Assembly: GCF_000379965.1 (NCBI RefSeq)
Contig: NZ_KB904327.1
Location: forward strand, 1 to 64,000
DNA length: 64,000 bases
Direction of reading: 5' to 3'
Source of the DNA: Hoylesella nanceiensis DSM 19126 = JCM 15639
GTDB taxonomy: Bacteria; Bacteroidota; Bacteroidia; Bacteroidales; Bacteroidaceae
The notes under the pieces: generated by a model
The model's input: only the letters and a program-made list of their open reading frames with translations
The model's database searches: none
What the model was told of the DNA's origin: nothing
Program-made: the position numbers and the translations under genes
In this document: positions 1 through 64,000 of the stretch, piece by piece
Position numbering within the stretch: the first letter of the stretch is position 1
Layout of the letters: each line of letters begins with the position of its first letter

Positions 1-92
1 TTTGAGGGTCGTTGTAGACGACGACGTTGATAGGGTGTAGGTGTAAAGACAGTGATGTCAAAGCCGAGCACTACTAATTGCCCAAAGCTTTC
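1..92 (+). rRNA. rrl: 23S ribosomal RNA, 3' end only
   Basis: The window opens inside the last helices of 23S rRNA. The stretch GTTGATAGGGTGTAGGTGTA followed by GAGCACTACTAATTGCCC matches the conserved 3' terminal region of bacterial 23S rRNA (GTTGATAGGC...GGTACTAAT). A 5S gene lies about 85 bases downstream, as expected at the end of an rRNA operon. The exact 3' end is estimated. A 65-codon reading frame overlapping this region and the 5S gene is not a gene. Confidence 0.9.
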
Positions 93-176
93 AGACACAG
101 ATTATTTTCATCCGTTGTGATTTATTTAATCATACATTTTGCTTGTAGATATGTTATTGATATTATAAAGGTATAT

Positions 177-286
<110 letters not shown>

Positions 287-293
287 TTTTTTT

Positions 294-336
294 AGAGAGA
301 GTTTAGTTGAGTAATCAGTTAAGCTCTCTTTTTTTG
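294..336 (+). terminator. rRNA operon terminator
   Basis: An AGAGAGAGTTTA arm is followed by a loop and by AAGCTCTCT and a run of seven T. It lies directly after 5S, so it most likely ends the rRNA operon transcript. The stem is imperfect. Confidence 0.6.
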
Positions 337-503
337 TGCTTGTATCAGAAGAGGAGCTTGAAGGCATTAAAAAGGAACATCAAAAACACTTATTGAACAC
401 TAAATATCTACGTTCCCATATTATGCTTGTATCAAAAGAGGAGCTTGAAAGCATTAAAGAAATACACAATGAATACTTTTTAAGGTCAGAGAGGAAATAT
501 TAG
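336..503 (+). other. Possible small reading frame made of two copies of one motif
   Basis: A plus-strand frame without stops runs from a GTG at 336 (or an ATG at 423) to TAG at 501-503. It holds two similar blocks exactly 87 bases (29 codons) apart: LVSEEELEGIKKEH and LVSKEELESIKEIH. The DNA copies start at 336 and 423 and agree at about 39 of 45 bases, with several changes at silent or conservative positions. No promoter or strong ribosome binding site is seen apart from possible read-through from the rRNA operon. It could be a 26-55 residue peptide gene, or the remnant of a decayed longer gene. I do not recognise the protein. Confidence 0.3.
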
Positions 504-882
504 TTGGTTAGGTCTGAATGGACTTAGAGGTTAATGAGTATTTGTTCCCCCAAAGCAGAAGAAGGCCTTTTCTATGCATTTATGGAAACCACTTCAGACC
601 AAAGTCCCAATAGATGACTTATGCAGAGAACCTTGTATAGGCCCACAAACACAAATTATAAAGCATTAAAGGCTTGTCTTAGCGACCAGTAAGGAAATAC
701 TTCTTAAATAGAAAAGAATGGCTTAGAGGGGATATCTATACATAAGGAAGAGAGTGTGTATCTTGAAGAAATCTTTCTTTTTATTTAAGATAGATATGTT
801 ATTGGGAACTTATCAATTTAAAATATGAGATTAATGTAATAAAAAGTGCTGTAAAACCTTATTATGATTAGGAGTATTTTTG
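504..882. other. Intergenic stretch with nothing recognised
   Basis: Stops occur in all frames and there is no long inverted repeat or tRNA. No gene, repeat or clear regulatory site is supported here apart from the promoter element that begins at 883. Confidence 0.5.
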
Positions 883-890
883 TACATTTG
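883..890 (+). promoter_or_regulatory. Bacteroidetes -7 element TACATTTG
   Basis: TACATTTG fits the Bacteroidetes -7 consensus TAnnTTTG. No good TTTG lies 18-20 bases upstream, so it is a half-match. It would start a transcript near 897 with a leader of about 110 bases before the small gene at 1008. The leader contains a mini reading frame at 932-967. Confidence 0.4.
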
Positions 891-1007
891 TAAGAGACAA
901 AATAAATAAGACGGTCTTAACTATTAATCTCATGAAAGCAAAAGATGTGCCTTGTGAGAATCTATAACCAAAGAAACAAGTTTATGATAAATACAAAAAC
1001 TACTCCC

Positions 1008-1181
1008 ATGAAAGCATATATTGCGCCCAGAATCCTTTGTGTTCCTTGTGAATGCATTAATTTAATATGTTCAACGGCTCCGCAAGTGCACAATGAGCAT
1101 AGTAGAGAACGACAACTTTCTCATCCAGACTTTTTACCAACAACGATTGATAATGAGGACTATGAGGAAGAAGATAATTAA
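1008..1181 (+). CDS. Small KxYxxP peptide with acidic tail, unknown function
   Basis: A 57-residue peptide beginning MKAYIAPRILCVPCECINL and ending in a very acidic tail (NEDYEEEDN). In-frame starts also exist at 984 and 945. I prefer 1008 because M-K-x-Y-[IV]-[AS]-P is the usual beginning of many short Bacteroidales peptides, and a second example lies at 46942 in this window. It has three cysteines in the first half, no clear signal peptide and no membrane segment. It lies 132 bases before a secreted-protein gene, the same arrangement as at 46942, where the peptide precedes a surface lipoprotein gene. The function of such peptides is not known to me. It is probably a real gene because of the promoter and the family resemblance. 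Confidence 0.55.
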   Translation: MKAYIAPRILCVPCECINLICSTAPQVHNEHSRERQLSHPDFLPTTIDNEDYEEEDN

Positions 1182-1313
1182 TAATAACTTTACATATAGA
1201 TGAGATTCTTAATTGAGATATTTAGAAATCTGATACCAAATAGGTATATTCTATATGAGGAATTAATGTAAGTTACTAATCAAAAATAATATTCTAGAAA
1301 TATACAAACAACT

Positions 1314-2465
1314 ATGAGAACAATTATTTTAAGTCTTTTATTCATCTTTTCGATATCTCTTGCTCATGCAGAAGAGCTGGTGTTGTATCGTTTTGTAAGT
1401 GATCTTAGTACCTTAAAAGTGGGCGATCAGCTTGTTATTGCTAATCCAAAAGCACATGAGGCGATGGGAAAATTCCCTTATACCAAGGGAAGTCATAATC
1501 GAGATGCTATTCCATCTCATTTTATTTCCGAAACAGAATTACTTATAAACCCTGAATTTATTGCAGAACTTGTGCTTGAGGGTGATCCCGATGCTTGGCT
1601 TTTAAAAGATGAAGAGAGTTATTTGTCTGTGAAGGTAGGAGGGAAAAATGAGCTTTTTGTTGCTTCTTCTCCAAGTCACTCTAGGCGGAATGGGGATAAA
1701 GAAACCTTTCTTACCATTTCATTATCAAGTGATAAACGTCACCATAATCTTGTCTTTAATGTCAAATCAAGTTCAAGTTGGATACCCAAACAGCTAACTT
1801 ATAATGCAGGACTTTATTCTTGTTATTCTAAAAGAGATTCTGAAGTAGCTCTTTATCGCCGTGAACGGATTGTTGATGCCATTGTAATTGATGAGCTTAA
1901 AATGGCAACTTATTATTATGGAACAAAGACTTTTGCACTTTCCGAAGGTCTAACCGCCTATACTATTCATGCAAATAATGGAACGTTAATAAAGGGCAGA
2001 ACATACAAAGGTAATCAGGTTCTACCAGCAAATCAAGCAGTGATAATTGAAGGATCACAAGGAGTGTATTTCTTAAAAGAAGCATCTACCAGCGAAGTAG
2101 CCGACCCTGAGAATCTATTACGAGGCAGCGATGTACGCCAAAGCATAGAAGCTGCATCGCCAAATGAGAAGTTATACAAACTAAGTATTGCTGAATCGGA
2201 GGGCATAAGTAGTCTTGGTTTCTATTGGGATAATGAAACTGGAGATAGAATCGTTAATCGTCCTCATAAAGCTTACCTTGCTTTTACGCAATCACCAACT
2301 TCAACTTTGCATTTTATCAGTATGCCAGTGCCTATAACAATGGGTGTAACTGCCATTCGAAATTCATCTAAAAATGATGTGATATACAATCTGTCAGGGC
2401 AAAAAGTGACTCGCCCTGTATCGGGAATATACATCATAAATGGTAAGAAAGTGTATCTAAAATAA
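1314..2465 (+). CDS. Secreted protein with C-terminal Prevotella-type surface motif
   Basis: A 383-residue protein with a clear signal peptide (residues 1-19, hydrophobic LSLLFIFSISLAHA, cleavage after AHA). Residues 24-110 (RFVSDLSTLKVGDQLVIANP...) resemble a beta-rich module often seen in Prevotella secreted proteins, in which a similar LKxGDxVVI segment precedes a block of aromatic and asparagine-rich strands. The last 30 residues (VIYNLSGQKV...GIYIINGKKVYLK) match the short C-terminal motif common on exported Prevotella proteins. That motif resembles type IX secretion sorting domains but is shorter. It is likely exported to the periplasm or surface. No catalytic motif is visible. It is convergent with the beta-galactosidase gene and shares a terminator with it. 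Confidence 0.75.
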   Translation: MRTIILSLLFIFSISLAHAEELVLYRFVSDLSTLKVGDQLVIANPKAHEAMGKFPYTKGSHNRDAIPSHFISETELLINPEFIAELVLEGDPDAWLLKDEESYLSVKVGGKNELFVASSPSHSRRNGDKETFLTISLSSDKRHHNLVFNVKSSSSWIPKQLTYNAGLYSCYSKRDSEVALYRRERIVDAIVIDELKMATYYYGTKTFALSEGLTAYTIHANNGTLIKGRTYKGNQVLPANQAVIIEGSQGVYFLKEASTSEVADPENLLRGSDVRQSIEAASPNEKLYKLSIAESEGISSLGFYWDNETGDRIVNRPHKAYLAFTQSPTSTLHFISMPVPITMGVTAIRNSSKNDVIYNLSGQKVTRPVSGIYIINGKKVYLK

Positions 2466-2588
2466 ATGATTTAAAGCTTTTATCGTATTCATCAGCGATG
2501 AATACTTTGTATATTTAGATAGAATATTGTAGATGATCCCTTTCAACAATTAAAGAAATAGGAGTTGTATTGGAGAATAAATGATATA

Positions 2589-2636
2589 AAAATAGGCTGC
2601 GTCAAGATAGTTATTTACTTGACACAGCCTATTTTT
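2589..2636. terminator. Bidirectional terminator between convergent genes
   Basis: AAAATAGGCTGCGTCAAG is followed by an 11-base loop and CTTGACACAGCCTATTTTTTT. The strong stem has one mismatch, with A-runs on the left and T-runs on the right, so it can end both the plus-strand gene ending at 2465 and the minus-strand gene ending at 2653. Confidence 0.85.
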
Positions 2637-2652
2637 TTGTTCAAACTTATTT

Positions 2653-5600
2653 TTATTTCTCAAGCACCTTGAACTCAGCACCTGCTGCAAAGTCCTGTCC
2701 GTTCTGTTCACTTAAGGCAGTAAAGCGAATGAAACGAGCCTTTACAGGAGTGGTAAGCAAGATAGATTTTTCCTTTCTATTGTTCTCAAACTCACCTTCA
2801 GCAACAGGTTTGCTCCATGTTTTGCCATCATTGCTAATTTGAATGGTGTATTTCTTAATATTACCATTATTGCTGTTTTGGCGTGGAAGATAAGTAAATC
2901 CTTTGATATTCTTCACACTTCCGCAATCGAAATCCACCCAATGAGGAGGAATTGCCACTGTAACAGAGTACATAGTGTGCCAATAAGTATTTGGATTCCC
3001 ATCTGTTAAGTGAGTTGCATCACCCTCACCACTCTCTTGACTTGATGTAAATACGACAGATAGAGGTATGCTTTCGATGCGTGAGAATGATTGACGTGCC
3101 TTGAGCCATTCATTCTCTTTGGTCCATACAGTGATGCTTCCGCCATTGCGAAGATTGATAACCCCAGTATATTTAACAGGCTTTTTGCTGTCATTGATAG
3201 TATAGAAGATATCACCCTTCACACCATTTGCATTAATGGTAACATTACCTTGTTCGTCTCTTGCAATGGTAAGCGGTGTTACACTATTAAGACTTATATC
3301 CGACTTGTTTAAAAGTTCCTTGCTATCTTTTGAACTTACAGGGCGAATGATGTATCCAAATGTGTGTGGAGTTGCCATTACACGGTCGTGTAATAAAGGA
3401 CCACCTTGTCCGCAACTGTTACCTCCTAAACCTGTTATAGCCATATCTAGGTGCAAATAAGTGTAATCACTTTGTGGCAATTCGTGTGGGTGATTAGCCA
3501 TTGCGATAGCATTGTCCGACCAAGGAAGAGCAGAGAAGCTCATCTTATCTTTTGCAATAAAGATTGCCCCAGCATGTGAATTTTTGCTATTGTCAAAGCC
3601 TGTGAGCGACAACCAACGAGTATCTTGGTGGTTACCTGTATCTTGTGGCTTAGGGAATGGTACAAATTCGTTGTTTACATCTTTTTGTTCATAGAGTCCA
3701 ATCATTTGTCCTGTCTTGCGATCAGGGTAGTTATCCACCATACCACGACCATAATAGTTCAGTGTGCTGAGTGATTTTGGTACACGAATAGTGTAACCTA
3801 GCTTTGCAAGTACTAAACTAGGCTTGTTACTTGTGATAGAACTCTCGCTTTCAATGCTTCCATCTGGGAATACAGTGTAAACCACTTGGGTGTTAAAGCG
3901 GAAGTCGTCCTTTCCAAAAGGCTTATCTTTAAACTCAATAAGCTTCTTCCAATTGGCATTACCACCTTCTAAACGATAGCCATGTGGAGCTTGCGACTCT
4001 ATACTAAACACAATAGATACAGAACCATTGTTATTTACATGTGTTGTATAGTTGGTGCATTTGTGTTGCAAGTTGTTCAAACCATTAGCATACCAAGCCT
4101 CATAAGCCCAGTTATCATTGTTGGTCCATGCACGGAAAGCGTTGAGTTCAGGTCCACAACCATCTTCAATGATAGTCTTACCATCATATTTAAGGTTATA
4201 GATAGTACCTTTAGTAAGGTCGAAAGTAGTACTGAATTGATCACCAGAAAGAACTATTTGATTATTCTTTGGTGCTGTTACATTCACTTTTCCTTTAACA
4301 TCCAATGCAGGACGAACCACTGCTAGCTGCACAGGTAATTGTTCTTCAGCCTGAATATATCCAGCTTTTGCCCATGGCATATCGTGTTTTAGGCGATAAG
4401 TGATGTGGAGTAGATATTCTTTATTAGGCTGAAGTCCTTCATTGAGTCCGTTGATTGTGATGTATTTGTGTGTTCTTGCAGGTACACTACCAAGTTCTAA
4501 ACTTCCTTCTTTAACAGGAATACCATCGGCAGTCAGTGTATAAACCATTTGGTAGCTGCTTAAATCATTAGAATAATAGTTCTTGTTGAACACATCTAAT
4601 GTAGCAGTTTTAGCGTCTTTCCATGTTGTTCCAATATATTGGTATACCTTTTTCACTTCAAAGTATTGAGGTTTTGGAGCTTCATCACCAAAGATAATAC
4701 CATTCATAACGAACTGTCCGTCGTTAGGAGTATCGCCAAAGTCACCTCCATAAGCAGCATAACGCTTGCCATCTTTAGTATAATGGTACATACTTTGGTC
4801 GATCCAGTCCCATATTGCACCGCCCATGAAGAAGTTTGTAGACTCCATTGCGTCCCAATAATCAACAAGATTGCCTACTGCATTACCCATAGAATGAGCA
4901 TATTCCGATATATGGAAAGGATATTTGATACCCATTTTACCTTTAACAGCATCACGAGTCCATGCAATACTTGGGTATTGATTAGATCCCATGTCCACAA
5001 TATCATTGTTACGTTCGTATTGTACGGGTCTTGAAGCATCGAAAGCCTTTAGTGAATCGTATGCAACTACGAAGTTATGACCAGGTCCTGCTTCGTTACC
5101 AAGACTCCATATCACGATAGAAGGATTGTTAACAAGTTGATGTGCCATAGTCATTACACGATCAACGTGTGCATCTTGGAACTCTGGAACGTGTGAAAGC
5201 GATGCTTTTCCATAGAAATATTCGTGACTCTCAATGTTTGCTTCGCTCTCTAAATAAATGCCATATTTGTTACAAAGGTGGTAGAAATAAGGGTCATTGG
5301 GGTAGTGAGCGGTACGGATATGGTTGATATTAGCACGCTTCATCAGCATAATTTCACGCTCCATCTGCTCTCTTGAAATAACTTTACCCGTCAATGGGTT
5401 TGTATCATGGCGGTTAACACCCTTGAGTTTTAATGCCTTTCCATTGATATAATAGTATCTTCCAGTCAAACCAAATTCGTCTTCGTGTGCAGGAGTGTCC
5501 TTTATCTCAACACTGCGGAAACCAGTTTGGAAACTAATAGTTTCAATAATCTTTTTACCTTGCATCAATTCTCCAACAAGAACATATACATTTGGCTCCT

Positions 5601-6687
5601 CAGCTGTCCATGGGGCAGCGTTGTTTAAGGTAATGGTTTGCTGAAGATGAGCTAGTTTATTACCACTACATGCAGTCTTTTCCTTTGTTGTTTCAAAGGT
5701 AGTAACCAACTCATTATCATCAGAATATAACTTATTTCGATAGATGCTCCAACGTACACTTAGATCTTTTACATTCTTCTTAGTTAGATTTTGAAATGTA
5801 GTATTAATGTTAATCGTTCCATTTCCATCTTTATAAGTAGGAATAGCCTTCACATCAGCAATGTGCACTTTAGGTTTTGCAGTGACACTAATATCACGGA
5901 AGATACCAGGAAGGCGGAACATGTCTTGTGCTTCAAGGAAACTTCCATCAGAAGAGCGATACACTTCCAATGCAATTTCGTTCTTTCCCTTGTTGATATA
6001 TGGAGTAATATCGAAATGTGCAGTGTTACGTGAGTTCTTAGAGAAACCTACATAGCGTCCATTAATCCAAAGATAGAAGAAAGAGTCTACACCATCGAAG
6101 TTGATATATACTTCCTTTCCGTCCCAATTTGCAGGAACATCAAAACTTCTTCTAAACGAACCCACTTCATTTCTATATTCGTATGTGGTGTAGTTCTTTG
6201 GTGGTTCACGCATAACACCCTTCTTCCAGTCGCCTGGTTCGATGTTATATTTAAAGATAACCCATTGATTAACATAGATGGGTACACCATATTTCAATGT
6301 TCCATCTTTCTGAATTCCAGCCATATTCCAGCTTACAGGTACCTGTAGTCGGTCCCATTTGCTATCATCATAGCCTTTTATAAAGAAATCTTTTGGACGT
6401 TCATCGGGATTCTTAGCAAAGTGAAAGCTCCACTCTCCGTTAAGAGATAGGTAGTCTTTTGCAAATTCTGGCAATACTTTTCTTGCCTCGTTAACAGATG
6501 AGAAAGAAGAAAAAAGCGAACGAGCAGGTAGTTTATTATATCCCAACATACCTGGATTTTGCCATTCTTGTCCTGTAGGTGCCATGTCTTGGCCAAATAG
6601 ATAGCCTCCAACAGGAAGGTTGTCTGCCTGTAAAGGCATGGCTGTTAAAGATGATAACAGCAACGAAAATAACAATTGTTTCTGCAT
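2653..6687 (-). CDS. Secreted GH2 beta-galactosidase with C-terminal binding module
   Basis: A 1344-residue glycoside hydrolase family 2 enzyme that should release terminal beta-galactose from glycans outside the inner membrane. It has a signal peptide (about residues 1-21). A sugar-binding jelly-roll (about 70-270), an Ig-like domain (about 275-390) and a TIM barrel (about 395-700) follow. The acid/base Glu532 lies in WSLGNEAG and the nucleophile Glu595 in HISEYAHSMGN. The later Bgal small-chain-type beta domain spans about 860-1140. After the usual LacZ-like core come a short chitobiase-like module (about 1150-1200, GDIFYTINDSKKPVKY) and an F5/8-type C carbohydrate-binding domain (about 1205-1344, with DGNPNTYWHT and RFIRF). 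This adds about 300 residues to a typical LacZ-like enzyme. It stands alone with no SusCD pair nearby. Its promoter is near 6810-6840. Confidence 0.93.
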   Translation of the reverse strand: MQKQLLFSLLLSSLTAMPLQADNLPVGGYLFGQDMAPTGQEWQNPGMLGYNKLPARSLFSSFSSVNEARKVLPEFAKDYLSLNGEWSFHFAKNPDERPKDFFIKGYDDSKWDRLQVPVSWNMAGIQKDGTLKYGVPIYVNQWVIFKYNIEPGDWKKGVMREPPKNYTTYEYRNEVGSFRRSFDVPANWDGKEVYINFDGVDSFFYLWINGRYVGFSKNSRNTAHFDITPYINKGKNEIALEVYRSSDGSFLEAQDMFRLPGIFRDISVTAKPKVHIADVKAIPTYKDGNGTININTTFQNLTKKNVKDLSVRWSIYRNKLYSDDNELVTTFETTKEKTACSGNKLAHLQQTITLNNAAPWTAEEPNVYVLVGELMQGKKIIETISFQTGFRSVEIKDTPAHEDEFGLTGRYYYINGKALKLKGVNRHDTNPLTGKVISREQMEREIMLMKRANINHIRTAHYPNDPYFYHLCNKYGIYLESEANIESHEYFYGKASLSHVPEFQDAHVDRVMTMAHQLVNNPSIVIWSLGNEAGPGHNFVVAYDSLKAFDASRPVQYERNNDIVDMGSNQYPSIAWTRDAVKGKMGIKYPFHISEYAHSMGNAVGNLVDYWDAMESTNFFMGGAIWDWIDQSMYHYTKDGKRYAAYGGDFGDTPNDGQFVMNGIIFGDEAPKPQYFEVKKVYQYIGTTWKDAKTATLDVFNKNYYSNDLSSYQMVYTLTADGIPVKEGSLELGSVPARTHKYITINGLNEGLQPNKEYLLHITYRLKHDMPWAKAGYIQAEEQLPVQLAVVRPALDVKGKVNVTAPKNNQIVLSGDQFSTTFDLTKGTIYNLKYDGKTIIEDGCGPELNAFRAWTNNDNWAYEAWYANGLNNLQHKCTNYTTHVNNNGSVSIVFSIESQAPHGYRLEGGNANWKKLIEFKDKPFGKDDFRFNTQVVYTVFPDGSIESESSITSNKPSLVLAKLGYTIRVPKSLSTLNYYGRGMVDNYPDRKTGQMIGLYEQKDVNNEFVPFPKPQDTGNHQDTRWLSLTGFDNSKNSHAGAIFIAKDKMSFSALPWSDNAIAMANHPHELPQSDYTYLHLDMAITGLGGNSCGQGGPLLHDRVMATPHTFGYIIRPVSSKDSKELLNKSDISLNSVTPLTIARDEQGNVTINANGVKGDIFYTINDSKKPVKYTGVINLRNGGSITVWTKENEWLKARQSFSRIESIPLSVVFTSSQESGEGDATHLTDGNPNTYWHTMYSVTVAIPPHWVDFDCGSVKNIKGFTYLPRQNSNNGNIKKYTIQISNDGKTWSKPVAEGEFENNRKEKSILLTTPVKARFIRFTALSEQNGQDFAAGAEFKVLEK

Positions 6688-6809
6688 AATAGAATGTTGT
6701 TATACTTAGTTATTGTATTAATGGTAGTCCTTCTTAAAAGGAAATGAAAGTTTGTTGTGTAATAAAACCTTAAATAGATATAGATAACACATCTCAGTTC
6801 CATTGTCTA

Positions 6810-6840
6810 CAAAGTTAATAAAAAAGAACTAACAAACAAC
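6810..6840 (-). promoter_or_regulatory. Promoter of the beta-galactosidase gene
   Basis: On the minus strand TAACTTTG (6810-6817) matches the -7 element. GTTG (6837-6840) lies 19 bases upstream as a weak -33 element. The predicted start is near 6804, giving a leader of about 115 bases. Confidence 0.5.
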
Positions 6841-6960
6841 TATTGGCTTGGAATTCCTATGATAATTCCAGTTCTTTTATTCTTTAAGTAAACATATAGC
6901 AGAAAAATAGTGATTCTTATGCAGTTTCTTCCATTTCTTGTTCTTTATTCATTCGTCTGA

Positions 6961-7048
6961 AATAGCATTGCTTTTGACTTGCAATAGCATTGCTTTTGTG
7001 GTGTAATTGCATTGAGTTTAAACGATAAAAGCATTAAGTTTGTTTGAT
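6961..7048. repeat. 22-bp phased palindrome array A (four units)
   Basis: Four consecutive 22-bp units begin at 6961, 6983, 7005 and 7027. Each starts AAtaGCATTG or a variant (units 1 and 2 share 16 bases, AATAGCATTGCTTTTG), has TT at unit positions 14-15, and ends in a variable 7-bp spacer, usually finishing in T. The 15-bp core AAWAGCAWTGCTWTT is palindromic. Four further arrays of the same size occur in this window (17115, 44267, 54706, 61588). This one lies between the divergent beta-galactosidase and tRNA-Thr promoters. Confidence 0.85.
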
Positions 7049-7204
7049 AGCTTTTGTATGTTAGCTTGCGAAGCTGTTTCATCTTATTTTCAGATAAATA
7101 GCTTATTCAGTAGAAGTGTCTATCCTTTAATCTCCCAATCATAACGACATTAGGGTAAGGACGTGGCTAAATAAAATAGTGAAAATAATTAGTAAAAGGT
7201 TTAT

Positions 7205-7235
7205 TTTGAAAAATAAAAAAATATATATACCTTTG
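7205..7235 (+). promoter_or_regulatory. Promoter of tRNA-Thr
   Basis: TTTG (7205-7208), a 19-base spacer and TACCTTTG (7228-7235) give a full match to the Bacteroidetes primary-sigma consensus. The predicted start is about 30 bases before the mature tRNA. Confidence 0.85.
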
Positions 7236-7271
7236 CATTACTAACAAAAGATTTAGGATTTAAGCTATATT

Positions 7272-7344
7272 GCCGATATGGCTCAGTTGGTAGAGCAATT
7301 CATTCGTAATGAATAGGTCCCCGGTTCGAGCCCGGGTATCGGCT
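7272..7344 (+). tRNA. tRNA-Thr (anticodon CGT)
   Basis: A 73-base cloverleaf. The acceptor GCCGATA pairs with TATCGGC, the D-arm contains GCTCAGTTGGTAGAGC, and the anticodon stem ATTCA/TGAAT encloses loop TTCGTAA, giving anticodon CGT. The T-arm is CCCGG-TTCGAGC-CCGGG. The CCA end is not encoded. It is a single gene with its own promoter and terminator. Confidence 0.95.
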
Positions 7345-7372
7345 CTTTTGTGAGAGCAGAAACTTGTAATTA

Positions 7373-7415
7373 GAATTCTCTAAATTGGTTATTTGAAGAG
7401 AGAATTCATTTTTAT
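7373..7415 (+). terminator. Terminator of tRNA-Thr
   Basis: GAATTCTCT (7373-7381) and AGAGAATTC (7399-7407) form a perfect 9-bp stem followed by ATTTTTATT. Confidence 0.75.
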
Positions 7416-7605
7416 TCAATTTATTTATTGTAAGAAAGTTGTGAGTTACTATTCTTTTAAAGATAAAAAGAGTAGTATAAGCGTGTGTTTATGCTTGAAA
7501 TTTAGTTCATTGAGGCGTTATTCTAAAAACCGAAAAACTGTTTTTGGAAACCTGAACGCAGTGGATCAAAACATAGTTCGCCTGTTATATCCTGCTTTTT
7601 TGTGC

Positions 7606-8841
7606 TTATTTCAATTGGATTTGTTTGAAGCCTACCAGCTGATAGGTGCGTTCTCCCTTACCTTTAAAATAGACATAGGCTTGATATGTGTTTTCAGTTT
7701 GAAAGAAATTACCTTCTGTTGGGAGGGTGGTGATAGTGCCATTAGGCGTTTTAAGAAGATATTGATACGAGTAATATCCCTGTTTAAGGTTAACAACAGC
7801 TGTGTATGCCTTTATTTCTTCGTTATAGGTTAAGCGATATTTTTCAGTAAAACTATTGTTAGTCCACTGACCATTAAGATATATTTCGCCCACTTGTTTG
7901 GGAATAGCAAGGGTGAAATGCACATTGATATAATCAGAAGCAGTGTTGTTTTCGATGTTATCACTATTGCGAATATAGAATGCTCCATTAGCATCTTCAT
8001 CGTAAACATAAGCAAAACGTGCGGTAGTGGGCCATAAAAAGGCGTTGTAGCTATTGTTGTTCCACACCATTCGCTCTACACCCATAGAGGGTTGTGAAGT
8101 GTGAAGCGTCTCAAATTTGTGATATTCGTTACCTGCATCAAATATCAATTGCTTGTTGTGTTGCCATATCATCGATTCGGTTGTAACGATTTGAGGCATA
8201 AAATCCTTTCTAATGTTATCGAGACGATTATTTTGGGTCACCACAATTTTGAACTCTTCTTTAGGATCTTGCGACACATTAGGTGGGTAATTAAGTACAA
8301 TGTTCAATTGTTGATGTCGATTGTTGATATCTAAGTCTGTGTTTGTTGTAGCCTCAATACCTATTTTTACTTTAGGATCTACCACCATAAAGTGAGCAAC
8401 AAGAATTTTAGAATCATTGTTGTTATCATCGTAAACCGTTACCCTATAATTGCCACTCATAAGCAATTGGCACGATTCGTTGGGTATTGAGAACGAATAA
8501 TGGGTGTATTCTGTGTTGGTATTGATAGAAGGTTGAATGTCTTCTATATTCAAATAGTCTGAAAAGCCTCTGATATAGTCGCTTTTAAAGAGTTGTTTCG
8601 ACACCGACCAATCGTCTTCGCAATGTTCAACAGTATAAACATAACGATGATAATTGTGGCTTTTTTCGTCGAAAGAGATGTTGATTGGAACGTTATCGTT
8701 AAGCGAAATGACAGGCGGTTTGAGCCATTTATTGCCTGCAACAATCTGCAATGAGGCGATATTAGAATGGATTATTCTATTTTGTTGCGCCCATGAAGCA
8801 TTGCAACACAGCAGGAGTAGAAAGGCAAAAAGACTCTTCAT
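7606..8841 (-). CDS. DUF5103 family exported protein
   Basis: A 411-residue protein with a signal peptide (1-18, LLLLCCNASWAQ). After it come beta-rich segments typical of DUF5103 proteins: an early block with PINISFDEKSHNYHRYVYTVEHCEDDW, a middle block with FMVVDPKVKIGIEATTNTDLDIN, and a C-terminal block IYLNGQWTNNSFTEKYRLTYNEE. The family is known mainly from Bacteroidetes and its biochemical role is unknown to me. The start is one base after the stop of the upstream receptor gene, so the two are almost certainly translated from one message. A function at the outer membrane together with the receptor is an inference from this coupling. An overlapping plus-strand frame (7393-7833) is a shadow. 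Confidence 0.85.
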   Translation of the reverse strand: MKSLFAFLLLLCCNASWAQQNRIIHSNIASLQIVAGNKWLKPPVISLNDNVPINISFDEKSHNYHRYVYTVEHCEDDWSVSKQLFKSDYIRGFSDYLNIEDIQPSINTNTEYTHYSFSIPNESCQLLMSGNYRVTVYDDNNNDSKILVAHFMVVDPKVKIGIEATTNTDLDINNRHQQLNIVLNYPPNVSQDPKEEFKIVVTQNNRLDNIRKDFMPQIVTTESMIWQHNKQLIFDAGNEYHKFETLHTSQPSMGVERMVWNNNSYNAFLWPTTARFAYVYDEDANGAFYIRNSDNIENNTASDYINVHFTLAIPKQVGEIYLNGQWTNNSFTEKYRLTYNEEIKAYTAVVNLKQGYYSYQYLLKTPNGTITTLPTEGNFFQTENTYQAYVYFKGKGERTYQLVGFKQIQLK

Positions 8842-8842
8842 A

Positions 8843-11209
8843 TTAAAAATCTATTGATAAACGTGCATTGATTTGACGACCTGTTAAATAGTTAGGCACG
8901 GCATATTGATTATTGGTTACATCGGTAATCCAATAATAAGAGTTTACATTACTTATTCCAAAGAGATTCAAACAATCTACTCCTAACCACATATTCTTAA
9001 TGAATTTCTGATTGTTTTTGCTATTAAGAAGATTGTAGCTCATACCAATATCAACTCGTTTGTAGGCTGGAGCACGGAAAGTATTGGTCTCTAAGTCTTG
9101 ATGTGGGGTTGAAAAAGGTAAGCCATCGGCGAATGCAAGCTTAAGAGACATCTTCCAACGCTCTGTTCCTGGGAAGTAATCTGTAAAGAATAGGTTCACA
9201 GCATAGCGTTGATCGGTGGGCAATGGAATTTTCTTTCCATTTAAGTTCATTTGTGTATTCATCAAAGAAAGACTTATCCACGAGTCGGTTCCTGGCACGA
9301 ATTCGCCATAAAGCTTAAGGTCTAAGCCTGCAGCATGGCCGTTGCAGAGCTGATCTCCATAGTAAATAACCTTTACATTGTTGACACTATAAGGAATAAG
9401 GTTGCTTAAAGCTTTGTAATAAGCTTCGGCTGTGAATTTATATTGGTGTTCTTTGATCTTAAAATTATAATCTAATCCTGCTATAAATTGTAGCGATCTT
9501 TGACTTTTTACCTTGTTATTAAATTGCGCATAAGTCACTCCATTCGAGATGGTTGTATCTCTTAGCTCTTTAAAGAATGGTGCTTGATAATATAAACCAG
9601 TGGCGAAGCGCATGGTGACATTATGGTTAAAGGCAGGTGTAATGCCTAAAGACACACGTGGACTGATGATTGTTTCTTTATTGAAACTCCAGTTACTCAC
9701 TCTAATTCCATAATTAAGTGTGAAGAGAGTGTGTTCGTGTTTACTTGTAAAGCGATAGGTGTCTTGAATATATCCTTCGATTCTTTGACTGCTTAACTCG
9801 TTCTTTGCACGTAAAGAATAAATCATATTAAGTGCTTCTGGCGTATTGGGAATGTTGTAACCGCTAGAGTCTCGCATTTCATATTCATTCGAAATCTCTT
9901 TGATATTCTCCCATTTCATGGTGAATGCACTCTCTATATTGTGCTTTGAAGTTTTGTGATTAAAAAGCAGCTTTACATTCTTTATGTTGGCTTTTAGATA
10001 GTTTCTTGAATGCTGAAAATAGGTTCCTACACCAAGGTTTTCGCTTGTTTCGGTTTGAGTTAGCCAGTATTGACCCTGTATGTCGTATTTCTCTTGCTCC
10101 TTAGTAGAGAACGCAGAGGCAATAAGAGATAACGAAGTGTTTTGTGTTAGGTTACGCTTTAAACTGAAAGAGCCGAAGAAGGTTTGGAATAAATCGTTTT
10201 CTTGTCCATCGAAATAAACCTTGAAATTCTTTACATTTTTAAATGTTCCGAACTTCGTTTCTCTGTTTTCTGGGGTGAAAGTGTAATGATTATCCGATAT
10301 ACTTCCAATGAATGAGAGTTCCCATCTCTTGTTGGGTTTATAGTTAAAGTAGGTCTGATAATCTAAGAAACGAGGCATATATTCGCCCTTAGTCTCAAGA
10401 GTTCCCAATAAATATTTATTGGTTTTGTAGCGAATACTATTACTCCACGAAAGTTTTTGATTGCCTATGGCTGCGTATAAGCCTGCTCCGAGCATACTGA
10501 TATATGCCGATGCTTCTGACTTTTGTGGTGTTTTATAGGTGATATCTAATGCCGAAGACATCTTATCTCCATATTTAGCGTCGAATCCTCCCGTTGAAAA
10601 TCCAATCTTTTCAACCATATTTGGGTTGATAATAGATAAGCCTTCTTGCTGTCCACTGCGTACAAGAAAGGGACGAAATACCTCTACATTGTTGATATAT
10701 ACACTATTTTCATCGAACGAACCACCACGAACATTGTATTGAGACGATAGCTCGTTGTGGGTAGAAACGCCCGCTTGACTTTGTATTAACTCTTCAACTG
10801 CATTGCCAGTGGCCGACGGATTGTTCTTTAAATCTTCGGTTTTGATATGCTGCATCTGTCCTGTTTGCTTGCGAGCACCCTTCACTGTCACCTCTTCAAT
10901 CATGTTATCTGAATATAATACGATTTGAAGTTTCAGCTTACCTTTAGGCTTTTGTAATATTCTTGTTTTGGTTTTATATCCTACCATCGAGAATTTTACA
11001 GGCACAGAGTCGGCAGTATGCAAGGTTAAAGAGAACTCTCCACGAGGTGAAGTCATCGTCATTTTACCTTGTTTTGCAACAGATACAGTTACGAGTTCAA
11101 TGGGTTGTTGTTGCTCATCGACAACTTTTCCTTGAAGAGTGAATGTTTGTCCGTGCATTACTACTGCATAGAAGAAACATATAAAATATAGTGCAATTCT
11201 TAATTTCAT
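8843..11209 (-). CDS. TonB-dependent outer membrane receptor
   Basis: A 788-residue outer membrane beta-barrel transporter. It has a signal peptide (1-20), a carboxypeptidase-regulatory-like beta-sandwich (about 23-105, FTLQGKVVDEQQQPIELVTVSV), a plug domain (about 110-225, containing VEELIQSQAGVSTHNELSSQYNVRGGSFDENSVYINN) and a barrel of about 560 residues ending in the C-terminal strand INARLSIDF with terminal Phe. It is shorter than SusC-type receptors (about 1000 residues) and has no SusD partner, so it belongs to the general receptor group. The substrate cannot be told from the sequence. It is the first gene of a two-gene operon with the DUF5103 gene. Confidence 0.92.
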   Translation of the reverse strand: MKLRIALYFICFFYAVVMHGQTFTLQGKVVDEQQQPIELVTVSVAKQGKMTMTSPRGEFSLTLHTADSVPVKFSMVGYKTKTRILQKPKGKLKLQIVLYSDNMIEEVTVKGARKQTGQMQHIKTEDLKNNPSATGNAVEELIQSQAGVSTHNELSSQYNVRGGSFDENSVYINNVEVFRPFLVRSGQQEGLSIINPNMVEKIGFSTGGFDAKYGDKMSSALDITYKTPQKSEASAYISMLGAGLYAAIGNQKLSWSNSIRYKTNKYLLGTLETKGEYMPRFLDYQTYFNYKPNKRWELSFIGSISDNHYTFTPENRETKFGTFKNVKNFKVYFDGQENDLFQTFFGSFSLKRNLTQNTSLSLIASAFSTKEQEKYDIQGQYWLTQTETSENLGVGTYFQHSRNYLKANIKNVKLLFNHKTSKHNIESAFTMKWENIKEISNEYEMRDSSGYNIPNTPEALNMIYSLRAKNELSSQRIEGYIQDTYRFTSKHEHTLFTLNYGIRVSNWSFNKETIISPRVSLGITPAFNHNVTMRFATGLYYQAPFFKELRDTTISNGVTYAQFNNKVKSQRSLQFIAGLDYNFKIKEHQYKFTAEAYYKALSNLIPYSVNNVKVIYYGDQLCNGHAAGLDLKLYGEFVPGTDSWISLSLMNTQMNLNGKKIPLPTDQRYAVNLFFTDYFPGTERWKMSLKLAFADGLPFSTPHQDLETNTFRAPAYKRVDIGMSYNLLNSKNNQKFIKNMWLGVDCLNLFGISNVNSYYWITDVTNNQYAVPNYLTGRQINARLSIDF

Positions 11210-11271
11210 ATAAACATTAAACGCAAAAAACGCTGTTATATTGTTTAATTGGAGCGATATAGATAAAAGAA

Positions 11272-11313
11272 ATTACCGTCAAACAAGTATAAATATGCTT
11301 GAATGACGGTAAT
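11272..11313 (-). terminator. Terminator downstream of cydB
   Basis: ATTACCGTCA and TGACGGTAAT form a perfect 10-bp stem, extended by CAAG/CTTG inside. On the minus strand it is followed by a T-rich run (TTCTTTTATCT). It sits between the cyd operon and the receptor gene. Confidence 0.7.
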
Positions 11314-11339
11314 AAGTCTTTTCTATTGAGATCTGACGA

Positions 11340-12482
11340 TTAGTAAACTTCGTCGTCTTTCAATTCTTCTTTGTCTAGTTTTTTCTTGTCCATTACATAC
11401 CAAACGTAAGCTATATAAGCCACAACGAATGGAACAAGGATTGAAACTACAGACATTGTTTGAAGTGTAAACAAGCTACTGCAGCTGTTTGATATGGTTA
11501 AACTACTTTGAATATCAATGTTTGATGGATAGTAAGCAGTGTGATTCCAACCTGCACAGAGTAGTAGTGATAACACAACTAGTACCACTCCGATGCCTGC
11601 AAACCATATTCCTTTGGTATAGTTCTTTGTGAATAGAGTCTTACCTAGAGCGTAAAGAAGCATCAAAACACCAACCAATAGCACTACTAATAGATACCAC
11701 ATGGTAACGAAGTTATTAAGATACTTCATTGGTTCCATATAAATGCTACCATCATTTACATTCTCTGCGAATCCATCTTTAAGAAGAGTGCGGATCAAGA
11801 ATGAAAGGAATAGCACCAAGAATGGAACTGTATTAACCAAAAGTTGTCTCTTTGAGCGTTCTTGTATTACTGCATCATTTACGTTATTGATGATGTAGAA
11901 TGTACCAAGAATACGTGAAAGGAACATAACTGCCAAGCCAAGTACAAGATTCCAAGGGTCTAATAGAGCATCAAGTCCGTGTGAACCATTAGCCCATTGG
12001 CTAATAACAGGTTGTAGACTGTTGGTGATGTTCATCTTGTTCACAACGAAGTTAGATCCATTGAAGAATGTTGCAACAGCTCCACCAAGTAGAACTGGTC
12101 CAACAATTCCATTGAGAACTAAGAACCATTGAAATGTTTTTGCACCAAAAATGTTACCAAGTTTGTTTTGGAATTCATAGCTCACAGCTTGTAATACGAA
12201 TGAGAATAGAATAATCATCCATAACCAATAAGCGCCACCAAAGCTGGTACTATAGAATAAAGGGAATGAAGCAAAGAATGCACCACCGAATGTTACGAGG
12301 GTAGTAAAGGTGATTTCCCATTTGCGTCCTGTTGAGTTTACAACCAAACGGCGTTCCTCTGGGGTGTGTCCTAATGAGAAAATAAGAGAATTTGCGCCTT
12401 GTACAAACATTAAAAAGACGAGTAATGCTCCTAATAAAGAAACCAAGAACCACCAGTAGTGTTGTAATAATGTGTATGACAT
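11340..12482 (-). CDS. cydB: Cytochrome bd oxidase subunit II
   Basis: A 380-residue integral membrane protein with about nine hydrophobic helices, matching CydB (378 residues in E. coli). The family signature near the start includes WFLVSLLGALLVFLMFVQGANSL and the helix FGGAFFASFPLFY. It pairs with CydA in the quinol oxidase that reduces oxygen to water with high affinity. It starts 15 bases after cydA, so it is in the same operon. In anaerobic Bacteroidales this enzyme permits nanoaerobic respiration and oxygen scavenging (family knowledge). Confidence 0.95.
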   Translation of the reverse strand: MSYTLLQHYWWFLVSLLGALLVFLMFVQGANSLIFSLGHTPEERRLVVNSTGRKWEITFTTLVTFGGAFFASFPLFYSTSFGGAYWLWMIILFSFVLQAVSYEFQNKLGNIFGAKTFQWFLVLNGIVGPVLLGGAVATFFNGSNFVVNKMNITNSLQPVISQWANGSHGLDALLDPWNLVLGLAVMFLSRILGTFYIINNVNDAVIQERSKRQLLVNTVPFLVLFLSFLIRTLLKDGFAENVNDGSIYMEPMKYLNNFVTMWYLLVVLLVGVLMLLYALGKTLFTKNYTKGIWFAGIGVVLVVLSLLLCAGWNHTAYYPSNIDIQSSLTISNSCSSLFTLQTMSVVSILVPFVVAYIAYVWYVMDKKKLDKEELKDDEVY

Positions 12483-12497
12483 AATATCTTGTTTAAA

Positions 12498-14090
12498 TTA
12501 TTTTGTTATCTTTTCGCTCTCGATTGTGTATTCAGGTCCTTTCTTAATTTGCTTGCAAAGGATATTGATTTCAGTGATAAGCATCGCTGTAAACAACACT
12601 AAGAAGATGAAGAAAGTAACAATTACTGAACTAGCTTGAATGTTAGAAACAGCCACCCAAGTAGGAAGTATATCTTGAATTGTCCAAGGTTGACGTCCCA
12701 TTTCAGCAACAACCCAACCTGATTCTGTTGCAATATAACCTAAAGGAAGTGTGATGATTCCTGCAATAAGTAACCAACGGTGTTTGGTTAGGTCTTTCTT
12801 ATACACCATAAATAATAGTACTGCAAAGAAAAGAATAAACAAACAGCCAAGTCCAACCATAAGTCTGAACGACCAGAAGCATACAGGAACATAAGGAACT
12901 ACTTGGTCTGCAGACTTAATATAGCCGTAACCAAAGTACTTCATGTTCTCGTTTAATATCTTAAGATTAGCTTCAATACCTGCTTTGTCGTTAGCTTTTT
13001 TAGCCTCACGATAAGCTGGAAGAGCAGTAATAGCTTGTTTACCACGAGCAATCTTCTCTTGAAGTGATGGCTCTTTTACTCCTTCATTGTTGGTATATCC
13101 ATTGATAATGTCGTTGATTCCTGGTACATATCCTTCGAAATCGTTTGTTGCAAGGAATGAAAGAGCAAAAGGAATATCAATCTTACAAGGATGTTTTGGA
13201 CAATCTTTAAACTCTGGTTGTGAGAAAGGATCAACCAAACCGAAAGTTGTTAGCGGTTGTGCTTTACCACCATTGTATAGTGCTTCCATTGCAGCAAGCT
13301 TCATTGGTTGAGTCTTTGCCACCATATGTGCAGAGTGATGTCCTGTTATTCCTGCTAAAATAGAAGCGGTAAGACCTACAAATGCAGCAATTTTTAAGCT
13401 CTCAGTAGCAAGCTTTACTTCTCGTTTCTTAATTAAATAATAACAGCTAACAGCTACAGTAAACACCGCACCAATAATCCAAGAAGAAATTACTGTGTGT
13501 AGAAATTTATCAATAGCGAATGGACTAAACGCTACTTCTAGGAACGAATTGAATGATGCAAGCTCGTTTCTCATTGTGTCAGGGTTGAATGTATGGCCCA
13601 CAGGATACTGCATCCAAGCATTCGCAACCAATATCCACCAAGCAGAAAGAGTAGCTCCTAAGCCTGTTAACCAAGTAGAAGCGAGGTGAAAACCTGCTGA
13701 AACTTTCTTCCAACCGAAGAACATTACTGCCACGAAAGTAGACTCCATGAAGAATGCTAGAATACCTTCAATAGCTAAAGGAGCGCCGAAGATGTCACCA
13801 ACTAACCATGAATAGTTACTCCAGTTAGTACCAAATTCGAATTCAAGGATGATACCTGTGGCAACACCCATAGCGAAATTAATACCAAAAAGCTTTTGCC
13901 AAAACTTCGCAACATCTTTCCAAAATGGTTTCTTTGTGCGATAATAGCAAGTCTCAGCGATGCCCATTACAATGGCAAGGCCTAGAGTTAGAGGTACAAA
14001 AAGCCAGTGATAAATGGCTGTAAGGGCAAATTGTGCTCTCGACCAGTCAATAGTACTGCTCGAGATGTCTAATAAAAGATGATTAAACAT
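12498..14090 (-). CDS. cydA: Cytochrome bd oxidase subunit I
   Basis: A 530-residue, multi-helix membrane subunit carrying the haems and quinol site. A haem-ligand His28 lies in AIYHWLFVPLTLG, a second His in DKFLHTVISSW, and the Met ligand region in ESGWVVAEMGRQPW. GRQPWTI is the conserved CydA motif. The loop between helices VI and VII (about residues 255-385) is long, as in E. coli-type enzymes. The start at 14090 is preceded 23 bases upstream by the end of the DUF4492 gene. The operon order is DUF4492, cydA, cydB. Confidence 0.96.
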   Translation of the reverse strand: MFNHLLLDISSSTIDWSRAQFALTAIYHWLFVPLTLGLAIVMGIAETCYYRTKKPFWKDVAKFWQKLFGINFAMGVATGIILEFEFGTNWSNYSWLVGDIFGAPLAIEGILAFFMESTFVAVMFFGWKKVSAGFHLASTWLTGLGATLSAWWILVANAWMQYPVGHTFNPDTMRNELASFNSFLEVAFSPFAIDKFLHTVISSWIIGAVFTVAVSCYYLIKKREVKLATESLKIAAFVGLTASILAGITGHHSAHMVAKTQPMKLAAMEALYNGGKAQPLTTFGLVDPFSQPEFKDCPKHPCKIDIPFALSFLATNDFEGYVPGINDIINGYTNNEGVKEPSLQEKIARGKQAITALPAYREAKKANDKAGIEANLKILNENMKYFGYGYIKSADQVVPYVPVCFWSFRLMVGLGCLFILFFAVLLFMVYKKDLTKHRWLLIAGIITLPLGYIATESGWVVAEMGRQPWTIQDILPTWVAVSNIQASSVIVTFFIFLVLFTAMLITEINILCKQIKKGPEYTIESEKITK

Positions 14091-14113
14091 AATGTATTGT
14101 TGTTTTAATTATT

Positions 14114-14335
14114 TTACTTTGAACGTTGAATTAGCTCTTTTGAGACGTATTCTGGTTCGCTTCCTTTTTGTGTCTGATGTTTTATATGATTGGGAAAGAA
14201 GAATACTTTTAAGATTGCAAACATTATAAATAGTTTAATTGCAATGATTAACCATAATGTTTTGCCAAGCTTCATGTTCTTAAATCCGTCATAGTATAGA
14301 TAAAATATCTTTTTAAACAAATTGTTATTGCTCAT
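14114..14335 (-). CDS. DUF4492 small membrane protein linked to cyd
   Basis: A 73-residue protein with one hydrophobic segment (about 25-46, LWLIIAIKLFIMFAILKVFFFP) and a positively charged N-terminal part (LFKKIFYLYYDGFKNMKLGKT). This matches DUF4492, a Bacteroidetes family found before cydA. Single-helix accessory subunits (CydX, CydY, CydS) are known in other bd oxidases. By position and size this may be the equivalent, but that is inference. It starts the cyd operon. Confidence 0.85.
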   Translation of the reverse strand: MSNNNLFKKIFYLYYDGFKNMKLGKTLWLIIAIKLFIMFAILKVFFFPNHIKHQTQKGSEPEYVSKELIQRSK

Positions 14336-14361
14336 CTAAACAATTATTCTTTATTGTCGCA

Positions 14362-14369
14362 CAAATATA
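14362..14369 (-). promoter_or_regulatory. -7 element for the cyd operon
   Basis: On the minus strand TATATTTG fits TAnnTTTG, 27 bases before the first gene of the cyd operon. A TTTG lies 12 bases upstream instead of about 19, so the -33 element is unclear. Nothing else is recognised in 14370-14541. Confidence 0.4.
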
Positions 14370-14541
14370 AATATTTATCCTCAAAGATGAGGATGAGTAG
14401 TGCGTTTTTTAATAAAATATGTGAGAAAAGGTACCTAAAACTTTAAATTTGAGGCTCAATAAGGCCATATTTGAATGAAAAAGTCTTTAAAATAGAGTTT
14501 TTTACCTTGAAATGCAAGTCGATGAAAAGTACTCTTACATT

Positions 14542-15123
14542 CTAATAGTTTCCCTCTAATTCCTGTATTTTCTCGTAAACACGATGAACGGGAAGTCCCA
14601 TTACATTGAAATAACTACCTTTAATACTTGTAATTCCTATGTAACCAATCCACTCTTGAATACCATACGATCCCGCTTTGTCAAAGGGTTTGAATTGCGA
14701 TACATAATAGTTTATTTCCTCATCTGATAGCTCTTTGAAGCACACCTCAGTTACATCGCTAAACGATATGCTTTTGTCAGAGGTCTTTAAACACACACCT
14801 GTAGCCACAGTATGGGTCTTATTACTTAAAAGACGCAACATTTCAAAAGCCTCTTTCTCGTTCTTTGGCTTACCTAAAATTGTGTTATCCACAATCACAA
14901 GCGTATCGGCTGTAATTAAAATCTCATTGTCTGCAACCTCATAATTACTGGCTTTCTTCTTCGAAAGATATTCTGGAACATCTAAAGCCGATAGGGTTGA
15001 GGGGTAAGACTCGTCGATATCGTTTTTTACCCTGATTGTTATTGATTTGTTTAAGCCCGACAATAACTCTTTACGTCGAGGCGAATTACTGGCCAACACC
15101 AGTTGATATTCTTTTTTATTCAT
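14542..15123 (-). CDS. maf: Maf-type nucleoside triphosphate pyrophosphatase
   Basis: A 193-residue Maf/HAM1-fold protein that hydrolyses non-standard or methylated nucleoside triphosphates (likely dTTP/UTP type). It has the signature SNSPRRKELL at residues 12-21, then TADTLVIVDNTILGKP with the catalytic Asp, and KTHTVATGVCL. The length matches the family. It is last in the four-gene minus-strand operon that starts with the nitroreductase. It was named Maf because its overproduction affects septum formation in Bacillus; substrate class was not tested here. Confidence 0.9.
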   Translation of the reverse strand: MNKKEYQLVLASNSPRRKELLSGLNKSITIRVKNDIDESYPSTLSALDVPEYLSKKKASNYEVADNEILITADTLVIVDNTILGKPKNEKEAFEMLRLLSNKTHTVATGVCLKTSDKSISFSDVTEVCFKELSDEEINYYVSQFKPFDKAGSYGIQEWIGYIGITSIKGSYFNVMGLPVHRVYEKIQELEGNY

Positions 15124-15155
15124 TTCTGTTTATAATATAATAAGGTGACAGCTCA

Positions 15156-15674
15156 TTACCAACCGAAGGCAATATTGCTTTCCATCCATTTGCCTTGAGC
15201 CTTTAGCACCTGCTCGATAATATCTCTTCCACAGCCGTTTCCGCCAGTAAAGTCGCTGATATAGCAACTAATTTCCTTTATTTCTGGTGCCGCATCTTTG
15301 GGACAACATGCACAGCCACACACCCTCATTATTTCATAATCGGGTATGTCGTCGCCCACATAAATAATCTCTTCGTCTTTTAATTGATATTTCTCTTTAA
15401 GCGAATCGTATATCTTTATTTTTACACTTGCTCCAAGATGAACCTCTTTTACACCGAGATTTTCATATCTAACCTTCACCGCATTGGTCTTTCCACCTGT
15501 TATTATGCCCATAATAAGCCCTTGTTTCTGAGCCAATTGAATAGCATATCCATCTTTAATATTGGCACTTCTTAGCGGTTCTCCACTGCTTGCGAGGGTT
15601 ATCGTTTGTGTAGATAGAACGCCATCTACATCAAAGAATATCGCACGTATTCTGCTTAAGTCGTAATTAATCAT
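15156..15674 (-). CDS. KdsC-like HAD phosphatase
   Basis: A 172-residue HAD-superfamily phosphatase of the capless KdsC type. The nucleophile motif FFDVDGVLS holds the two Asp near residues 15 and 17. The second motif is IITGGKT and the final motif is [12 protein letters not shown] with the Mg-binding Asp pair. The likely reaction is removal of phosphate from KDO-8-phosphate in lipopolysaccharide synthesis. Other sugar-acid phosphatases of the same fold cannot be excluded. It overlaps the upstream DUF2520 gene by 8 bases. Confidence 0.88.
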
Positions 15675-16455
15675 TGTCGTTATGTTGTTCTAATTTGTTT
15701 ATTATTTGAGAAGACATCTCTTTGTAGAGAGATTGTAATGCCTTGTTGCTTTCTAATAGCTGAATATGGCTTTCTATCACCTTTGTATCTTTGCGTGCTG
15801 CAGGACCTGTTTGCGCCTCAATGGCAGACATTTTGTGTACCTTTTTAGCCGTTTCGTCAATCAAAGGCAAAATTACTTCGAATGGGATAGAACGATTTTC
15901 TAATAATTCTTGAGCCACACTATAGCAATAATTGCTAAAATTACATGCAAAGATGGCAGCAATATGAAGGTATTTTCGATCGGTATCATCGAGGTGATAC
16001 ACCTTCTTTGAAATACTTGTTGCTATGCTTTTTATTGTATTAAGAGTATCTTCGTTATTTGCATCAATAAAGATAGGTATATTACTGAATGATAATAGCT
16101 TATCAATACTAAATGTTTGCATAGGATATAGCACTCCATATCTATTAGCATAGGGTACAAAACTACTCATTAATAGGCTGCCCGATGTGTGTAAAAAGAT
16201 AGCGTCTTTGCGCTCGTTGCATATCTTTGGGAGGACTTCAAGAAACGCATCGTCTTTTAATGCGATGATGTATAAGTCGGAATCTTTATTGATTTGTTCG
16301 AACGAAGTGGTTTTAGAGCAGTTTAAAAGTTCGGCAAGGCGATTAGCAGAATGCTCAGTTCTGCTAAAAACCTCTTTGATATGAAATCCTTTTTCTTTTA
16401 GTTCTACACCTAAATTGGTTGCCAGTTTACCTGCTCCAATAATCGTTATATCCAT
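15667..16455 (-). CDS. Rossmann-like DUF2520 protein
   Basis: A 262-residue protein with an N-terminal Rossmann domain ([17 protein letters not shown], GxGxxAxxL nucleotide-binding motif at residues 6-16) and a C-terminal helical DUF2520 domain (about 130-260). It resembles pyrroline-5-carboxylate reductase and F420-dependent NADP reductase folds. The exact substrate is unknown. It is third from the operon end, between the nitroreductase and the KdsC-like gene, in a Bacteroidales arrangement I have seen described only as hypothetical. Confidence 0.82.
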
Positions 16456-16477
16456 CGTTTAAATCGTTGTTATTTTC

Positions 16478-17005
16478 TTACCACTTACCAATATGCACCT
16501 TTTCCCATTTAATTTTGTCGGCATTATGTGGCGCATTGGTTTTGTTGGGATAGCCAAATGCAATGAGGGCAAGCACCTGTTGATTGGCAGGAATATCGAG
16601 AATACCTCGCACAATCTCTTCGCACGAGGTGTTGTCTGAAAGATATCGGTCTCTAATTTGAATCCAACACGAACCCAAAGACAATTCTTCTGCCTGATAT
16701 TGCATGCTCACTCCAACAATAGAAGCATCTTCAATCCAGCAATCGTTCACGCTTTTATCACCACACAAAACCACCACGAGGGGGGCGTTGGCAATGAAAC
16801 TGATGTAGTGTTCCTTTGCTTCTGACAGTTTCTCAATGTCTGCTTTGTTGTCAACAGCAATGATGTCCCAACCTTGTTTGCCTTTAGATGAAGGGGCAAA
16901 GAAAGCACTTTGAAAAAGTGTTTCGATGTGTTCGGGAGCTATTTCGGTTGTTTTAAAATCTCTACAGCTACGTCTTTCTGTTGAAAGTTGCTTAAATGAA
17001 CTCAT
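16478..17005 (-). CDS. Nitroreductase family flavoprotein
   Basis: A 175-residue FMN-dependent NAD(P)H oxidoreductase. Typical features are RRSCRDF near residue 13 (FMN phosphate contacts), the FAPSSKGKQGWDIIAV segment, and the C-terminal ALIAFGYPNKTNAPH. The substrate is unknown. It is the first gene of the operon and has a -7 element 46 bases upstream. It is distinct from the second nitroreductase at 54842. Confidence 0.88.
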   Translation of the reverse strand: MSSFKQLSTERRSCRDFKTTEIAPEHIETLFQSAFFAPSSKGKQGWDIIAVDNKADIEKLSEAKEHYISFIANAPLVVVLCGDKSVNDCWIEDASIVGVSMQYQAEELSLGSCWIQIRDRYLSDNTSCEEIVRGILDIPANQQVLALIAFGYPNKTNAPHNADKIKWEKVHIGKW

Positions 17006-17050
17006 TGTTTTGCCTTTCTTTTGGTTTAAATATTTAGAAAATGCGTTCTA

Positions 17051-17058
17051 CAAAGGTA
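17051..17058 (-). promoter_or_regulatory. -7 element for the nitroreductase operon
   Basis: On the minus strand TACCTTTG is a perfect -7 element. The -33 region is only a weak match. The 22-bp array B begins about 57 bases further upstream. Confidence 0.55.
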
Positions 17059-17114
17059 GATTATTCTTGTTGAACTCACAACATATTGTTCTATAAATAT
17101 AAGTAGTGCCTTTT

Positions 17115-17202
17115 AAAAGCATTGATATTGGTGGGTAAAAGCATTGTTATTACTGTCTAAAAACATAGCTTTTGCAAGGTAATATCATAGCTTTTATTTA
17201 TC
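17115..17202. repeat. 22-bp phased palindrome array B (four units)
   Basis: Units begin at 17115, 17137, 17159 and 17181. Units 1 and 2 share AAAAGCATTG. Units 3 and 4 share CATAGCTTTT. All have AA at unit positions 1-2 and TT at 14-15. It lies in the 480-bp divergent region between the nitroreductase operon and the gene at 17487, the rest of which holds only promoter elements. Confidence 0.85.
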
Positions 17203-17461
17203 GATAAAAGTATAAGGCGTTTTTATTTTGTAAATAATTGTATTTCAATGTGATGTCTACTTTATTTAAAATAGTGATGAGGCTCAATATAAGTAGAGAA
17301 ATTTTTTATTGTAAAGGGGCTCTTTTTATGTTTGGCAAGGTAAGTAAGTTGAACTCTAGCGCAATACTGAAATAATGTTATTTTATTAGAAGCATATTAT
17401 TAATAATGTGAATTTAATTATTATTATTAACCTTAATCGATAGATTTTCGTTGAATTATAC

Positions 17462-17469
17462 TACTTTTG
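17462..17469 (+). promoter_or_regulatory. -7 element upstream of the 17487 gene
   Basis: TACTTTTG fits TAnnTTTG and lies 18 bases before the ATG, giving a leader of only about ten bases. No clear -33 element is seen. Confidence 0.45.
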
Positions 17470-17486
17470 TGATATAAAATGTAGTT

Positions 17487-18083
17487 ATGATGAAGAGATA
17501 TATAATAAGCGCATCGTTGCTTTTGTGCTCTTGTATGTGCACTGTTTCGGCTCAAACTTCAACAAGTAATAAGACAGAGTCGCTTGGAAGTAAGATATCA
17601 AGAATATTAAATAGAGCCAGAAAGTCTGCAAATAAAGCTGGAAAGCAAGTGGGTTACACCTTAGATGCAGATGGACATTTGAATAAAGAAAATGACCTTA
17701 TAAAGGTTAGTGGCCTATATTACATGCCTTTGTACACAGTAAACCTATATCAAGGTAAAGAAGCTGCAGAGTTTAGAGAGACTGTTCGAAAGAAATTTAT
17801 GGAGAAATATCCCCAAACTAAACTGCAAACTGTGGTGATTCCTCAAACAGATTGGTTGCATGAACCTGTGGAAAAGGGTGATGTGATTATTGGATATTTG
17901 CAAACAATGTATTGTTATGCTATTGCACAAGATGGTGAAGAGGGATATATTAATGCAAAGTTCACCTTTCAACGATATAGAGAAGTGGGTGGAGAATATC
18001 AACCTTTGCAAGAAAAATGGCCTAAATGGGAACGCACAGACGTGCTTTCTGATAAGGTATATAATAAGTTGTTGACAAAATAA
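17487..18083 (+). CDS. Exported protein of unknown function
   Basis: A 198-residue protein with a signal peptide (about 1-22, IISASLLLCSCMCTVSAQ). Cleavage after SAQ is likely; the cysteines could also make a lipobox (LLLCSC). Residues 30-60 are basic and helical (SKISRILNRARKSANKAGKQVGYT). The rest is a mixed alpha/beta domain with TKLQTVVIPQTDWLHEPVEKGDVIIGYLQTMYCYAIAQDG. I do not recognise a family. An alternative ATG lies one codon downstream. It is a single gene, 330 bases before the large cluster at 18416. Confidence 0.7.
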   Translation: MMKRYIISASLLLCSCMCTVSAQTSTSNKTESLGSKISRILNRARKSANKAGKQVGYTLDADGHLNKENDLIKVSGLYYMPLYTVNLYQGKEAAEFRETVRKKFMEKYPQTKLQTVVIPQTDWLHEPVEKGDVIIGYLQTMYCYAIAQDGEEGYINAKFTFQRYREVGGEYQPLQEKWPKWERTDVLSDKVYNKLLTK

Positions 18084-18375
18084 TGATTGTCAGTTGAGTG
18101 TCGAAAAGAATTTTATTACTTCGTTTTTATCTTGATATGTAATGCTATAAAGTGTTGGATTTTAGAATAAAATAGAAGTATGTAAAACTCTTTTCGATAT
18201 CAATTATATTCGAATAACAACTCGGGTAGAGTTAAATATAAAACAGATACAGATTTATTTAAATTCTTTATTTCAAATAGTTGCAAATGAGTTGCAAAAT
18301 AAGTGATATTGAAATAAAATTACATTGATAATAATAACAGTTCTAATATTAGCGATAATTTATATTGTTTTTTTG

Positions 18376-18383
18376 TACCTTTG
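18376..18383 (+). promoter_or_regulatory. -7 element of the tubulin/ATPase operon
   Basis: TACCTTTG is a perfect -7 element. The -33 position is not TTTG. It lies inside the longest possible reading frame of the next gene, which shows that the upstream start at 18365 is not used and that translation begins at 18416, leaving a leader of about 26 bases. Nothing else is recognised in 18084-18375. Confidence 0.65.
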
Positions 18384-18415
18384 CATTGATACAAATAAAG
18401 ATAAGTAAGAAAAAG

Positions 18416-19915
18416 ATGAAAATTCATTGTTTTAAAATACAGTATTTATTCTTTGCTTTAGCTCTATTTACAGCGTTTTCATGTGGAAATAGCAAAGAAA
18501 AAGAACTCGACCGACTTGTTGTTAGCTTAGCTTCAGAAGATAAAGAGATTGACTCTAAAGACTGGCAAGAAATTGTTTCATTTATTAATTCAGACAAAAG
18601 AGCATTTAAAGACTTTTGTAATTCGAACGGAGATGTTGATGAGGCGAAGCTTAAAAGCTATATTGTTGACTTAATGAATGGCCGTCGTCCCTCTGTGGAA
18701 GTAAGCTTTGTGGGTGTTGGAAAAGAGCAAAATGTGAAGGTAAACTTCTACTTAGAACGCTCAGGAAGTATGATTCCATACGATGATGTGAATGGAAATG
18801 GTAACTTTAAAGCAGCTATTGTGCAGTTATTAAACAACCTTCCAGGCGACGTAAACAATAATAAAATATACGTAGTTAATAGCACTATCAACGAATATCC
18901 AGAGGGATTTTCTAAGTTTTTGACTGATACCAATATCTTTGAAGCCACTAAGAACATTGGAGATCCAAGTTATACCAACTTTAGTGAGATCTTTAAAACA
19001 TTGTTGAACAACACAAAAAACAATGAATTAAGTATTCTTGTGTCGGATATGATTTACTCAACTAAAGAGATGTCTGTAGTGAATCCCGAGAAAATCTTTA
19101 ATGAAATAAAAGGTATGACCCATGCCGTTTTCAATAATATCGTTAAAACAAAATCGATGCTTATATTGAAGATGCAAGGCTCTTACAATGGTTCTTACTA
19201 CACATATAACTCTCCAAATAAAGGAATAGCATATCAAGGCGACCGTCCATACTATATTGTTATAGTAGGAGATAACGTTCTTCTTGCAAGAATTTCAAAG
19301 GATAAGAATTATAGTTCGTTTAGAGATTTTGCTAACTTACCAGGTTTTCAAGAACAATATCTGTTTGAAACATCAGGCATTTATCGTCCTTACTACTCAT
19401 TTTTGTTAAGTAATAGCTTAATAAAAGGCCGTTTCCGTCCTGAACATAATCAAACAAATAGCATTACAAACATTGAAGATTTAGAGGTAGATAAAGAGAG
19501 TGGGGATCTTGATTTGGTGTTGGCTGTAGATCTAAATAATATGTTTATCGATAAAAACTATCTTGTTAATCCTCGCAATTATGAGGTTATTGCAGACGAT
19601 GCAATACAGATTAAGGCCATAAAACCAATAACTGACAGTGATAGAATGCCTGCTGAAAAGAAATACTTATCTACTGCAACGCATCTATTTGTATTGTCTG
19701 CAAAGGAAATATCACACGAACAAGAAGTAAAAATACGACTTATTAATAACTTCCCACAATGGGTTTATGCTTCATCTACAGACGATGACACTCAACCAAA
19801 CAGCACAACTACATTTGCGTTGAAATACTTGTTGCAGGGAATATACGACTCTTATAAAAAGAATTCGGCTGGAGTCCCTTATTACTTCGAATTAAATATG
19901 AACTTAAGAAAATAA
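18416..19915 (+). CDS. vWA-like lipoprotein, first gene of the two-nucleotidase cluster
   Basis: A 499-residue lipoprotein. The signal ends in LFTAFSCGNS, with the lipidated Cys at residue 23. From residue 105 on it looks like a von Willebrand A domain. The first metal-site motif appears as LERSGSM (Glu114-Ser116-Ser118 where most family members have DxSxS). A threonine motif is seen as GDPSYTNFSEIFKTLL, and the Asp motif as SILVSDMIYS. A second half (about 250-499) has beta segments such as YYIVIVGDNVLLARI. vWA domains bind partner proteins through a metal. The Glu replacement may alter that. It is 12 bases from the next gene. The start at 18416 was chosen because the promoter lies within the upstream extension. 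No close named family is recognised. Confidence 0.8.
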   Translation: MKIHCFKIQYLFFALALFTAFSCGNSKEKELDRLVVSLASEDKEIDSKDWQEIVSFINSDKRAFKDFCNSNGDVDEAKLKSYIVDLMNGRRPSVEVSFVGVGKEQNVKVNFYLERSGSMIPYDDVNGNGNFKAAIVQLLNNLPGDVNNNKIYVVNSTINEYPEGFSKFLTDTNIFEATKNIGDPSYTNFSEIFKTLLNNTKNNELSILVSDMIYSTKEMSVVNPEKIFNEIKGMTHAVFNNIVKTKSMLILKMQGSYNGSYYTYNSPNKGIAYQGDRPYYIVIVGDNVLLARISKDKNYSSFRDFANLPGFQEQYLFETSGIYRPYYSFLLSNSLIKGRFRPEHNQTNSITNIEDLEVDKESGDLDLVLAVDLNNMFIDKNYLVNPRNYEVIADDAIQIKAIKPITDSDRMPAEKKYLSTATHLFVLSAKEISHEQEVKIRLINNFPQWVYASSTDDDTQPNSTTTFALKYLLQGIYDSYKKNSAGVPYYFELNMNLRK

Positions 19916-19927
19916 CAATATAATTAA

Positions 19928-20371
19928 ATGAAGAATTTAATACTGCTAGTGTTTGGTATTGTAATAACACTTATTTTGGTGCTTTTCTCATCACATATCT
20001 ATGAGGTTTTGTACTATGAACGTGCTTTCTCTGATGCAATGTATAATGGAAACGTCTATTTTATGATTGCTTTATTTAGCTCAATTATACTTTGGGTGAT
20101 GGCAGTTGTTTACTATTACATTATCAATTCGGTTCGTTTCAGTCGTTGGTATCATTGGTTAGTGATGTTGTTGGGTGCTTCTTGCTTAGCAACAACAGTG
20201 AACTACTATTATGCAAAGAGCATCTTTACAGCTGATAAGCTAGATTTCTCACTTCAGTTATTTAACTTCTCTGTTGTTGAAACCATATTAAATATGGTGC
20301 TATTTATTGTTGTTTCATTCTCAATTCGTTGGTGGTCGTCTAATTGTAGACATACTCCTATTCCAGAATAA
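19928..20371 (+). CDS. Four-helix membrane protein of the cluster
   Basis: A 147-residue protein with four hydrophobic segments: about 3-24, 45-68, 78-95 and 115-133. Short loops and a basic patch (RFSRWYH) lie between helices 2 and 3. No catalytic or transport motif is seen. It lies 12 bases after the lipoprotein gene and 4 bases before the tubulin-like gene. This tight spacing suggests co-translation and a role as membrane anchor or channel part for the complex (inference). Confidence 0.75.
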   Translation: MKNLILLVFGIVITLILVLFSSHIYEVLYYERAFSDAMYNGNVYFMIALFSSIILWVMAVVYYYIINSVRFSRWYHWLVMLLGASCLATTVNYYYAKSIFTADKLDFSLQLFNFSVVETILNMVLFIVVSFSIRWWSSNCRHTPIPE

Positions 20372-20375
20372 TATT

Positions 20376-21920
20376 ATGCGTTTGTTTCTATTTCTAGTTG
20401 GTGGGACTGGATCAAGAGTGTTACGTCCCCTTATAATGCAGTTTGCTGCAGGTGTTAGACCACTTGATAACAATGGTAAAGAAATACCTTTAGAGGTTGT
20501 ACCCATTATTATCGACCCTCATAAAGCAAATGAAGACCTTAAAAGAACAGATAGTTTATTGCGTTCTTATAAGTCTATCAGAAGATCGATATATGGTGAA
20601 AACGTAGAAGTTGGAAATGGATTCTTTTCAACAAAGATCTCAACTTTGGCAGATATCATACCCAATGGTTCTACACTTAGTGACACCTTCTTGCTCAATT
20701 TGGGAGCAGTTGAATCTACAAAGTTCAAAGATTTTATTGCTTATAACACGTTGGATACTGCTAATCAGGCCTTATGTTCAATGATGTTCTCCGACTATCA
20801 GCTCGAAACAAAAATGGATATAGGTTTCGTTGGTAGTCCTAATATCGGTAGTGTAGCACTTAATCAGCTTAAAGATAGCGAAGAATTCAGACAATTTGCT
20901 AACGTATTCCAAAGCAATGATCGTATCTTTGTGGTGAGTTCTATATTCGGTGGAACAGGTGCAGCAGGCTATCCTGTGATCGTAAAGAATATAAGAAACG
21001 CTGCAAATAACAGCAACTTGAGTAATAGAGGCAGTTTAAGAGATGCCAAAATAGGTGCATTAACGGTGCTACCTTACTTCAATATACAACAAGATGAGAA
21101 TAGTCCTATCTCACGAGCAGACTTCATTTCGAAAACAAAGTCGGCATTATTCTATTATCACGACAATCTAACAGGATTGAAACAAAATGGAGTTGACTTG
21201 CCACTTTCAAAGGTAAACGCTTGTTATTACTTAGGAGATGAAGTGCCAAGTAATCCTTATTACAACGATCCTGGAGACAACGGACAACGCAATGACGCTC
21301 ATATTGTCGAGTTTGTTGGTGCCCTTTCGGTGCTAGACTTCTTGCAAATAGCTGACGAAGACCTATTAACTATGGAAGGAAACGCCCGCAATCCTATTTA
21401 TAAAGAATATGGTTTGTCGTTTGATAAGCAAACAATTTCATTGAAAGATCTTGGCTTATCGAGTCGTGCATTGGTGAATAAGCAGCTAATTAAATTCCAT
21501 TTGGCTTACATGTACTTAACACATCAATTGAAAGAGGATATCGGTCGTGGTTATACTCAAGATGAACCAGCTATTGGAAAGAGCTTTTTATCAACCACAT
21601 TCTATACTACTTTAATGGCAGATTTCTTCGTTTCATATCGTCAATGGCTAAAAGAATTGACAGGAAACCAAAGAAGTTTCGTTCCATTTAACCTCGCAAC
21701 AGATAAGTTAAGCGATGTAGTTACAGACATTTCACCTAAAACAGGATTGTTTAAGTCGGCAATTAACTATAAAAATGTATTGTCTTCATTAAACAAAGAG
21801 AGCTTACAATCAGTAAAGAACGGTTCTTTAAAAGAGCAAACACCAAGCTATAAGCTATTCACTCTCTTAAATATTGCATTAGATAAGTTGGTGGATGAGA
21901 AATACGAAGCAATCGTTTAA
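20376..21920 (+). CDS. Tubulin/FtsZ-superfamily GTPase-like protein
   Basis: A 514-residue protein. The start at 20376 (ATG, MRLFLFLVGGTGSRVL) is preferred because the upstream frame overlaps the previous gene and adds no motif. Two glycine-rich loops fit the tubulin fold: VGGTGSRVL at residues 8-16 (T1 position) and SSIFGGTGAAGYP with G192-G195 (T4 position, GGGTGTG in FtsZ). Further segments such as VVPIIIDPHKANEDL fit strand-loop pairs of the Rossmann half. This agrees with the Tubulin_2-like group rather than FtsZ or cell-division proteins. It is expected to bind GTP; polymerisation is possible but unproven. The partner is probably the ATPase encoded 30 bases downstream. Confidence 0.8.
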   Translation: MRLFLFLVGGTGSRVLRPLIMQFAAGVRPLDNNGKEIPLEVVPIIIDPHKANEDLKRTDSLLRSYKSIRRSIYGENVEVGNGFFSTKISTLADIIPNGSTLSDTFLLNLGAVESTKFKDFIAYNTLDTANQALCSMMFSDYQLETKMDIGFVGSPNIGSVALNQLKDSEEFRQFANVFQSNDRIFVVSSIFGGTGAAGYPVIVKNIRNAANNSNLSNRGSLRDAKIGALTVLPYFNIQQDENSPISRADFISKTKSALFYYHDNLTGLKQNGVDLPLSKVNACYYLGDEVPSNPYYNDPGDNGQRNDAHIVEFVGALSVLDFLQIADEDLLTMEGNARNPIYKEYGLSFDKQTISLKDLGLSSRALVNKQLIKFHLAYMYLTHQLKEDIGRGYTQDEPAIGKSFLSTTFYTTLMADFFVSYRQWLKELTGNQRSFVPFNLATDKLSDVVTDISPKTGLFKSAINYKNVLSSLNKESLQSVKNGSLKEQTPSYKLFTLLNIALDKLVDEKYEAIV

Positions 21921-21950
21921 TATTCAAGAATCAGTTAAAAAGGAAGCAAA

Positions 21951-24900
21951 GTGAGCAAAATATTATCATATAATAAAAAGACAACAGGAGAAGGTTGGAT
22001 ATCTTTACACAACCAATATGGGGCAGATGAGATCAATATGATTATCGACCCTAATGCTGGTTTGAGTCAAAAACCACGCACAGCGATACCTTCTCCATTT
22101 GCACAAATGGACCTTGTTAAGAATGCTTTCAATCGTTTAGCGATGTCAACAACATTAGAAGGAGAAGTGATGGATAAGCTTCTTGTTTCTAATGCCTTAG
22201 ATATTGCTCAGCTATTCTTTAACTTTGGTGAGATGAAAAACCAACTACGAGTGGTTGAATGGAACAAAGATAAGGCATTGTCAGACTTAAAAAACAACGT
22301 ACAACACGCCCTTTTAGGTGAAACAATATCGATGTTTTTAGAGCAAGATAAAGAGGCTTTTAACTTTGATAAGTTTGATAAACTCTACTTTTTGTTATAT
22401 GAAAACAAGGTGATTGGATCTACTTCGCCCATTACTTTGTTCATGGCTACACCCAATGCGCAGCCTGGAAAGTATCCAGTAACAGTGGAACAGAACATCA
22501 ATTTATTCGATTCTGTTCGTCACTTGCATTGTAGAGATACCCGATTTATAAAGTATCTTTATGCCATGTTCAACGCTTATCCACAGTTAAAGCAATATTG
22601 TGGGGAAGTGAATGCTTATCTTGTGAGAGTATTTGAATTGCTCTCTGCAGAAATTCGCAATGAGATTTTAACTGAAATAGGCAATCCTACATCTTTAGAC
22701 TTAGAGAATATCGAGAAAGCTAAGCTCTTCTTGCAAACCAACTATTTGGCTATTGATGGCGGAGTGCAAATCTTTGGTATTCCATTCTATGGTCTTCGAC
22801 AAGAAGATGTGTTAGATGGTATTGCTTCAAGTGACTTTGTTATTAACACAAAGAAGACACAAAATGAGCCTTTACCACTTGTTTTACAAAACAACTTGTC
22901 ATCTTATCAAAATGCACCTTATAAGTATATCACAGGCAATTGGGACGATAAACAACAGATTTCGTACACAGATTATGCGGTAGAACCATCAAAACGCACT
23001 CTACCAGGTACGTCTCATGTTTATCCTTGGCTAACAGATGACGACTTCTTCCAGCCTTCTCTTATTAAACTTGATTATACATTAAATAGAGATTGCTATT
23101 TCGATGGTAACCTATCTCTATCTACTAAGGATGTAGATGATAACGACTTCTTGCTTCCTATAAAGCCTTTGTTCTTCAAATATTTTGATGTAGAAGACCT
23201 AAAGGGTAAGATTGGCGGATTACCTAAATTTGAAATGCGTCATGAAAGAATAGGAGGTAACGAGGCTTTAACTGCAATTTTGCGTATTCCAGTGAAGAAA
23301 GAAGGAGGCTTTATCACATTAAAGCGTACCTATCTCAAAGCAATTGATAACAATTATGCTTACGACCGCAAGAATGATAAAGGCTATTTCGTGAATATTG
23401 CCTTTACTTTAAACCTCTTCCCATTCATTAAAACGGAAGGGATTAACCATTATAATGTTCAGTTAATTGATAGAGCTTTAGGCGATTTCGATAGCCATGG
23501 CATAGGCTTATCATTCTATAAAGAGACAGAAGCTGAGGCTTTAGATACTCAAAAGGTAAATGTTCGAGAAAGAAGTTATAAAAAAGAGAAGCGTGTAGGC
23601 TCTTCTTATTATAAAGTAGATGATAACTTCGATTACATACTTGTCAACTTATCAAGTAGCAACTCGTCTACACCTATCGAAGGATTAATATGCCCTAATT
23701 GGACAAGTTATATCCCTGGACACGATAGTTACACCTTTGCAGTAGACTTTGGAACAACCAACACTCATGTAGAAAGCATGCAGGCAGGTGCCTTGCCACA
23801 ACCTCTTATGTTGAATAGTGTGGCAGTTGAGAAGATGGTTGCAACCCTATACAATGGCTCAAGTATTTTATATGATGTTATTTTAAAGCAAGAATTCTTG
23901 CCAAAATGCATCGGAGAAGACTATTGTTTCCCACAAAGAACAGTGTTAAGTGAAAGCGAACGTCTTGATATTGTTAGTATAGACCATCTTGTTCCACTAG
24001 GAGATACCAATATACCGTTTATATATGAGAAAGAATCTGTGGGCTATGGCAACAACATAGTCACTGATTTAAAATGGTCGGTAGAGCTTTCTTCGAGCAA
24101 GAGAGTAAAGGCATTCCTAACCGAACTCGCTTTATTAATGCGTACAAAGGTGCTCTTAGAGCATGGCGATTTAAGCAAGATATCTCTTGTTTGGTTCTAT
24201 CCTCTCTCAATGAAGATAGGAAATGTACGTAAATTAGGAGAGATGTGGGAGTCTATTTTTGCTGAAGTCTTTGGCGTACAGGCAAATAATAGCAACCTAA
24301 TACATATGCCCGAATCGGTTGCTCCTTATTATTTCTATAAGAACTTAGGAACCTTTAGAGGCGCAGCTTCAACCGTTGCAAGTATTGATATCGGTGGAGG
24401 TTCGAGCGATATTGCCATCTTTAAAGGCACAGAGGCACAGCCATTACTTCTTTCTTCATTTAGATTTGCGGCCAATGCGCTATTTGGAGACGGTTTTTCT
24501 GATATCCCAAGAGGTAACAGAAACCCAATGGTTACAACCTATGTCAACTACTTTAAGCGTTTATTCGACGCCGATGACGATAAGTATGGAGAACTAAATG
24601 GCATATTAGACGATATTACAGAGAAGCAAAAGAGCGACGAGATCAACGCCTTCCTCTTCTCAATTATCAACAATCAGGCAGTTCTTGGAAACGACGTGTT
24701 CTCGTATAATAAACGACTTAACGAAGATGCGCATCGCAAAATCATCTTCCTTTATTTCTATTCTGCGCTTATTTATTATGTAGCTAATGTAATGAAGCAT
24801 CACAATATCGATAAACCTCGTAACGTGATGTTCAGCGGAACAGGTAGTAAAGTGTTGGATATCGTTGGTAGTCAACGTGATTTAGATATGATGACACAGG

Positions 24901-25427
24901 CTATCTTCGAACGAGTTTATAACGAAACATATACTGATAGCACCTTCTCTGTGGTGATGGAGCGTCGTGAGCCAAAGCAAATAACATGTCGTGGTGCATT
25001 GATGCAGATGAAAGATCCTACAGGAACTCAGCTCATTAATGAGCTAAACAATATCATGGACGGTTTCGATAACACCATAAAAGTGAACTATTCATTGTTA
25101 GATAAAGAGCAATTGACCTATGGTGATATGGACGACACAGCCATTCAGCAAGGTGTAATCACTAAAGTAAAAGAGTTTAACAGCTTCTTTATCGAGCTTT
25201 GCGATGCTCTTCGAGTTGTTGATAGATTCTTGGTTGATAACCAATCTTATCAAAAGTTCAAAGCAATAGTTAACAATGATCTCGATCATCATTTAGTAAC
25301 TGGCTGGAACTTCATTAATAAGAATGCCCAAGATAAGAATAAAGAAGACATAATTGAAGATACAATGTTCTTCTATCCAATTATTGGAACCATTCGAGAT
25401 AACTTGATAGAAGGATTAACCAACTAA
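21951..25427 (+). CDS. Giant actin/Hsp70-fold ATPase-like protein
   Basis: An 1158-residue protein with a GTG start at 21951 preceded by AGGA-type ribosome binding sequence (AAAGGAAGCAAA). Residues 1 to about 590 form a large domain without a family I recognise, rich in beta segments. From about 592 an actin/Hsp70 (ASKHA) nucleotide-binding fold follows. Phosphate-1 is AVDFGTTNTH with Asp599, phosphate-2 is SIDIGGGSSDIAIF with Asp813, and the adenosine motif is MFSGTGSKVLDIV with Gly963. All three are intact, so ATP binding is likely. SrfB-type proteins are a possible distant relative by size and fold, but I cannot test this. It is 30 bases after the tubulin-like gene and 14 bases before the next. 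Confidence 0.78.
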   Translation: MSKILSYNKKTTGEGWISLHNQYGADEINMIIDPNAGLSQKPRTAIPSPFAQMDLVKNAFNRLAMSTTLEGEVMDKLLVSNALDIAQLFFNFGEMKNQLRVVEWNKDKALSDLKNNVQHALLGETISMFLEQDKEAFNFDKFDKLYFLLYENKVIGSTSPITLFMATPNAQPGKYPVTVEQNINLFDSVRHLHCRDTRFIKYLYAMFNAYPQLKQYCGEVNAYLVRVFELLSAEIRNEILTEIGNPTSLDLENIEKAKLFLQTNYLAIDGGVQIFGIPFYGLRQEDVLDGIASSDFVINTKKTQNEPLPLVLQNNLSSYQNAPYKYITGNWDDKQQISYTDYAVEPSKRTLPGTSHVYPWLTDDDFFQPSLIKLDYTLNRDCYFDGNLSLSTKDVDDNDFLLPIKPLFFKYFDVEDLKGKIGGLPKFEMRHERIGGNEALTAILRIPVKKEGGFITLKRTYLKAIDNNYAYDRKNDKGYFVNIAFTLNLFPFIKTEGINHYNVQLIDRALGDFDSHGIGLSFYKETEAEALDTQKVNVRERSYKKEKRVGSSYYKVDDNFDYILVNLSSSNSSTPIEGLICPNWTSYIPGHDSYTFAVDFGTTNTHVESMQAGALPQPLMLNSVAVEKMVATLYNGSSILYDVILKQEFLPKCIGEDYCFPQRTVLSESERLDIVSIDHLVPLGDTNIPFIYEKESVGYGNNIVTDLKWSVELSSSKRVKAFLTELALLMRTKVLLEHGDLSKISLVWFYPLSMKIGNVRKLGEMWESIFAEVFGVQANNSNLIHMPESVAPYYFYKNLGTFRGAASTVASIDIGGGSSDIAIFKGTEAQPLLLSSFRFAANALFGDGFSDIPRGNRNPMVTTYVNYFKRLFDADDDKYGELNGILDDITEKQKSDEINAFLFSIINNQAVLGNDVFSYNKRLNEDAHRKIIFLYFYSALIYYVANVMKHHNIDKPRNVMFSGTGSKVLDIVGSQRDLDMMTQAIFERVYNETYTDSTFSVVMERREPKQITCRGALMQMKDPTGTQLINELNNIMDGFDNTIKVNYSLLDKEQLTYGDMDDTAIQQGVITKVKEFNSFFIELCDALRVVDRFLVDNQSYQKFKAIVNNDLDHHLVTGWNFINKNAQDKNKEDIIEDTMFFYPIIGTIRDNLIEGLTN

Positions 25428-25441
25428 GAATTAACGAGATA

Positions 25442-26002
25442 ATGTTTTCAAAAATATTCCGTTCGGAACAAGAAAATAAAGACGAAGAGAATAATTCATT
25501 GGGTTTTACAACCGAAGAATTAGTAAAGAGAATAGAGGCTTTAGAAACAAAAGTAGCGTCTTTAGAGGCTTTATTAGCTGATTATGGCGAATTAAAAAGC
25601 ACAATAGCTCAATTTCAAAAGACTCAGGGAAAGCCTGAAATCTCTGCTTCAAATAAGGAACATACGATAGCAAAAGCTCCTCAAAAAGTAAGCAAGTTAT
25701 ACCTCGATGCACCGCTTCAAGATGGTTCTTTCAGTACTTTCTCAAGCGAAGAGCATGTGGGGAAGAGCTTGTATGTATTAGAAACACAGGATTCTAAAAC
25801 AGGAACTTTCCGTGTATTAGAATCGAATGACGCTCTTGCAACATTGCTAATCAGCACTTCTCAGTTTGTAAAACCAGTGTGTAAGCTGATAGATTCGAAG
25901 GTAAGAATGCCTCAACGAATAGTAACTGTTGAAGAAGGACAAGCCATTTTTGTTGATGGCGTGTGGAAAACAACTCAAAAAGCAGTTGTAAGATTAGAGT
26001 AG
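25442..26002 (+). CDS. Coiled-coil protein of the cluster
   Basis: A 186-residue soluble protein with no signal peptide. Residues about 22-60 form a strong coiled coil (ELVKRIEALETKVASLEALLADY). After a linker, residues 85-186 form a beta-rich domain (KLYLDAPLQDGSF, YVLETQDSKTGTFRVLES, GQAIFVDGVWKTTQKAVVRLE). It is probably an oligomerising adaptor for the neighbouring nucleotidases (inference). It begins 14 bases after the ATPase gene and ends 27 bases before the zinc-ribbon gene. No named family is recognised. Confidence 0.72.
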   Translation: MFSKIFRSEQENKDEENNSLGFTTEELVKRIEALETKVASLEALLADYGELKSTIAQFQKTQGKPEISASNKEHTIAKAPQKVSKLYLDAPLQDGSFSTFSSEEHVGKSLYVLETQDSKTGTFRVLESNDALATLLISTSQFVKPVCKLIDSKVRMPQRIVTVEEGQAIFVDGVWKTTQKAVVRLE

Positions 26003-26029
26003 TAGCTCGATAAAAGATAGATGTGTTAG

Positions 26030-26863
26030 ATGGAAATAGAAGTAAAATGTCCTAAATGTAGATTCCGATTTGATACAGAAGTACATCGTGGAGCAACAGA
26101 AATAACAACAGCTTGTCCTCGATGCGGATTTCCTTTTAGTCATGTTCTCGATGAGGATGTGATACAAGAAGCACTTGCTCAGCCCGAAGAGGTAAAGGAA
26201 CCCGTTTTGAATGATGTATCCACTGAAAATCAAGAATATACAAAAGAGGAAGTAAAAGCAGTGCAAAAGCATGATGAAAGCAATGCTATTGCACCTCAAA
26301 AGCAATCAGTTTACACTCCAAAAGCACCTCAATTACGACCCAATAGAATTGAACGTTTACCCAAGAACTATGTCACTCGTCCTTTGAATGATAATGAAGG
26401 CAAAGGAAAAGTGATTGGTGTTGTGGCTTTTGTAATCGTTTTAGTGCTTGGTTGTTTATATCTTTTTAAAGGCTTTTTATTTGGAGAAAATAACAATCAG
26501 TTTACAGAAGCATCGAAATATGTAAACGATTTGCAATACGATTCACTCAAAGTTGTGAAAGACAACGCATTTTCTTCGGCTGCCGACACAGTGGGATTTA
26601 ATGGCATAAAGCCCCAAAAGCCACCCGCTTGGATTCAAGGAATATGGCGAGCTACAACCGATTATGGAGTGATTACCTTAAAAATCAAAGGCAACACCAT
26701 CATCGAAAGCATCGAAGATCTAAGTTCTGAAGGTACATTCTTTTATAATGATGGTGTTTTGTATTGCACTTTCCCCGAGAAAACAAAGATGCGTTATTAT
26801 CTCGATACAGATAATTTAGTTATTCAACTCGATAAACTCAATGCATTCACAAAGAAGAGATAG
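26030..26863 (+). CDS. Zinc-ribbon protein with one membrane helix
   Basis: A 277-residue protein. The N-terminal zinc ribbon has two CPxC pairs, VKCPKCRFRF and TTACPRCGFPF (residues 6-34), of the MJ0042/zinc-ribbon type. A charged linker (40-125) follows, then one membrane segment (about 127-150, VIGVVAFVIVLVLGCLYLF) and a C-terminal beta domain outside the cytoplasm (about 195-277, GIWRATTDYGVITLKIKGN). The topology predicts the zinc ribbon in the cytoplasm and the C-terminal domain in the periplasm, bridging the cytoplasmic nucleotidases and the envelope lipoprotein (inference). It is the last gene of the unusual set. Confidence 0.78.
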   Translation: MEIEVKCPKCRFRFDTEVHRGATEITTACPRCGFPFSHVLDEDVIQEALAQPEEVKEPVLNDVSTENQEYTKEEVKAVQKHDESNAIAPQKQSVYTPKAPQLRPNRIERLPKNYVTRPLNDNEGKGKVIGVVAFVIVLVLGCLYLFKGFLFGENNNQFTEASKYVNDLQYDSLKVVKDNAFSSAADTVGFNGIKPQKPPAWIQGIWRATTDYGVITLKIKGNTIIESIEDLSSEGTFFYNDGVLYCTFPEKTKMRYYLDTDNLVIQLDKLNAFTKKR

Positions 26864-26919
26864 GCCGTATTAGAACTTCTTTTAAGACGCAAAGCATTGA
26901 TGTTTTCTTTTGAAAAGAT

Positions 26920-28227
26920 ATGAATATTCGAAACAAACAGATACTAAATCTTGCCCTTCCTTCAATCATTTCCAATATAACAGTTCCGCTTTTAGGTCTT
27001 GTAGACCTTGCTATTGTGGGGCACCTTAATAACATCGCCTTGATAGGAGCAGTGGCAGTGGCAACCACTATCTTTAATGTTCAATATTGGTTGTTAGGCT
27101 TTTTGCGTATGGGAACAAGTGGTTTAACCGCACAAGCATTGGGAAAAAGAAACTTTCACGAAGTGTTGAAAGTGCTTTTAAGAGCCTTTTTTATTGCAAC
27201 CTCAATCTCATTGCTGCTCATTGCAATGCAACAGGGAGTTTTGTGGGGTGCTTTGAAGATGATGGAGCCCTCTAATAGTGTTGCAACCTTTGTAGAAATC
27301 TATTTCAATATCTGTATTTGGGGTGCACCTGCAACGCTCGGTCACTATGTATTAAACGGCTGGTTTGTAGGCGTTCAAAATACAAAAATTCCCATGTTTG
27401 TAGCCATTTTTCAAAATATAGTGAACATCTTAGCAAGTCTTTTGTTTGTCTTTGTTTTTAAAATGGATATTGCAGGCGTGGCTCTTGGAACGCTAATATC
27501 TCAATGGTTGTCGTTCTTTGTGTCAGTAGGGCTACTCTTTTTGCACTATTCTAAATTAAGAAAATACCTTTCTTTCAATAATTTATGGAATAAAGAAGAA
27601 CTTAAACGCTTCTTTAATGTCAATAGAGACATCTTCTTGCGCACCCTTTTCTTGGTGCTTGTAAATCTCTTTTTTGTAGCAAGAGGAACTCGACAGGGCG
27701 ATTTAATCTTATCTGCTAATACCTTGTTGATGACCTTCTATACCATTTTCTCTTATATCTCCGATGGCTTTGCCTATGCTGGTGAGGCTTTAAGCGGTAG
27801 ATATTATGGAGCAAAGAACATAAAGGTGTTCAATGAAATATACACTAGTCTGTTTAAATGGGGCATCGGTTTAGCTCTTATTTTCACCTTATTATATCTT
27901 GTTTTGGGGCTTCCTTTCTTGTCGATCATCACCAATGAGGAGCAAGTTGTGTTGGCAGCAAAAGATTATATGATATGGGCTGCAATGATTCCTATCGTTG
28001 GTATTGCTGCATTTGTGTACGATGGCATCTTTATAGGCATAACAGAAACACGAGGAATGCTTATATCTTCGTTTGTTGCAGCATGTCTTTTCTTCGTTGT
28101 ATCCATCTCAACAGCAACCTTATTAGGCAATCATGGCTTATGGCTTGCAATGCTTGTGTTCTTAGGTGTGCGTGGTTTGGTACAAGGAATTATAATGAAT
28201 AAGAAAATAAAAACACAATGGAAATAG
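26920..28227 (+). CDS. MATE family efflux transporter
   Basis: A 435-residue, twelve-helix exporter of the MATE family (DinF-like branch). The first repeat includes LALPSIISNITVPLLGLVDLAIVGHL, the classic start of MATE proteins, and the second half has the matching YISDGFAYAGEALSGRYYG. It couples Na+ or H+ influx to drug or metabolite export. The substrate is unknown. It is 56 bases after the zinc-ribbon gene and its end overlaps rmuC by 10 bases. It is probably on the same message as the cluster above. Confidence 0.92.
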   Translation: MNIRNKQILNLALPSIISNITVPLLGLVDLAIVGHLNNIALIGAVAVATTIFNVQYWLLGFLRMGTSGLTAQALGKRNFHEVLKVLLRAFFIATSISLLLIAMQQGVLWGALKMMEPSNSVATFVEIYFNICIWGAPATLGHYVLNGWFVGVQNTKIPMFVAIFQNIVNILASLLFVFVFKMDIAGVALGTLISQWLSFFVSVGLLFLHYSKLRKYLSFNNLWNKEELKRFFNVNRDIFLRTLFLVLVNLFFVARGTRQGDLILSANTLLMTFYTIFSYISDGFAYAGEALSGRYYGAKNIKVFNEIYTSLFKWGIGLALIFTLLYLVLGLPFLSIITNEEQVVLAAKDYMIWAAMIPIVGIAAFVYDGIFIGITETRGMLISSFVAACLFFVVSISTATLLGNHGLWLAMLVFLGVRGLVQGIIMNKKIKTQWK

Positions 28228-29591
28228 TATATATATTAGTAGGCTTGTGCGTGGGAGCAGTTGTTATGCATTTTTATAACTTAGTGAAAGTGAAAGATAT
28301 GCAAAGTGGTGAGTTGCTTTTGAAGCAGACCTACGAGCAAACAAAACTGCAATTGGAGGAAAAAGAGCGTGAATTGCGAGAACTAAATGCAAGTAGAGAT
28401 CAACTAAACGATGAGTTGGTGGCTGCTAAGGTGGATTTAGAACGTGCATTAACACAACTCACTTCAGAACGCAATCAAAACTCTAAAGAGGCATTATTGC
28501 GCCAAGAGCAATTTGAAGAGCAGATAAAAACGCTGAAAGAACAGTTCTCTAACTTGGCAACAAAAGTGTTAGAGTCGACAGGAGAGAAGCTTAAAGCTAC
28601 TAATAACGAGGCTTTAGAGCTGATAACAAAGCCTCTTCTGCAGAATTTAGACCAGCTTCAGCAAGCAATAAAGCATACCAATACAGAAACAGCTCGTTCT
28701 ACTTCGGCACTATCAGAGCAACTTAAAACAATGGCTTTGCATACGCTTAAAATAGACGAAACGGCTAATCGCCTTACAAATGTAATTAAAGGTGGAAATA
28801 AAGAGCAAGGAAAGTGGGGCGAAAGAATGTTGATTGATATCCTTGAGTCGCAAGGTTTGCAGCGAGGTGTTGATTATGATATTCAACAAACCATTACAGA
28901 TAGAAAAGGAAATGCCATTATTAATGAAGATAGTGGAAAGAAAATGATTCCAGATGTTATTCTTCATTATCCCAATAACGAAGATATCATCATCGATTCT
29001 AAAATGTCTATTGAGGCATACTATAACTATATGAATGCCGAAACCGATGCTGCTAAAGCACAATATGCTGCCGATTTGGTTAGAAGTATTCGCAATCAGG
29101 CAAACGATTTGGCAAAGAAAGATTATAGTAGATATATTGCAAAGAACAGAACAGCTGTAGACTTTGTTATTATGTTTGTACCTAACGAAGGGGCATTGCA
29201 ACTTGCTTTGGCAAAAGAACCTAAGCTATGGGGTGAGGCTTTTGATAAACAAGTGTTTATAACAAGTCAACAAAACCTATTAGCGGTGTTGAAAATGATT
29301 CAAATGTCGTGGCGACAATTCCATCAAACAGAAAACCAAAAGCGGGTGTTTGCTTTGGCAGAAGAATTATTAAAGCGTGTAGGTGATTTTATAAAGCGAT
29401 TTGACAAAGTGGGAACAGCAATAGATAACCTTAAAGGAAGCTATGATGAAGCTTATAAAAAGGCTTATACAGGTAGACAAAGTGTTGTTCAAAAAGCAAA
29501 TGAAATAAAAGAACTTGGAGTGAAAGAGTCGTCTCTTTCTCCTTTAAAAGAAACAGAAAATCAATTATTTAACGACGATGGAAAAGAATAA
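28218..29591 (+). CDS. rmuC: DNA recombination protein RmuC
   Basis: A 457-residue RmuC family protein: an N-terminal membrane segment (4-20, YILVGLCVGAVVMHFY), a long coiled coil (about 28-120), and a C-terminal PD-(D/E)XK-like nuclease domain with GKWGERMLIDILES, VIPDVILHYPNNEDIIIDSKMSIEAY. The IIDSK segment carries the typical acidic and Lys residues. RmuC limits DNA inversion at repeats in E. coli (known for the family). The overlap with the MATE gene indicates translation coupling. Confidence 0.93.
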   Translation: MEIVYILVGLCVGAVVMHFYNLVKVKDMQSGELLLKQTYEQTKLQLEEKERELRELNASRDQLNDELVAAKVDLERALTQLTSERNQNSKEALLRQEQFEEQIKTLKEQFSNLATKVLESTGEKLKATNNEALELITKPLLQNLDQLQQAIKHTNTETARSTSALSEQLKTMALHTLKIDETANRLTNVIKGGNKEQGKWGERMLIDILESQGLQRGVDYDIQQTITDRKGNAIINEDSGKKMIPDVILHYPNNEDIIIDSKMSIEAYYNYMNAETDAAKAQYAADLVRSIRNQANDLAKKDYSRYIAKNRTAVDFVIMFVPNEGALQLALAKEPKLWGEAFDKQVFITSQQNLLAVLKMIQMSWRQFHQTENQKRVFALAEELLKRVGDFIKRFDKVGTAIDNLKGSYDEAYKKAYTGRQSVVQKANEIKELGVKESSLSPLKETENQLFNDDGKE

Positions 29592-30051
29592 ATTACTCTT
29601 TGTTTGTTTAGGAAATATATGTAGAAGTCCAGCTGCAGAAGGTGTTATGAAAGCCTTTGTGCAACAAAGTGGACGTGAGAATGAGTTTGAAATAGACTCA
29701 GCAGGAATAGGAGGGTGGCACATAGGGCAGCTTCCTGATGAGCGAATGCGGAAACGTGGATCGCTAAGAGGATATAACTTTAATTCTCATGCACGTCAGT
29801 TTCAAATAGAAGACTTTGATAAATTTGATAAAATCCTTATTATGGATCATGAGAATTACAAAGCTTTGAAGACTAAAGCACCTAATGATGAGGCTTTAAG
29901 TAAGGTGGAAATGTTGGCTGATTATATGACTTCTCACCCTAATCAAGATATTATTCCAGATCCATATTATGGCGGAATATCTGACTTTGATTATGCTCTT
30001 GATTTAATTGAGGATGCATGTGAGTCGCTATTAAAAAGCTATGATAAATAA
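29578..30051 (+). CDS. Low-molecular-weight protein tyrosine phosphatase
   Basis: A 157-residue enzyme with the active-site P-loop VCLGNICRSPAAEG (CX5R, Cys at residue 10) near the N-terminus and the general-acid Asp in DPYYGGISDFDY near residue 125. The length and order fit the family (about 150 residues). It overlaps rmuC by 14 bases and ends the nine-gene run. The target is unknown; some relatives act on capsule-synthesis tyrosine kinases or arginine phosphate. Confidence 0.92.
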   Translation: MEKNKLLFVCLGNICRSPAAEGVMKAFVQQSGRENEFEIDSAGIGGWHIGQLPDERMRKRGSLRGYNFNSHARQFQIEDFDKFDKILIMDHENYKALKTKAPNDEALSKVEMLADYMTSHPNQDIIPDPYYGGISDFDYALDLIEDACESLLKSYDK

Positions 30052-30131
30052 ATAGGACAAAAGGTAGAAGAGAATAGGCTGTTATAATAGTGATAGAACC
30101 ATCTAACTAGTCTGAAAATGTTTGATATAGA

Positions 30132-30176
30132 ATGAGATGTTGTATGCTTAATAGGTGCAATGTCTCATTTTTTTGT
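30132..30176 (+). terminator. Terminator after the long operon
   Basis: ATGAGATGTTG and GCAATGTCTCAT form an imperfect stem followed by TTTTTTTGTTTT. This would end the run of genes from 18416 to 30051. Between 30180 and 30365 I see no other feature. Confidence 0.7.
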
Positions 30177-30365
30177 TTTAAAAGAGAGGGGGTAGTTGCA
30201 AGGCTTCATTCCTTTTGTAGAATAAATAGAGTAGATTTTAAGACTTTACTTTCAACCTTATTTGATTAAAAAACTACAAAATAAGTCTCTAATGGAGTGG
30301 TATTCAGATGCTTTTATTTATATTTGTTCCAGACAATACTATAACCATTAAGTACTAAAAGTATA

Positions 30366-30782
30366 ATGAAAAACTTTGATTGCATTACACCTAATAAAGA
30401 ACATCTATTGATCTGTTTCTTTTTATGTCTGGCATTGGGCTTATATGCCGATGAAAAGATTGATAGTATCAAAGCGAAAGAAGCACCAGTTGTGTCGGAT
30501 ACTATTTTAAGAAGTATTCAATATCCCACTAATGCTCTTATCCTTCCAGGGGTAGTAGTGTATGGTAAGTATCCAAAGATGAAGATAAAGCCTTTTAAAA
30601 ATAAAATGGAACAAGAGCTTGCGCTATCTCCAAGTAGTGGTTTTAACCCTTTGGCGTTTATCTATTGGATGTTGAAACTGATTCCACAAAAGCATAAAAA
30701 GATGGAAACTGCGAAAGAAAAGAATCAAAGAATATTGTCAGAATGGGATAGGTATATTGCTCCTGCAGAGAAAAAGGATTGA
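30366..30782 (+). CDS. Small exported protein of unknown function
   Basis: A 138-residue protein with a hydrophobic segment at about 14-29 (LLICFFLCLALGLYADE) that fits a signal peptide. The rest is basic (LPGVVVYGKYPKMKIKPFKNKMEQE, then LKLIPQKHKKMETAKEKNQRIL). The phrase ILPGVVVYGK resembles segments next to membrane-targeted domains in Bacteroidales small exported proteins. No family is recognised. It has no neighbours in its operon. Confidence 0.6.
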   Translation: MKNFDCITPNKEHLLICFFLCLALGLYADEKIDSIKAKEAPVVSDTILRSIQYPTNALILPGVVVYGKYPKMKIKPFKNKMEQELALSPSSGFNPLAFIYWMLKLIPQKHKKMETAKEKNQRILSEWDRYIAPAEKKD

Positions 30783-30869
30783 TATTTCTGCGTACTTATA
30801 GTATAAATGGTGGGAGCTGTATTGTTATTGGTTGGGGAATGTATTATAGAAAGGGTATATAAAGAAAGC

Positions 30870-30902
30870 AAGAATGAACTTTTTGTATATCTGTTCATTC
30901 TT
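30870..30902. terminator. Inverted repeat between convergent genes
   Basis: AAGAATGAAC and GTTCATTCTT form a perfect 10-bp stem with a 13-base loop, between the convergent genes ending at 30782 and 30982. Only short T-runs follow, so termination is likely but not certain. Confidence 0.55.
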
Positions 30903-30981
30903 ACCTCAAACTATTTAGTATTTCGATTTATTTGTAATCAACTTATTTTGATATTGAAATAATCCTTACAAGTGTTGCTTC

Positions 30982-32475
30982 TTACTTGCCACAAGCTTTG
31001 CAATAGTCGGTAATTAGCTGCTTTAATCCATCAATTGTTGTGGTGTCATATTTAGTCGCATCTATCGAAGGACATTGTAAATATTCAGTTGTAAGCTTTG
31101 CTTTTGACTTCTCGCTACGTGAACCTAGCAATGCTTTATTACCAAGATAAATTGCTTCTTCTTTGTTCTTGAGCTTTAAATAGAGTTCACCTTTATCTAA
31201 AGGATGTTGCAAAATAAAGTTTTCTTTGCCATCATTGTAAAGTACTTCGAAGAATTGAGAACGACGAGTTCCGATGTTTAGTGATGAACTTCCGCCTACA
31301 TTGTTTAATACTCCGTCTTTAGAACCTTTACTTCCTAAGAAACTTCTATTGTTAAAGTGGATCATTATACCTTCAGATGCTTTATACTTCTTTTCTGTTT
31401 TATTTCCATTGGCATCTGTTTGAGCTAGTAATGCTGTTGTTCCTAAGGCTGGAGCGTCGAGATCTATGATACCACTTACGCCTCTTCCCATTTTCTTTTC
31501 GATAGATTCAAAGAGGATTGTAATAGCTCCTTCGGCTGTGGTTCCATCTTTAAGAACGACTTTTCCTGGTGTATTATAAATATTAACAGATGCTTCCATC
31601 GCCGCTTTCACTTCTTGCTTTTCTAGGTTGAGGGCTTGTTGCTCTTTTCTTTTAGCATTGTTTTCTAAGCGATCTTTAATATCTTCGGTCATATCTCCAA
31701 GTGGATATCCTTGTGAAAGGAGCTTTGCAACGAGGTGAAGAGCTGCGTTGTCTGCAGACAATTGGGGTGCAGATTTATATTCTAAAAACATCAAGCGATT
31801 ATTATCGCAAGTGGTAATTGGACTGAAATTACTGCTTCCTGTCCATGAAGGAGTTTCTAACTTCGCTATTTGATTACCTTTTGCATCCTTAATGTAATAG
31901 GTAGAACTACCCATTGTTTGCTTGTTTACGAATACTTTTCCTATGATATTCTTATTGCTAATGATTTCTCCTGCATTGTTAATAACGAAAGTCTTGTTCG
32001 TAATAAGCTCTTCTTCTTTCTTTTCTTCGTCTTTAAGTTGATTATAAATGCTATCCCATTTGTGTGAGAAAGGGTGGGAGCCTTCTTCAAAAAGCTTAGC
32101 TATAGTGTTCTTATCTAATCCATTTGTGGTGAGAAGTTGAGGATTGCTGTCGAATAGTTTGTGTGTATAAACCTTATTGAAAGAGAGTAGTAAGCGATCT
32201 TTAGGGTTGGGTAATTCAAATGTTTTGCCGTCTGGTGAGGTGCAAATCAGCCATTGGTCGGGAGTTTGTACCTTTCCTTTGGTATATGATGTAATGTAAA
32301 CGGTGATGACAGGTGAACCATCTGGATTTGAAAAGAGATAGCCGTTCTTCTCTTCTTTGATAGATGCAACAACGTTATTGTCTATCATAATTTGGCCTTT
32401 CTTCACTTTTATGTCTTGTGCATAACTTGAAAATACACATGCGCAAGCTAATAAATTCAATACGAATGTCTTCAT
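30982..32475 (-). CDS. Exported protein of unknown function, 497 residues
   Basis: The signal peptide spans residues 1-19 (VLNLLACACVFSSYAQ). Two similar parts follow: each begins with a motif stating a name and value (IKVKKGQIMIDNNVVASIKEEKNGYLFSNPDGSPV and FVINNAGEIISNKNIIGKVFVNKQTMGSSTYYIKDAKGN), suggesting an internal duplication of a beta-sheet module. A short coiled region (KDRLENNAKRKEQQALNLEKQEV) lies around residue 265-290. No catalytic motif is recognised. It is probably periplasmic or surface-located. It is a single gene with its own promoter. Confidence 0.7.
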   Translation of the reverse strand: MKTFVLNLLACACVFSSYAQDIKVKKGQIMIDNNVVASIKEEKNGYLFSNPDGSPVITVYITSYTKGKVQTPDQWLICTSPDGKTFELPNPKDRLLLSFNKVYTHKLFDSNPQLLTTNGLDKNTIAKLFEEGSHPFSHKWDSIYNQLKDEEKKEEELITNKTFVINNAGEIISNKNIIGKVFVNKQTMGSSTYYIKDAKGNQIAKLETPSWTGSSNFSPITTCDNNRLMFLEYKSAPQLSADNAALHLVAKLLSQGYPLGDMTEDIKDRLENNAKRKEQQALNLEKQEVKAAMEASVNIYNTPGKVVLKDGTTAEGAITILFESIEKKMGRGVSGIIDLDAPALGTTALLAQTDANGNKTEKKYKASEGIMIHFNNRSFLGSKGSKDGVLNNVGGSSSLNIGTRRSQFFEVLYNDGKENFILQHPLDKGELYLKLKNKEEAIYLGNKALLGSRSEKSKAKLTTEYLQCPSIDATKYDTTTIDGLKQLITDYCKACGK

Positions 32476-32544
32476 TTTTTCTTCTTGTTGTCTAAGTTTT
32501 ATAGAATAAATAATAACTAATAGTTGAACAAACTAATTATGTTG

Positions 32545-32552
32545 CAAATATA
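32545..32552 (-). promoter_or_regulatory. -7 element upstream of the 30982-32475 gene
   Basis: TATATTTG on the minus strand fits TAnnTTTG, about 70 bases upstream of the start codon. No clear -33 element. The rest of 32476-32790 is AT-rich with no feature seen. Confidence 0.4.
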
Positions 32553-32789
32553 AATAAAATAACTAAAATATGAAAGTTTTTATTATTATTTACACAATAA
32601 CCAACTTTCTTATTTTAGTTTTTGCTCAAATTGAGTAAAATAAAATATTGACTTCTTAGAATTTGTGTTGTAAAATCTGAATATAGAAGAAAAAATAAAT
32701 ACAAAGTTGTAAAGACAAGAAGAAGGATATTGCTTGTGTTAGAAAGTGAATGGAGATGAGGTAGAATTTAATTTAGGACTTAAGGTAAA

Positions 32790-32828
32790 GAAAAAGAGTA
32801 CGCAACATAAAATAAATGTTGTGTACTC
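32790..32828 (-). terminator. Terminator of the sigma factor gene
   Basis: GAGTACGCAACAT and ATGTTGTGTACTC form a 13-bp stem with one mismatch. On the minus strand it is followed by TTTTTCTTTACC. Confidence 0.8.
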
Positions 32829-32855
32829 TTGCACTAGAAATAATGTAGGTTGAGT

Positions 32856-33728
32856 TTAACCTAGGTATTTCATTAATATTTTAGCATTACCGCTGTCTCT
32901 TAGTTTTGCAATACTCTTTTCACGAATCTGTCTAACACGTTCTCTAGTTAAGCCGAGTTGATCTCCAATTTCTTCAAGACCTTTCTCATGACAGCCTATA
33001 CCAAAGCATTCACGAATGATGGTTATTTCTCTGTCTTTTAATACTTTGTTGAGAACTGCTTCAAGCTCTTGTGCCATAGACTCATGGTCTACTTGACGGT
33101 CGGTGCGGCTATCATCGCTCGAAGGCATCACGTCTAACATACAATTATCTTCGCCATCTTGGAATGGTGCGTCGATACTTACGTGGTGACCATCGGCCAT
33201 TAAGCTCTGTCCTATCTTCTCTTCGTCGATGTTTGTGGCATCAGAAAGCTCAGAAACAGAAGGGTGTCGTTGATTCTCTTGCTCGAACTTGTTAATCTCA
33301 TGATTAATCTTGTTAAGCGAACCAACCTGATTTAAGGGTAAACGAACAATTCTACTTTGTTCTGCTATGGCTTGTAAGATACTTTGACGAATCCACCAAA
33401 CTGCGTAAGAAATGAACTTAAATCCACGTGTCTCGTCGAACTTTTGAGCTGCTTTAATCAAACCAATATTGCCTTCATCGATAAGGTCAGTGAGGGTTAA
33501 ACCTTGATGTTGATATTGCTTTGCAACCGAAACGACAAAGCGAAGATTTGCCGTTACAAGCTTGTCTTTTGCTCGTTCGCCTTCAGGACCACCTTTTTTG
33601 ATCTTTTGTGCAAGTTCAATTTCATCGTCAATAGATATCAATGGGGCACGACCTATCTCTACTAAGTACTTGTCAAGTGCTTCACTAGAACGATTGGTAA
33701 TACTCTTTTGAATTTTTAATTGTCTCAT
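32856..33728 (-). CDS. rpoD: Primary sigma factor of RNA polymerase
   Basis: A 290-residue sigma-70. Regions are seen in order: 1.2 (SSEALDKYLVEIGRAPLISIDDEIELAQKI), 2 (AKDKLVTANLRFVVSVAKQYQHQGLTLTDLIDEGNIGLIKAAQKFDETRGFKFISYAVWWIRQSILQAI, about 55-125), 3 and 4 (DREITIIRECFGIGCHEKGLEEIGDQLGLTRERVRQIREKSIAKLR, about 225-280). It is shorter than E. coli RpoD because region 1.1 and the spacer are absent, as usual in Bacteroidetes sigma-ABfr. This sigma recognises TTTG/TAnnTTTG, matching the promoters seen throughout the window. It has its own perfect -7 element upstream. Confidence 0.95.
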   Translation of the reverse strand: MRQLKIQKSITNRSSEALDKYLVEIGRAPLISIDDEIELAQKIKKGGPEGERAKDKLVTANLRFVVSVAKQYQHQGLTLTDLIDEGNIGLIKAAQKFDETRGFKFISYAVWWIRQSILQAIAEQSRIVRLPLNQVGSLNKINHEINKFEQENQRHPSVSELSDATNIDEEKIGQSLMADGHHVSIDAPFQDGEDNCMLDVMPSSDDSRTDRQVDHESMAQELEAVLNKVLKDREITIIRECFGIGCHEKGLEEIGDQLGLTRERVRQIREKSIAKLRDSGNAKILMKYLG

Positions 33729-33798
33729 CCTAAATATCTTAGCCTTTCTAACTTGTTGGTTATTAAATGAATTGTTAGATACAATTGTTATAACCTTG

Positions 33799-33806
33799 CA
33801 AAGGTA
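33799..33806 (-). promoter_or_regulatory. -7 element of rpoD
   Basis: TACCTTTG on the minus strand, 70 bases upstream of the start. The -33 match is poor. No other feature is seen in 33729-34018. Confidence 0.6.
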
Positions 33807-34018
33807 AGAAAAATAATTAATATACTATTATAATGTATAGTTAAAAGTAATTGATGTGATGTGCTTTTGTGTTTTATTTGATTTAAAGCAATTGATTTTG
33901 TCGGAATTTGAACAAGTGCTTTGTTGCTGGGGCTGCTGTCTTAGTAATAAAAGGGGAGAAGAAAGATGTGTAACCTTATTTATTGTTAAAAAGAAACGTC
34001 ATATTTCTCTTTAAAAAC

Positions 34019-34048
34019 TTTGATTATAGATATATTTTATTACCTTTG
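34019..34048 (+). promoter_or_regulatory. Promoter of the antiporter-pfkA operon
   Basis: TTTG (34019-34022), an 18-base spacer and TACCTTTG (34041-34048). The predicted start of transcription (about 34053-34055) is directly before the ATG at 34056, so the message may be leaderless. Confidence 0.8.
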
Positions 34049-34055
34049 CATTATT

Positions 34056-35405
34056 ATGACATTGGTGATAATTGTTATATTGTTACTGGGGTTATTGCTG
34101 ATTGCATCGGCGCATCTCACCCATGTTAATAAAGCTGCGATTGCAGTTTTTATGGGGACGGTGTGTTGGGTTCTTTACATTTGCTATGGAACCGATTATG
34201 TAATGAGTTTTCATCAACTGGATTATCTAGGCTTTTTAGAAGGTTCGAAGGCAACCAGTGTTGCTGTGAAGCATTATATTGCTCAAAATATCTTTCTTAA
34301 CTATGTAGGTAAGGCTGCAGAGGTTGTATTGTTCCTGTTGGTAACAATGACCATTGTTGAGATCTTAAATAATAATGGTTGCTTTGACTTCCTTATCAAA
34401 TTTCTCAAAACAAGAAATAGTAAAACTTTGTTGTGGAGTTTATCTGTTGTCACCTTTTTACTCTCTGCCAACTTAGATAATCTAACAACAACGGTGATGA
34501 TGCTGACCATTATGCATCAATTGTTGTCGAGCAGACGCTTGAGATGGCTTTATGGTTCAGCTATATTCTTATCTGCAAGCTGTGGAGGTATCTTTACGGT
34601 GATTGGTGATCCTGTTGGATTAGTATTATGGAGTGGAGGTTTAGTTAGTGCTACTTCTTTCTCATCTTTATTAATCTTACCTTGTTTGGTTGCATGGGCT
34701 CTTCCTATATTTATGATAGGTAGAGAGCTTCCAGAACGTTTAGATTTGTCATTCTCAATGCCTTACAGAGGTGATGATACTAATTTGAACGTATGGCAAC
34801 GCTTTGCAATGTTGCTATTAGGTATTGGTGGACTTTGGTTTATTCCAACTTTTCACAATATAACAAAGCTTAGTCCTTTCTTAGGAGCATTGTGCGTGCT
34901 TTCTTTGTTGTGGATTATTAATGAGATTTTTAATAGAAAATTGATGAACGTTGATGATATGATCCAACGCAGAATACCACGAGTTTTGCAATATGGTGTG
35001 ATTCAAATGATATTTTTTGTGATGGGGATTATATTGTCATTTGGCGTTATTCAAGAGACAGGATTCTTCGTATTGGTAAGAGAAAACTTTGGTTCTCTCT
35101 TTAATGACAGAATGTTATTAGGCGTTTCTGCAACTGTAATGAGCTTGTTTCTTGATAACTTCGTAACGGCAATGCTGCATGTTTCTATAAATCCTTTCCG
35201 TGAATTAAACGATTCTTCTTGGGCTGTTATAGCCTATGGAGCGCAGGTCGGCGGTAATATTTTTATGGTGAGCTCTTTAAGTGGGATAGCTTTTATGAAA
35301 GCAGAGCACATCTCAATAGGGTGGTATTTTAAGCATGTAGGTTGTTATGCCTTGTTAGGTGGCATATTAGGATTGATAATTTTATATTTAACATTATATT
35401 TATAG
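34056..35405 (+). CDS. nhaD: NhaD-type Na+/H+ antiporter
   Basis: A 449-residue membrane protein from the ATG at 34056. A longer frame begins at 34020 but overlaps the promoter and so is not used. About twelve hydrophobic helices are seen. Two repeats carry the inverted motif typical of the ion-transporter superfamily: [14 protein letters not shown] and [15 protein letters not shown]. Others are [20 protein letters not shown] and [19 protein letters not shown], as in NhaD. It likely exports Na+ in exchange for protons. It ends 7 bases before pfkA. It may link sodium balance with the ATP synthase downstream, but they have separate promoters. Confidence 0.88.
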
Positions 35406-35412
35406 TATAGTT

Positions 35413-36390
35413 ATGGCAAAGATAAATACAATAGGAATTTTGACTTCTGGAGGTGATGCACCAGGTATGAACGCTGCAATTCGTGCAGTGACACGTGCCG
35501 GAATATGTAATGGATTTAATATAAAAGGAATATATAGAGGTTATGAAGGACTGATAAACGACGAGATAAAAGATTTTACCACAGAGAATGTGAGTGGAAT
35601 TATTATGTCGGGAGGTACCATTTTAAAGAGTGCTCGCTCTAAAGATTTCTTTACAAAGGAAGGTCAAGAGGCTGCATATAATAATATGGTGAAGCATGGA
35701 ATCGATGCTCTTGTAGTTATTGGAGGAAATGGTTCGCTAACAGGTGCAATGAACTTTGCAAGAGAATACGATGTTTGTTGTATTGGATTGCCAGGTACAA
35801 TTGACAACGACTTGTATGGAACTGATTCAACAATTGGTTACGATACAACTCTAAATACTATTGTTGAGTGCGTCGACAGAATTAGAGATACAGCCCAAAG
35901 TCATGAAAGAATCTTCTTTGTTGAGGTGATGGGACGAGACGCAGGCTTCTTAGCTCAGAACAGTGCGATAGCATGTGGGGCCGAAGCTGCAATCATTCCT
36001 GAGGATAGTACCGATGTAGACCAGTTGGCAAACTTCATGGAACGTGGTATACGTAAGTCGAAAAAGTCTTGTATCGTAATCGTTTCTGAAAGCAAGAAAT
36101 GTGGAGCTTTGTATTATGCAGATCGTGTTCGTAATGAATTCCCACAATATGATGTGCGTGTTTCTATCTTAGGTCACTTACAAAGAGGTGGTCGTCCAAC
36201 TGCACACGACCGTATTTTGGCTAGTAGAACAGGCGTTGGTGCTATCGATGCAATTATGCAAGGACAGCGCAATGTGATGATAGGTGTAAGAAATAACGAG
36301 GTGGTTTATGTGCCATTGTCTGAGGCAATACGTAGCGATAAGCCATTTGATAGAAAGTTAATAAACGTTCTAGATGAGCTAAGTATTTAA
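35413..36390 (+). CDS. pfkA: ATP-dependent 6-phosphofructokinase
   Basis: A 325-residue enzyme converting fructose-6-phosphate and ATP to fructose-1,6-bisphosphate in glycolysis. Motifs are [16 protein letters not shown] at residues 8-23 (ATP loop), GGNGSLTGA near residue 104, the catalytic [12 protein letters not shown] near 127-138, and [14 protein letters not shown] near 256. Gly in GGNGS rather than Asp-Gly-Ser (GGDGS) in this position is worth noting: the usual ATP-dependent motif is GGDGS, so Asn replaces Asp. The length fits the bacterial type. It is second in the operon with nhaD. Confidence 0.93.
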
Positions 36391-36445
36391 TATGCAAAAG
36401 TATGTTATAAATCCAATGCAACATTAGAAAAATGCCTTTTGTTGC

Positions 36446-36474
36446 TTTGGTTACATAAAAAAAAGCTACTTTTG
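36446..36474 (+). promoter_or_regulatory. Promoter of the ATP synthase operon
   Basis: TTTG (36446-36449), a 17-base spacer and TACTTTTG (36467-36474). The leader to atpD is about 43 bases. Confidence 0.6.
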
Positions 36475-36514
36475 TATATCATCGTACTCGATGAGTTGTA
36501 AAATAGAAAAATAA

Positions 36515-38050
<1,536 letters not shown>

Positions 38051-38060
38051 TATATAATAG

Positions 38061-38306
38061 GTGATGTTGAATTTAAAAATAGTTTCTCCTAGTGGAGTAT
38101 TATTCGATAACTCTGTAGAGAGTGTCATGGTTCCAGGAACACTTGGACCCTTTGAAATATTGAATAACCATGCTCCAATCATCTCATCTTTAGAGCCAGG
38201 GGAAGTCTCTTTTAAGACAGGAGACGGTAAACTAGAAACAAAAAGAATAGCAGGAGGCTTTGTTGAAGTACAAAAAAACGAAGTACGTCTCTGCGTAGAG
38301 TTGTAA
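38061..38306 (+). CDS. atpC: F1 ATP synthase subunit epsilon, short form
   Basis: An 81-residue protein matching only the N-terminal beta-sandwich of epsilon (LKIVSPSGVLFDNSVESVMVPGTLGPFEILNNHAPII). The C-terminal two-helix domain (about 50 residues in E. coli) that blocks the rotor is missing. Short epsilon subunits are known in Bacteroidetes. Autoinhibition by the C-terminal helices is therefore not expected. It lies 10 bases after atpD. Confidence 0.95.
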   Translation: MMLNLKIVSPSGVLFDNSVESVMVPGTLGPFEILNNHAPIISSLEPGEVSFKTGDGKLETKRIAGGFVEVQKNEVRLCVEL

Positions 38307-38316
38307 TAGATGATAT

Positions 38317-38727
38317 ATGTCTGATTGGAATTTAAATAAAGTATCTTCTCGATTTAGAAAGATCTCAATAGGAATAATTGCAGGATTGTCGCTTTTATTG
38401 TTATTGTTGTCTAATGTATTTTCGGAGTTTAACTTTATACATGGCATTCTTGTTGGGGCAGTTTATTCAATCATTTTTAGTACAGCTTATTTAGAGTCTT
38501 GGCGAGTAGTTACCGTAAAGGCACCTTCAGCAACTACAAAGTTCTATTTGGTGTTTATGGCCTTACGATTTATTTTAGGAGCATTAGTGATATTAAGCTA
38601 TTGTTTACTGAATAATAAAAGAGAAGCTATTATTGGCTTTGTGACCGTTTTCTCAGTATATTATCTTGTGATGATGATCTTTGAAACGAGCTATTTCGTA
38701 ATAATCGAACAAAAGAAAATAAGATGA
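38317..38727 (+). CDS. Four-helix membrane protein in AtpI position
   Basis: A 136-residue protein with four hydrophobic helices (about 17-38, 40-60, 75-97, 105-127) and basic ends. It stands directly before atpB, where other F-type operons carry the AtpI or UncI membrane protein involved in assembly of the c-ring. Sequence similarity to AtpI is not obvious to me. The role is inferred from position and topology. It overlaps atpB by 4 bases. Confidence 0.75.
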   Translation: MSDWNLNKVSSRFRKISIGIIAGLSLLLLLLSNVFSEFNFIHGILVGAVYSIIFSTAYLESWRVVTVKAPSATTKFYLVFMALRFILGALVILSYCLLNNKREAIIGFVTVFSVYYLVMMIFETSYFVIIEQKKIR

Positions 38728-39824
38728 ATAAATATATAACACATCTAAGACTCTTGTGTCTAAGTTTATTTTTGCTGTTGAGCATTAGTCCTATTTCGGC
38801 TAGTTCTCATTCAAAAGACGGCAAGTTAGATATACAAGAGATCTTATTTGGACATATTAACGATTCATATGAATGGCATATAACCGATATTGGTGGTCAT
38901 CCTGTGGTGTTGCCTCTTCCCATTATAGTGAAGAGTTCAACAGGTTTTCATGTATTTCTTAGCAATCAATTTTCAGAGGAGCATGATTCTAAAGGCAATC
39001 GTCAAGGCCCTTACGGATTATATATCTCAGGAAGCGAATCAAATAAAGATAAGATTTGTGAGCAAGTTGATGGAAAAGAAGTACGTCCGCTAGATATCTC
39101 ACTTACAAAGAGTGCCGTTGTGCTTTTCATAAATGCCATAGTAATGTTATTATGCATTTTAATTCCAGCACAATGGTGCAAGAAACACAAACCATCAGAC
39201 CCTGCACCAAAAGGATTTGTGGGTTTGATGCACATGTTTATTATGTCGGTATATGACGATGTGATAAAAGCAACGCTAGGAGAGAAGGCAGATAAGTATG
39301 CACCTTACCTCTTAACTTGTTTCTTCTTCATCTTTATATCGAATTTAATGGGTATCATTCCTTTCCCACCAGGAGGCGGAAACGTTACAGGCAACATCAC
39401 CATTACCTTCTTTTTAGCTCTTTGTACCTTTATTGTTACCAATGTAACAGGTACAAAAGAATATTGGAAAGAAATATTTTGGCCTGATGTTCCAACATGG
39501 TTAAAGGTACCCGTGCCCTTAATGCCATTCATAGAATTCTTCAGTATCTTAACAAAACCATTGGCATTGATGATCCGTTTGTTTGCCAACATGCTTGCAG
39601 GACACGCCATTGCGCTATCGTTAACATGCACCATATTTATTATGTTTGCTATTAATTCAGCAGCAGGTTCGTTAATGACAGTAGCAAGTGTGGCAATGAG
39701 TGTATTTATGATGCTCCTCGAGTTACTTGTATGTTACATTCAAGCGCTTGTGTTCACAATGTTAAGTGCTGTATTTATTTCGTTATCAAACATTCAACAT
39801 GCAGAGCATGAAGAATCAAAATAG
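38724..39824 (+). CDS. atpB: F0 ATP synthase subunit a
   Basis: A 366-residue membrane subunit, about 100 residues longer than the E. coli protein because of an N-terminal extension (1-135) that begins with a signal-like segment (LRLLCLSLFLLLSISPISAS) and a soluble domain. The core carries FIFISNLMGIIPFP and the essential helix KPLALMIRLFANMLAGHAIAL with the conserved Arg that faces the c-ring Glu. It forms the proton half-channels. It is followed by atpE 36 bases later. Confidence 0.96.
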   Translation: MNKYITHLRLLCLSLFLLLSISPISASSHSKDGKLDIQEILFGHINDSYEWHITDIGGHPVVLPLPIIVKSSTGFHVFLSNQFSEEHDSKGNRQGPYGLYISGSESNKDKICEQVDGKEVRPLDISLTKSAVVLFINAIVMLLCILIPAQWCKKHKPSDPAPKGFVGLMHMFIMSVYDDVIKATLGEKADKYAPYLLTCFFFIFISNLMGIIPFPPGGGNVTGNITITFFLALCTFIVTNVTGTKEYWKEIFWPDVPTWLKVPVPLMPFIEFFSILTKPLALMIRLFANMLAGHAIALSLTCTIFIMFAINSAAGSLMTVASVAMSVFMMLLELLVCYIQALVFTMLSAVFISLSNIQHAEHEESK

Positions 39825-39860
39825 AATTTATAAATAGTAATAATTAAAAAAATAAAGATT

Positions 39861-40103
39861 ATGTTATCATTATTATTGGCAGCAGATGCTGTTGCAAAAT
39901 TGGGTGCCGCTATTGGCGGAAGTATAGCTGCAATCGGTGCAGGTATTGGTATTGGTAAGATTGGTGGCAATGCAATGGACGCAATGGCACGTCAACCTGA
40001 AAAGATAGGCGAGCTTCGTTCTGCAATGATTATTGCGGCAGCGCTAGTAGAAGGTGTAGCTTTCTTCGCCGTAATTATCGCCTTGCTTGCATTATTCGTA
40101 TAA
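39861..40103 (+). CDS. atpE: F0 ATP synthase subunit c
   Basis: An 80-residue two-helix hairpin. Gly-rich helix 1 (AAIGGSIAAIGAGIGIGKIGGNAMDAM), the polar loop ARQPEK, and helix 2 with the ion-binding Glu64 in ALVEGVAFFAVI. The residue after Glu64 is Gly, not Ser or Thr as in known Na+-binding c-subunits, so H+ is the likely coupling ion. Confidence 0.97.
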   Translation: MLSLLLAADAVAKLGAAIGGSIAAIGAGIGIGKIGGNAMDAMARQPEKIGELRSAMIIAAALVEGVAFFAVIIALLALFV

Positions 40104-40140
40104 TCATTGTGCTGTAAAGCAGAAACTTAAAAAATAAAGT

Positions 40141-40638
40141 ATGTCATTAATAACTCCGGATTTTGGTTTGTTCTTTTGGATGACCGTTGTTTTTATCATT
40201 GTCTTCACAATCCTTAAAAAGAAAGGATTCCCTGTAATTACGGCAATGGTAAACGAGCGTAAGGCATTCATAGACGCAAGCTTACAAAAAGCCCACGAGG
40301 CAAATGAGAAGCTTGCCAACATCAAGAAAGAAGGTGAATCCATCCTCCAGGAGGCAAGAGAGAAGCAGGCTCGTATTCTAAGAGAAGCTGCAGAAACTCG
40401 TGATAAGATTGTTGAAGAAGCACAATTAAAGGCAAGAGAAGAGGCTCATCGCATCATTGAGGAGGCTCGCTTGCAGATTGCTAACGAGAAACAGAACGCC
40501 ATTAAGGACGTAAAAGGACAAGTGGCATCTATTTCTGTTCAGATTGCAGAGAAGATTCTTCACAATAAATTATCTGACTCTGATTGTCAGATGGATTTAA
40601 TTGATTCTATACTGAAAGATGTTTCTGTTCAAAAATAA
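40141..40638 (+). CDS. atpF: F0 ATP synthase subunit b
   Basis: A 165-residue stator subunit: one N-terminal membrane helix (about 8-25, FGLFFWMTVVFIIVFTILKKKGFP) and a long charged helix (about 50-130, EANEKLANIKKEGESILQEAREKQAR...). The length matches the family (156 in E. coli). It connects the membrane part with delta and alpha. Confidence 0.96.
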   Translation: MSLITPDFGLFFWMTVVFIIVFTILKKKGFPVITAMVNERKAFIDASLQKAHEANEKLANIKKEGESILQEAREKQARILREAAETRDKIVEEAQLKAREEAHRIIEEARLQIANEKQNAIKDVKGQVASISVQIAEKILHNKLSDSDCQMDLIDSILKDVSVQK

Positions 40639-40656
40639 TTATATTAAATAGGTAAT

Positions 40657-41193
40657 ATGGATATAGGACTTATTTCTGTGCGTTATGCTTTGGCGCTTTT
40701 AAAAGGTGCTCAAGAGGCAAATAACGAAACAGAAGTATACAATTGTATGCAATCTTTGTTTAATGCTTTTCTCGAGGTGAAGCCTTTAAGAGAAGCAATG
40801 AATAATCCTACGCTTTCGAAAGGGCAGAAGAATCAATTGCTCTTAACGGTATTTCAAAATGAAGTTCCAACCATTCTAAAGCGTTTCATAACTCTTGTAC
40901 TCAATGAATCACGAGAAGATCTTCTCCAATTCATGGCCGCTTCTTATATCACATTATATCGTAAGGACAAGAACATCATAAGTGGTAAACTCATAACTGC
41001 TACCGAAGTAACTCCCGAAATGGAGCAAAAGATGGCAGATATGATTAAGAAGAAGACAAACGGAACAGTTGAATTCGAAACAAAGGTTGATCCAGAGATT
41101 ATTGGCGGATTCATATTAGAATACGACACCTATCGAATGGACGCCAGTGTAAAGAGCGAACTCAACAAACTTTTAGTTTCATTGAAAGGCTAG
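40657..41193 (+). CDS. atpH: F1 ATP synthase subunit delta
   Basis: A 178-residue stator subunit (OSCP type). The N-terminal helical domain begins ISVRYALALLKGAQE, and the C-terminal part carries ISGKLITATEVTPEMEQKMADMIKKKTNGTVEFETKVDPEIIGGFILEYDTYRMDASVKSEL, the usual delta signature. It lies 18 bases after atpF. Confidence 0.95.
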   Translation: MDIGLISVRYALALLKGAQEANNETEVYNCMQSLFNAFLEVKPLREAMNNPTLSKGQKNQLLLTVFQNEVPTILKRFITLVLNESREDLLQFMAASYITLYRKDKNIISGKLITATEVTPEMEQKMADMIKKKTNGTVEFETKVDPEIIGGFILEYDTYRMDASVKSELNKLLVSLKG

Positions 41194-41239
41194 AGGTTTA
41201 CTTTTTGTCTATTCCTAGTAAATAAATAAAAAAGAAAAG

Positions 41240-42826
41240 ATGTCAGATAAAATAAAGCCAAGTGAAGTTTCTGAAGTTCTTCTTCAGCAATTGAAAGACT
41301 TTGAAGACTCTGCAAAGTTCGATGAAGTGGGTACAGTGCTCACTGTTGGAGACGGAGTTGCACGTGTTTATGGCTTAAGAAATGCCGAAGCGAGCGAACT
41401 TCTTGAATTCGAAGACGGAACAATGGGTATTGTGATGAACCTCGAAGAAGACAACGTTGGATGTATTCTTTTAGGTTCTACCGAAGGTATCAAAGAAGGA
41501 CAAACGGTAAAACGTACTCATCGCATTGCATCTATTCGAGTAAACGACAATATGCTTGGAAGAGTTATTAATCCACTTGGAGAAGCAATTGACGGCAAGG
41601 GAGATATCGATTTAACCGAATCTTTCGAAATGCCACTCGATAGAAAGGCGCCAGGAGTTATCTATCGTCAGCCTGTTAAAGAACCTCTTCAAACAGGAAT
41701 CAAGTCTGTCGATTCAATGATTCCAATCGGTAGAGGACAACGTGAGCTAATTATTGGTGACCGTCAGACAGGTAAAACAGCCATAGCTGTCGACACTATT
41801 CTCAATCAAAAGAGTTTCTACGAACAGGGAAAGCCCGTTTATTGTATCTATGTAGCAATTGGACAAAAGGCTTCAACCGTTGCAACTCTTGTGCAAAACC
41901 TTAAAGAGCGTGGTGCAATGCCCTACACAATAGTTGTGGCTGCTACTGCTGCAGATTCTGCTGCGATGCAATATTACGCTCCATTTGCTGGTGCTGCAAT
42001 TGGCGAATACTTTAGAGATAGAGGCCATTCTGCACTTGTTGTGTACGATGATTTATCTAAACAAGCTGTTGCTTATCGTGAGGTGAGTTTGATTCTTCGT
42101 CGTCCTTCAGGTCGTGAAGCTTATCCAGGAGACGTATTCTACCTACATTCTCGTTTGTTAGAGCGTGCTGCACGCATCAACGACCAACAAGAAGTGGCAG
42201 AGCAAATGAACGACCTTCCAGAGTGTATGAAGGGACATGTTAAAGGAGGTGGATCGCTAACCGCTCTTCCTGTTATTGAAACACAGGCAGGAGACGTTTC
42301 AGCTTACATTCCAACTAACGTGATTTCAATTACCGATGGACAGATATATCTTGAGAGCGACTTGTTCAATCAAGGTTTCCGACCAGCTATTAACGTAGGT
42401 ATTTCTGTATCTCGTGTAGGTGGATCTGCGCAAATCAAGAGTATGAAGAAAGTGGCAGGAACACTTAAAATCGATATGGCTCAATATCGTGAGTTAGAGG
42501 CTTTCTCTAAATTCTCTAGTGATATGGACGCTGTAACCGCAATGACTCTAGACAGAGGACGTAAAAACAATCAGCTACTTATACAGCCACAATACAGCCC
42601 TATGCCTGTAGGCGAGCAGATTGCCATATTATATTGTGGTGTAAAAGGATTGATGAAAGATATTCCTGTAGAGCAAATCAGAGAGAGTCAAGACCTCTTC
42701 CTCGAAACCATGCGCAACAATCATCAAGCGGTGTTAGCATCTCTTGGTGCAGGAGAGTTGACAGACGAAGCTATAAAGGCTATCGAAGAGGTAATGGCTA
42801 GCATCTCTCAACAATATAAAAACTAA
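41240..42826 (+). CDS. atpA: F1 ATP synthase subunit alpha
   Basis: A 528-residue regulatory subunit. Walker [10 protein letters not shown] near residue 173, then [20 protein letters not shown], and the signature [17 protein letters not shown] near 390-406. The length matches the family (513 in E. coli). It begins 46 bases after atpH. Confidence 0.98.
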
Positions 42827-42829
42827 GCT

Positions 42830-43801
42830 ATGGCGTCACTGAAAGAAATTAAGAATAGAATAGCAAGCGTCAATAACACCCGTAAGATTACGAGTGCTAT
42901 GAAAATGGTTGCATCTTCTAAGTTGCATCATGCTCAGCAAATGATAGAGAACATGTTGCCCTACGACAATATGTTAGAGCACATTCTAAAATCGTTTTTA
43001 GTTTCTTCTCCCGACGTGTCGAGCCCTTTCTGCCAAGAAAGAACAGCAATTAAAAGAGTAGCTTTAGTAGTATTCTCGTCTAACAGTCCTTTGTGTGGGG
43101 GCTTCAATATGAATGTCCTTAAGAAGATGCAAGCCGTTGTAGACAGCTATTCGCATCTTTCTAAAGAAAATATTGTAGTTTATCCCATAGGAAGAAAAGC
43201 ATACGATAAAGCTCAAAAGCTAAATGTTACATGTGCGGGAGATTTCTCTCAGCTCATAGATAATGGTAGTGCACAAGATTGCCAACGCCTTTCTCAAAGC
43301 ATTGCAGCGAAGTTTATTGATGGAGAGTTCGATAAAGTAGAACTCGTTTATCATCATTTCGAGAGTGTAGGTTCACAGGTTTTAACTCAAAGAACGTTCC
43401 TTCCTATCGATTTAGCCACAGAGGTGAATAGAGAAGAAGAGCGAGATTTAAAATCAGTTCTTGCAACAGCCGAGAGTCAAGAATATCTAAAGCAGCATAG
43501 GGTAGAGCGCAGCTCAGGTTCAAAAAAAGAAAAGGTGCTTTATCATGACAATTTTATTGTTGAGCCAAGTGTGTCTACAGTGTTAGAAACGCTTATCCCT
43601 AAACAGCTTAATTTGATGTTCTATACTGCTTTGCTCGATAGTGTTGCCAGCGAACATGCTGCCCGAATGGTGGCAATGCAAACAGCAACCGACAATGCAG
43701 ATGAGTTGTTAAGAGGATTAAGTTTGCAGTATAACAAAAGCAGACAACAAGCTATTACAAATGAATTGCTTGATATTGTTGGAGGATCAATTAATAATTA
43801 A
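42830..43801 (+). CDS. atpG: F1 ATP synthase subunit gamma
   Basis: A 323-residue rotor shaft. The N-terminal helix has LKEIKNRIASVNNTRKITSAMKMVASSKL, and the C-terminal helix ASEHAARMVAMQTATDNADELLRGLSLQYNKSRQQAITNELLDIVGGS. It has an insertion of about 30 residues near 198-240 (LATEVNREEERDLKSVLATAESQEYLKQHRVERSSG) compared with E. coli (287). It starts 3 bases after atpA and ends the operon. Confidence 0.97.
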   Translation: MASLKEIKNRIASVNNTRKITSAMKMVASSKLHHAQQMIENMLPYDNMLEHILKSFLVSSPDVSSPFCQERTAIKRVALVVFSSNSPLCGGFNMNVLKKMQAVVDSYSHLSKENIVVYPIGRKAYDKAQKLNVTCAGDFSQLIDNGSAQDCQRLSQSIAAKFIDGEFDKVELVYHHFESVGSQVLTQRTFLPIDLATEVNREEERDLKSVLATAESQEYLKQHRVERSSGSKKEKVLYHDNFIVEPSVSTVLETLIPKQLNLMFYTALLDSVASEHAARMVAMQTATDNADELLRGLSLQYNKSRQQAITNELLDIVGGSINN

Positions 43802-43820
43802 TAGATTAGCTCATCATCAT

Positions 43821-43866
43821 AAAAGCGATAAACAACACCGATTGTTTATCGCTTTTGTTATTTATA
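43821..43866 (+). terminator. ATP synthase operon terminator
   Basis: AAAAGCGATAAACAA and TTGTTTATCGCTTTT form a perfect 15-bp stem with a 6-base loop, followed by GTTATTTATAT. Confidence 0.9.
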
Positions 43867-44003
43867 TCCCTTATAAGCCTTTGTTTTTGTTATAACATGC
43901 ATATACTTAGCTTTGTCGAATAAGGTTACTACACGGCAAACTATACACGTCTTTCTTGCAACGACTTTCTTTTCAATCTACTTTTGCACTCGGACTATCA
44001 AAC

Positions 44004-44126
44004 GAGGGGGAGGAGTTGAGGGGCGAAGAGTGTGTTATTTGTTGATGGTGTGAAATGAGTGGTGTGAGAGAATATGTGTTGAGGAGATAGAAATAAAGTG
44101 ATTGTTGGTTGTAGGTTATTGGTATT
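44004..44126 (-). promoter_or_regulatory. C-rich, G-poor tract on the minus strand
   Basis: The 123 bases on the plus strand contain one C only (44024) and many G. The minus-strand transcript that would run out of the 44436 gene past its terminator is therefore C-rich and almost without G in this tract, which resembles Rho-utilisation sites. The rest of 43867-44266 holds no recognised feature. Confidence 0.35.
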
Positions 44127-44266
44127 CTCTTTGTGATAGTTGTTCTTTTCGTTTATTGGTGATGTTCTTTTATTTAAAGATACAATACTTATATTCTTGA
44201 AGATCGTTGCTCTTATCGCAATTAAATGGTGTTATCTTCTTTTTAGGCATAAGTTTTTCATTTCGT

Positions 44267-44354
44267 AATAGCATTGTTGTTGCAAAATAAAAACAATGCT
44301 ATTATGAGGTAAAAGCAATGTATTTGCGTTGTTATTACATTGATGTTTAAACAA
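44267..44354. repeat. 22-bp phased palindrome array C (four units)
   Basis: Units begin at 44267, 44289, 44311 and 44333. Unit 1 AATAGCATTGTTGTTG and unit 3 AAAAGCAATG keep the core. Unit 4 (TATTACATTGATGTTT) is the most diverged but keeps TT at unit positions 14-15. The array ends 3 bases before the next terminator stem. Confidence 0.85.
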
Positions 44355-44356
44355 AG

Positions 44357-44396
44357 AAAAGGCACAAAGCTGGTTAATTAGCTTTGTGCCTTTTTA
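44357..44396. terminator. Terminator of the 44436 gene
   Basis: AAAAGGCACAAAGC and GCTTTGTGCCTTTTT form a perfect 14-bp stem with A and T runs on both sides, so it works for the minus-strand gene and would also stop plus-strand readthrough. Confidence 0.9.
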
Positions 44397-44435
44397 TATT
44401 TATCACCTTTTCAGGTTATAAAAGATTTGTCTCTC

Positions 44436-46871
44436 TTAGTCTTTTGCTGGAGTGGTTCTCCACAAACGAACTGGAGCTTTTTCTATCAAGTTTTGTTGAT
44501 AGCCTGAAGCATTTGAAGATAAATGCTGGTTGGTTGGAACACCTGGATATAGATAGAAATAGAATCCACTCATACCATTGATATAATCAATTGGTCTAAA
44601 TGTTACACTTTGGTAAGGTGCTCTATGAGAATTATCTTCAGTGTAGCCATAAGGGAAGGTTAATGCGTTTGAAGCCGCATAGCGACCACCTGATAATACA
44701 GGGTCGGTTGTCCAATATTGGGCACTAACTCCCTTACTATTGTTGTTAATAAACCATGCTTTAATCTTGCCTGTGAATACAGCATCGGTAGATTGAACAT
44801 CATTGAATGTGTAGTAACCACTTAGTGGGAAGGTTCTAGAGATATCGGCTGGATATTCGTTTGCAGAATTTGGATTCAAATTCCAGAACTCTTCATATGC
44901 GATATCGTCCATATCAAGAACGAAACGAGGACCTAAGTAACGTTGTGTAAGAACTGCTCTACCTGTTGTAGCATTTGCATAGTCTTGGTCTTCCCAACGT
45001 ATAACATATTGATATTTATTGTCACTTACCCAATTAGTATTGTCACTTGCGCTTCTAGCCATTCCAGATGGCATGTCAACAGCTGGTTGTTTTGTTCTTC
45101 CATAATAAACTTTTCCTTCAGTATCGTCTGTTATATAGTTTGGCTTTTTAGACATACCTATCATATAAGCAATGTGACCTTGTTTAGTTGCAGGTAAGTT
45201 TTGACCAGAGCTATAGGTATGGAACACACGTACAGGTTGTGAACCTGCGTTAGGCATTTGTGCATAAGATACGCAACCGATAGAATAGGTAAACTTCAAA
45301 GGTTTTGTGATATCATAATAGTCACCTGTTCTTAAACCAGAGAATGCATGTCCTTGTGCAAAGATGGTACGCCAATGTAAGTTACTTGCAAGTTGGTAAC
45401 CACTTGGAATTGCACCAGAGCTAAGCTGACTAAATGCATAGCGATTTGTTGCTGTAGTAGTTTGATTTGAAGTGCTTTCTACTTCTGCTTCTGTACCAAA
45501 GTTGTCGTGTTTAGCGATGTAGCTTAGAGGAGCATACTCGAATACTACCTTACCATTTGCTACATAGTTCGCACCTGAAAGGTAGCTCTTAAGTGTTCCG
45601 TAAGCAGGAATCATATTGATTGAAGTTGGAACTGGCTCGTTATTTGCACGTGTAGATGTTGCTCCATCTAAAGGTTTAGCAAATAATAAGAACTGAGTCT
45701 TTTGAACATGTTCTACTGTTGGAGTACCACTTCCTTCTGCAGTGTTAGGATATGTCTTAACAGCTTGTGTTTGTGGAGCCATCCATACATAGATGTAGCT
45801 AGGTGCTTTTTGACCATTAAGAACTTTGTCCCAAGCACGATTTAAGAAGATGTGATCGTAATATGTAAGAGCAGTGTTGTCTACTTTCTTAGTAGCATCG
45901 CTTTCTTGTTCATAGTCTTTATTGAATTTTCCAAATACTTTGATCTCACCTGTCATGGCAGCATCACTTGATGGACGTTGATAGAACTTGAACATTTGGA
46001 ATGCCTTTTGGAAAGATTCTGAAGATGCACTTGCAACGTCGCTATCTTGTGTGTCCTTAAGAGTGCTAGCAAGGAAATCATGATATTTCTTATCGAAAAC
46101 CTTAAGGTCAAATTGTCCACGAAGAATGTTACTTGTGATGATACGAACACCATTGTATTGGAAATCGAAACCTGTATTGTTTTCAACTCTTAGACGAACG
46201 ATAGTACCGAATTGCTTAAATAGAACCGCTTTGTCTGCCTTAAAAGATTTCTTAGCAGCATTTGCTTCAAGCTTTCTCCAACCAAATAAATAAGGAATAT
46301 CAGCTCCCCATGTTACTTCTTTGCCAGCTTGTGAGATAGTTGTGTGACCTTCTGAATAACCATTGAACTTCACCTGTGGTTCTGCTATCTTAAGAAGTTG
46401 CTCTCCACCAAGGATACCACAAACATACCAGGTACCCTTTGTAAGATCTGTTCCTGCTTCCATTTCGAATGTGCTAGTAGGAGCTAAACGAAGGTTTCCG
46501 CCCTTTTTATAGGTCCACTTTGTTACAACTCTTGTAACAGGTTGGTCTTTATCTGTACTCTTGAAGATACAAACAACAGGAACTTCTGTTCCATCTGCAA
46601 TTTCTTTTCCATCAATACCTCTTTGGTCAAAGATGCCTAAAGGAATGGGGTAGCCATGACTTTTTGTTGGGTCTGCATTTTCATTACCCTTGTAACCGAT
46701 TGCACGAGTTCCCTCTGGTGAATTTGGAGTTTCCAAATTAGCAGCCAAATCCATAGATACAGTTATGCCTGGTTCAGTACTTTGTGTACTTGTTGTAGGC
46801 ATGTTTTCGTCTGCACATCCAGTAAATAAAAGCACACTGAATGCGATGCACGATAATAAATACTTTTTCAT
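44436..46871 (-). CDS. Large surface lipoprotein, fimbrillin-like
   Basis: An 811-residue lipoprotein. The signal ends in VLLFTGCADEN, with the lipid Cys at residue 19. The next 60 residues are low-complexity (TTSTQSTEPGITVSMDLA, then EGTRAIG), with an acidic ADEN start that fits surface export of Bacteroidetes lipoproteins. A beta-rich region follows with KAVLFKQFGTIVRLRVENNTGFDFQYNGVRIITSN, resembling the strands of fimbrillin-like proteins. The C-terminal half is rich in Tyr, Asn and Gly, without enzyme motifs. It could be a fimbrial component, adhesin or glycan-binding protein. It is preceded by a small peptide gene at 46942. Confidence 0.7.
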   Translation of the reverse strand: MKKYLLSCIAFSVLLFTGCADENMPTTSTQSTEPGITVSMDLAANLETPNSPEGTRAIGYKGNENADPTKSHGYPIPLGIFDQRGIDGKEIADGTEVPVVCIFKSTDKDQPVTRVVTKWTYKKGGNLRLAPTSTFEMEAGTDLTKGTWYVCGILGGEQLLKIAEPQVKFNGYSEGHTTISQAGKEVTWGADIPYLFGWRKLEANAAKKSFKADKAVLFKQFGTIVRLRVENNTGFDFQYNGVRIITSNILRGQFDLKVFDKKYHDFLASTLKDTQDSDVASASSESFQKAFQMFKFYQRPSSDAAMTGEIKVFGKFNKDYEQESDATKKVDNTALTYYDHIFLNRAWDKVLNGQKAPSYIYVWMAPQTQAVKTYPNTAEGSGTPTVEHVQKTQFLLFAKPLDGATSTRANNEPVPTSINMIPAYGTLKSYLSGANYVANGKVVFEYAPLSYIAKHDNFGTEAEVESTSNQTTTATNRYAFSQLSSGAIPSGYQLASNLHWRTIFAQGHAFSGLRTGDYYDITKPLKFTYSIGCVSYAQMPNAGSQPVRVFHTYSSGQNLPATKQGHIAYMIGMSKKPNYITDDTEGKVYYGRTKQPAVDMPSGMARSASDNTNWVSDNKYQYVIRWEDQDYANATTGRAVLTQRYLGPRFVLDMDDIAYEEFWNLNPNSANEYPADISRTFPLSGYYTFNDVQSTDAVFTGKIKAWFINNNSKGVSAQYWTTDPVLSGGRYAASNALTFPYGYTEDNSHRAPYQSVTFRPIDYINGMSGFYFYLYPGVPTNQHLSSNASGYQQNLIEKAPVRLWRTTPAKD

Positions 46872-46941
46872 TGAACGTTTTAATTTTACGCTTTTGTTAA
46901 ACTTAAATTTCTTGATTACTTGGATTAATGGTTCTAGAAGA

Positions 46942-47091
46942 TTAGTCTTCTATGTCACCCATGTCGTCACCACCTGTTAAAGAGCCATTAATACCACTGT
47001 GAGTATGGAAACCATCGTCCATGAGATTTTCGATATTAGCCAGAACTACTATTGATTGAGGGCTAACATAACTTTTCTTTTCCATTTTCAT
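46942..47091 (-). CDS. Small KxYxxP peptide with acidic tail, unknown function
   Basis: A 49-residue peptide read on the minus strand from ATG 47091 (a second Met lies two codons on) to TAA at 46942. It begins with MKMEKKSYVSPQSIVVLANI and ends GGDDMGDIED. It shares the KxY[IV][AS]P start and the acidic end with the peptide at 1008. It has no signal peptide or membrane helix. It lies 70 bases before a surface lipoprotein gene and has a -7 element upstream. Its function is unknown. It is too short for usual gene-finding cut-offs. Confidence 0.6.
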   Translation of the reverse strand: MKMEKKSYVSPQSIVVLANIENLMDDGFHTHSGINGSLTGGDDMGDIED

Positions 47092-47233
47092 GTTAAATAA
47101 ATATTCGGCACGATTGCCTGTTATACTAAAAACAATTATTCTAAAAAATTAAAAATACGTTGTTAAACTTCTACTTTTATCATTTAAAATATCTCCGTTA
47201 TTATCTTGGAGACATAATTCCTGAAATCGTTTG

Positions 47234-47241
47234 CAAAGTTA
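47234..47241 (-). promoter_or_regulatory. -7 element for the peptide-lipoprotein operon
   Basis: TAACTTTG on the minus strand, giving a leader of about 135 bases before the 46942 peptide. No -33 element is clear. The region 47100-47233 has no recognised feature. Confidence 0.5.
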
Positions 47242-47542
47242 ATAGCCTTTTTTATAAAATGATATTATTAGAAGTTTTATTTCAATATTATTAATACTTT
47301 TGTGTGATTTATGGAGTTAAAATAACAATTATTTTTGAATTTAATATTTATTCTTTTTAATTTATACTTTGTTTTATATTTAAGAAAGAGATGTATGCTG
47401 AGCCTTAAAAAGGAAAGAAAAGAGATCCTAGTGACCCCAAAATGTGTCATCTATAATCCTTTTAGGATGCTTATATAATATATTAAGGTGAAATTAAAGT
47501 ATTAATCTTTATGGTTCGTGCCTTTTTTACATCATTTTTGCG

Positions 47543-47550
47543 TATCTTTG
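47543..47550 (+). promoter_or_regulatory. -7 element of the ftsY operon
   Basis: TATCTTTG fits TAnnTTTG. The leader to ftsY is about 135 bases. No good -33 element lies 18-20 bases upstream. The region 47242-47542 contains nothing else I recognise. Confidence 0.5.
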
Positions 47551-47692
47551 CAACACATTATAATGGTCACTATATTCTTAAAATAAAGTTTGATACATTG
47601 GGTTTTGCCAAAGCAAACGTAAGGATTTTAGCATAAATCATGAGAATAATAGCTAAGAAAGAATTTAAATTGTAACAAAGAAGATATAAGCT

Positions 47693-48652
47693 ATGGGTAT
47701 ATTTGGATTTTTTAATAAGAATAAAAAAGAAACATTAGATAAGGGATTAGAGAAGACCAAGCAGAGTGTTTTTGGTAAATTAGCTAAAGCAATCGTTGGA
47801 AAATCTAAGGTAGATGATGATGTCCTTGATAGTTTGGAAGAGATCTTGATTTCTTCTGATGTTGGTGTTGACACCACTTTGAAAATCATTGAGCGCATAG
47901 AAGAACGCATAGCACGAGATAAATATGTATCAACAAGTGAGCTAAATGGAATCTTGCGTGAAGAAATTTCAGCCCTCTTGACTGAGAATAACACATTTGA
48001 TAGCGACTCTTGGGATCTTCCTTCCGATCGTAAACCATATGTAATACTTGTAGTTGGCGTGAATGGAGTGGGTAAAACTACTACCATTGGTAAACTAGCT
48101 TATCAGTTTAAGAAAGCAGGAAAGAAAGTATATTTAGGCGCAGCAGACACCTTTAGAGCTGCAGCAGTTGAACAAATATCTATTTGGGGCGAACGAGTTG
48201 GTGTGCCAGTTGTTAAACAACAGATGGGAGCAGACCCCGCTTCAGTAGCTTTCGACACGCTTTCTTCTGCCAAAGCAAATGATGCAGATGTGGTATTAAT
48301 AGACACTGCAGGTCGTTTGCATAATAAAGTTGGCTTGATGAACGAGTTGAAGAAGATTAAAGATGTGATGAAAAAAGTATTCCCAACAGCTCCAGATGAG
48401 GTATTATTGGTACTTGATGGCTCTACAGGTCAAAACGCTTTTGAACAAGCAAAGCAGTTTTCTGCAGTGACACAAATTACCTCTTTGGCTATAACAAAAC
48501 TCGATGGAACAGCTAAGGGCGGTGTGGTTATTGGTATTTCAGACCAATTAAAAGTTCCTGTTAAGTACATCGGACTAGGCGAAGGTATGGAAAATCTACA
48601 GCTATTTAATAAAAAGCAGTTCGTTGATTCACTCTTTAACGAAAACCAATAG
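47693..48652 (+). CDS. ftsY: Signal recognition particle receptor FtsY
   Basis: A 319-residue GTPase that docks ribosome-SRP complexes at the inner membrane. It has a short basic N-terminal region (1-25), the N domain (about 30-110), and the G domain with VVGVNGVGKTTTIGKLA (G1, about 122-138), AADTFRAAAVEQ, DTAGRLHNK (G3) and TKLDGTAKGG (G4). There is no long acidic A domain, as usual outside enterobacteria. It is the first gene of a co-directional set with rimO and the HU genes. Confidence 0.97.
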   Translation: MGIFGFFNKNKKETLDKGLEKTKQSVFGKLAKAIVGKSKVDDDVLDSLEEILISSDVGVDTTLKIIERIEERIARDKYVSTSELNGILREEISALLTENNTFDSDSWDLPSDRKPYVILVVGVNGVGKTTTIGKLAYQFKKAGKKVYLGAADTFRAAAVEQISIWGERVGVPVVKQQMGADPASVAFDTLSSAKANDADVVLIDTAGRLHNKVGLMNELKKIKDVMKKVFPTAPDEVLLVLDGSTGQNAFEQAKQFSAVTQITSLAITKLDGTAKGGVVIGISDQLKVPVKYIGLGEGMENLQLFNKKQFVDSLFNENQ

Positions 48653-48724
48653 TCCTTCTTTCGGTAAAGAAATAAAAACAAAAACATTATACAAAAAAAA
48701 TATTGTAGTTTAGGATAATAGTAA

Positions 48725-50020
48725 ATGAAGAAGAATCAGATAGATATCGTAACCATGGGATGCTCGAAAAATCTTGTGGATAGCGAAACCTTAATGAAAC
48801 AATTCGAGGCAAATGGCTATCATTGCACACACGATGCAAAGCGTCCACAAGGTGAGATCGCAGTTATAAACACCTGCGGTTTTATTGAAAGTGCAAAAGA
48901 AGAGAGCATCAATACGATATTAGAATTTATACAAGCAAAAGAAGAAGGACGCCTAAATAAATTGTATGTGATGGGTTGTCTTTCGCAAAGATATAAAGAT
49001 GAGCTCGAAGCAGAGATGCCACAAGTAGACAAGTTCTATGGTAAGTTTAATTATAAACAACTGCTTGCAGATCTCGGAAAGTCATTTGTTCCATCGTGTG
49101 ATGGCCAAAGACACTTAACAACTCCACGTCATTATGCCTACCTTAAGATTAGTGAAGGCTGTAATAGACAATGTGCTTATTGTGCAATTCCTGCAATGAC
49201 AGGTAAGCATCAGAGTCGAAAGAAAGAAGAAATTATCAACGAAGTAAAAGAACTCGTTGCGCAAGGAGTTAAAGAATTACAGATAATTGCCCAAGAGTTA
49301 ACCTATTATGGAGTTGATTTAGATGGCAGAAGACAAGTTGCAGAATTGATAGAAGCTATTGCAGATGTACCTGGAGTGAAATGGATTCGCTTGCATTATG
49401 CTTATCCTAATGAGTTTCCACTCGAGCTTTTAGATGTAATGCGACGTAAACCAAATGTTTGTAAGTACTTAGATATCGCCCTACAGCATATCTCTGATCC
49501 AGTACTTGCGAAGATGAAACGCAATGTTTCGAAAGAAGAAACATTGAACCTGATAAAGAAAATACGTGAAGCAGTTCCTGGAATACACCTAAGAACCACT
49601 CTTATGGTAGGACACCCAGGTGAAACAAAAGAAGCTTTTCAAGAGCTTTTAGACTTTGTTCGTGAAACTCGTTTCGAGAGAATGGGTGCTTTTGCTTATT
49701 CAGAAGAAGAGGGAACATATAGTGCTTGTCATTATGAAGATGAGATTTCTGCAGAAGAAAAGCAGAGAAGACTCGATGAACTGATGGCACTTCAACAAGA
49801 GATTAGCTCTGAAATAGAAGAAGAAAAGGTAGGAAAAGTATTACTTACAGTCATAGATAGAAAGGAAGGCGACTACTATATCGGTAGAAGTGAGTTCTGT
49901 TCTCCTGAAGTTGACCCAGAAATACTTATCCCCGCAACTCGTCGTTTGCGTGTTGGTACATTCTATAATGTAAAAATAACAAGTAGCGACGCATTCGATT
50001 TATATGGAGAGATAGTGTAA
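48725..50020 (+). CDS. rimO: Ribosomal protein S12 methylthiotransferase
   Basis: A 431-residue radical SAM enzyme that methylthiolates an Asp of ribosomal protein S12. The N-terminal UPF0004 domain (MGCSKNLVDSE at residues 12-22), the SAM cluster motif CNRQCAYCAIPAMTGKHQSR (CxxxCxxC, Cys near 147-154), and a C-terminal TRAM domain (about 365-431) are seen. The S-K-N-L signature fits RimO rather than MiaB. It starts 72 bases after ftsY. Confidence 0.96.
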   Translation: MKKNQIDIVTMGCSKNLVDSETLMKQFEANGYHCTHDAKRPQGEIAVINTCGFIESAKEESINTILEFIQAKEEGRLNKLYVMGCLSQRYKDELEAEMPQVDKFYGKFNYKQLLADLGKSFVPSCDGQRHLTTPRHYAYLKISEGCNRQCAYCAIPAMTGKHQSRKKEEIINEVKELVAQGVKELQIIAQELTYYGVDLDGRRQVAELIEAIADVPGVKWIRLHYAYPNEFPLELLDVMRRKPNVCKYLDIALQHISDPVLAKMKRNVSKEETLNLIKKIREAVPGIHLRTTLMVGHPGETKEAFQELLDFVRETRFERMGAFAYSEEEGTYSACHYEDEISAEEKQRRLDELMALQQEISSEIEEEKVGKVLLTVIDRKEGDYYIGRSEFCSPEVDPEILIPATRRLRVGTFYNVKITSSDAFDLYGEIV

Positions 50021-50024
50021 AACA

Positions 50025-50318
50025 ATGAATAATAAAGAGTTTATTACCGAATTATCACGACAGTTAGAATACACACAAGAGCATACTCAAGGGTGTATTC
50101 GCTGTGTCATTGATGCAATGTCGATGGCTTTCGACAATGGAGAAAGTGTGTCTGTTGCTGGCTTTGGATCGTTTGAAGTGAAGAAAAGGCTAGAAAGAAT
50201 AATGGTGAATCCATCGACAGGACAACGTATGATTGTTCCTCCAAAATTGGTTTTAAACTTCAAACCGGCTGCATCTATCAAGGAAGAATTGAAGAAAGGA
50301 GGATTAGCTGATGTCTAA
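50025..50318 (+). CDS. HU/IHF-family DNA-binding protein
   Basis: A 97-residue protein of the HU family, with a helical N-terminus and the beta arm region (SVSVAGFGSFEVKKRLERIMVNPSTGQRMIVPPKLVLNFKPAASIKEEL). The GFGSFEV and NPSTG motifs are typical. It binds and bends DNA. It lies 5 bases after rimO and overlaps the next gene by 8 bases, so both HU-type proteins are co-translated. Confidence 0.94.
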   Translation: MNNKEFITELSRQLEYTQEHTQGCIRCVIDAMSMAFDNGESVSVAGFGSFEVKKRLERIMVNPSTGQRMIVPPKLVLNFKPAASIKEELKKGGLADV

Positions 50319-51705
50319 AAACTCGTTTCTTATAGATATGCTTACTTCTAAAATGGGTTTAGAAGTGGCAGAAACAGAGGCCTTTATCGCTGCCATGTTT
50401 AAGGTGGTGAATGAAGGTTTGAAAGAAGATAAGCTGGTAAAGATAAAAGGACTGGGCACTTTTAAGCTGACAAAAGTGAGTGCAAGAGAAAGTGTTGACG
50501 TGAATACAGGTGAGCGTATCGTTATTGAAGGACGAGAAAAAATTTCGTTTACCCCCGATAATTATATGCGAGACTTGGTGAATAGTCCGTTCTCTCAATT
50601 CGAAACAGTTGTTCTTAGCGATGGAGTAGACTTCTCAGCTATTGATGAAAAATATGCTTTGAATGAATTAGAAGATGATTCTTCCTTGCTTTTGTCGAAT
50701 GAAGAGTCTCTCGAACCCATAGCAGAAGAACCTAAAAGTATTCTTTCTTCTATTGAAGAGGCAAAAGAAGCATTGGCTCAGTTGAATGAGAAAGAGGAAG
50801 AAGGAACAGTTGAAGAACCTGTTTTGTCTGCAGAATTAGAAACAGAAAACCTGTTAGTTATAGAGCAAGAAGAAAGTAACGAAGAGACAAAAAGTCAGAT
50901 GTCTGTACCTATTTCTTTACAACTCTCTCCACAGCAGTTAACTGCTTTAAATACAAAAGAAAGTGTTTCTGATCGTGAAGAGAAAGTAGAAGAGTCTGAA
51001 GTACTTTCAGCTGTGGTTGAAAATGAGTCGTCTCAAATTGAAGAAGCGCCTCAATTTGTTATTGAAACAGAAAAAATAGAGGAAAAAGAAGAGACGAAGC
51101 CCATCGAAGAGGAATCTGAAGAGGAGGAAGATACAGAGGAATCAAGTTCTCGAAGTTATGTAAAACCTTTGTTGTTTGCATTTCTTCTCATTGCCTGTTT
51201 AGCTATTGGAGCGGGTGTTGGATATTATTTCTTTCAACAACAATCTAAAGAAATGTCAGTAGCCCAATCGCCACAAACTACCAATAAAGTGGTCGTTTCT
51301 GCAAAGAAGGCTAACAGCCCTACTGCGGTTGTAGATAGTTCACAAAAGAAGCAGGCGGCTGCACTGGTTGATTCTATCACTAAAAAGAATACTCAAGCAG
51401 TGGTTGTGAAGACCGAACAGCCTGAAGTGAAAGACGAAAAAACTGTTTTTGACTCAAAACAATATAACAAAGATCCTCGTGTTCGCACAGGTGCCTATAT
51501 AATAATAGGTGTAGAAAAAGAAATAGAAGTAAAGGCTGGACAAACTTTATATTCGTTAAGTCGAAGATATTTGGGTCCAGATATGGAATGCTATGTTGAG
51601 GCCATAAATGGTAAAAAGGAGTTTAAGGCAGGCGAAAAGATGAAGATTCCAACTTTGAAGCTAAAGAAAAAGAAGCACAGAGTGCATGTAGAAGTGGAGG
51701 AGTAA
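50311..51705 (+). CDS. HU-domain, membrane helix and LysM fusion protein
   Basis: A 464-residue protein with three parts. Residues 1-90 are HU-like (SFLIDMLTSKMGLEVAETEAFIAAMFKVVNEGLKEDKLVKIKGLGTFKL, then NTGERI and KISFTPDNYMRDLVN). Residues 100-280 are an acidic, Glu-rich linker. One membrane helix follows (about 286-309, PLLFAFLLIACLAIGAGVGYYFF). After a Lys/Ala-rich stretch comes a LysM-like domain (about 404-452, EVKAGQTLYSLSRRYLGPDMECYVEAINGKKEFKAGEKMKIP). The topology places DNA binding inside and peptidoglycan binding outside. A DNA-envelope link is inference. It overlaps the HU gene by 8 bases and ends before a terminator. Confidence 0.85.
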   Translation: MSKNSFLIDMLTSKMGLEVAETEAFIAAMFKVVNEGLKEDKLVKIKGLGTFKLTKVSARESVDVNTGERIVIEGREKISFTPDNYMRDLVNSPFSQFETVVLSDGVDFSAIDEKYALNELEDDSSLLLSNEESLEPIAEEPKSILSSIEEAKEALAQLNEKEEEGTVEEPVLSAELETENLLVIEQEESNEETKSQMSVPISLQLSPQQLTALNTKESVSDREEKVEESEVLSAVVENESSQIEEAPQFVIETEKIEEKEETKPIEEESEEEEDTEESSSRSYVKPLLFAFLLIACLAIGAGVGYYFFQQQSKEMSVAQSPQTTNKVVVSAKKANSPTAVVDSSQKKQAAALVDSITKKNTQAVVVKTEQPEVKDEKTVFDSKQYNKDPRVRTGAYIIIGVEKEIEVKAGQTLYSLSRRYLGPDMECYVEAINGKKEFKAGEKMKIPTLKLKKKKHRVHVEVEE

Positions 51706-51768
51706 GATAGTACTTGCACTTCAAAGCCTAAAAGCTATTATTTAAAAGAGAAAATATTATGATGAAAT

Positions 51769-51806
51769 TCTATCTAACTTGAAATATAGTTAGGTAGAAT
51801 TTTTTA
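51769..51806 (+). terminator. Terminator after the HU-LysM gene
   Basis: TCTATCTAACT and AGTTAGGTAGA form a stem with one mismatch around a short loop, followed by ATTTTTTATTTT. Confidence 0.8.
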
Positions 51807-51873
51807 TTTTAAGAAATGAGAGTTGGTGTTTAAAATATTCGAATAAAAGAAGAATAAGAGTATTAAAAACAAA

Positions 51874-51904
51874 AAAGAGATGATCAAAAATCATCTCTTT
51901 TTAT
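51874..51904 (-). terminator. Terminator of the tRNA-Lys pair
   Basis: AAAAAGAGATGAT and ATCATCTCTTTTT form a perfect 13-bp stem immediately after the 3' end of the second tRNA in reading order (minus strand). Confidence 0.85.
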
Positions 51905-51905
51905 G

Positions 51906-51978
51906 TACACCCTTAGGGATTCGAACCCTAGACCCACTGATTAAGAGTCAGTTGCTCTACCAACTGAGCTAAGGGTGC
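51906..51978 (-). tRNA. tRNA-Lys (anticodon CTT), copy 2
   Basis: On the minus strand the 73-base cloverleaf starts GCACCCT and ends AGGGTGT plus A. The anticodon stem ACTGA/TCAGT encloses CTCTTAA, anticodon CTT. The first acceptor pair is G-U. It is identical in sequence to the copy at 51999. Confidence 0.95.
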
Positions 51979-51998
51979 TTAAGAACAACCTTGGAATG

Positions 51999-52071
51999 TA
52001 CACCCTTAGGGATTCGAACCCTAGACCCACTGATTAAGAGTCAGTTGCTCTACCAACTGAGCTAAGGGTGC
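51999..52071 (-). tRNA. tRNA-Lys (anticodon CTT), copy 1
   Basis: Identical in all 73 bases to the copy at 51906. The two are separated by 20 bases and transcribed from the promoter at 52109-52140. Confidence 0.95.
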
Positions 52072-52108
52072 ATACATTCAACTATAACGCTGTTTTCTTA
52101 ATGCTGTG

Positions 52109-52140
52109 CAAAGGTATTCTTTTTTTGTTTAATAACCAAA
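52109..52140 (-). promoter_or_regulatory. Promoter of the tRNA-Lys pair
   Basis: On the minus strand TTTG (52137-52140), a 20-base spacer and TACCTTTG (52109-52116). A full consensus match, with about 30 bases to the first tRNA. Confidence 0.85.
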
Positions 52141-52204
52141 CAAATGCAATCTTTTTTATAAAAATAATTATTCATTCCTTATGAATATTACTTTTAGATA
52201 CCTT

Positions 52205-52238
52205 TTTGTGGTGATATAAGGAATATTTATTACCTTTG
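52205..52238 (+). promoter_or_regulatory. Promoter of the decarboxylase operon
   Basis: TACCTTTG (52231-52238) with TTTG (52205-52208) 22 bases upstream; the spacer is slightly long. The leader to the ATG at 52279 is about 35 bases. This is divergent from the tRNA-Lys promoter. Confidence 0.65.
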
Positions 52239-52278
52239 CAAGGTATATAAAGAATTATAATTGAAACATAAAATAATC

Positions 52279-53832
52279 ATGAGTAGACAATTAGAAAAGA
52301 TCAAAGAGCTTATCGCAAAGCGTGAAAAAGCTCGTCTCGGAGGTGGCGAAAAGGCCATAGAAAAGCAACATGAACGTGGTAAATACACCGCTCGTGAAAG
52401 AATTGACATGTTGGTTGACGAGGGTTCTTTTGAAGAATACGATATGTTTAAGCTTCATCGTAGCCATAACTTCGGCATGGAAAAGAAACAATTCTTAGGA
52501 GATGGCGTTGTTGCTGGTAGCGCAACTATCGATGGAAGACTTGTTTATGTATATGCACAAGACTTTACAGTGAACGGAGGATCATTGTCAGAAACAATGT
52601 CTCAGAAGATTTGTAAGGTCATGGACATGGCTATGCAGAACGGAGCTCCTATGATTTGTGTAAACGACTCGGGTGGTGCTCGTATTCAAGAAGGTATCTG
52701 TGCGCTTGCAGGTTATGGTGAAATCTTTGAAAGAAACATTCTTGCTAGTGGCGTTATTCCTCAAATTAGCGCAATTTTTGGTCCTTGTGCAGGTGGAGCT
52801 GTTTACTCACCAGCTCTTACAGACTTTACTCTTATGACAGAAGGAACATCATACATGTTCTTAACAGGTCCTAAAGTGGTGAAGACTGTTACTGGAGAAG
52901 ATGTTGATGCAGAAAGCCTTGGTGGTGCAAGTGTACACTCAACAAAGAGTGGTGTTACTCACTTCACAGCTAAAACAGAAGAAGAAGGCATTGCACTTAT
53001 TAAGAAATTGTTGAGCTATATCCCTTCTAATAATATGGAAACTGCACCAGTTGTAGAGTGCAACGACCCAATTAATAGAATGGAAGACTCGTTGAACGAG
53101 ATATTACCAGAAGATCCAAACCAAGCATACGACATGTATAAGGTTATCACAGCGATAACTGATAATGGTGAGTTCTTCGAAGTTCAACCTAAATTTGCTA
53201 AGAACATCATTACAGGTTTTGCACGTTTCAACGGACAAAGCGTTGGTATCGTTGCTAACCAACCTGCTGCTTATGCTGGTGTTCTTGATGTAAACGCTTC
53301 AAGAAAGGGCGCTCGTTTCGTTCGTTTCTGCGACGCTTTCAATATTCCAATTGTGTCTTTAGTTGACGTTCCTGGTTTCTTACCTGGAACAGGACAAGAA
53401 TATAATGCTGTAATTCTTCACGGAGCACAACTTCTTTATGCTTATGGAGAGGCTACTGTGCCTAAGATCACAATCAACTTGCGTAAGAGCTACGGTGGCT
53501 CTCACATCGTAATGGGTTGTAAGCAATTGCGTTCAGACTTGAACTTTGCATGGCCTTCTGCTGAGATCGCTGTGATGGGAGCAGGTGGAGCTGTTGCTGT
53601 TCTTTATGCAAAAGAAGCTAAGACACACGAGGATCCACGTTCTTTCCTTGCAGAAAAAGAAGAAGAATACACAGAAATGTTTGCAAATCCTTATCAAGCA
53701 GCACAATATGGCTACATTGATGATGTGATTGAACCACGGAATACACGTTTCCGTATCTGTAGAGGATTGGCTCAATTGGCTAACAAACGTCAATCGTTGC
53801 CAGCTAAGAAACATGGTTGTATGCCAATGTAA
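52279..53832 (+). CDS. mmdA: Methylmalonyl/propionyl-CoA carboxyltransferase subunit
   Basis: A 517-residue carboxyltransferase of the crotonase-like fold, moving CO2 between biotin and an acyl-CoA. ATG 52279 (MSRQLEKIKELIAKREKARLGGG) is the family start; the TTG six codons earlier gives an extension not seen in relatives. Landmarks are the GGARIQEGICALAGYGEIF loop (near 135), GPCAGGAVYSPALTD (near 175), TGPKVVKTVTGEDVDAESLGGA (near 205), and DVPGFLPGTGQEYNAVILHGAQLLYAYGEATVPKITI (near 370). Size and neighbours (small delta-like gene, biotin carrier) fit methylmalonyl-CoA decarboxylase alpha. Propionyl-CoA carboxylase beta is very similar and cannot be excluded. Confidence 0.9.
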   Translation: MSRQLEKIKELIAKREKARLGGGEKAIEKQHERGKYTARERIDMLVDEGSFEEYDMFKLHRSHNFGMEKKQFLGDGVVAGSATIDGRLVYVYAQDFTVNGGSLSETMSQKICKVMDMAMQNGAPMICVNDSGGARIQEGICALAGYGEIFERNILASGVIPQISAIFGPCAGGAVYSPALTDFTLMTEGTSYMFLTGPKVVKTVTGEDVDAESLGGASVHSTKSGVTHFTAKTEEEGIALIKKLLSYIPSNNMETAPVVECNDPINRMEDSLNEILPEDPNQAYDMYKVITAITDNGEFFEVQPKFAKNIITGFARFNGQSVGIVANQPAAYAGVLDVNASRKGARFVRFCDAFNIPIVSLVDVPGFLPGTGQEYNAVILHGAQLLYAYGEATVPKITINLRKSYGGSHIVMGCKQLRSDLNFAWPSAEIAVMGAGGAVAVLYAKEAKTHEDPRSFLAEKEEEYTEMFANPYQAAQYGYIDDVIEPRNTRFRICRGLAQLANKRQSLPAKKHGCMPM

Positions 53833-53856
53833 TTTAAACTTAAAAGCATAATTTAT

Positions 53857-54018
53857 ATGGTTAAAGATAAAAATGTTTATGCAGCCATTGCTTTAGCACT
53901 TCACGAGTTTAAAGGAAATAACGTGCACGACAAAGAATCGGGCATTATAACCATTAAGCAAAAGCAAACAATGTGGAATGCAAAGTTCCTTTCTTTCACT
54001 CAAAAACCAGGACGATAA
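53857..54018 (+). CDS. Short delta/gamma-like decarboxylase subunit without membrane helix
   Basis: A 53-residue peptide between the carboxyltransferase and biotin carrier genes. It has VYAAIALALHEFKG, then a beta segment IITIKQ, and ends with TMWNAKFLSFTQKPGR. This resembles the cytoplasmic tail of OadG/MmdD subunits (AAIAAAL... WxxAGR). The membrane helix that normally precedes this tail is absent. The family match is my own comparison from memory. It is 24 bases after mmdA and 43 bases before the biotin carrier gene. Confidence 0.6.
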   Translation: MVKDKNVYAAIALALHEFKGNNVHDKESGIITIKQKQTMWNAKFLSFTQKPGR

Positions 54019-54061
54019 GGAACGAATAAACGTTACAATGACAAAATAAAAAATTGTAGAA

Positions 54062-54493
54062 ATGAAAGAATATAAATATATCATAGACGGAAAAGAATAT
54101 AAAGTTGCTATCAATGATGTGGTAGACAATATTGCCAATGTAACTGTAAATGGTGATTCTTTTCAAGTTGAAATGGAAAAAGAGGCTGAACCTGAGAAGA
54201 AAAAAGTGGTTCTTGGAAAAGCTGAAAACAAAGCTGAAGAGAGTGAAACAACCACAACTTCTGCTGCAAATGTAAATACAGACAATGCTGTTAAGGCTCC
54301 TCTTCCAGGTGTAATTCGTGACATTCCTGTTGCTGTTGGTGACACTGTTGCTGTTGGTGACACTGTTGTTGTGCTCGAAGCAATGAAGATGGCAAACAAC
54401 CTTGAGGCTGAAAAGGCTGGTAAGGTTACAGCTATTTTAGTGAAAGTGGGCGAGAATGTTCTTGAAGATACAGCACTTGTTGTAATCGAATAA
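54062..54493 (+). CDS. mmdC: Biotin carboxyl carrier protein
   Basis: A 143-residue protein. The N-terminal part (1-60) and an Ala/Thr/Pro-rich linker are followed by a biotinyl domain (about 75-143). The biotinylated Lys lies in VVLEAMKMANNLEA, with the usual 35 residues after it. It carries CO2 between the carboxyltransferase and a decarboxylase or carboxylase partner. In the domain, VAVGDT occurs twice in a row from an exact 18-base DNA duplication (54329-54346, 54347-54364). No beta (OadB-like) or biotin carboxylase gene follows; a terminator does. Confidence 0.88.
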   Translation: MKEYKYIIDGKEYKVAINDVVDNIANVTVNGDSFQVEMEKEAEPEKKKVVLGKAENKAEESETTTTSAANVNTDNAVKAPLPGVIRDIPVAVGDTVAVGDTVVVLEAMKMANNLEAEKAGKVTAILVKVGENVLEDTALVVIE

Positions 54494-54528
54494 GAGTTTA
54501 TCGTTTCGATTTGAAACGACGCTATAAA

Positions 54529-54570
54529 TTAAAAAGGACATGTAGTGATCTTACTACATGTCCTTTTATT
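54529..54570 (+). terminator. Terminator of the decarboxylase operon
   Basis: GGACATGTAGT and ACTACATGTCC form a perfect 11-bp stem flanked by AAAA and TTTTATTTTT. A weaker hairpin (TCGTTTC/GAAACGA, 54501-54519) precedes it. Confidence 0.9.
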
Positions 54571-54705
54571 TTTCTATACTATTTGTAAGTGAGAATTGTT
54601 AGCTTCGTTTAGTGGTATAAATGTTGAATTTTAACTAATGAAACTTTGTTGCTTTCTTGAGATATTCAGATAATAGTAGTATTGTTTTCTTTATTCTGAT
54701 GGTGC

Positions 54706-54793
54706 AAAAGCATAGCTTTTAAGACGTAAAAGGAATGATATTACCTTGTAAAAGACATATTTTTAGAGGGTAATAGTGATGTTATTCCTTTTG
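54706..54793. repeat. 22-bp phased palindrome array D (four units)
   Basis: Units begin at 54706, 54728, 54750 and 54772. Unit 1 AAAAGCATAGCTTTTA keeps the palindrome. Units 2-4 (AAAAGGAATGATATTA, AAAAGACATATTTTTA, AATAGTGATGTTATTC) are diverged but keep AA at unit positions 1-2 and TT at 14-15. It lies between the convergent decarboxylase operon and second nitroreductase gene. Confidence 0.82.
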
Positions 54794-54841
54794 TTTATGC
54801 TAGGAATAGAGACTAAAAGAATTGGTGCTAGGTCTTAATAG

Positions 54842-55363
54842 TTAGTCGATAATTCTGATATAATCCTCTTTTCTATCGGCTTGCACTTTGGGCTCATTCT
54901 TTTGATAGCCCATAATACAGAAAGCAATGCCCTCATAGTGATCGGCAACTCCCCATTCTTTTAGAAGCTGTTTGCCCTCTTCTAACTTAAAAACCTCTTT
55001 TGCTCGGTGAATCCAACAGCTGCCAATACCTTCTGAATGAGCTGCAAGCATAAGGTTAGCCATAACCAAACTGCCATCATAAAGATAGGTTGGACGATTG
55101 GTGTCGGCAAGAACTGCAACCACAACGGGGGCTTTATAGAATGGGTCGATAGGTGAACCGAGCACTTGAGCGTTGAGCTTTGATAAAAGATTGCGTGTTT
55201 CTTTGTTATAGACGCAAATCATAATGGGAGATTGTTTGCCCATTCCTGTAGGAGAATAAGTGGCAGCTTTCAGAATTTTATCCATTGTTTCACGAGGTGG
55301 GAAATGGTCTTCTTCGTAGCTTTTTACACTTCTTCTTGATATGATGTCTTCAATTGTGTTCAT
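54842..55363 (-). CDS. Nitroreductase family flavoprotein
   Basis: A 173-residue FMN enzyme. RRSVKSYEED near residue 10, YSPTGMGKQSPIMICV near 36, PVVVAVLADT, and the C-terminal IGSCWIHRAKEVFKLEEG and IAFCIMGYQK motifs are those of the family. The substrate is unknown. The gene stands alone, with the hydrolase gene 100 bases upstream in the same direction. Confidence 0.88.
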   Translation of the reverse strand: MNTIEDIISRRSVKSYEEDHFPPRETMDKILKAATYSPTGMGKQSPIMICVYNKETRNLLSKLNAQVLGSPIDPFYKAPVVVAVLADTNRPTYLYDGSLVMANLMLAAHSEGIGSCWIHRAKEVFKLEEGKQLLKEWGVADHYEGIAFCIMGYQKNEPKVQADRKEDYIRIID

Positions 55364-55463
55364 TTTCTTATATTGTTTTATGTTATTGGTAATCAGTTGT
55401 TTTCTCCTTCTATCTTAAATAATAATCTAAGTATAGTTGCTGGACATTTTGTAAAAGCAAAAG

Positions 55464-56291
55464 TTAGTCCTCCTCGTAGTATTGAGGTAGTTGTCTAAGC
55501 TCTTGATAAGTTTGCTGGATATCTTCAGGAGTGATATCAAAATGTTTATCTATAGTTCGTGGATTATCTTGTAAAGAATGAGAGAAAAGCCAATCGTAGG
55601 TCTTTTGCAGGTAGAACAAACGAGCAAGAATTCCATGTGATCCGCCTTGTAGCCAATCGTATCTTAAAAGCTTGTCGTTGCCTTTTTCTTGTAGCTTTTC
55701 AACTACAATCTGTGATTGTTTCACAGAAACCGCTCTGTCTGCAGTGCCGTGCATGATCCACAAAGGAACCTTTCCAAGAGGCGAAACATCTCTTAATGAG
55801 CAACCACCACATAGTGCCATGGCTGCAGCTATCTTCTTTGGATAAGCTCCAACGAAGTCCATTGTGCCATAACCACCAAGACTCATACCCAAAACATAAA
55901 CCCTTGTAGTGTCTACTTTGTAGTTTCTCTTGGCCCATTCCAGTAGCTCGTTCAACTTATGGGCATTCCAAGCACCGCCTGGATTTTGTGGAGCAACAAC
56001 CAAAGTCGGAATAATTTTACCCTTATCAATAGCGTCTAAAACGCCATATCTACGTACCTTTTGAATGTTATTTCCGCATAAACTTGCTCCGTGTAAGAAG
56101 ATAACAAGGGGCAAGGGGTGTCCGTTGGGTTCGTAATCGTTTGGAGTATAGAGCCAAAAGTTATAGCCAACCGTGTTGAGTTCTTTGTGAATTGAAAACT
56201 CGCCATAGTTTGTTCTTTGCGCAAAAGAAGGCGTCCCAATTACAAAAAGTAAGCATATTGCGATAAAAAAATAATGTTTTAAGGTGCTCAT
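55464..56291 (-). CDS. Exported alpha/beta hydrolase (esterase/peptidase type)
   Basis: A 275-residue protein with a signal peptide (1-24, FFIAICLLFVIGTPSFAQ). The catalytic triad appears as Ser in GMSLGGYG (nucleophile elbow GxSxG), Asp in HGTADRAVS, and His in GGSHGIL. The oxyanion segment is IFLHGASLCGNN. It is similar to prolyl oligopeptidase-like and feruloyl-esterase-like enzymes. The substrate is unknown. Confidence 0.88.
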   Translation of the reverse strand: MSTLKHYFFIAICLLFVIGTPSFAQRTNYGEFSIHKELNTVGYNFWLYTPNDYEPNGHPLPLVIFLHGASLCGNNIQKVRRYGVLDAIDKGKIIPTLVVAPQNPGGAWNAHKLNELLEWAKRNYKVDTTRVYVLGMSLGGYGTMDFVGAYPKKIAAAMALCGGCSLRDVSPLGKVPLWIMHGTADRAVSVKQSQIVVEKLQEKGNDKLLRYDWLQGGSHGILARLFYLQKTYDWLFSHSLQDNPRTIDKHFDITPEDIQQTYQELRQLPQYYEED

Positions 56292-56384
56292 AATCAGGAT
56301 CTCCGTGTTAATTAGTTGTTCAAATCTTTCTTTGTCAAAATCATTTTTCTAAGCATTTGTTTTGAAAGAAAGATGCCAATACTT

Positions 56385-56780
56385 CTATTTTGTAAACGAA
56401 AAAGAATCTTGATATAAAATCTTTGTAGGTTCTTTGGTTGAATGAACGATGTAAACAAACTTAAAACCAGCCTCTTTATAGCTTTTAAGTCCTGGGTTAT
56501 CGGTCAACATTTTCTGTATTCCTTCGTGAATGGCCTGCTTGTTTTTGTTGACAATTTCTTCGTTGTCGAAAGCGTCTGAGAATGAGCAATAATAAGTATA
56601 GCTTTTTGTTGATTTATAGAATACAACGCTATCGGTTCTTGTATAGTTAACAGTTGGAGTGGGGCAGAATGATTTTGTGTATTCTTTAGCCTCTCTTTCA
56701 GCTTTGTCTTCCAAGCTTTCTTGACACGATTGCGCACAAAATGCAACGCAAGCGATTAGTGCATATAAAATCTTTCTCAT
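56385..56780 (-). CDS. Small lipoprotein of unknown function
   Basis: A 131-residue protein. The signal ends in VAFCAQSCQES with the likely lipid Cys at residue 19. The mature part is charged, with an aromatic segment (VVFYKSTKSYTYYCSFSDAF) and a C-terminal beta strand pair. No family is recognised. It is preceded by a -7 element and is divergent from lepA. Confidence 0.65.
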   Translation of the reverse strand: MRKILYALIACVAFCAQSCQESLEDKAEREAKEYTKSFCPTPTVNYTRTDSVVFYKSTKSYTYYCSFSDAFDNEEIVNKNKQAIHEGIQKMLTDNPGLKSYKEAGFKFVYIVHSTKEPTKILYQDSFSFTK

Positions 56781-56798
56781 GTTTGTTATATTTTATCG

Positions 56799-56806
56799 CA
56801 AAGATA
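56799..56806 (-). promoter_or_regulatory. -7 element of the 56385 lipoprotein gene
   Basis: TATCTTTG on the minus strand, 19 bases before the start codon at 56780. No clear -33 element; the lepA -7 element lies in the same 60-base gap. Confidence 0.5.
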
Positions 56807-56829
56807 ATAAGAAATTGCGATTAATTTAT

Positions 56830-56837
56830 TAACTTTG
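56830..56837 (+). promoter_or_regulatory. -7 element of lepA
   Basis: TAACTTTG, 28 bases before the ATG. No clear -33 element, which would overlap the divergent promoter. Confidence 0.5.
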
Positions 56838-56864
56838 CCCTAAATTGTGAATAAGAATTAGTTA

Positions 56865-58646
56865 ATGGATAATATAAGAAACTTCTGCATCATTGCGCAT
56901 ATCGATCATGGTAAGTCTACATTGGCAGACCGCTTGTTAGAGTACACAAACACCATTAAAGTGACAGGTGGACAAATGCTAGACGACATGGATTTGGAGA
57001 AAGAACGTGGCATAACTATTAAGAGTCACGCTATCCAAATGGAATATGAAACAGGTGGACAGAAGTATATTCTCAACCTCATAGATACCCCAGGACACGT
57101 CGATTTCTCGTATGAAGTATCGAGAAGTATTGCTGCGTGCGAAGGAGCATTGTTGCTTGTAGATGCTACTCAAGGTGTTCAAGCACAAACTATTTCGAAC
57201 CTTTATATGGCTATCGAGCATGATTTGGAGATTATTCCAGTCATTAACAAAGTGGATATGCCAAGTGCAATGCCCGAAGAAGTAGAAGATGAGATCGTAG
57301 AACTAATCGGTTGCGACCGAAAAGATATTCTTAGAGCTTCTGGAAAGACAGGAGTAGGAGTGCCAGATCTGCTTGAAGCGGTGGTAAATAGAATCCCTGC
57401 ACCTAAAGGAGACCCACAAGCTCCATTGCAAGCACTTATCTTTGACTCTGTGTTTAACTCATTTAGAGGTATTATCGCATATTTCAAGATAGAGAATGGT
57501 AGTATTCGTAAAGGCGACAAGGTGAAGTTCTTTAATACAGGAATGGAGTATGTTGCCGACGAGATTGGCGTTTTAAAGATGGATATGATTCCTCGTCAAG
57601 AAGTGAAAACAGGCGAGGTAGGATATATCATCAGTGGTATTAAAGACGCAAAAGAAGTAAAGGTGGGTGATACCATCACGCATGTCGCAACTCCTTGCAG
57701 TGCGGCTATCTCTGGATTCCAAGAAGTTAAGCCCATGGTCTTTGCTGGAGTGTATCCAATTGACCCAAGTGATTATGAGAATTTGCGTACTTCTTTAGAG
57801 AAACTTCAATTAAATGACGCTTCACTTACATTCTCTCCAGAGTCTTCTATCGCATTAGGTTTTGGCTTTAGATGCGGTTTCTTAGGACTATTGCACATGG
57901 AAATTGTGCAGGAACGATTAGACCGAGAGTTCAATATGGACGTTATCACAACCGTTCCGAACGTTTCTTATATGGTATATGAGAAGACAGGAACTGAGAA
58001 AGAGGTGCATAATCCATCAGGATTGCCTGAACTTACAGCCATAGATCATATCGAAGAACCATATATCAAGGCAACCATTATTACTGATACCAATTACATT
58101 GGCGGTATAATGAAGTTGTGTTTGGAGAAGAGAGGTGAGCTAATTAAGCAGGAATATGTTAGTGGAAATCGTGTAGAATTGCACTTTATGATTCCTTTAG
58201 GCGAAATCGTTATCGACTTTTATGATAAGCTTAAGTCTATTAGTAAGGGCTATGCTTCGTTCGATTATCACATCGATTCGTTTAGAACATCAAAGCTTGC
58301 GAAGCTTGATATCTTGTTAAATGGAGAGCCTGTAGATGCTTTATCAACCTTAACACATCAAGATAATGCCGTTACTTTAGGTCGAAGAATGTGCGAAAAG
58401 CTAAAAGACCTTATCCCACGTCAGCAGTTTGATATTGCTATTCAGGCTGCTATTGGTGCCAAGATTGTGGCTAGAGAGACCATAAAATGCGTAAGAAAAG
58501 ACGTAACTGCCAAGTGTTATGGAGGTGACGTAAGTAGAAAACGCAAGCTACTTGAAAAGCAAAAGAAGGGTAAAAAGCGTATGAAACAGATTGGAAATGT
58601 AGAGGTTCCACAGAAGGCTTTCCTTGCAGTTTTGAAATTAGATTAA
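56865..58646 (+). CDS. lepA: Elongation factor 4
   Basis: A 593-residue ribosomal GTPase with the G1 motif AHIDHGKST at residues 10-18, DTPGHVDF (G3) near 76, and NKVDMP (G4) near 130. The C-terminal domain ends with the LepA tail [47 protein letters not shown]. The length matches the family. It back-translocates stalled ribosomes. It is followed 26 bases later by the Crp-family gene. Confidence 0.98.
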
Positions 58647-58672
58647 TGTTATAAACCTGACCTACACATATT

Positions 58673-59287
58673 ATGATTAGAAACATAAACGCAGAAGCGA
58701 TGTCAACTACACCACGAGACATAGCAAGAGAGTTAGCAAGACGCTACAGTACAATGACTCATGAGGAGTTAAATGTATTGGAACGCATCATCATTCCCAT
58801 GCGATTTGCGAAGGGAAGACAGATCTTATCTGAGGGTGAAGTGTGCCGAAATATCTATTATTTAGATAAAGGTTTGATACGTCAATACTATCTAAAGAAT
58901 GGCAAAGAGGTAACAGAACACCTTGGTTCAGACCACTCTATCTTTATGTGTATCGAGAGTTTGTTTAAAGAAGAACCAACAACTCTACAGGTAGAAGCGC
59001 TTGAACCTAGCTTTGTTTATGCACTTCCAAAAGCAGATTTAGAGCGTATCGCATTGCATAATGTCAATATTCAGATGATGTATCGAAAGATCTTAGAAGA
59101 GAGTTTGATTATTTCTCAGGTACATGCTGACTTAGTTCGTTTCGAATCTGCGAAGAATAGATATCAAAAGATGCAAAAACTTTATCCACAAGTGATATTA
59201 AGAGCCCCGCTAACTTACGTGGCAAACTATCTACAAATGACTCCAGAGACATTAAGTAGAGTAAGAGCTTCATTGCTATTTGATTAA
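58673..59287 (+). CDS. Crp/Fnr family transcription regulator
   Basis: A 204-residue regulator. The N-terminal cyclic-nucleotide-binding-like beta roll (about 40-140) includes GRQILSEGEVCRNIYYLDKGLIRQYYLKNGKEVTEHLG. The C-terminal helix-turn-helix is at about 175-200 (PLTYVANYLQMTPETLSRVRASL). It lacks the four-Cys cluster of Fnr, and the phosphate cassette of cAMP-binding Crp is not visible, so the ligand is unknown. A start at the later Met (58700) is possible. Confidence 0.88.
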   Translation: MIRNINAEAMSTTPRDIARELARRYSTMTHEELNVLERIIIPMRFAKGRQILSEGEVCRNIYYLDKGLIRQYYLKNGKEVTEHLGSDHSIFMCIESLFKEEPTTLQVEALEPSFVYALPKADLERIALHNVNIQMMYRKILEESLIISQVHADLVRFESAKNRYQKMQKLYPQVILRAPLTYVANYLQMTPETLSRVRASLLFD

Positions 59288-59395
59288 ACTTTGGTTCTAA
59301 TTCATAACAATATATATTCTATATTGCATCTTGATTTTTATAGAAAGGTATAGAATAAAGCTATTTTTGTGGGTTCATGCGTAGTTTAAATATCG

Positions 59396-59480
59396 CTATA
59401 AAGTTGTAATAGCTTTATAGTTAAAGATAAAAAGAGAGATGCAATAAGGATAATTTCCTACATTGCATCTCTCTTTGTTT
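59396..59480. terminator. Two successive hairpins between lepA-crp and the ligase gene
   Basis: CTATAAAG/CTTTATAG (59396-59420) is followed by AAAGAGAGATGCAAT/ATTGCATCTCTCTTT (59431-59476), a perfect 15-bp stem followed by GTTTGG. The second is the likely main terminator. The region 59477-59566 has no other feature seen. Confidence 0.75.
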
Positions 59481-59566
59481 GGTTAATTAAGGTTGGGATA
59501 TATTCTGTTTTCGTATAACTTCATTAGTTATTATCCATCGACTTGTTGTCCGAGCACCTTCATTAC

Positions 59567-61225
59567 TTATTTATATAAGTAGCGTTTAATACTCTTCTTA
59601 GGAGTCTTTTCAAACTCCTCTTCGTGTAAAATGATGTCAGAAACCTTGCTGTATCCAGGCATCATTTCGTTCAATGTTTGAAGGTTTTGAGTCATAACCT
59701 TTTGTATATCATCTATTGAGAAGCCCATAGATTCAGCCTCTTCCATATCAGGATGCACCAAAGCAACAAGCTTTTCTTCTCTTTGAAGGACAATACTTTC
59801 TCCTACAAGAGCAAGAGAATTAAGCTTATCTTCAATCTCTTCAGGATAGATGTTTTGACCATTCGAACCTAAAAGCATGTTCTTAGAGCGACCTTTAATA
59901 AAGATATTGCCATCTTTATCCATAATTCCAAGGTCACCAGTGTGATACCAACCGTTGCTGTCTAATACTTGGTTTGTAGCCTCTTCATTCTTGTAATAGC
60001 CCAACATAACATTGAGACCTTTAACAATAATCTCTCCAGGTATGTTTTGAGGGTCGCTACTTTCAATTTCAACTTGCATGTGAACAACAGCCTTACCGCA
60101 TGAGCCAGGCACGAAATCATTATAGTCTGAATAAGCAATAATAGGTGCACATTCAGTTGTACCGTATCCAACAGTATAAGGGAAGTTGATCTTATGTAAG
60201 AAATTTTCAATCTCTTGGTTAAATGCAGCACCACCAACAATGATCTCATAGAAGCGTCCTCCAAAGGCATTCTTCACCTCTTCACAGATCTTTTGATTTA
60301 CTTTTTTGCTCACAACAGGCATATTAAGCAACAGCTTCATCAAGTTGTTTTGAATCTTTGGGAATACTTTTTTACGAATAATCTTTTCAATTACCAAAGG
60401 AACCGCAATGATAACAGCAGGCTTCACCTCTGCAAATGCTTGTGCAATGATTGCAGGACTAGGAATTCTTGTTAAGAAATAGATGTGACATCCAATGAGG
60501 AATTCGAATAAGAATTCGAACATCATACCATACATGTGCGCCATTGGCAAGATACTAATGATGTTATCGCCACGAGAAACCTTATCACCTAGCACTCCAG
60601 TAGCGAAGTCATAGTTACTCCATAGAGCTCTTGCAGGGATCATTACACCCTTAGAAAAGCCTGTAGTTCCACTTGTATAGTTGATAAGAAGAAGTTCTTC
60701 AGGACTTTCTTCCTTATAATAATTAACGTGTTCTTGTCTGAAATACTTTGGATATTTATGCCCAAAGATCTCGTTTAGATGTTCTCTTGCATAAGTAAGT
60801 TTCTCACTTCTTGAAACAAGGACAGAGAAATCAGGAATAAACAAGATACCTTCTAGATGAGGCATTTCCTCTTCTTGGATAGTTGGAGCAACCATATCGC
60901 CCACAAAAAGCAACTTAGCTTCGCTGTGATTCACGATGTTGTGAACTTGGTCGGGCATAAATTCGTGTAAGATAGGCACAGCAACAGCACCATAAGTAAG
61001 GGTTGCAAGGAACACAACAGCCCAGTTAGAACTGTTTCTTCCGCATATTGCTATCTTGTCGCCTTTGTCTATTCCACTGTTTTGGAAGATGATATGAAGC
61101 TTCTCAATCTTACGAGCTACATCACGATATTGTAGAGTTGCGCCCTTATAATCGGTTAAAGCATCTAGCTCCCAATTCTTAATTATCGACTGTTCAATAA
61201 GACTATTAAAACTAGGTATTTCCAT
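59567..61225 (-). CDS. AMP-forming acyl-CoA ligase
   Basis: A 552-residue adenylate-forming enzyme, likely a long-chain acyl-CoA synthetase. AMP-binding signature LLINYTSGTTGFSKGVM near 184, YGTTECAPII near 350, GWYHTGDLG near 430, and a C-terminal Lys in FEKTPKKSIKRYLY. It activates a fatty acid with ATP and CoA. The order and length fit FadD-like proteins. Its promoter is clear at 61358-61388. Confidence 0.9.
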   Translation of the reverse strand: MEIPSFNSLIEQSIIKNWELDALTDYKGATLQYRDVARKIEKLHIIFQNSGIDKGDKIAICGRNSSNWAVVFLATLTYGAVAVPILHEFMPDQVHNIVNHSEAKLLFVGDMVAPTIQEEEMPHLEGILFIPDFSVLVSRSEKLTYAREHLNEIFGHKYPKYFRQEHVNYYKEESPEELLLINYTSGTTGFSKGVMIPARALWSNYDFATGVLGDKVSRGDNIISILPMAHMYGMMFEFLFEFLIGCHIYFLTRIPSPAIIAQAFAEVKPAVIIAVPLVIEKIIRKKVFPKIQNNLMKLLLNMPVVSKKVNQKICEEVKNAFGGRFYEIIVGGAAFNQEIENFLHKINFPYTVGYGTTECAPIIAYSDYNDFVPGSCGKAVVHMQVEIESSDPQNIPGEIIVKGLNVMLGYYKNEEATNQVLDSNGWYHTGDLGIMDKDGNIFIKGRSKNMLLGSNGQNIYPEEIEDKLNSLALVGESIVLQREEKLVALVHPDMEEAESMGFSIDDIQKVMTQNLQTLNEMMPGYSKVSDIILHEEEFEKTPKKSIKRYLYK

Positions 61226-61357
61226 TTTACTTTGTGTTCAAAATCAATATTCTATGTCGTTTTTGTCTGTTCTCTTCACAATCCTATTTCAATTGTGTTG
61301 GCATTCATTATTTATCTGTCGAAAAATAGATATATGCACATTAAAGAGAAATATGTG

Positions 61358-61388
61358 CAAAGGTAGTGCTAATTTATTTGTTAACAAA
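61358..61388 (-). promoter_or_regulatory. Promoter of the acyl-CoA ligase gene
   Basis: On the minus strand TTTG (61385-61388), a 19-base spacer and TACCTTTG (61358-61365): a full consensus match. The leader is about 130 bases. The plus-strand frames here (61254-61611) are not genes. 61389-61587 has no recognised feature. Confidence 0.85.
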
Positions 61389-61587
61389 ATTTTTTCTTCC
61401 TTTTGTCGTCTATTTATCGTGCTTTTTCACGATAATTGCCTATTCCTCTCGTTTGCATCGCTTGTCTTTCCTTATTTTAATCGTTAACAATCAACTTAAA
61501 GTACGTACAATATTTTGCCCTTTCTTTTACCCACTTTCCTTGTCGTACTATATTGTTGCTGTTCAATTAGATAAAGAATTACCACGC

Positions 61588-61675
61588 AATAGCATTACTT
61601 TTACTCTATAATCTCAATGCTTTTAGACTGCAAAATCAATGCTTTTGTGGTATAAATCCATAACAGTTCTCAGTG
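61588..61675. repeat. 22-bp phased palindrome array E (four units)
   Basis: Units begin at 61588, 61610, 61632 and 61654. Unit 1 AATAGCATTACTTTTA keeps most of the core. Units 2 and 3 share TCAATGCTTTT. Unit 4 (AAATCCATAACAGTTC) is weak but keeps AA and TT. It lies between the 3' end of the permease gene and the ligase promoter. 61676-61899 has no other recognised feature. Confidence 0.8.
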
Positions 61676-61899
61676 ACGGATATAATAGATAGAAAGTAGT
61701 AGAAAATAAATGGACTCTCTTAAATTATATAAAGTTGATGTTGAAAATGGAGAATATTGTAGTAATATGGGTTGAAAGCTTCAGTGGAAGAGAGGTGCAT
61801 TGTATAAAGAACAATAAGTAAAGTCTGAAAATACTATGCAAATAGCACTCCCAATCTACTTGTTTTACTTTAAATTCTAATTGAAAATTCTGCCAATAC

Positions 61900-63147
61900 T
61901 TATTCGTATCGCATTGCTTTAGCTGGGTGTATGTGCGCAATGAGATAGCTTGGAACAATTAAAACTGCAGTACTGATGATAATTGTTGCCACATTTAGAA
62001 GTAAAAGAATAGGGATGTTAATTTCCACGGGCACTGCCTTTACATAATAAGTGTTAGCATCGAGGGTTACTATTCCTGTGTAGCGTTGAACAAGAAGAAG
62101 AACTATTGATACAATATTACCTATCAATAATCCTTTACCAATAACGAAAACGGCAAACCATAAAAAGCTTTTTCTTATTAAAATGGTGCGTGCTCCCATG
62201 GCTTTTAACAAGCCAATCATATTGGTTCGCTCAAGAATAATAATTAAAAGTCCTGATATCATGGTTATACTTGCTACGAGGATCATTAAGATAAGAATAA
62301 TCCAAATGTTGAGATCTAATAGGTCTAACCATGAAAATATTTGTGGAGTAATTTCCTTTATACTTGCAGTTGCATAGGTTCCGCCATAGTTATCCACTGT
62401 TTTATTGATCTTATTGGCAAGATTTGCTTGCACATCATCGAGCTGATTGAAGTCTTTTAATGCTATTTCAATACCCGTAACTTGATCCGATTCCCAGTTA
62501 TTTAATTTGATGATGTTGTATAAGTCGGTGAAACATATAATCTTATCATATTGAGAAAGATTTGTTTCATAGATGCCAGCAATGAGAAAAGGACGTACTC
62601 TTATGCCGCTTTGGTCTACAAAATAAGCGTATATCTTGTCGCCAGTGTTCACCTTTAAGCGGTTAGCTATCGACTTAGAAATAAGTAATTCCTTTGTGTT
62701 TTCCTTATTAGAGAAGTGGGGTATTCGTCCACTAACAAGGTTTTTAGCTATAAAAGTAGAATCAAAACTTTGGTCTACTCCTTTAAAAGTCACTCCAAGA
62801 AAATCTTTGTCAGTTTTCAGTATGCCTTGTTTAAAAGCATATCTTTGAACGTGTTTCACACCATTTGTTTTCTGAATGACCTTTATAATCGAGTCTGAAG
62901 CTTGAATAGGGTACGACTCTGAAGTTTGAAGAGTAATGAAATTGGTTACTTGAATGTCGCCTCCGAAACCAATAACTTTATTCTTTACGGTTTGTTTAAA
63001 GCCCAAAACAACACATAAAGAGAGTGTCATTATAATAATTCCAATGGCTACTCCAGCTGTTGCAATGTTGATTGCAGGGCGTGAAATATGCTCTTTATTC
63101 TTTTGAGTTGAATAAATCTTTCGGGCTAAAAACAATGGTAAATTCAT
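61900..63147 (-). CDS. FtsX/LolC-type ABC transporter permease
   Basis: A 415-residue membrane protein: one N-terminal helix (about 25-48, TAGVAIGIIIMTLSLCVVLGF), a periplasmic domain of about 210 residues, and three C-terminal helices (about 275-298, 325-350, 375-400). This is the FtsX/MacB layout, as in LolC/LolE lipoprotein-release permeases. The start MNLPLFLARKIYSTQ is typical. No ATPase gene is in the window next to it. The start is one base after the aminotransferase stop, so the two are co-translated. Confidence 0.88.
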   Translation of the reverse strand: MNLPLFLARKIYSTQKNKEHISRPAINIATAGVAIGIIIMTLSLCVVLGFKQTVKNKVIGFGGDIQVTNFITLQTSESYPIQASDSIIKVIQKTNGVKHVQRYAFKQGILKTDKDFLGVTFKGVDQSFDSTFIAKNLVSGRIPHFSNKENTKELLISKSIANRLKVNTGDKIYAYFVDQSGIRVRPFLIAGIYETNLSQYDKIICFTDLYNIIKLNNWESDQVTGIEIALKDFNQLDDVQANLANKINKTVDNYGGTYATASIKEITPQIFSWLDLLDLNIWIILILMILVASITMISGLLIIILERTNMIGLLKAMGARTILIRKSFLWFAVFVIGKGLLIGNIVSIVLLLVQRYTGIVTLDANTYYVKAVPVEINIPILLLLNVATIIISTAVLIVPSYLIAHIHPAKAMRYE

Positions 63148-63148
63148 G

Positions 63149-64000
63149 CTATTCTACTCTTCCTGGATATGCTTCTAAAGCTTTTCTTAAAACAACTAAT
63201 GCCTTTTCGAGTTCCGATTTCTCTAAAACATACGCAATACGAACCTGATTTACGCCTACACCTGGTGTGGTATAGAATCCTGAAGCGGGTGCCATCATAA
63301 TGGTTTGACCATCATATTGGAATTCCTCAAGACACCATCTGCAGAAGTTTTCCGCATCGTCTACAGGCAATTGTGCCACTGTATAGAAGGCACCCATAGG
63401 TATTGGAGAGTACACTCCGGGTATTCTATTGAGTCCATCTATAAGTGTATTGCGTCGTTCTACATATTCATCGTAAACATCTTGATAGTATTCTATGGGC
63501 GCATCTAATGATGCTTCTGCCACAAGTTGACCGAGAAGAGGGGGAGAAAGGCGTGCTTGACAGAACTTCATAACGGCAGAACGCACGTCTTTATTTTTGG
63601 TTATGAGAGCTCCAACACGAATACCACATTCGCTATAACGCTTTGAAACCGAGTCAATAAGAATAACATTCTGCTCAATTCCTTCAAGATGACAAGCTGA
63701 AATGTAAGGAGATCCTGTGTAGATGTATTCTCTATACACCTCATCAGAGAAGAGATAGAGATCGTATTTCTTTACAAGATCTCTAATTTGATTCATCTCT
63801 CGCTTTGTATAAAGATACCCTGTGGGGTTGTTTGGATTACAAATAAGAATAGCACGAGTGCGTTCGTTGATGAGTTCTTCGAACTTTTCGACCTTAGGAA
63901 GACTGAAACCTTCCTCTATAGTAGTTGTAATTGTACGAATTTTTGCACCTGCCGCAATTGCAAAAGCCATGTAATTGGCATACGCAGGCTCTGGAATTAT
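63149..64000 (-). CDS. PLP-dependent class I aminotransferase, partial
   Basis: The reading frame is open to the window edge; an internal Met at 63970 is not the start, because the ten codons before it (IIPEPAYANY) match the family. At least 284 residues of the C-terminal part are present. Motifs are CNPNNPTGYL, the PLP-lysine region IDSVSKRYSECGIRVG, and GVGVNQVRIAYVLEKSELEKALVVLRKAL. It is probably an aspartate-type aminotransferase; the substrate is not certain without the N-terminus. The gene continues beyond position 64000. Confidence 0.9.
   Translation of the reverse strand: MIPEPAYANYMAFAIAAGAKIRTITTTIEEGFSLPKVEKFEELINERTRAILICNPNNPTGYLYTKREMNQIRDLVKKYDLYLFSDEVYREYIYTGSPYISACHLEGIEQNVILIDSVSKRYSECGIRVGALITKNKDVRSAVMKFCQARLSPPLLGQLVAEASLDAPIEYYQDVYDEYVERRNTLIDGLNRIPGVYSPIPMGAFYTVAQLPVDDAENFCRWCLEEFQYDGQTIMMAPASGFYTTPGVGVNQVRIAYVLEKSELEKALVVLRKALEAYPGRVE

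Follow-up and report, generated by a model that had tools for sequence, protein, structure and literature searches.

A conserved cassette encoding a putative tubulin-like GTPase and a putative ASKHA ATPase in Bacteroidales, with a possible immune-like role at the cell envelope

The window analyzed here is a stretch of 64,000 nucleotides from Hoylesella nanceiensis DSM 19126 = JCM 15639 (contig NZ_KB904327.1, positions 1 to 64,000), an oral bacterium of the Prevotella group. Six plus-strand open reading frames (ORFs), termed A to F, occupy positions 18416-26863. As a preliminary description of this DNA had reported, they are tightly spaced, with intergenic gaps of 12, 4, 30, 14 and 27 bases in the ORF list. 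The features are as follows.

18376..18383, plus strand: TAnnTTTG site, a weak candidate for a Bacteroides-type -7 element (pattern scan)
18416..19915, plus strand: A, 499-aa predicted lipoprotein with a vWA/MIDAS-like motif (ExSGS, T187, D211; ORF and motif counts in relatives)
19928..20371, plus strand: B, 147-aa membrane protein with three to four hydrophobic helices (ORF, hydropathy, position upstream of C)
20376..21920, plus strand: C, 514-aa tubulin-superfamily GTPase-like protein with GGTGSR and FGGTGAAG loops (Pfam, AlphaFold)
21951..25427, plus strand: D, 1158 aa with a GTG start, its C-terminal half resembling an ASKHA (actin/Hsp70-type) ATPase (motifs, profiles, AlphaFold)
25442..26002, plus strand: E, 186-aa coiled coil with a conserved C-terminal domain (ORF, sequences, hydropathy)
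26030..26863, plus strand: F, 277 aa, comprising a zinc ribbon, a linker, one transmembrane helix and a variable C-terminal domain (ORF, hydropathy, PADLOC)

In a survey of 124 loci, with ratios taken over loci that have room for the neighbor concerned, D directly follows C in 115 of 120 cases, and A and B lie upstream of C in 105 and 104 of 113, respectively. The order A-B-C-D recurs in several genera. Co-occurrence in other genomes, on which the preliminary description had staked its proposal, is thus observed, and the gene order is kept. Comparison of the window with strain F0039, a single pair, yields dN/dS values of 0.027 for C, 0.035 for D and 0.08-0.30 for A, B, E and F, with F evolving fast. 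Because the order recurs across genera and dN/dS is low, the association is more than chance, and the six genes are a real, tightly spaced and conserved cassette. Among the matches listed, at least 565 C relatives were confirmed in genome contigs; many of the 80 listed from these come from rumen, gut and oral Bacteroidales, judging by record titles. A quickly built tree has long branches for loci L127, L019, L020, L169 and L166.

A promoter before the first gene and a terminator after position 30051 had also been proposed, and neither is confirmed. The TAnnTTTG sequence, which we take to be the Bacteroides -7 element, occurs 13 times on the plus strand in 12.5 kb, including the site at 18376, and no -33 partner for that site was found by pattern. 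A scan of 30051-30400 revealed no terminator-like site, and the overall count of such sites (six) matches the shuffled expectation (6.5). An upstream 198-aa gene (17487-18083) is kept in F0039 and has no homolog among the surveyed loci, so it was left out of the cassette. MatE-RmuC-phosphatase genes were rejected as part of the operon, because genome G016 has MatE-RmuC without the cassette, and the MatE family lies nearby in just 12 of 81 window-type loci. Many Prevotella copies are flanked by apparent housekeeping genes, which reappear at different loci, with no obvious defense island. One copy (L101) adjoins phage-tail-like and methylase genes.

The two loops for which C had been called tubulin/FtsZ-like are present in the window sequence and conserved in relatives (44 and 46 of 55 members fit the GGTG loop patterns). 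Window C matches two Pfam families, Tubulin_2 at 8e-5 and Tubulin at 6e-4, in each case under the curated cut-off; for Tubulin_2 (PF13809), the score is 22.4 bits against a cut-off of 27. At 1e-3, 23 of 55 C members match Tubulin (PF00091), which together with the loops bears out the earlier call, and 22 of 55 match Tubulin_2. The AlphaFold model has a pLDDT of 82.3 and a pTM of 0.86. HHalign comparison with the genome's own FtsZ is weak (0.058, probability <1). On its sequence features, C is assigned to the tubulin superfamily.

D carries the DFGTTNTH, DIGGGSSD and SGTGSK motifs in order, and these are conserved in relatives: the phosphate-1, phosphate-2 and adenosine patterns fit 44, 48 and 39 of 51 members, respectively. 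Profile matches to MreB (8.5e-7) and to Hsp70-family chains (from 5e-4) agree with the three ASKHA motifs recognized previously, and by both lines D is classed as an ASKHA protein. HHalign aligns the phosphate-2 region with the genome's DnaK and MreB (E values 4e-6 and 6e-6; probabilities 87 and 85), and the comparison with the FtsA-like protein is weak (0.034). The AlphaFold model (pLDDT 85.0, pTM 0.72) has strands at the motifs. The ASKHA-like half follows an N-terminal region of ~590 residues.

Cys23 of A is conserved in 96% of 106 aligned A proteins, and 83 of these fit a stricter lipobox pattern. The MIDAS-like ExSGS is found in 97 of the 106 and T187 in 89%, and D211 is invariant. The lipobox is in line with the earlier label of lipoprotein. 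"vWA-like" is a description by motif, since the Pfam search at E 1 did not find a vWA domain in window A. B had been described as having four helices. The window copy scans as three hydrophobic segments, but 58 of 94 B proteins have four (32 have three), making a four-helix B plausible. E has the coiled-coil-like sequence attributed to it; the window copy has no hydrophobic segment in the hydropathy scan, and 44 of 94 E proteins have one or two. In F, CxxC pairs and a single hydrophobic segment match the zinc ribbon and membrane helix already noted, and its variable C-terminal domain would be periplasmic. The predicted locations of the proteins would allow a cytoplasmic NTPase pair to connect with a lipoprotein of the envelope. 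A is not hypervariable between the window and F0039 (95.8%). Between loci L102 and L103, C, D, ZorA and ZorB are 99-100% identical and A 65%, and between L121 and L122, 89% is shared for C and D and 71% for A.

The cassette has a patchy distribution that is discordant with the LepA marker. D is present in 10 of 60 relatives, the window's own genome included (9 of 42 high-quality genomes), and was not found in the other 50; the cassette was not found in 382 of 395 and 370 of 393 members of two wider samples. LepA and D identities are 90% and 30% in G008, and 84% and 61% in G012; G004, which is 99% complete, has LepA at 90% and no D.

At fifteen divergent loci, the core is followed downstream by genes for a ZorA/ZorB-like stator pair. 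The ZorA-like partners match ZorA families, and 14 of 15 ZorB-like proteins (family A5) match PADLOC ZorB1 at 1e-3 or better, in a comparison with no flagellar MotB control. A membrane motif, SYxDxMTxLF, including its Asp, is found in 12 of the 15; two of the other ORFs, as listed, miss this region, and the third is a distant match. The Asp at the matching position is crucial in Zorya, according to the excerpted text of PMC11890865. In the window's genome, a ZorB-like profile finds three partial matches (118-213 and 116-207, at the OmpA-type end, and 75-175, of 217) and no full ZorB-like protein; ZorAB encoded elsewhere in this genome was rejected on these partial matches. An aspartyl protease gene occurs at 14 loci (13 distinct), of both window type and ZorAB type. 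Trypsin_2, SNase and Endonuclease_NS genes adjoin some ZorAB loci; accessory nucleases were found at only four loci (L017, L102, L163 and L166), plus L119 on the opposite strand. Relatives also have an OmpA-type partner. The six window proteins include no recognizable nuclease, protease or toxin. The downstream ZorAB-like pair and the aspartyl protease recurring in both locus types are new here.

Relatives of the cassette resemble Zorya in two proteins: one is ZorA-like, of MotA type and long-tailed, and the other is a ZorB-like MotB/OmpA protein that has the membrane Asp. In contrast to Zorya, a tubulin/ASKHA pair makes up the cytoplasmic part, accompanied by a vWA-like lipoprotein, and the window cluster lacks ZorA and ZorB by PADLOC; no ZorC-G effector was found among the six proteins at E 1. 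PADLOC matches F to PDC-M14A (8.2e-7, residues 4-83) and, weakly, the coiled coil of E (0.004), which is too little to identify a PADLOC defense system.

FtsA-FtsZ is likewise an adjacent pair of actin-fold and tubulin-fold genes, but C and D are far diverged from it, and the length of D is more than double. On contig C6, the genome encodes an FtsZ of its own with an adjoining, likewise separate FtsA-like protein. Tubulin_2 presumably corresponds to FtsZl1. This group resembles the cassette in having a divergent tubulin-superfamily protein beside a vWA protein (vWA-like in the cassette), with an OmpA-domain protein in relatives of the cassette; however, window C is under the Tubulin_2 cut-off. 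FtsZl1 also has a long coiled coil and a helical C-terminus, whereas C has 514 aa, and the cassette's constant partner, a 1150-aa ASKHA protein, is not mentioned for FtsZl1 in the excerpted text (Makarova and Koonin 2010, PMC2875224). GTPase-centric DO-GTPase/GAP1-N2 conflict systems resemble the cassette in having tubulin-family proteins, vWA proteins (vWA-like in the cassette) and Hsp70-type ATPases near the membrane; in the excerpts of that study, the tubulin theme and the HSP70 theme are distinct from each other, both being linked to DO-GTPase and GAP1, and the tubulin theme is from Firmicutes and Actinobacteria (Kaur et al. 2020, PMC7159879). None of the six window proteins matches the Pfam DO-GTPase at E 1 or better, and none of their Pfam matches carries the name GAP1; among the neighbors scanned, L019 has a match under the cut-off.

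The stator and the recurrent protease and nuclease genes of relatives shift the balance among remodeling, secretion and defense somewhat toward defense. We tentatively favor a machine that spans the envelope, works with two nucleotides and has an immune-like role in biological conflict, a reading to which we give somewhat less than even probability. The conserved A-B-C-D order, the diversified A of the L102/L103 and L121/L122 pairs, the patchy distribution and the phage-tail-like and methylase neighbors of L101 all point this way. However, window A-D have no PADLOC match, many Prevotella flanks look housekeeping-like, the window cluster lacks a recognizable effector and the genome a full ZorB-like protein, nucleases are few, and A is stable in the F0039 pair. 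That C and D are under strong purifying selection and that relatives are numerous would suit a beneficial envelope function as well. Such a function, in which the tubulin/ASKHA pair would organize proteins of the envelope to shape the cell, maintain the outer membrane or form vesicles, with the stator, where present, giving force as in Tol-Pal, is a serious possibility that we rank a little below the immune-like reading. It is consistent with the low dN/dS of C and D, the housekeeping-like flanks and the OmpA-type partner, and membrane remodeling was proposed for FtsZl1, together with partners of the vWA, GTPase and OmpA kinds, in the excerpted text of Makarova and Koonin (2010, PMC2875224). 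Because the cassette was not found in most sampled genomes, this would not be a core envelope function; the LepA discordance, the diversified A and the recurrent protease and nuclease genes also argue against it.

Export by the ATPase/GTPase pair of A and accessory lipoproteins, or assembly with them, is unlikely: lipoprotein-type proteins within a single cassette, a cytoplasmic pair that uses energy and a variable outer domain of F are as expected, but Pfam and NCBIfam identified neither a channel nor a secretin nor any known part of a secretion system in the six proteins. Tubulin and actin folds both serve plasmid and phage segregation, and the phage-like neighbors of L101 would also suit a TubZ/PhuZ- or ParM-like module of mobile elements that is now chromosomal. 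This origin is very improbable. A search of 50,697 phage records with C found nothing at E 0.01, its plasmid matches are five cyanobacterial ones at 22.8-24.8% identity and one 1.77-Mb Prevotella replicon, and viral contigs number five in all; a phage or plasmid origin was rejected on these grounds. Lipoprotein and membrane partners are also ill suited to segregation.

In the favored immune-like machine, C would polymerize or switch with GTP, and D may anchor or time C as FtsA does FtsZ. B, E and F would keep the C-D pair at the inner membrane, and A, in the outer membrane or periplasm, could sense envelope damage or entry together with the variable outer domain of F. In relatives, the ZorA/ZorB-like stator would join this linkage, with lipoprotein-like proteases or nucleases as possible periplasmic effectors; in the window type, where the stator is absent, coupling is probably by E/F. 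A bolder proposal, which we regard as doubtful, is a new class of envelope immune machine. Here an obligate pair of tubulin-fold GTPase and actin-fold ATPase would sit on an ion-driven stator like that of Zorya or, in the window clade, on a motor-less zinc-ribbon/coiled-coil membrane adaptor. A diversifying lipoprotein would act as the sensor, and interchangeable proteases and nucleases in the periplasm as the effectors.

If this proposal is true, an FtsA-FtsZ-like pair has been put to immune use. If the favored reading is right, the tubulin and actin switches of division have been joined a second time, as a membrane machine that has a stator type in common with Zorya. For a cassette that is unstudied, it would offer a testable prediction of the purpose of divergent bacterial tubulins like C.

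The cassette is real and conserved. As the preliminary description had claimed, six tightly spaced ORFs, separated by gaps of 4-30 bases, lie on the + strand at 18416-26863:

A, +, 499 aa, predicted lipoprotein with vWA-like motif, first ORF of the set
B, +, 147 aa, membrane protein
C, +, 514 aa, tubulin-like protein
D, +, 1158 aa, GTG start, ASKHA ATPase-like protein
E, +, 186 aa, coiled-coil protein
F, +, 277 aa, zinc ribbon with TM helix, last ORF of the set

A near-identical cassette with the same gene order is present in Prevotella sp. oral taxon 299 strain F0039 (C identity 98.6%), so a close relative is very likely the source of the window. The cassette-bearing 1.77-Mb Prevotella oral taxon 299 replicon, NC_022111.1, is entered in PLSDB as an unnamed plasmid with one annotated feature. 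Immediately upstream of A, window positions 17487-18083 encode a 198-aa secreted-looking protein, 89% identical to its F0039 counterpart and without a homolog in the other surveyed loci.

A scan of genome contigs confirmed at least 565 C relatives, and the 80 best were retained; the survey comprised 124 loci, including four pairs with identical C proteins (L012=L025, L013=L077, L015=L065 and L059=L063). Among loci with sufficient room, D directly follows C in 115/120, A and B lie upstream of C in 105/113 and 104/113, and E and F occur within 9 kb in 68/73 and 57/73, which bears out the proposed co-occurrence of the six genes. The exceptions to C-D adjacency are L086 and L100, with a small ORF between the two genes, L165 and L171, in which no D was seen near C, and the broken copy L120 (G449:C38). 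In this degenerate locus C is in two pieces, with one TAA reported, ZorA/ZorB-like and aspartyl-protease-like genes remain, and D was not found. E and F vary in length between loci, and F varies in its outer domain too. A is probably under-counted in far relatives, since proteins in its position lack a Pfam match (L127:10596-11984) or escape the A profile (L128:10057-11607).

Pfam yields no vWA match for A and no match for B or D of the window, and PADLOC yields none for A-D; the zinc-ribbon end of F matches PADLOC PDC-M14A at 8e-7. Window C matches Pfam Tubulin_2 (8e-5) and Tubulin (6e-4), both below threshold, and its best NCBIfam match is ftsZ (0.026). At 1e-3, 23/55 single C proteins match Tubulin and 22/55 match Tubulin_2, and a profile of the 55 reaches FtsZ/tubulin structures at 0.009 at best, in the T4-loop region. 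The D profile matches MreB in the phosphate-2 region (8.5e-7) and Hsp70-family chains in the phosphate-1 region (5e-4 and worse). In the AlphaFold model of C (pLDDT 82.3, pTM 0.86), GGTG (9-12) and FGGTG (191-195) are preceded by strands 2-8 and 183-189, respectively, and that of D (pLDDT 85.0, pTM 0.72) places strands at the three ASKHA motifs (594-600/604-611, 809-814/819-824 and 958-962). As a parts list, a two-NTPase envelope-spanning machine is well supported.

D is present in 10/60 related genomes, own included (9/36 within the genus), 18 of the 60 being below the standard of 90% completeness and ≤5% contamination. C is present in 13/395 phylum samples and 23/393 order samples, own genome counted. 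Identity of D does not track that of the marker protein LepA:

LepA and D identity in compared genomes
G008: LepA 90%, D 30%
G019: LepA 89%, D 32%
G028: LepA 89%, D 53%
G029: LepA 89%, D 62%
G002: LepA 88%, D 62%
G009: LepA 87%, D 31%
G035: LepA 87%, D 31%
G012: LepA 84%, D 61%

D is missing from G001 (79% complete) and G004 (99% complete), each with LepA at 90%. This discordance agrees with horizontal movement together with loss and the co-existence of old lineages.

A ZorB-like protein is encoded in 15 loci and a ZorA-like protein in 16 (L127 being the extra one, with its own OmpA-domain protein upstream), in every case on the strand of C and within 9 kb downstream of it. Only 14 ZorB-like loci are clearly distinct, because L102 and L103 have almost the same versions of these proteins. 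"ZorB-like" denotes no more than a MotB/OmpA-type protein whose closest model among those of PADLOC is ZorB. PADLOC ZorB1 is matched by 14/15 aligned proteins (the distant L126 match counted, L103 not), and 12/15 keep the motif SYxDxMTxLF. The ZorA-like proteins match several ZorA families (commonest, 6/15), with long coiled-coil proteins of other kinds matched as well by a few members. No ZorAB stator occurs in the 80 window-type loci L021-L100, 64 of which have ≥6 kb after C, and a ZorB-profile search of the window genome gave partial matches only. The window cassette is therefore not Zorya, as both stator and Zorya effectors were sought there and not found. A quick tree built from 54 C proteins shows the window clade surrounded by ZorAB loci, and stator presence (14 rows with, 35 without, 5 unscored) requires 6 changes versus 12.4 in shuffles, with 0/500 shuffles as low. 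One reading is that the stator was lost or replaced in the window clade; another is that it was gained repeatedly.

A gene for an aspartyl protease whose start looks lipoprotein-like by eye accompanies 14 loci (13 distinct):

Loci with an aspartyl protease gene
Window-type: L015/L065, L066, L067, L068, L075, L078, L085
ZorAB: L017, L120, L157, L166
Further: L118, L158

Pfam gag-asp_proteas/Asp_protease_2 was applied to four of these and scores above cut-off in L017, L157 and L166 but not in the truncated L120; the remainder were assigned by our own profile. Endonuclease_NS follows the cassette in L017 and L102 and precedes it in L166, SNase occurs in L163 and also in L119, there on the opposite strand, and Trypsin_2 in L159, L163 and L019. 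The window cassette has no such protease or nuclease gene. A few genes behind D, L019 also encodes a MinD/ParA-like protein (10487-12199, + strand) with a DO-GTPase1 match below cut-off, a possible tie to GTPase-centric conflict systems.

TerD (Pfam 1e-70) or a PP2C phosphatase and protein kinase stand beside the most divergent C-D pairs (L128:2000-2563, - strand; L170:8274-9050, + strand; L170:10525-11541, - strand). This hints at a tie between these pairs and tellurite-resistance-type stress systems. In viral contig L101 the cassette adjoins tail-protein and DNA-methyltransferase genes.

Full-text search of open-licence papers found no description of the A-F set, though an earlier one elsewhere in print is possible, and none of the papers listed by one such search held both tubulin and ZorB. 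Kaur et al. 2020 (PMC7159879) describe conflict systems in which tubulin, vWA and HSP70 form themes centred on DO-GTPase and GAP1, as well as a NucA-trypsin system; PMC11890865 and PMC12505986 deal with Zorya and its stators. In Makarova and Koonin 2010 (PMC2875224), FtsZl1 is proposed as a member of a vWA/GTPase/OmpA membrane-remodelling system.

Envelope remodelling or maintenance is a plausible purpose of the cassette, only slightly less favoured than an immune-like one. Flanks are shared by 77/110 locus pairs with C 90-99% identical and by 41/541 pairs at 60-69%; several are housekeeping-like by eye, which argues against a defence island. In a single-pair comparison with F0039, C has a dN/dS of 0.027 and D one of 0.035; the values are 0.08, 0.15, 0.30 and 0.20 for A, B, E and F, and 0.04-0.09 for three flanking genes. 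A lipoprotein that is swapped or changes fast would be expected of an exposed sensor, and A shows this in two pairs of loci. C, D and the ZorA- and ZorB-like proteins of two metagenome contigs from a viral collection (L102 and L103) are 99-100% identical and A only 65%, which looks as though the outer sensor were replaced or had diversified; between L121 and L122, identity is 89% for C and D and 71% for A. Fast change of A is not general, however, since A is 95.8% identical between the window and F0039. Tentatively, and by a small margin over remodelling or maintenance, the cassette might provide an immune-like guarding of the envelope, and its relatives may well work like Zorya.
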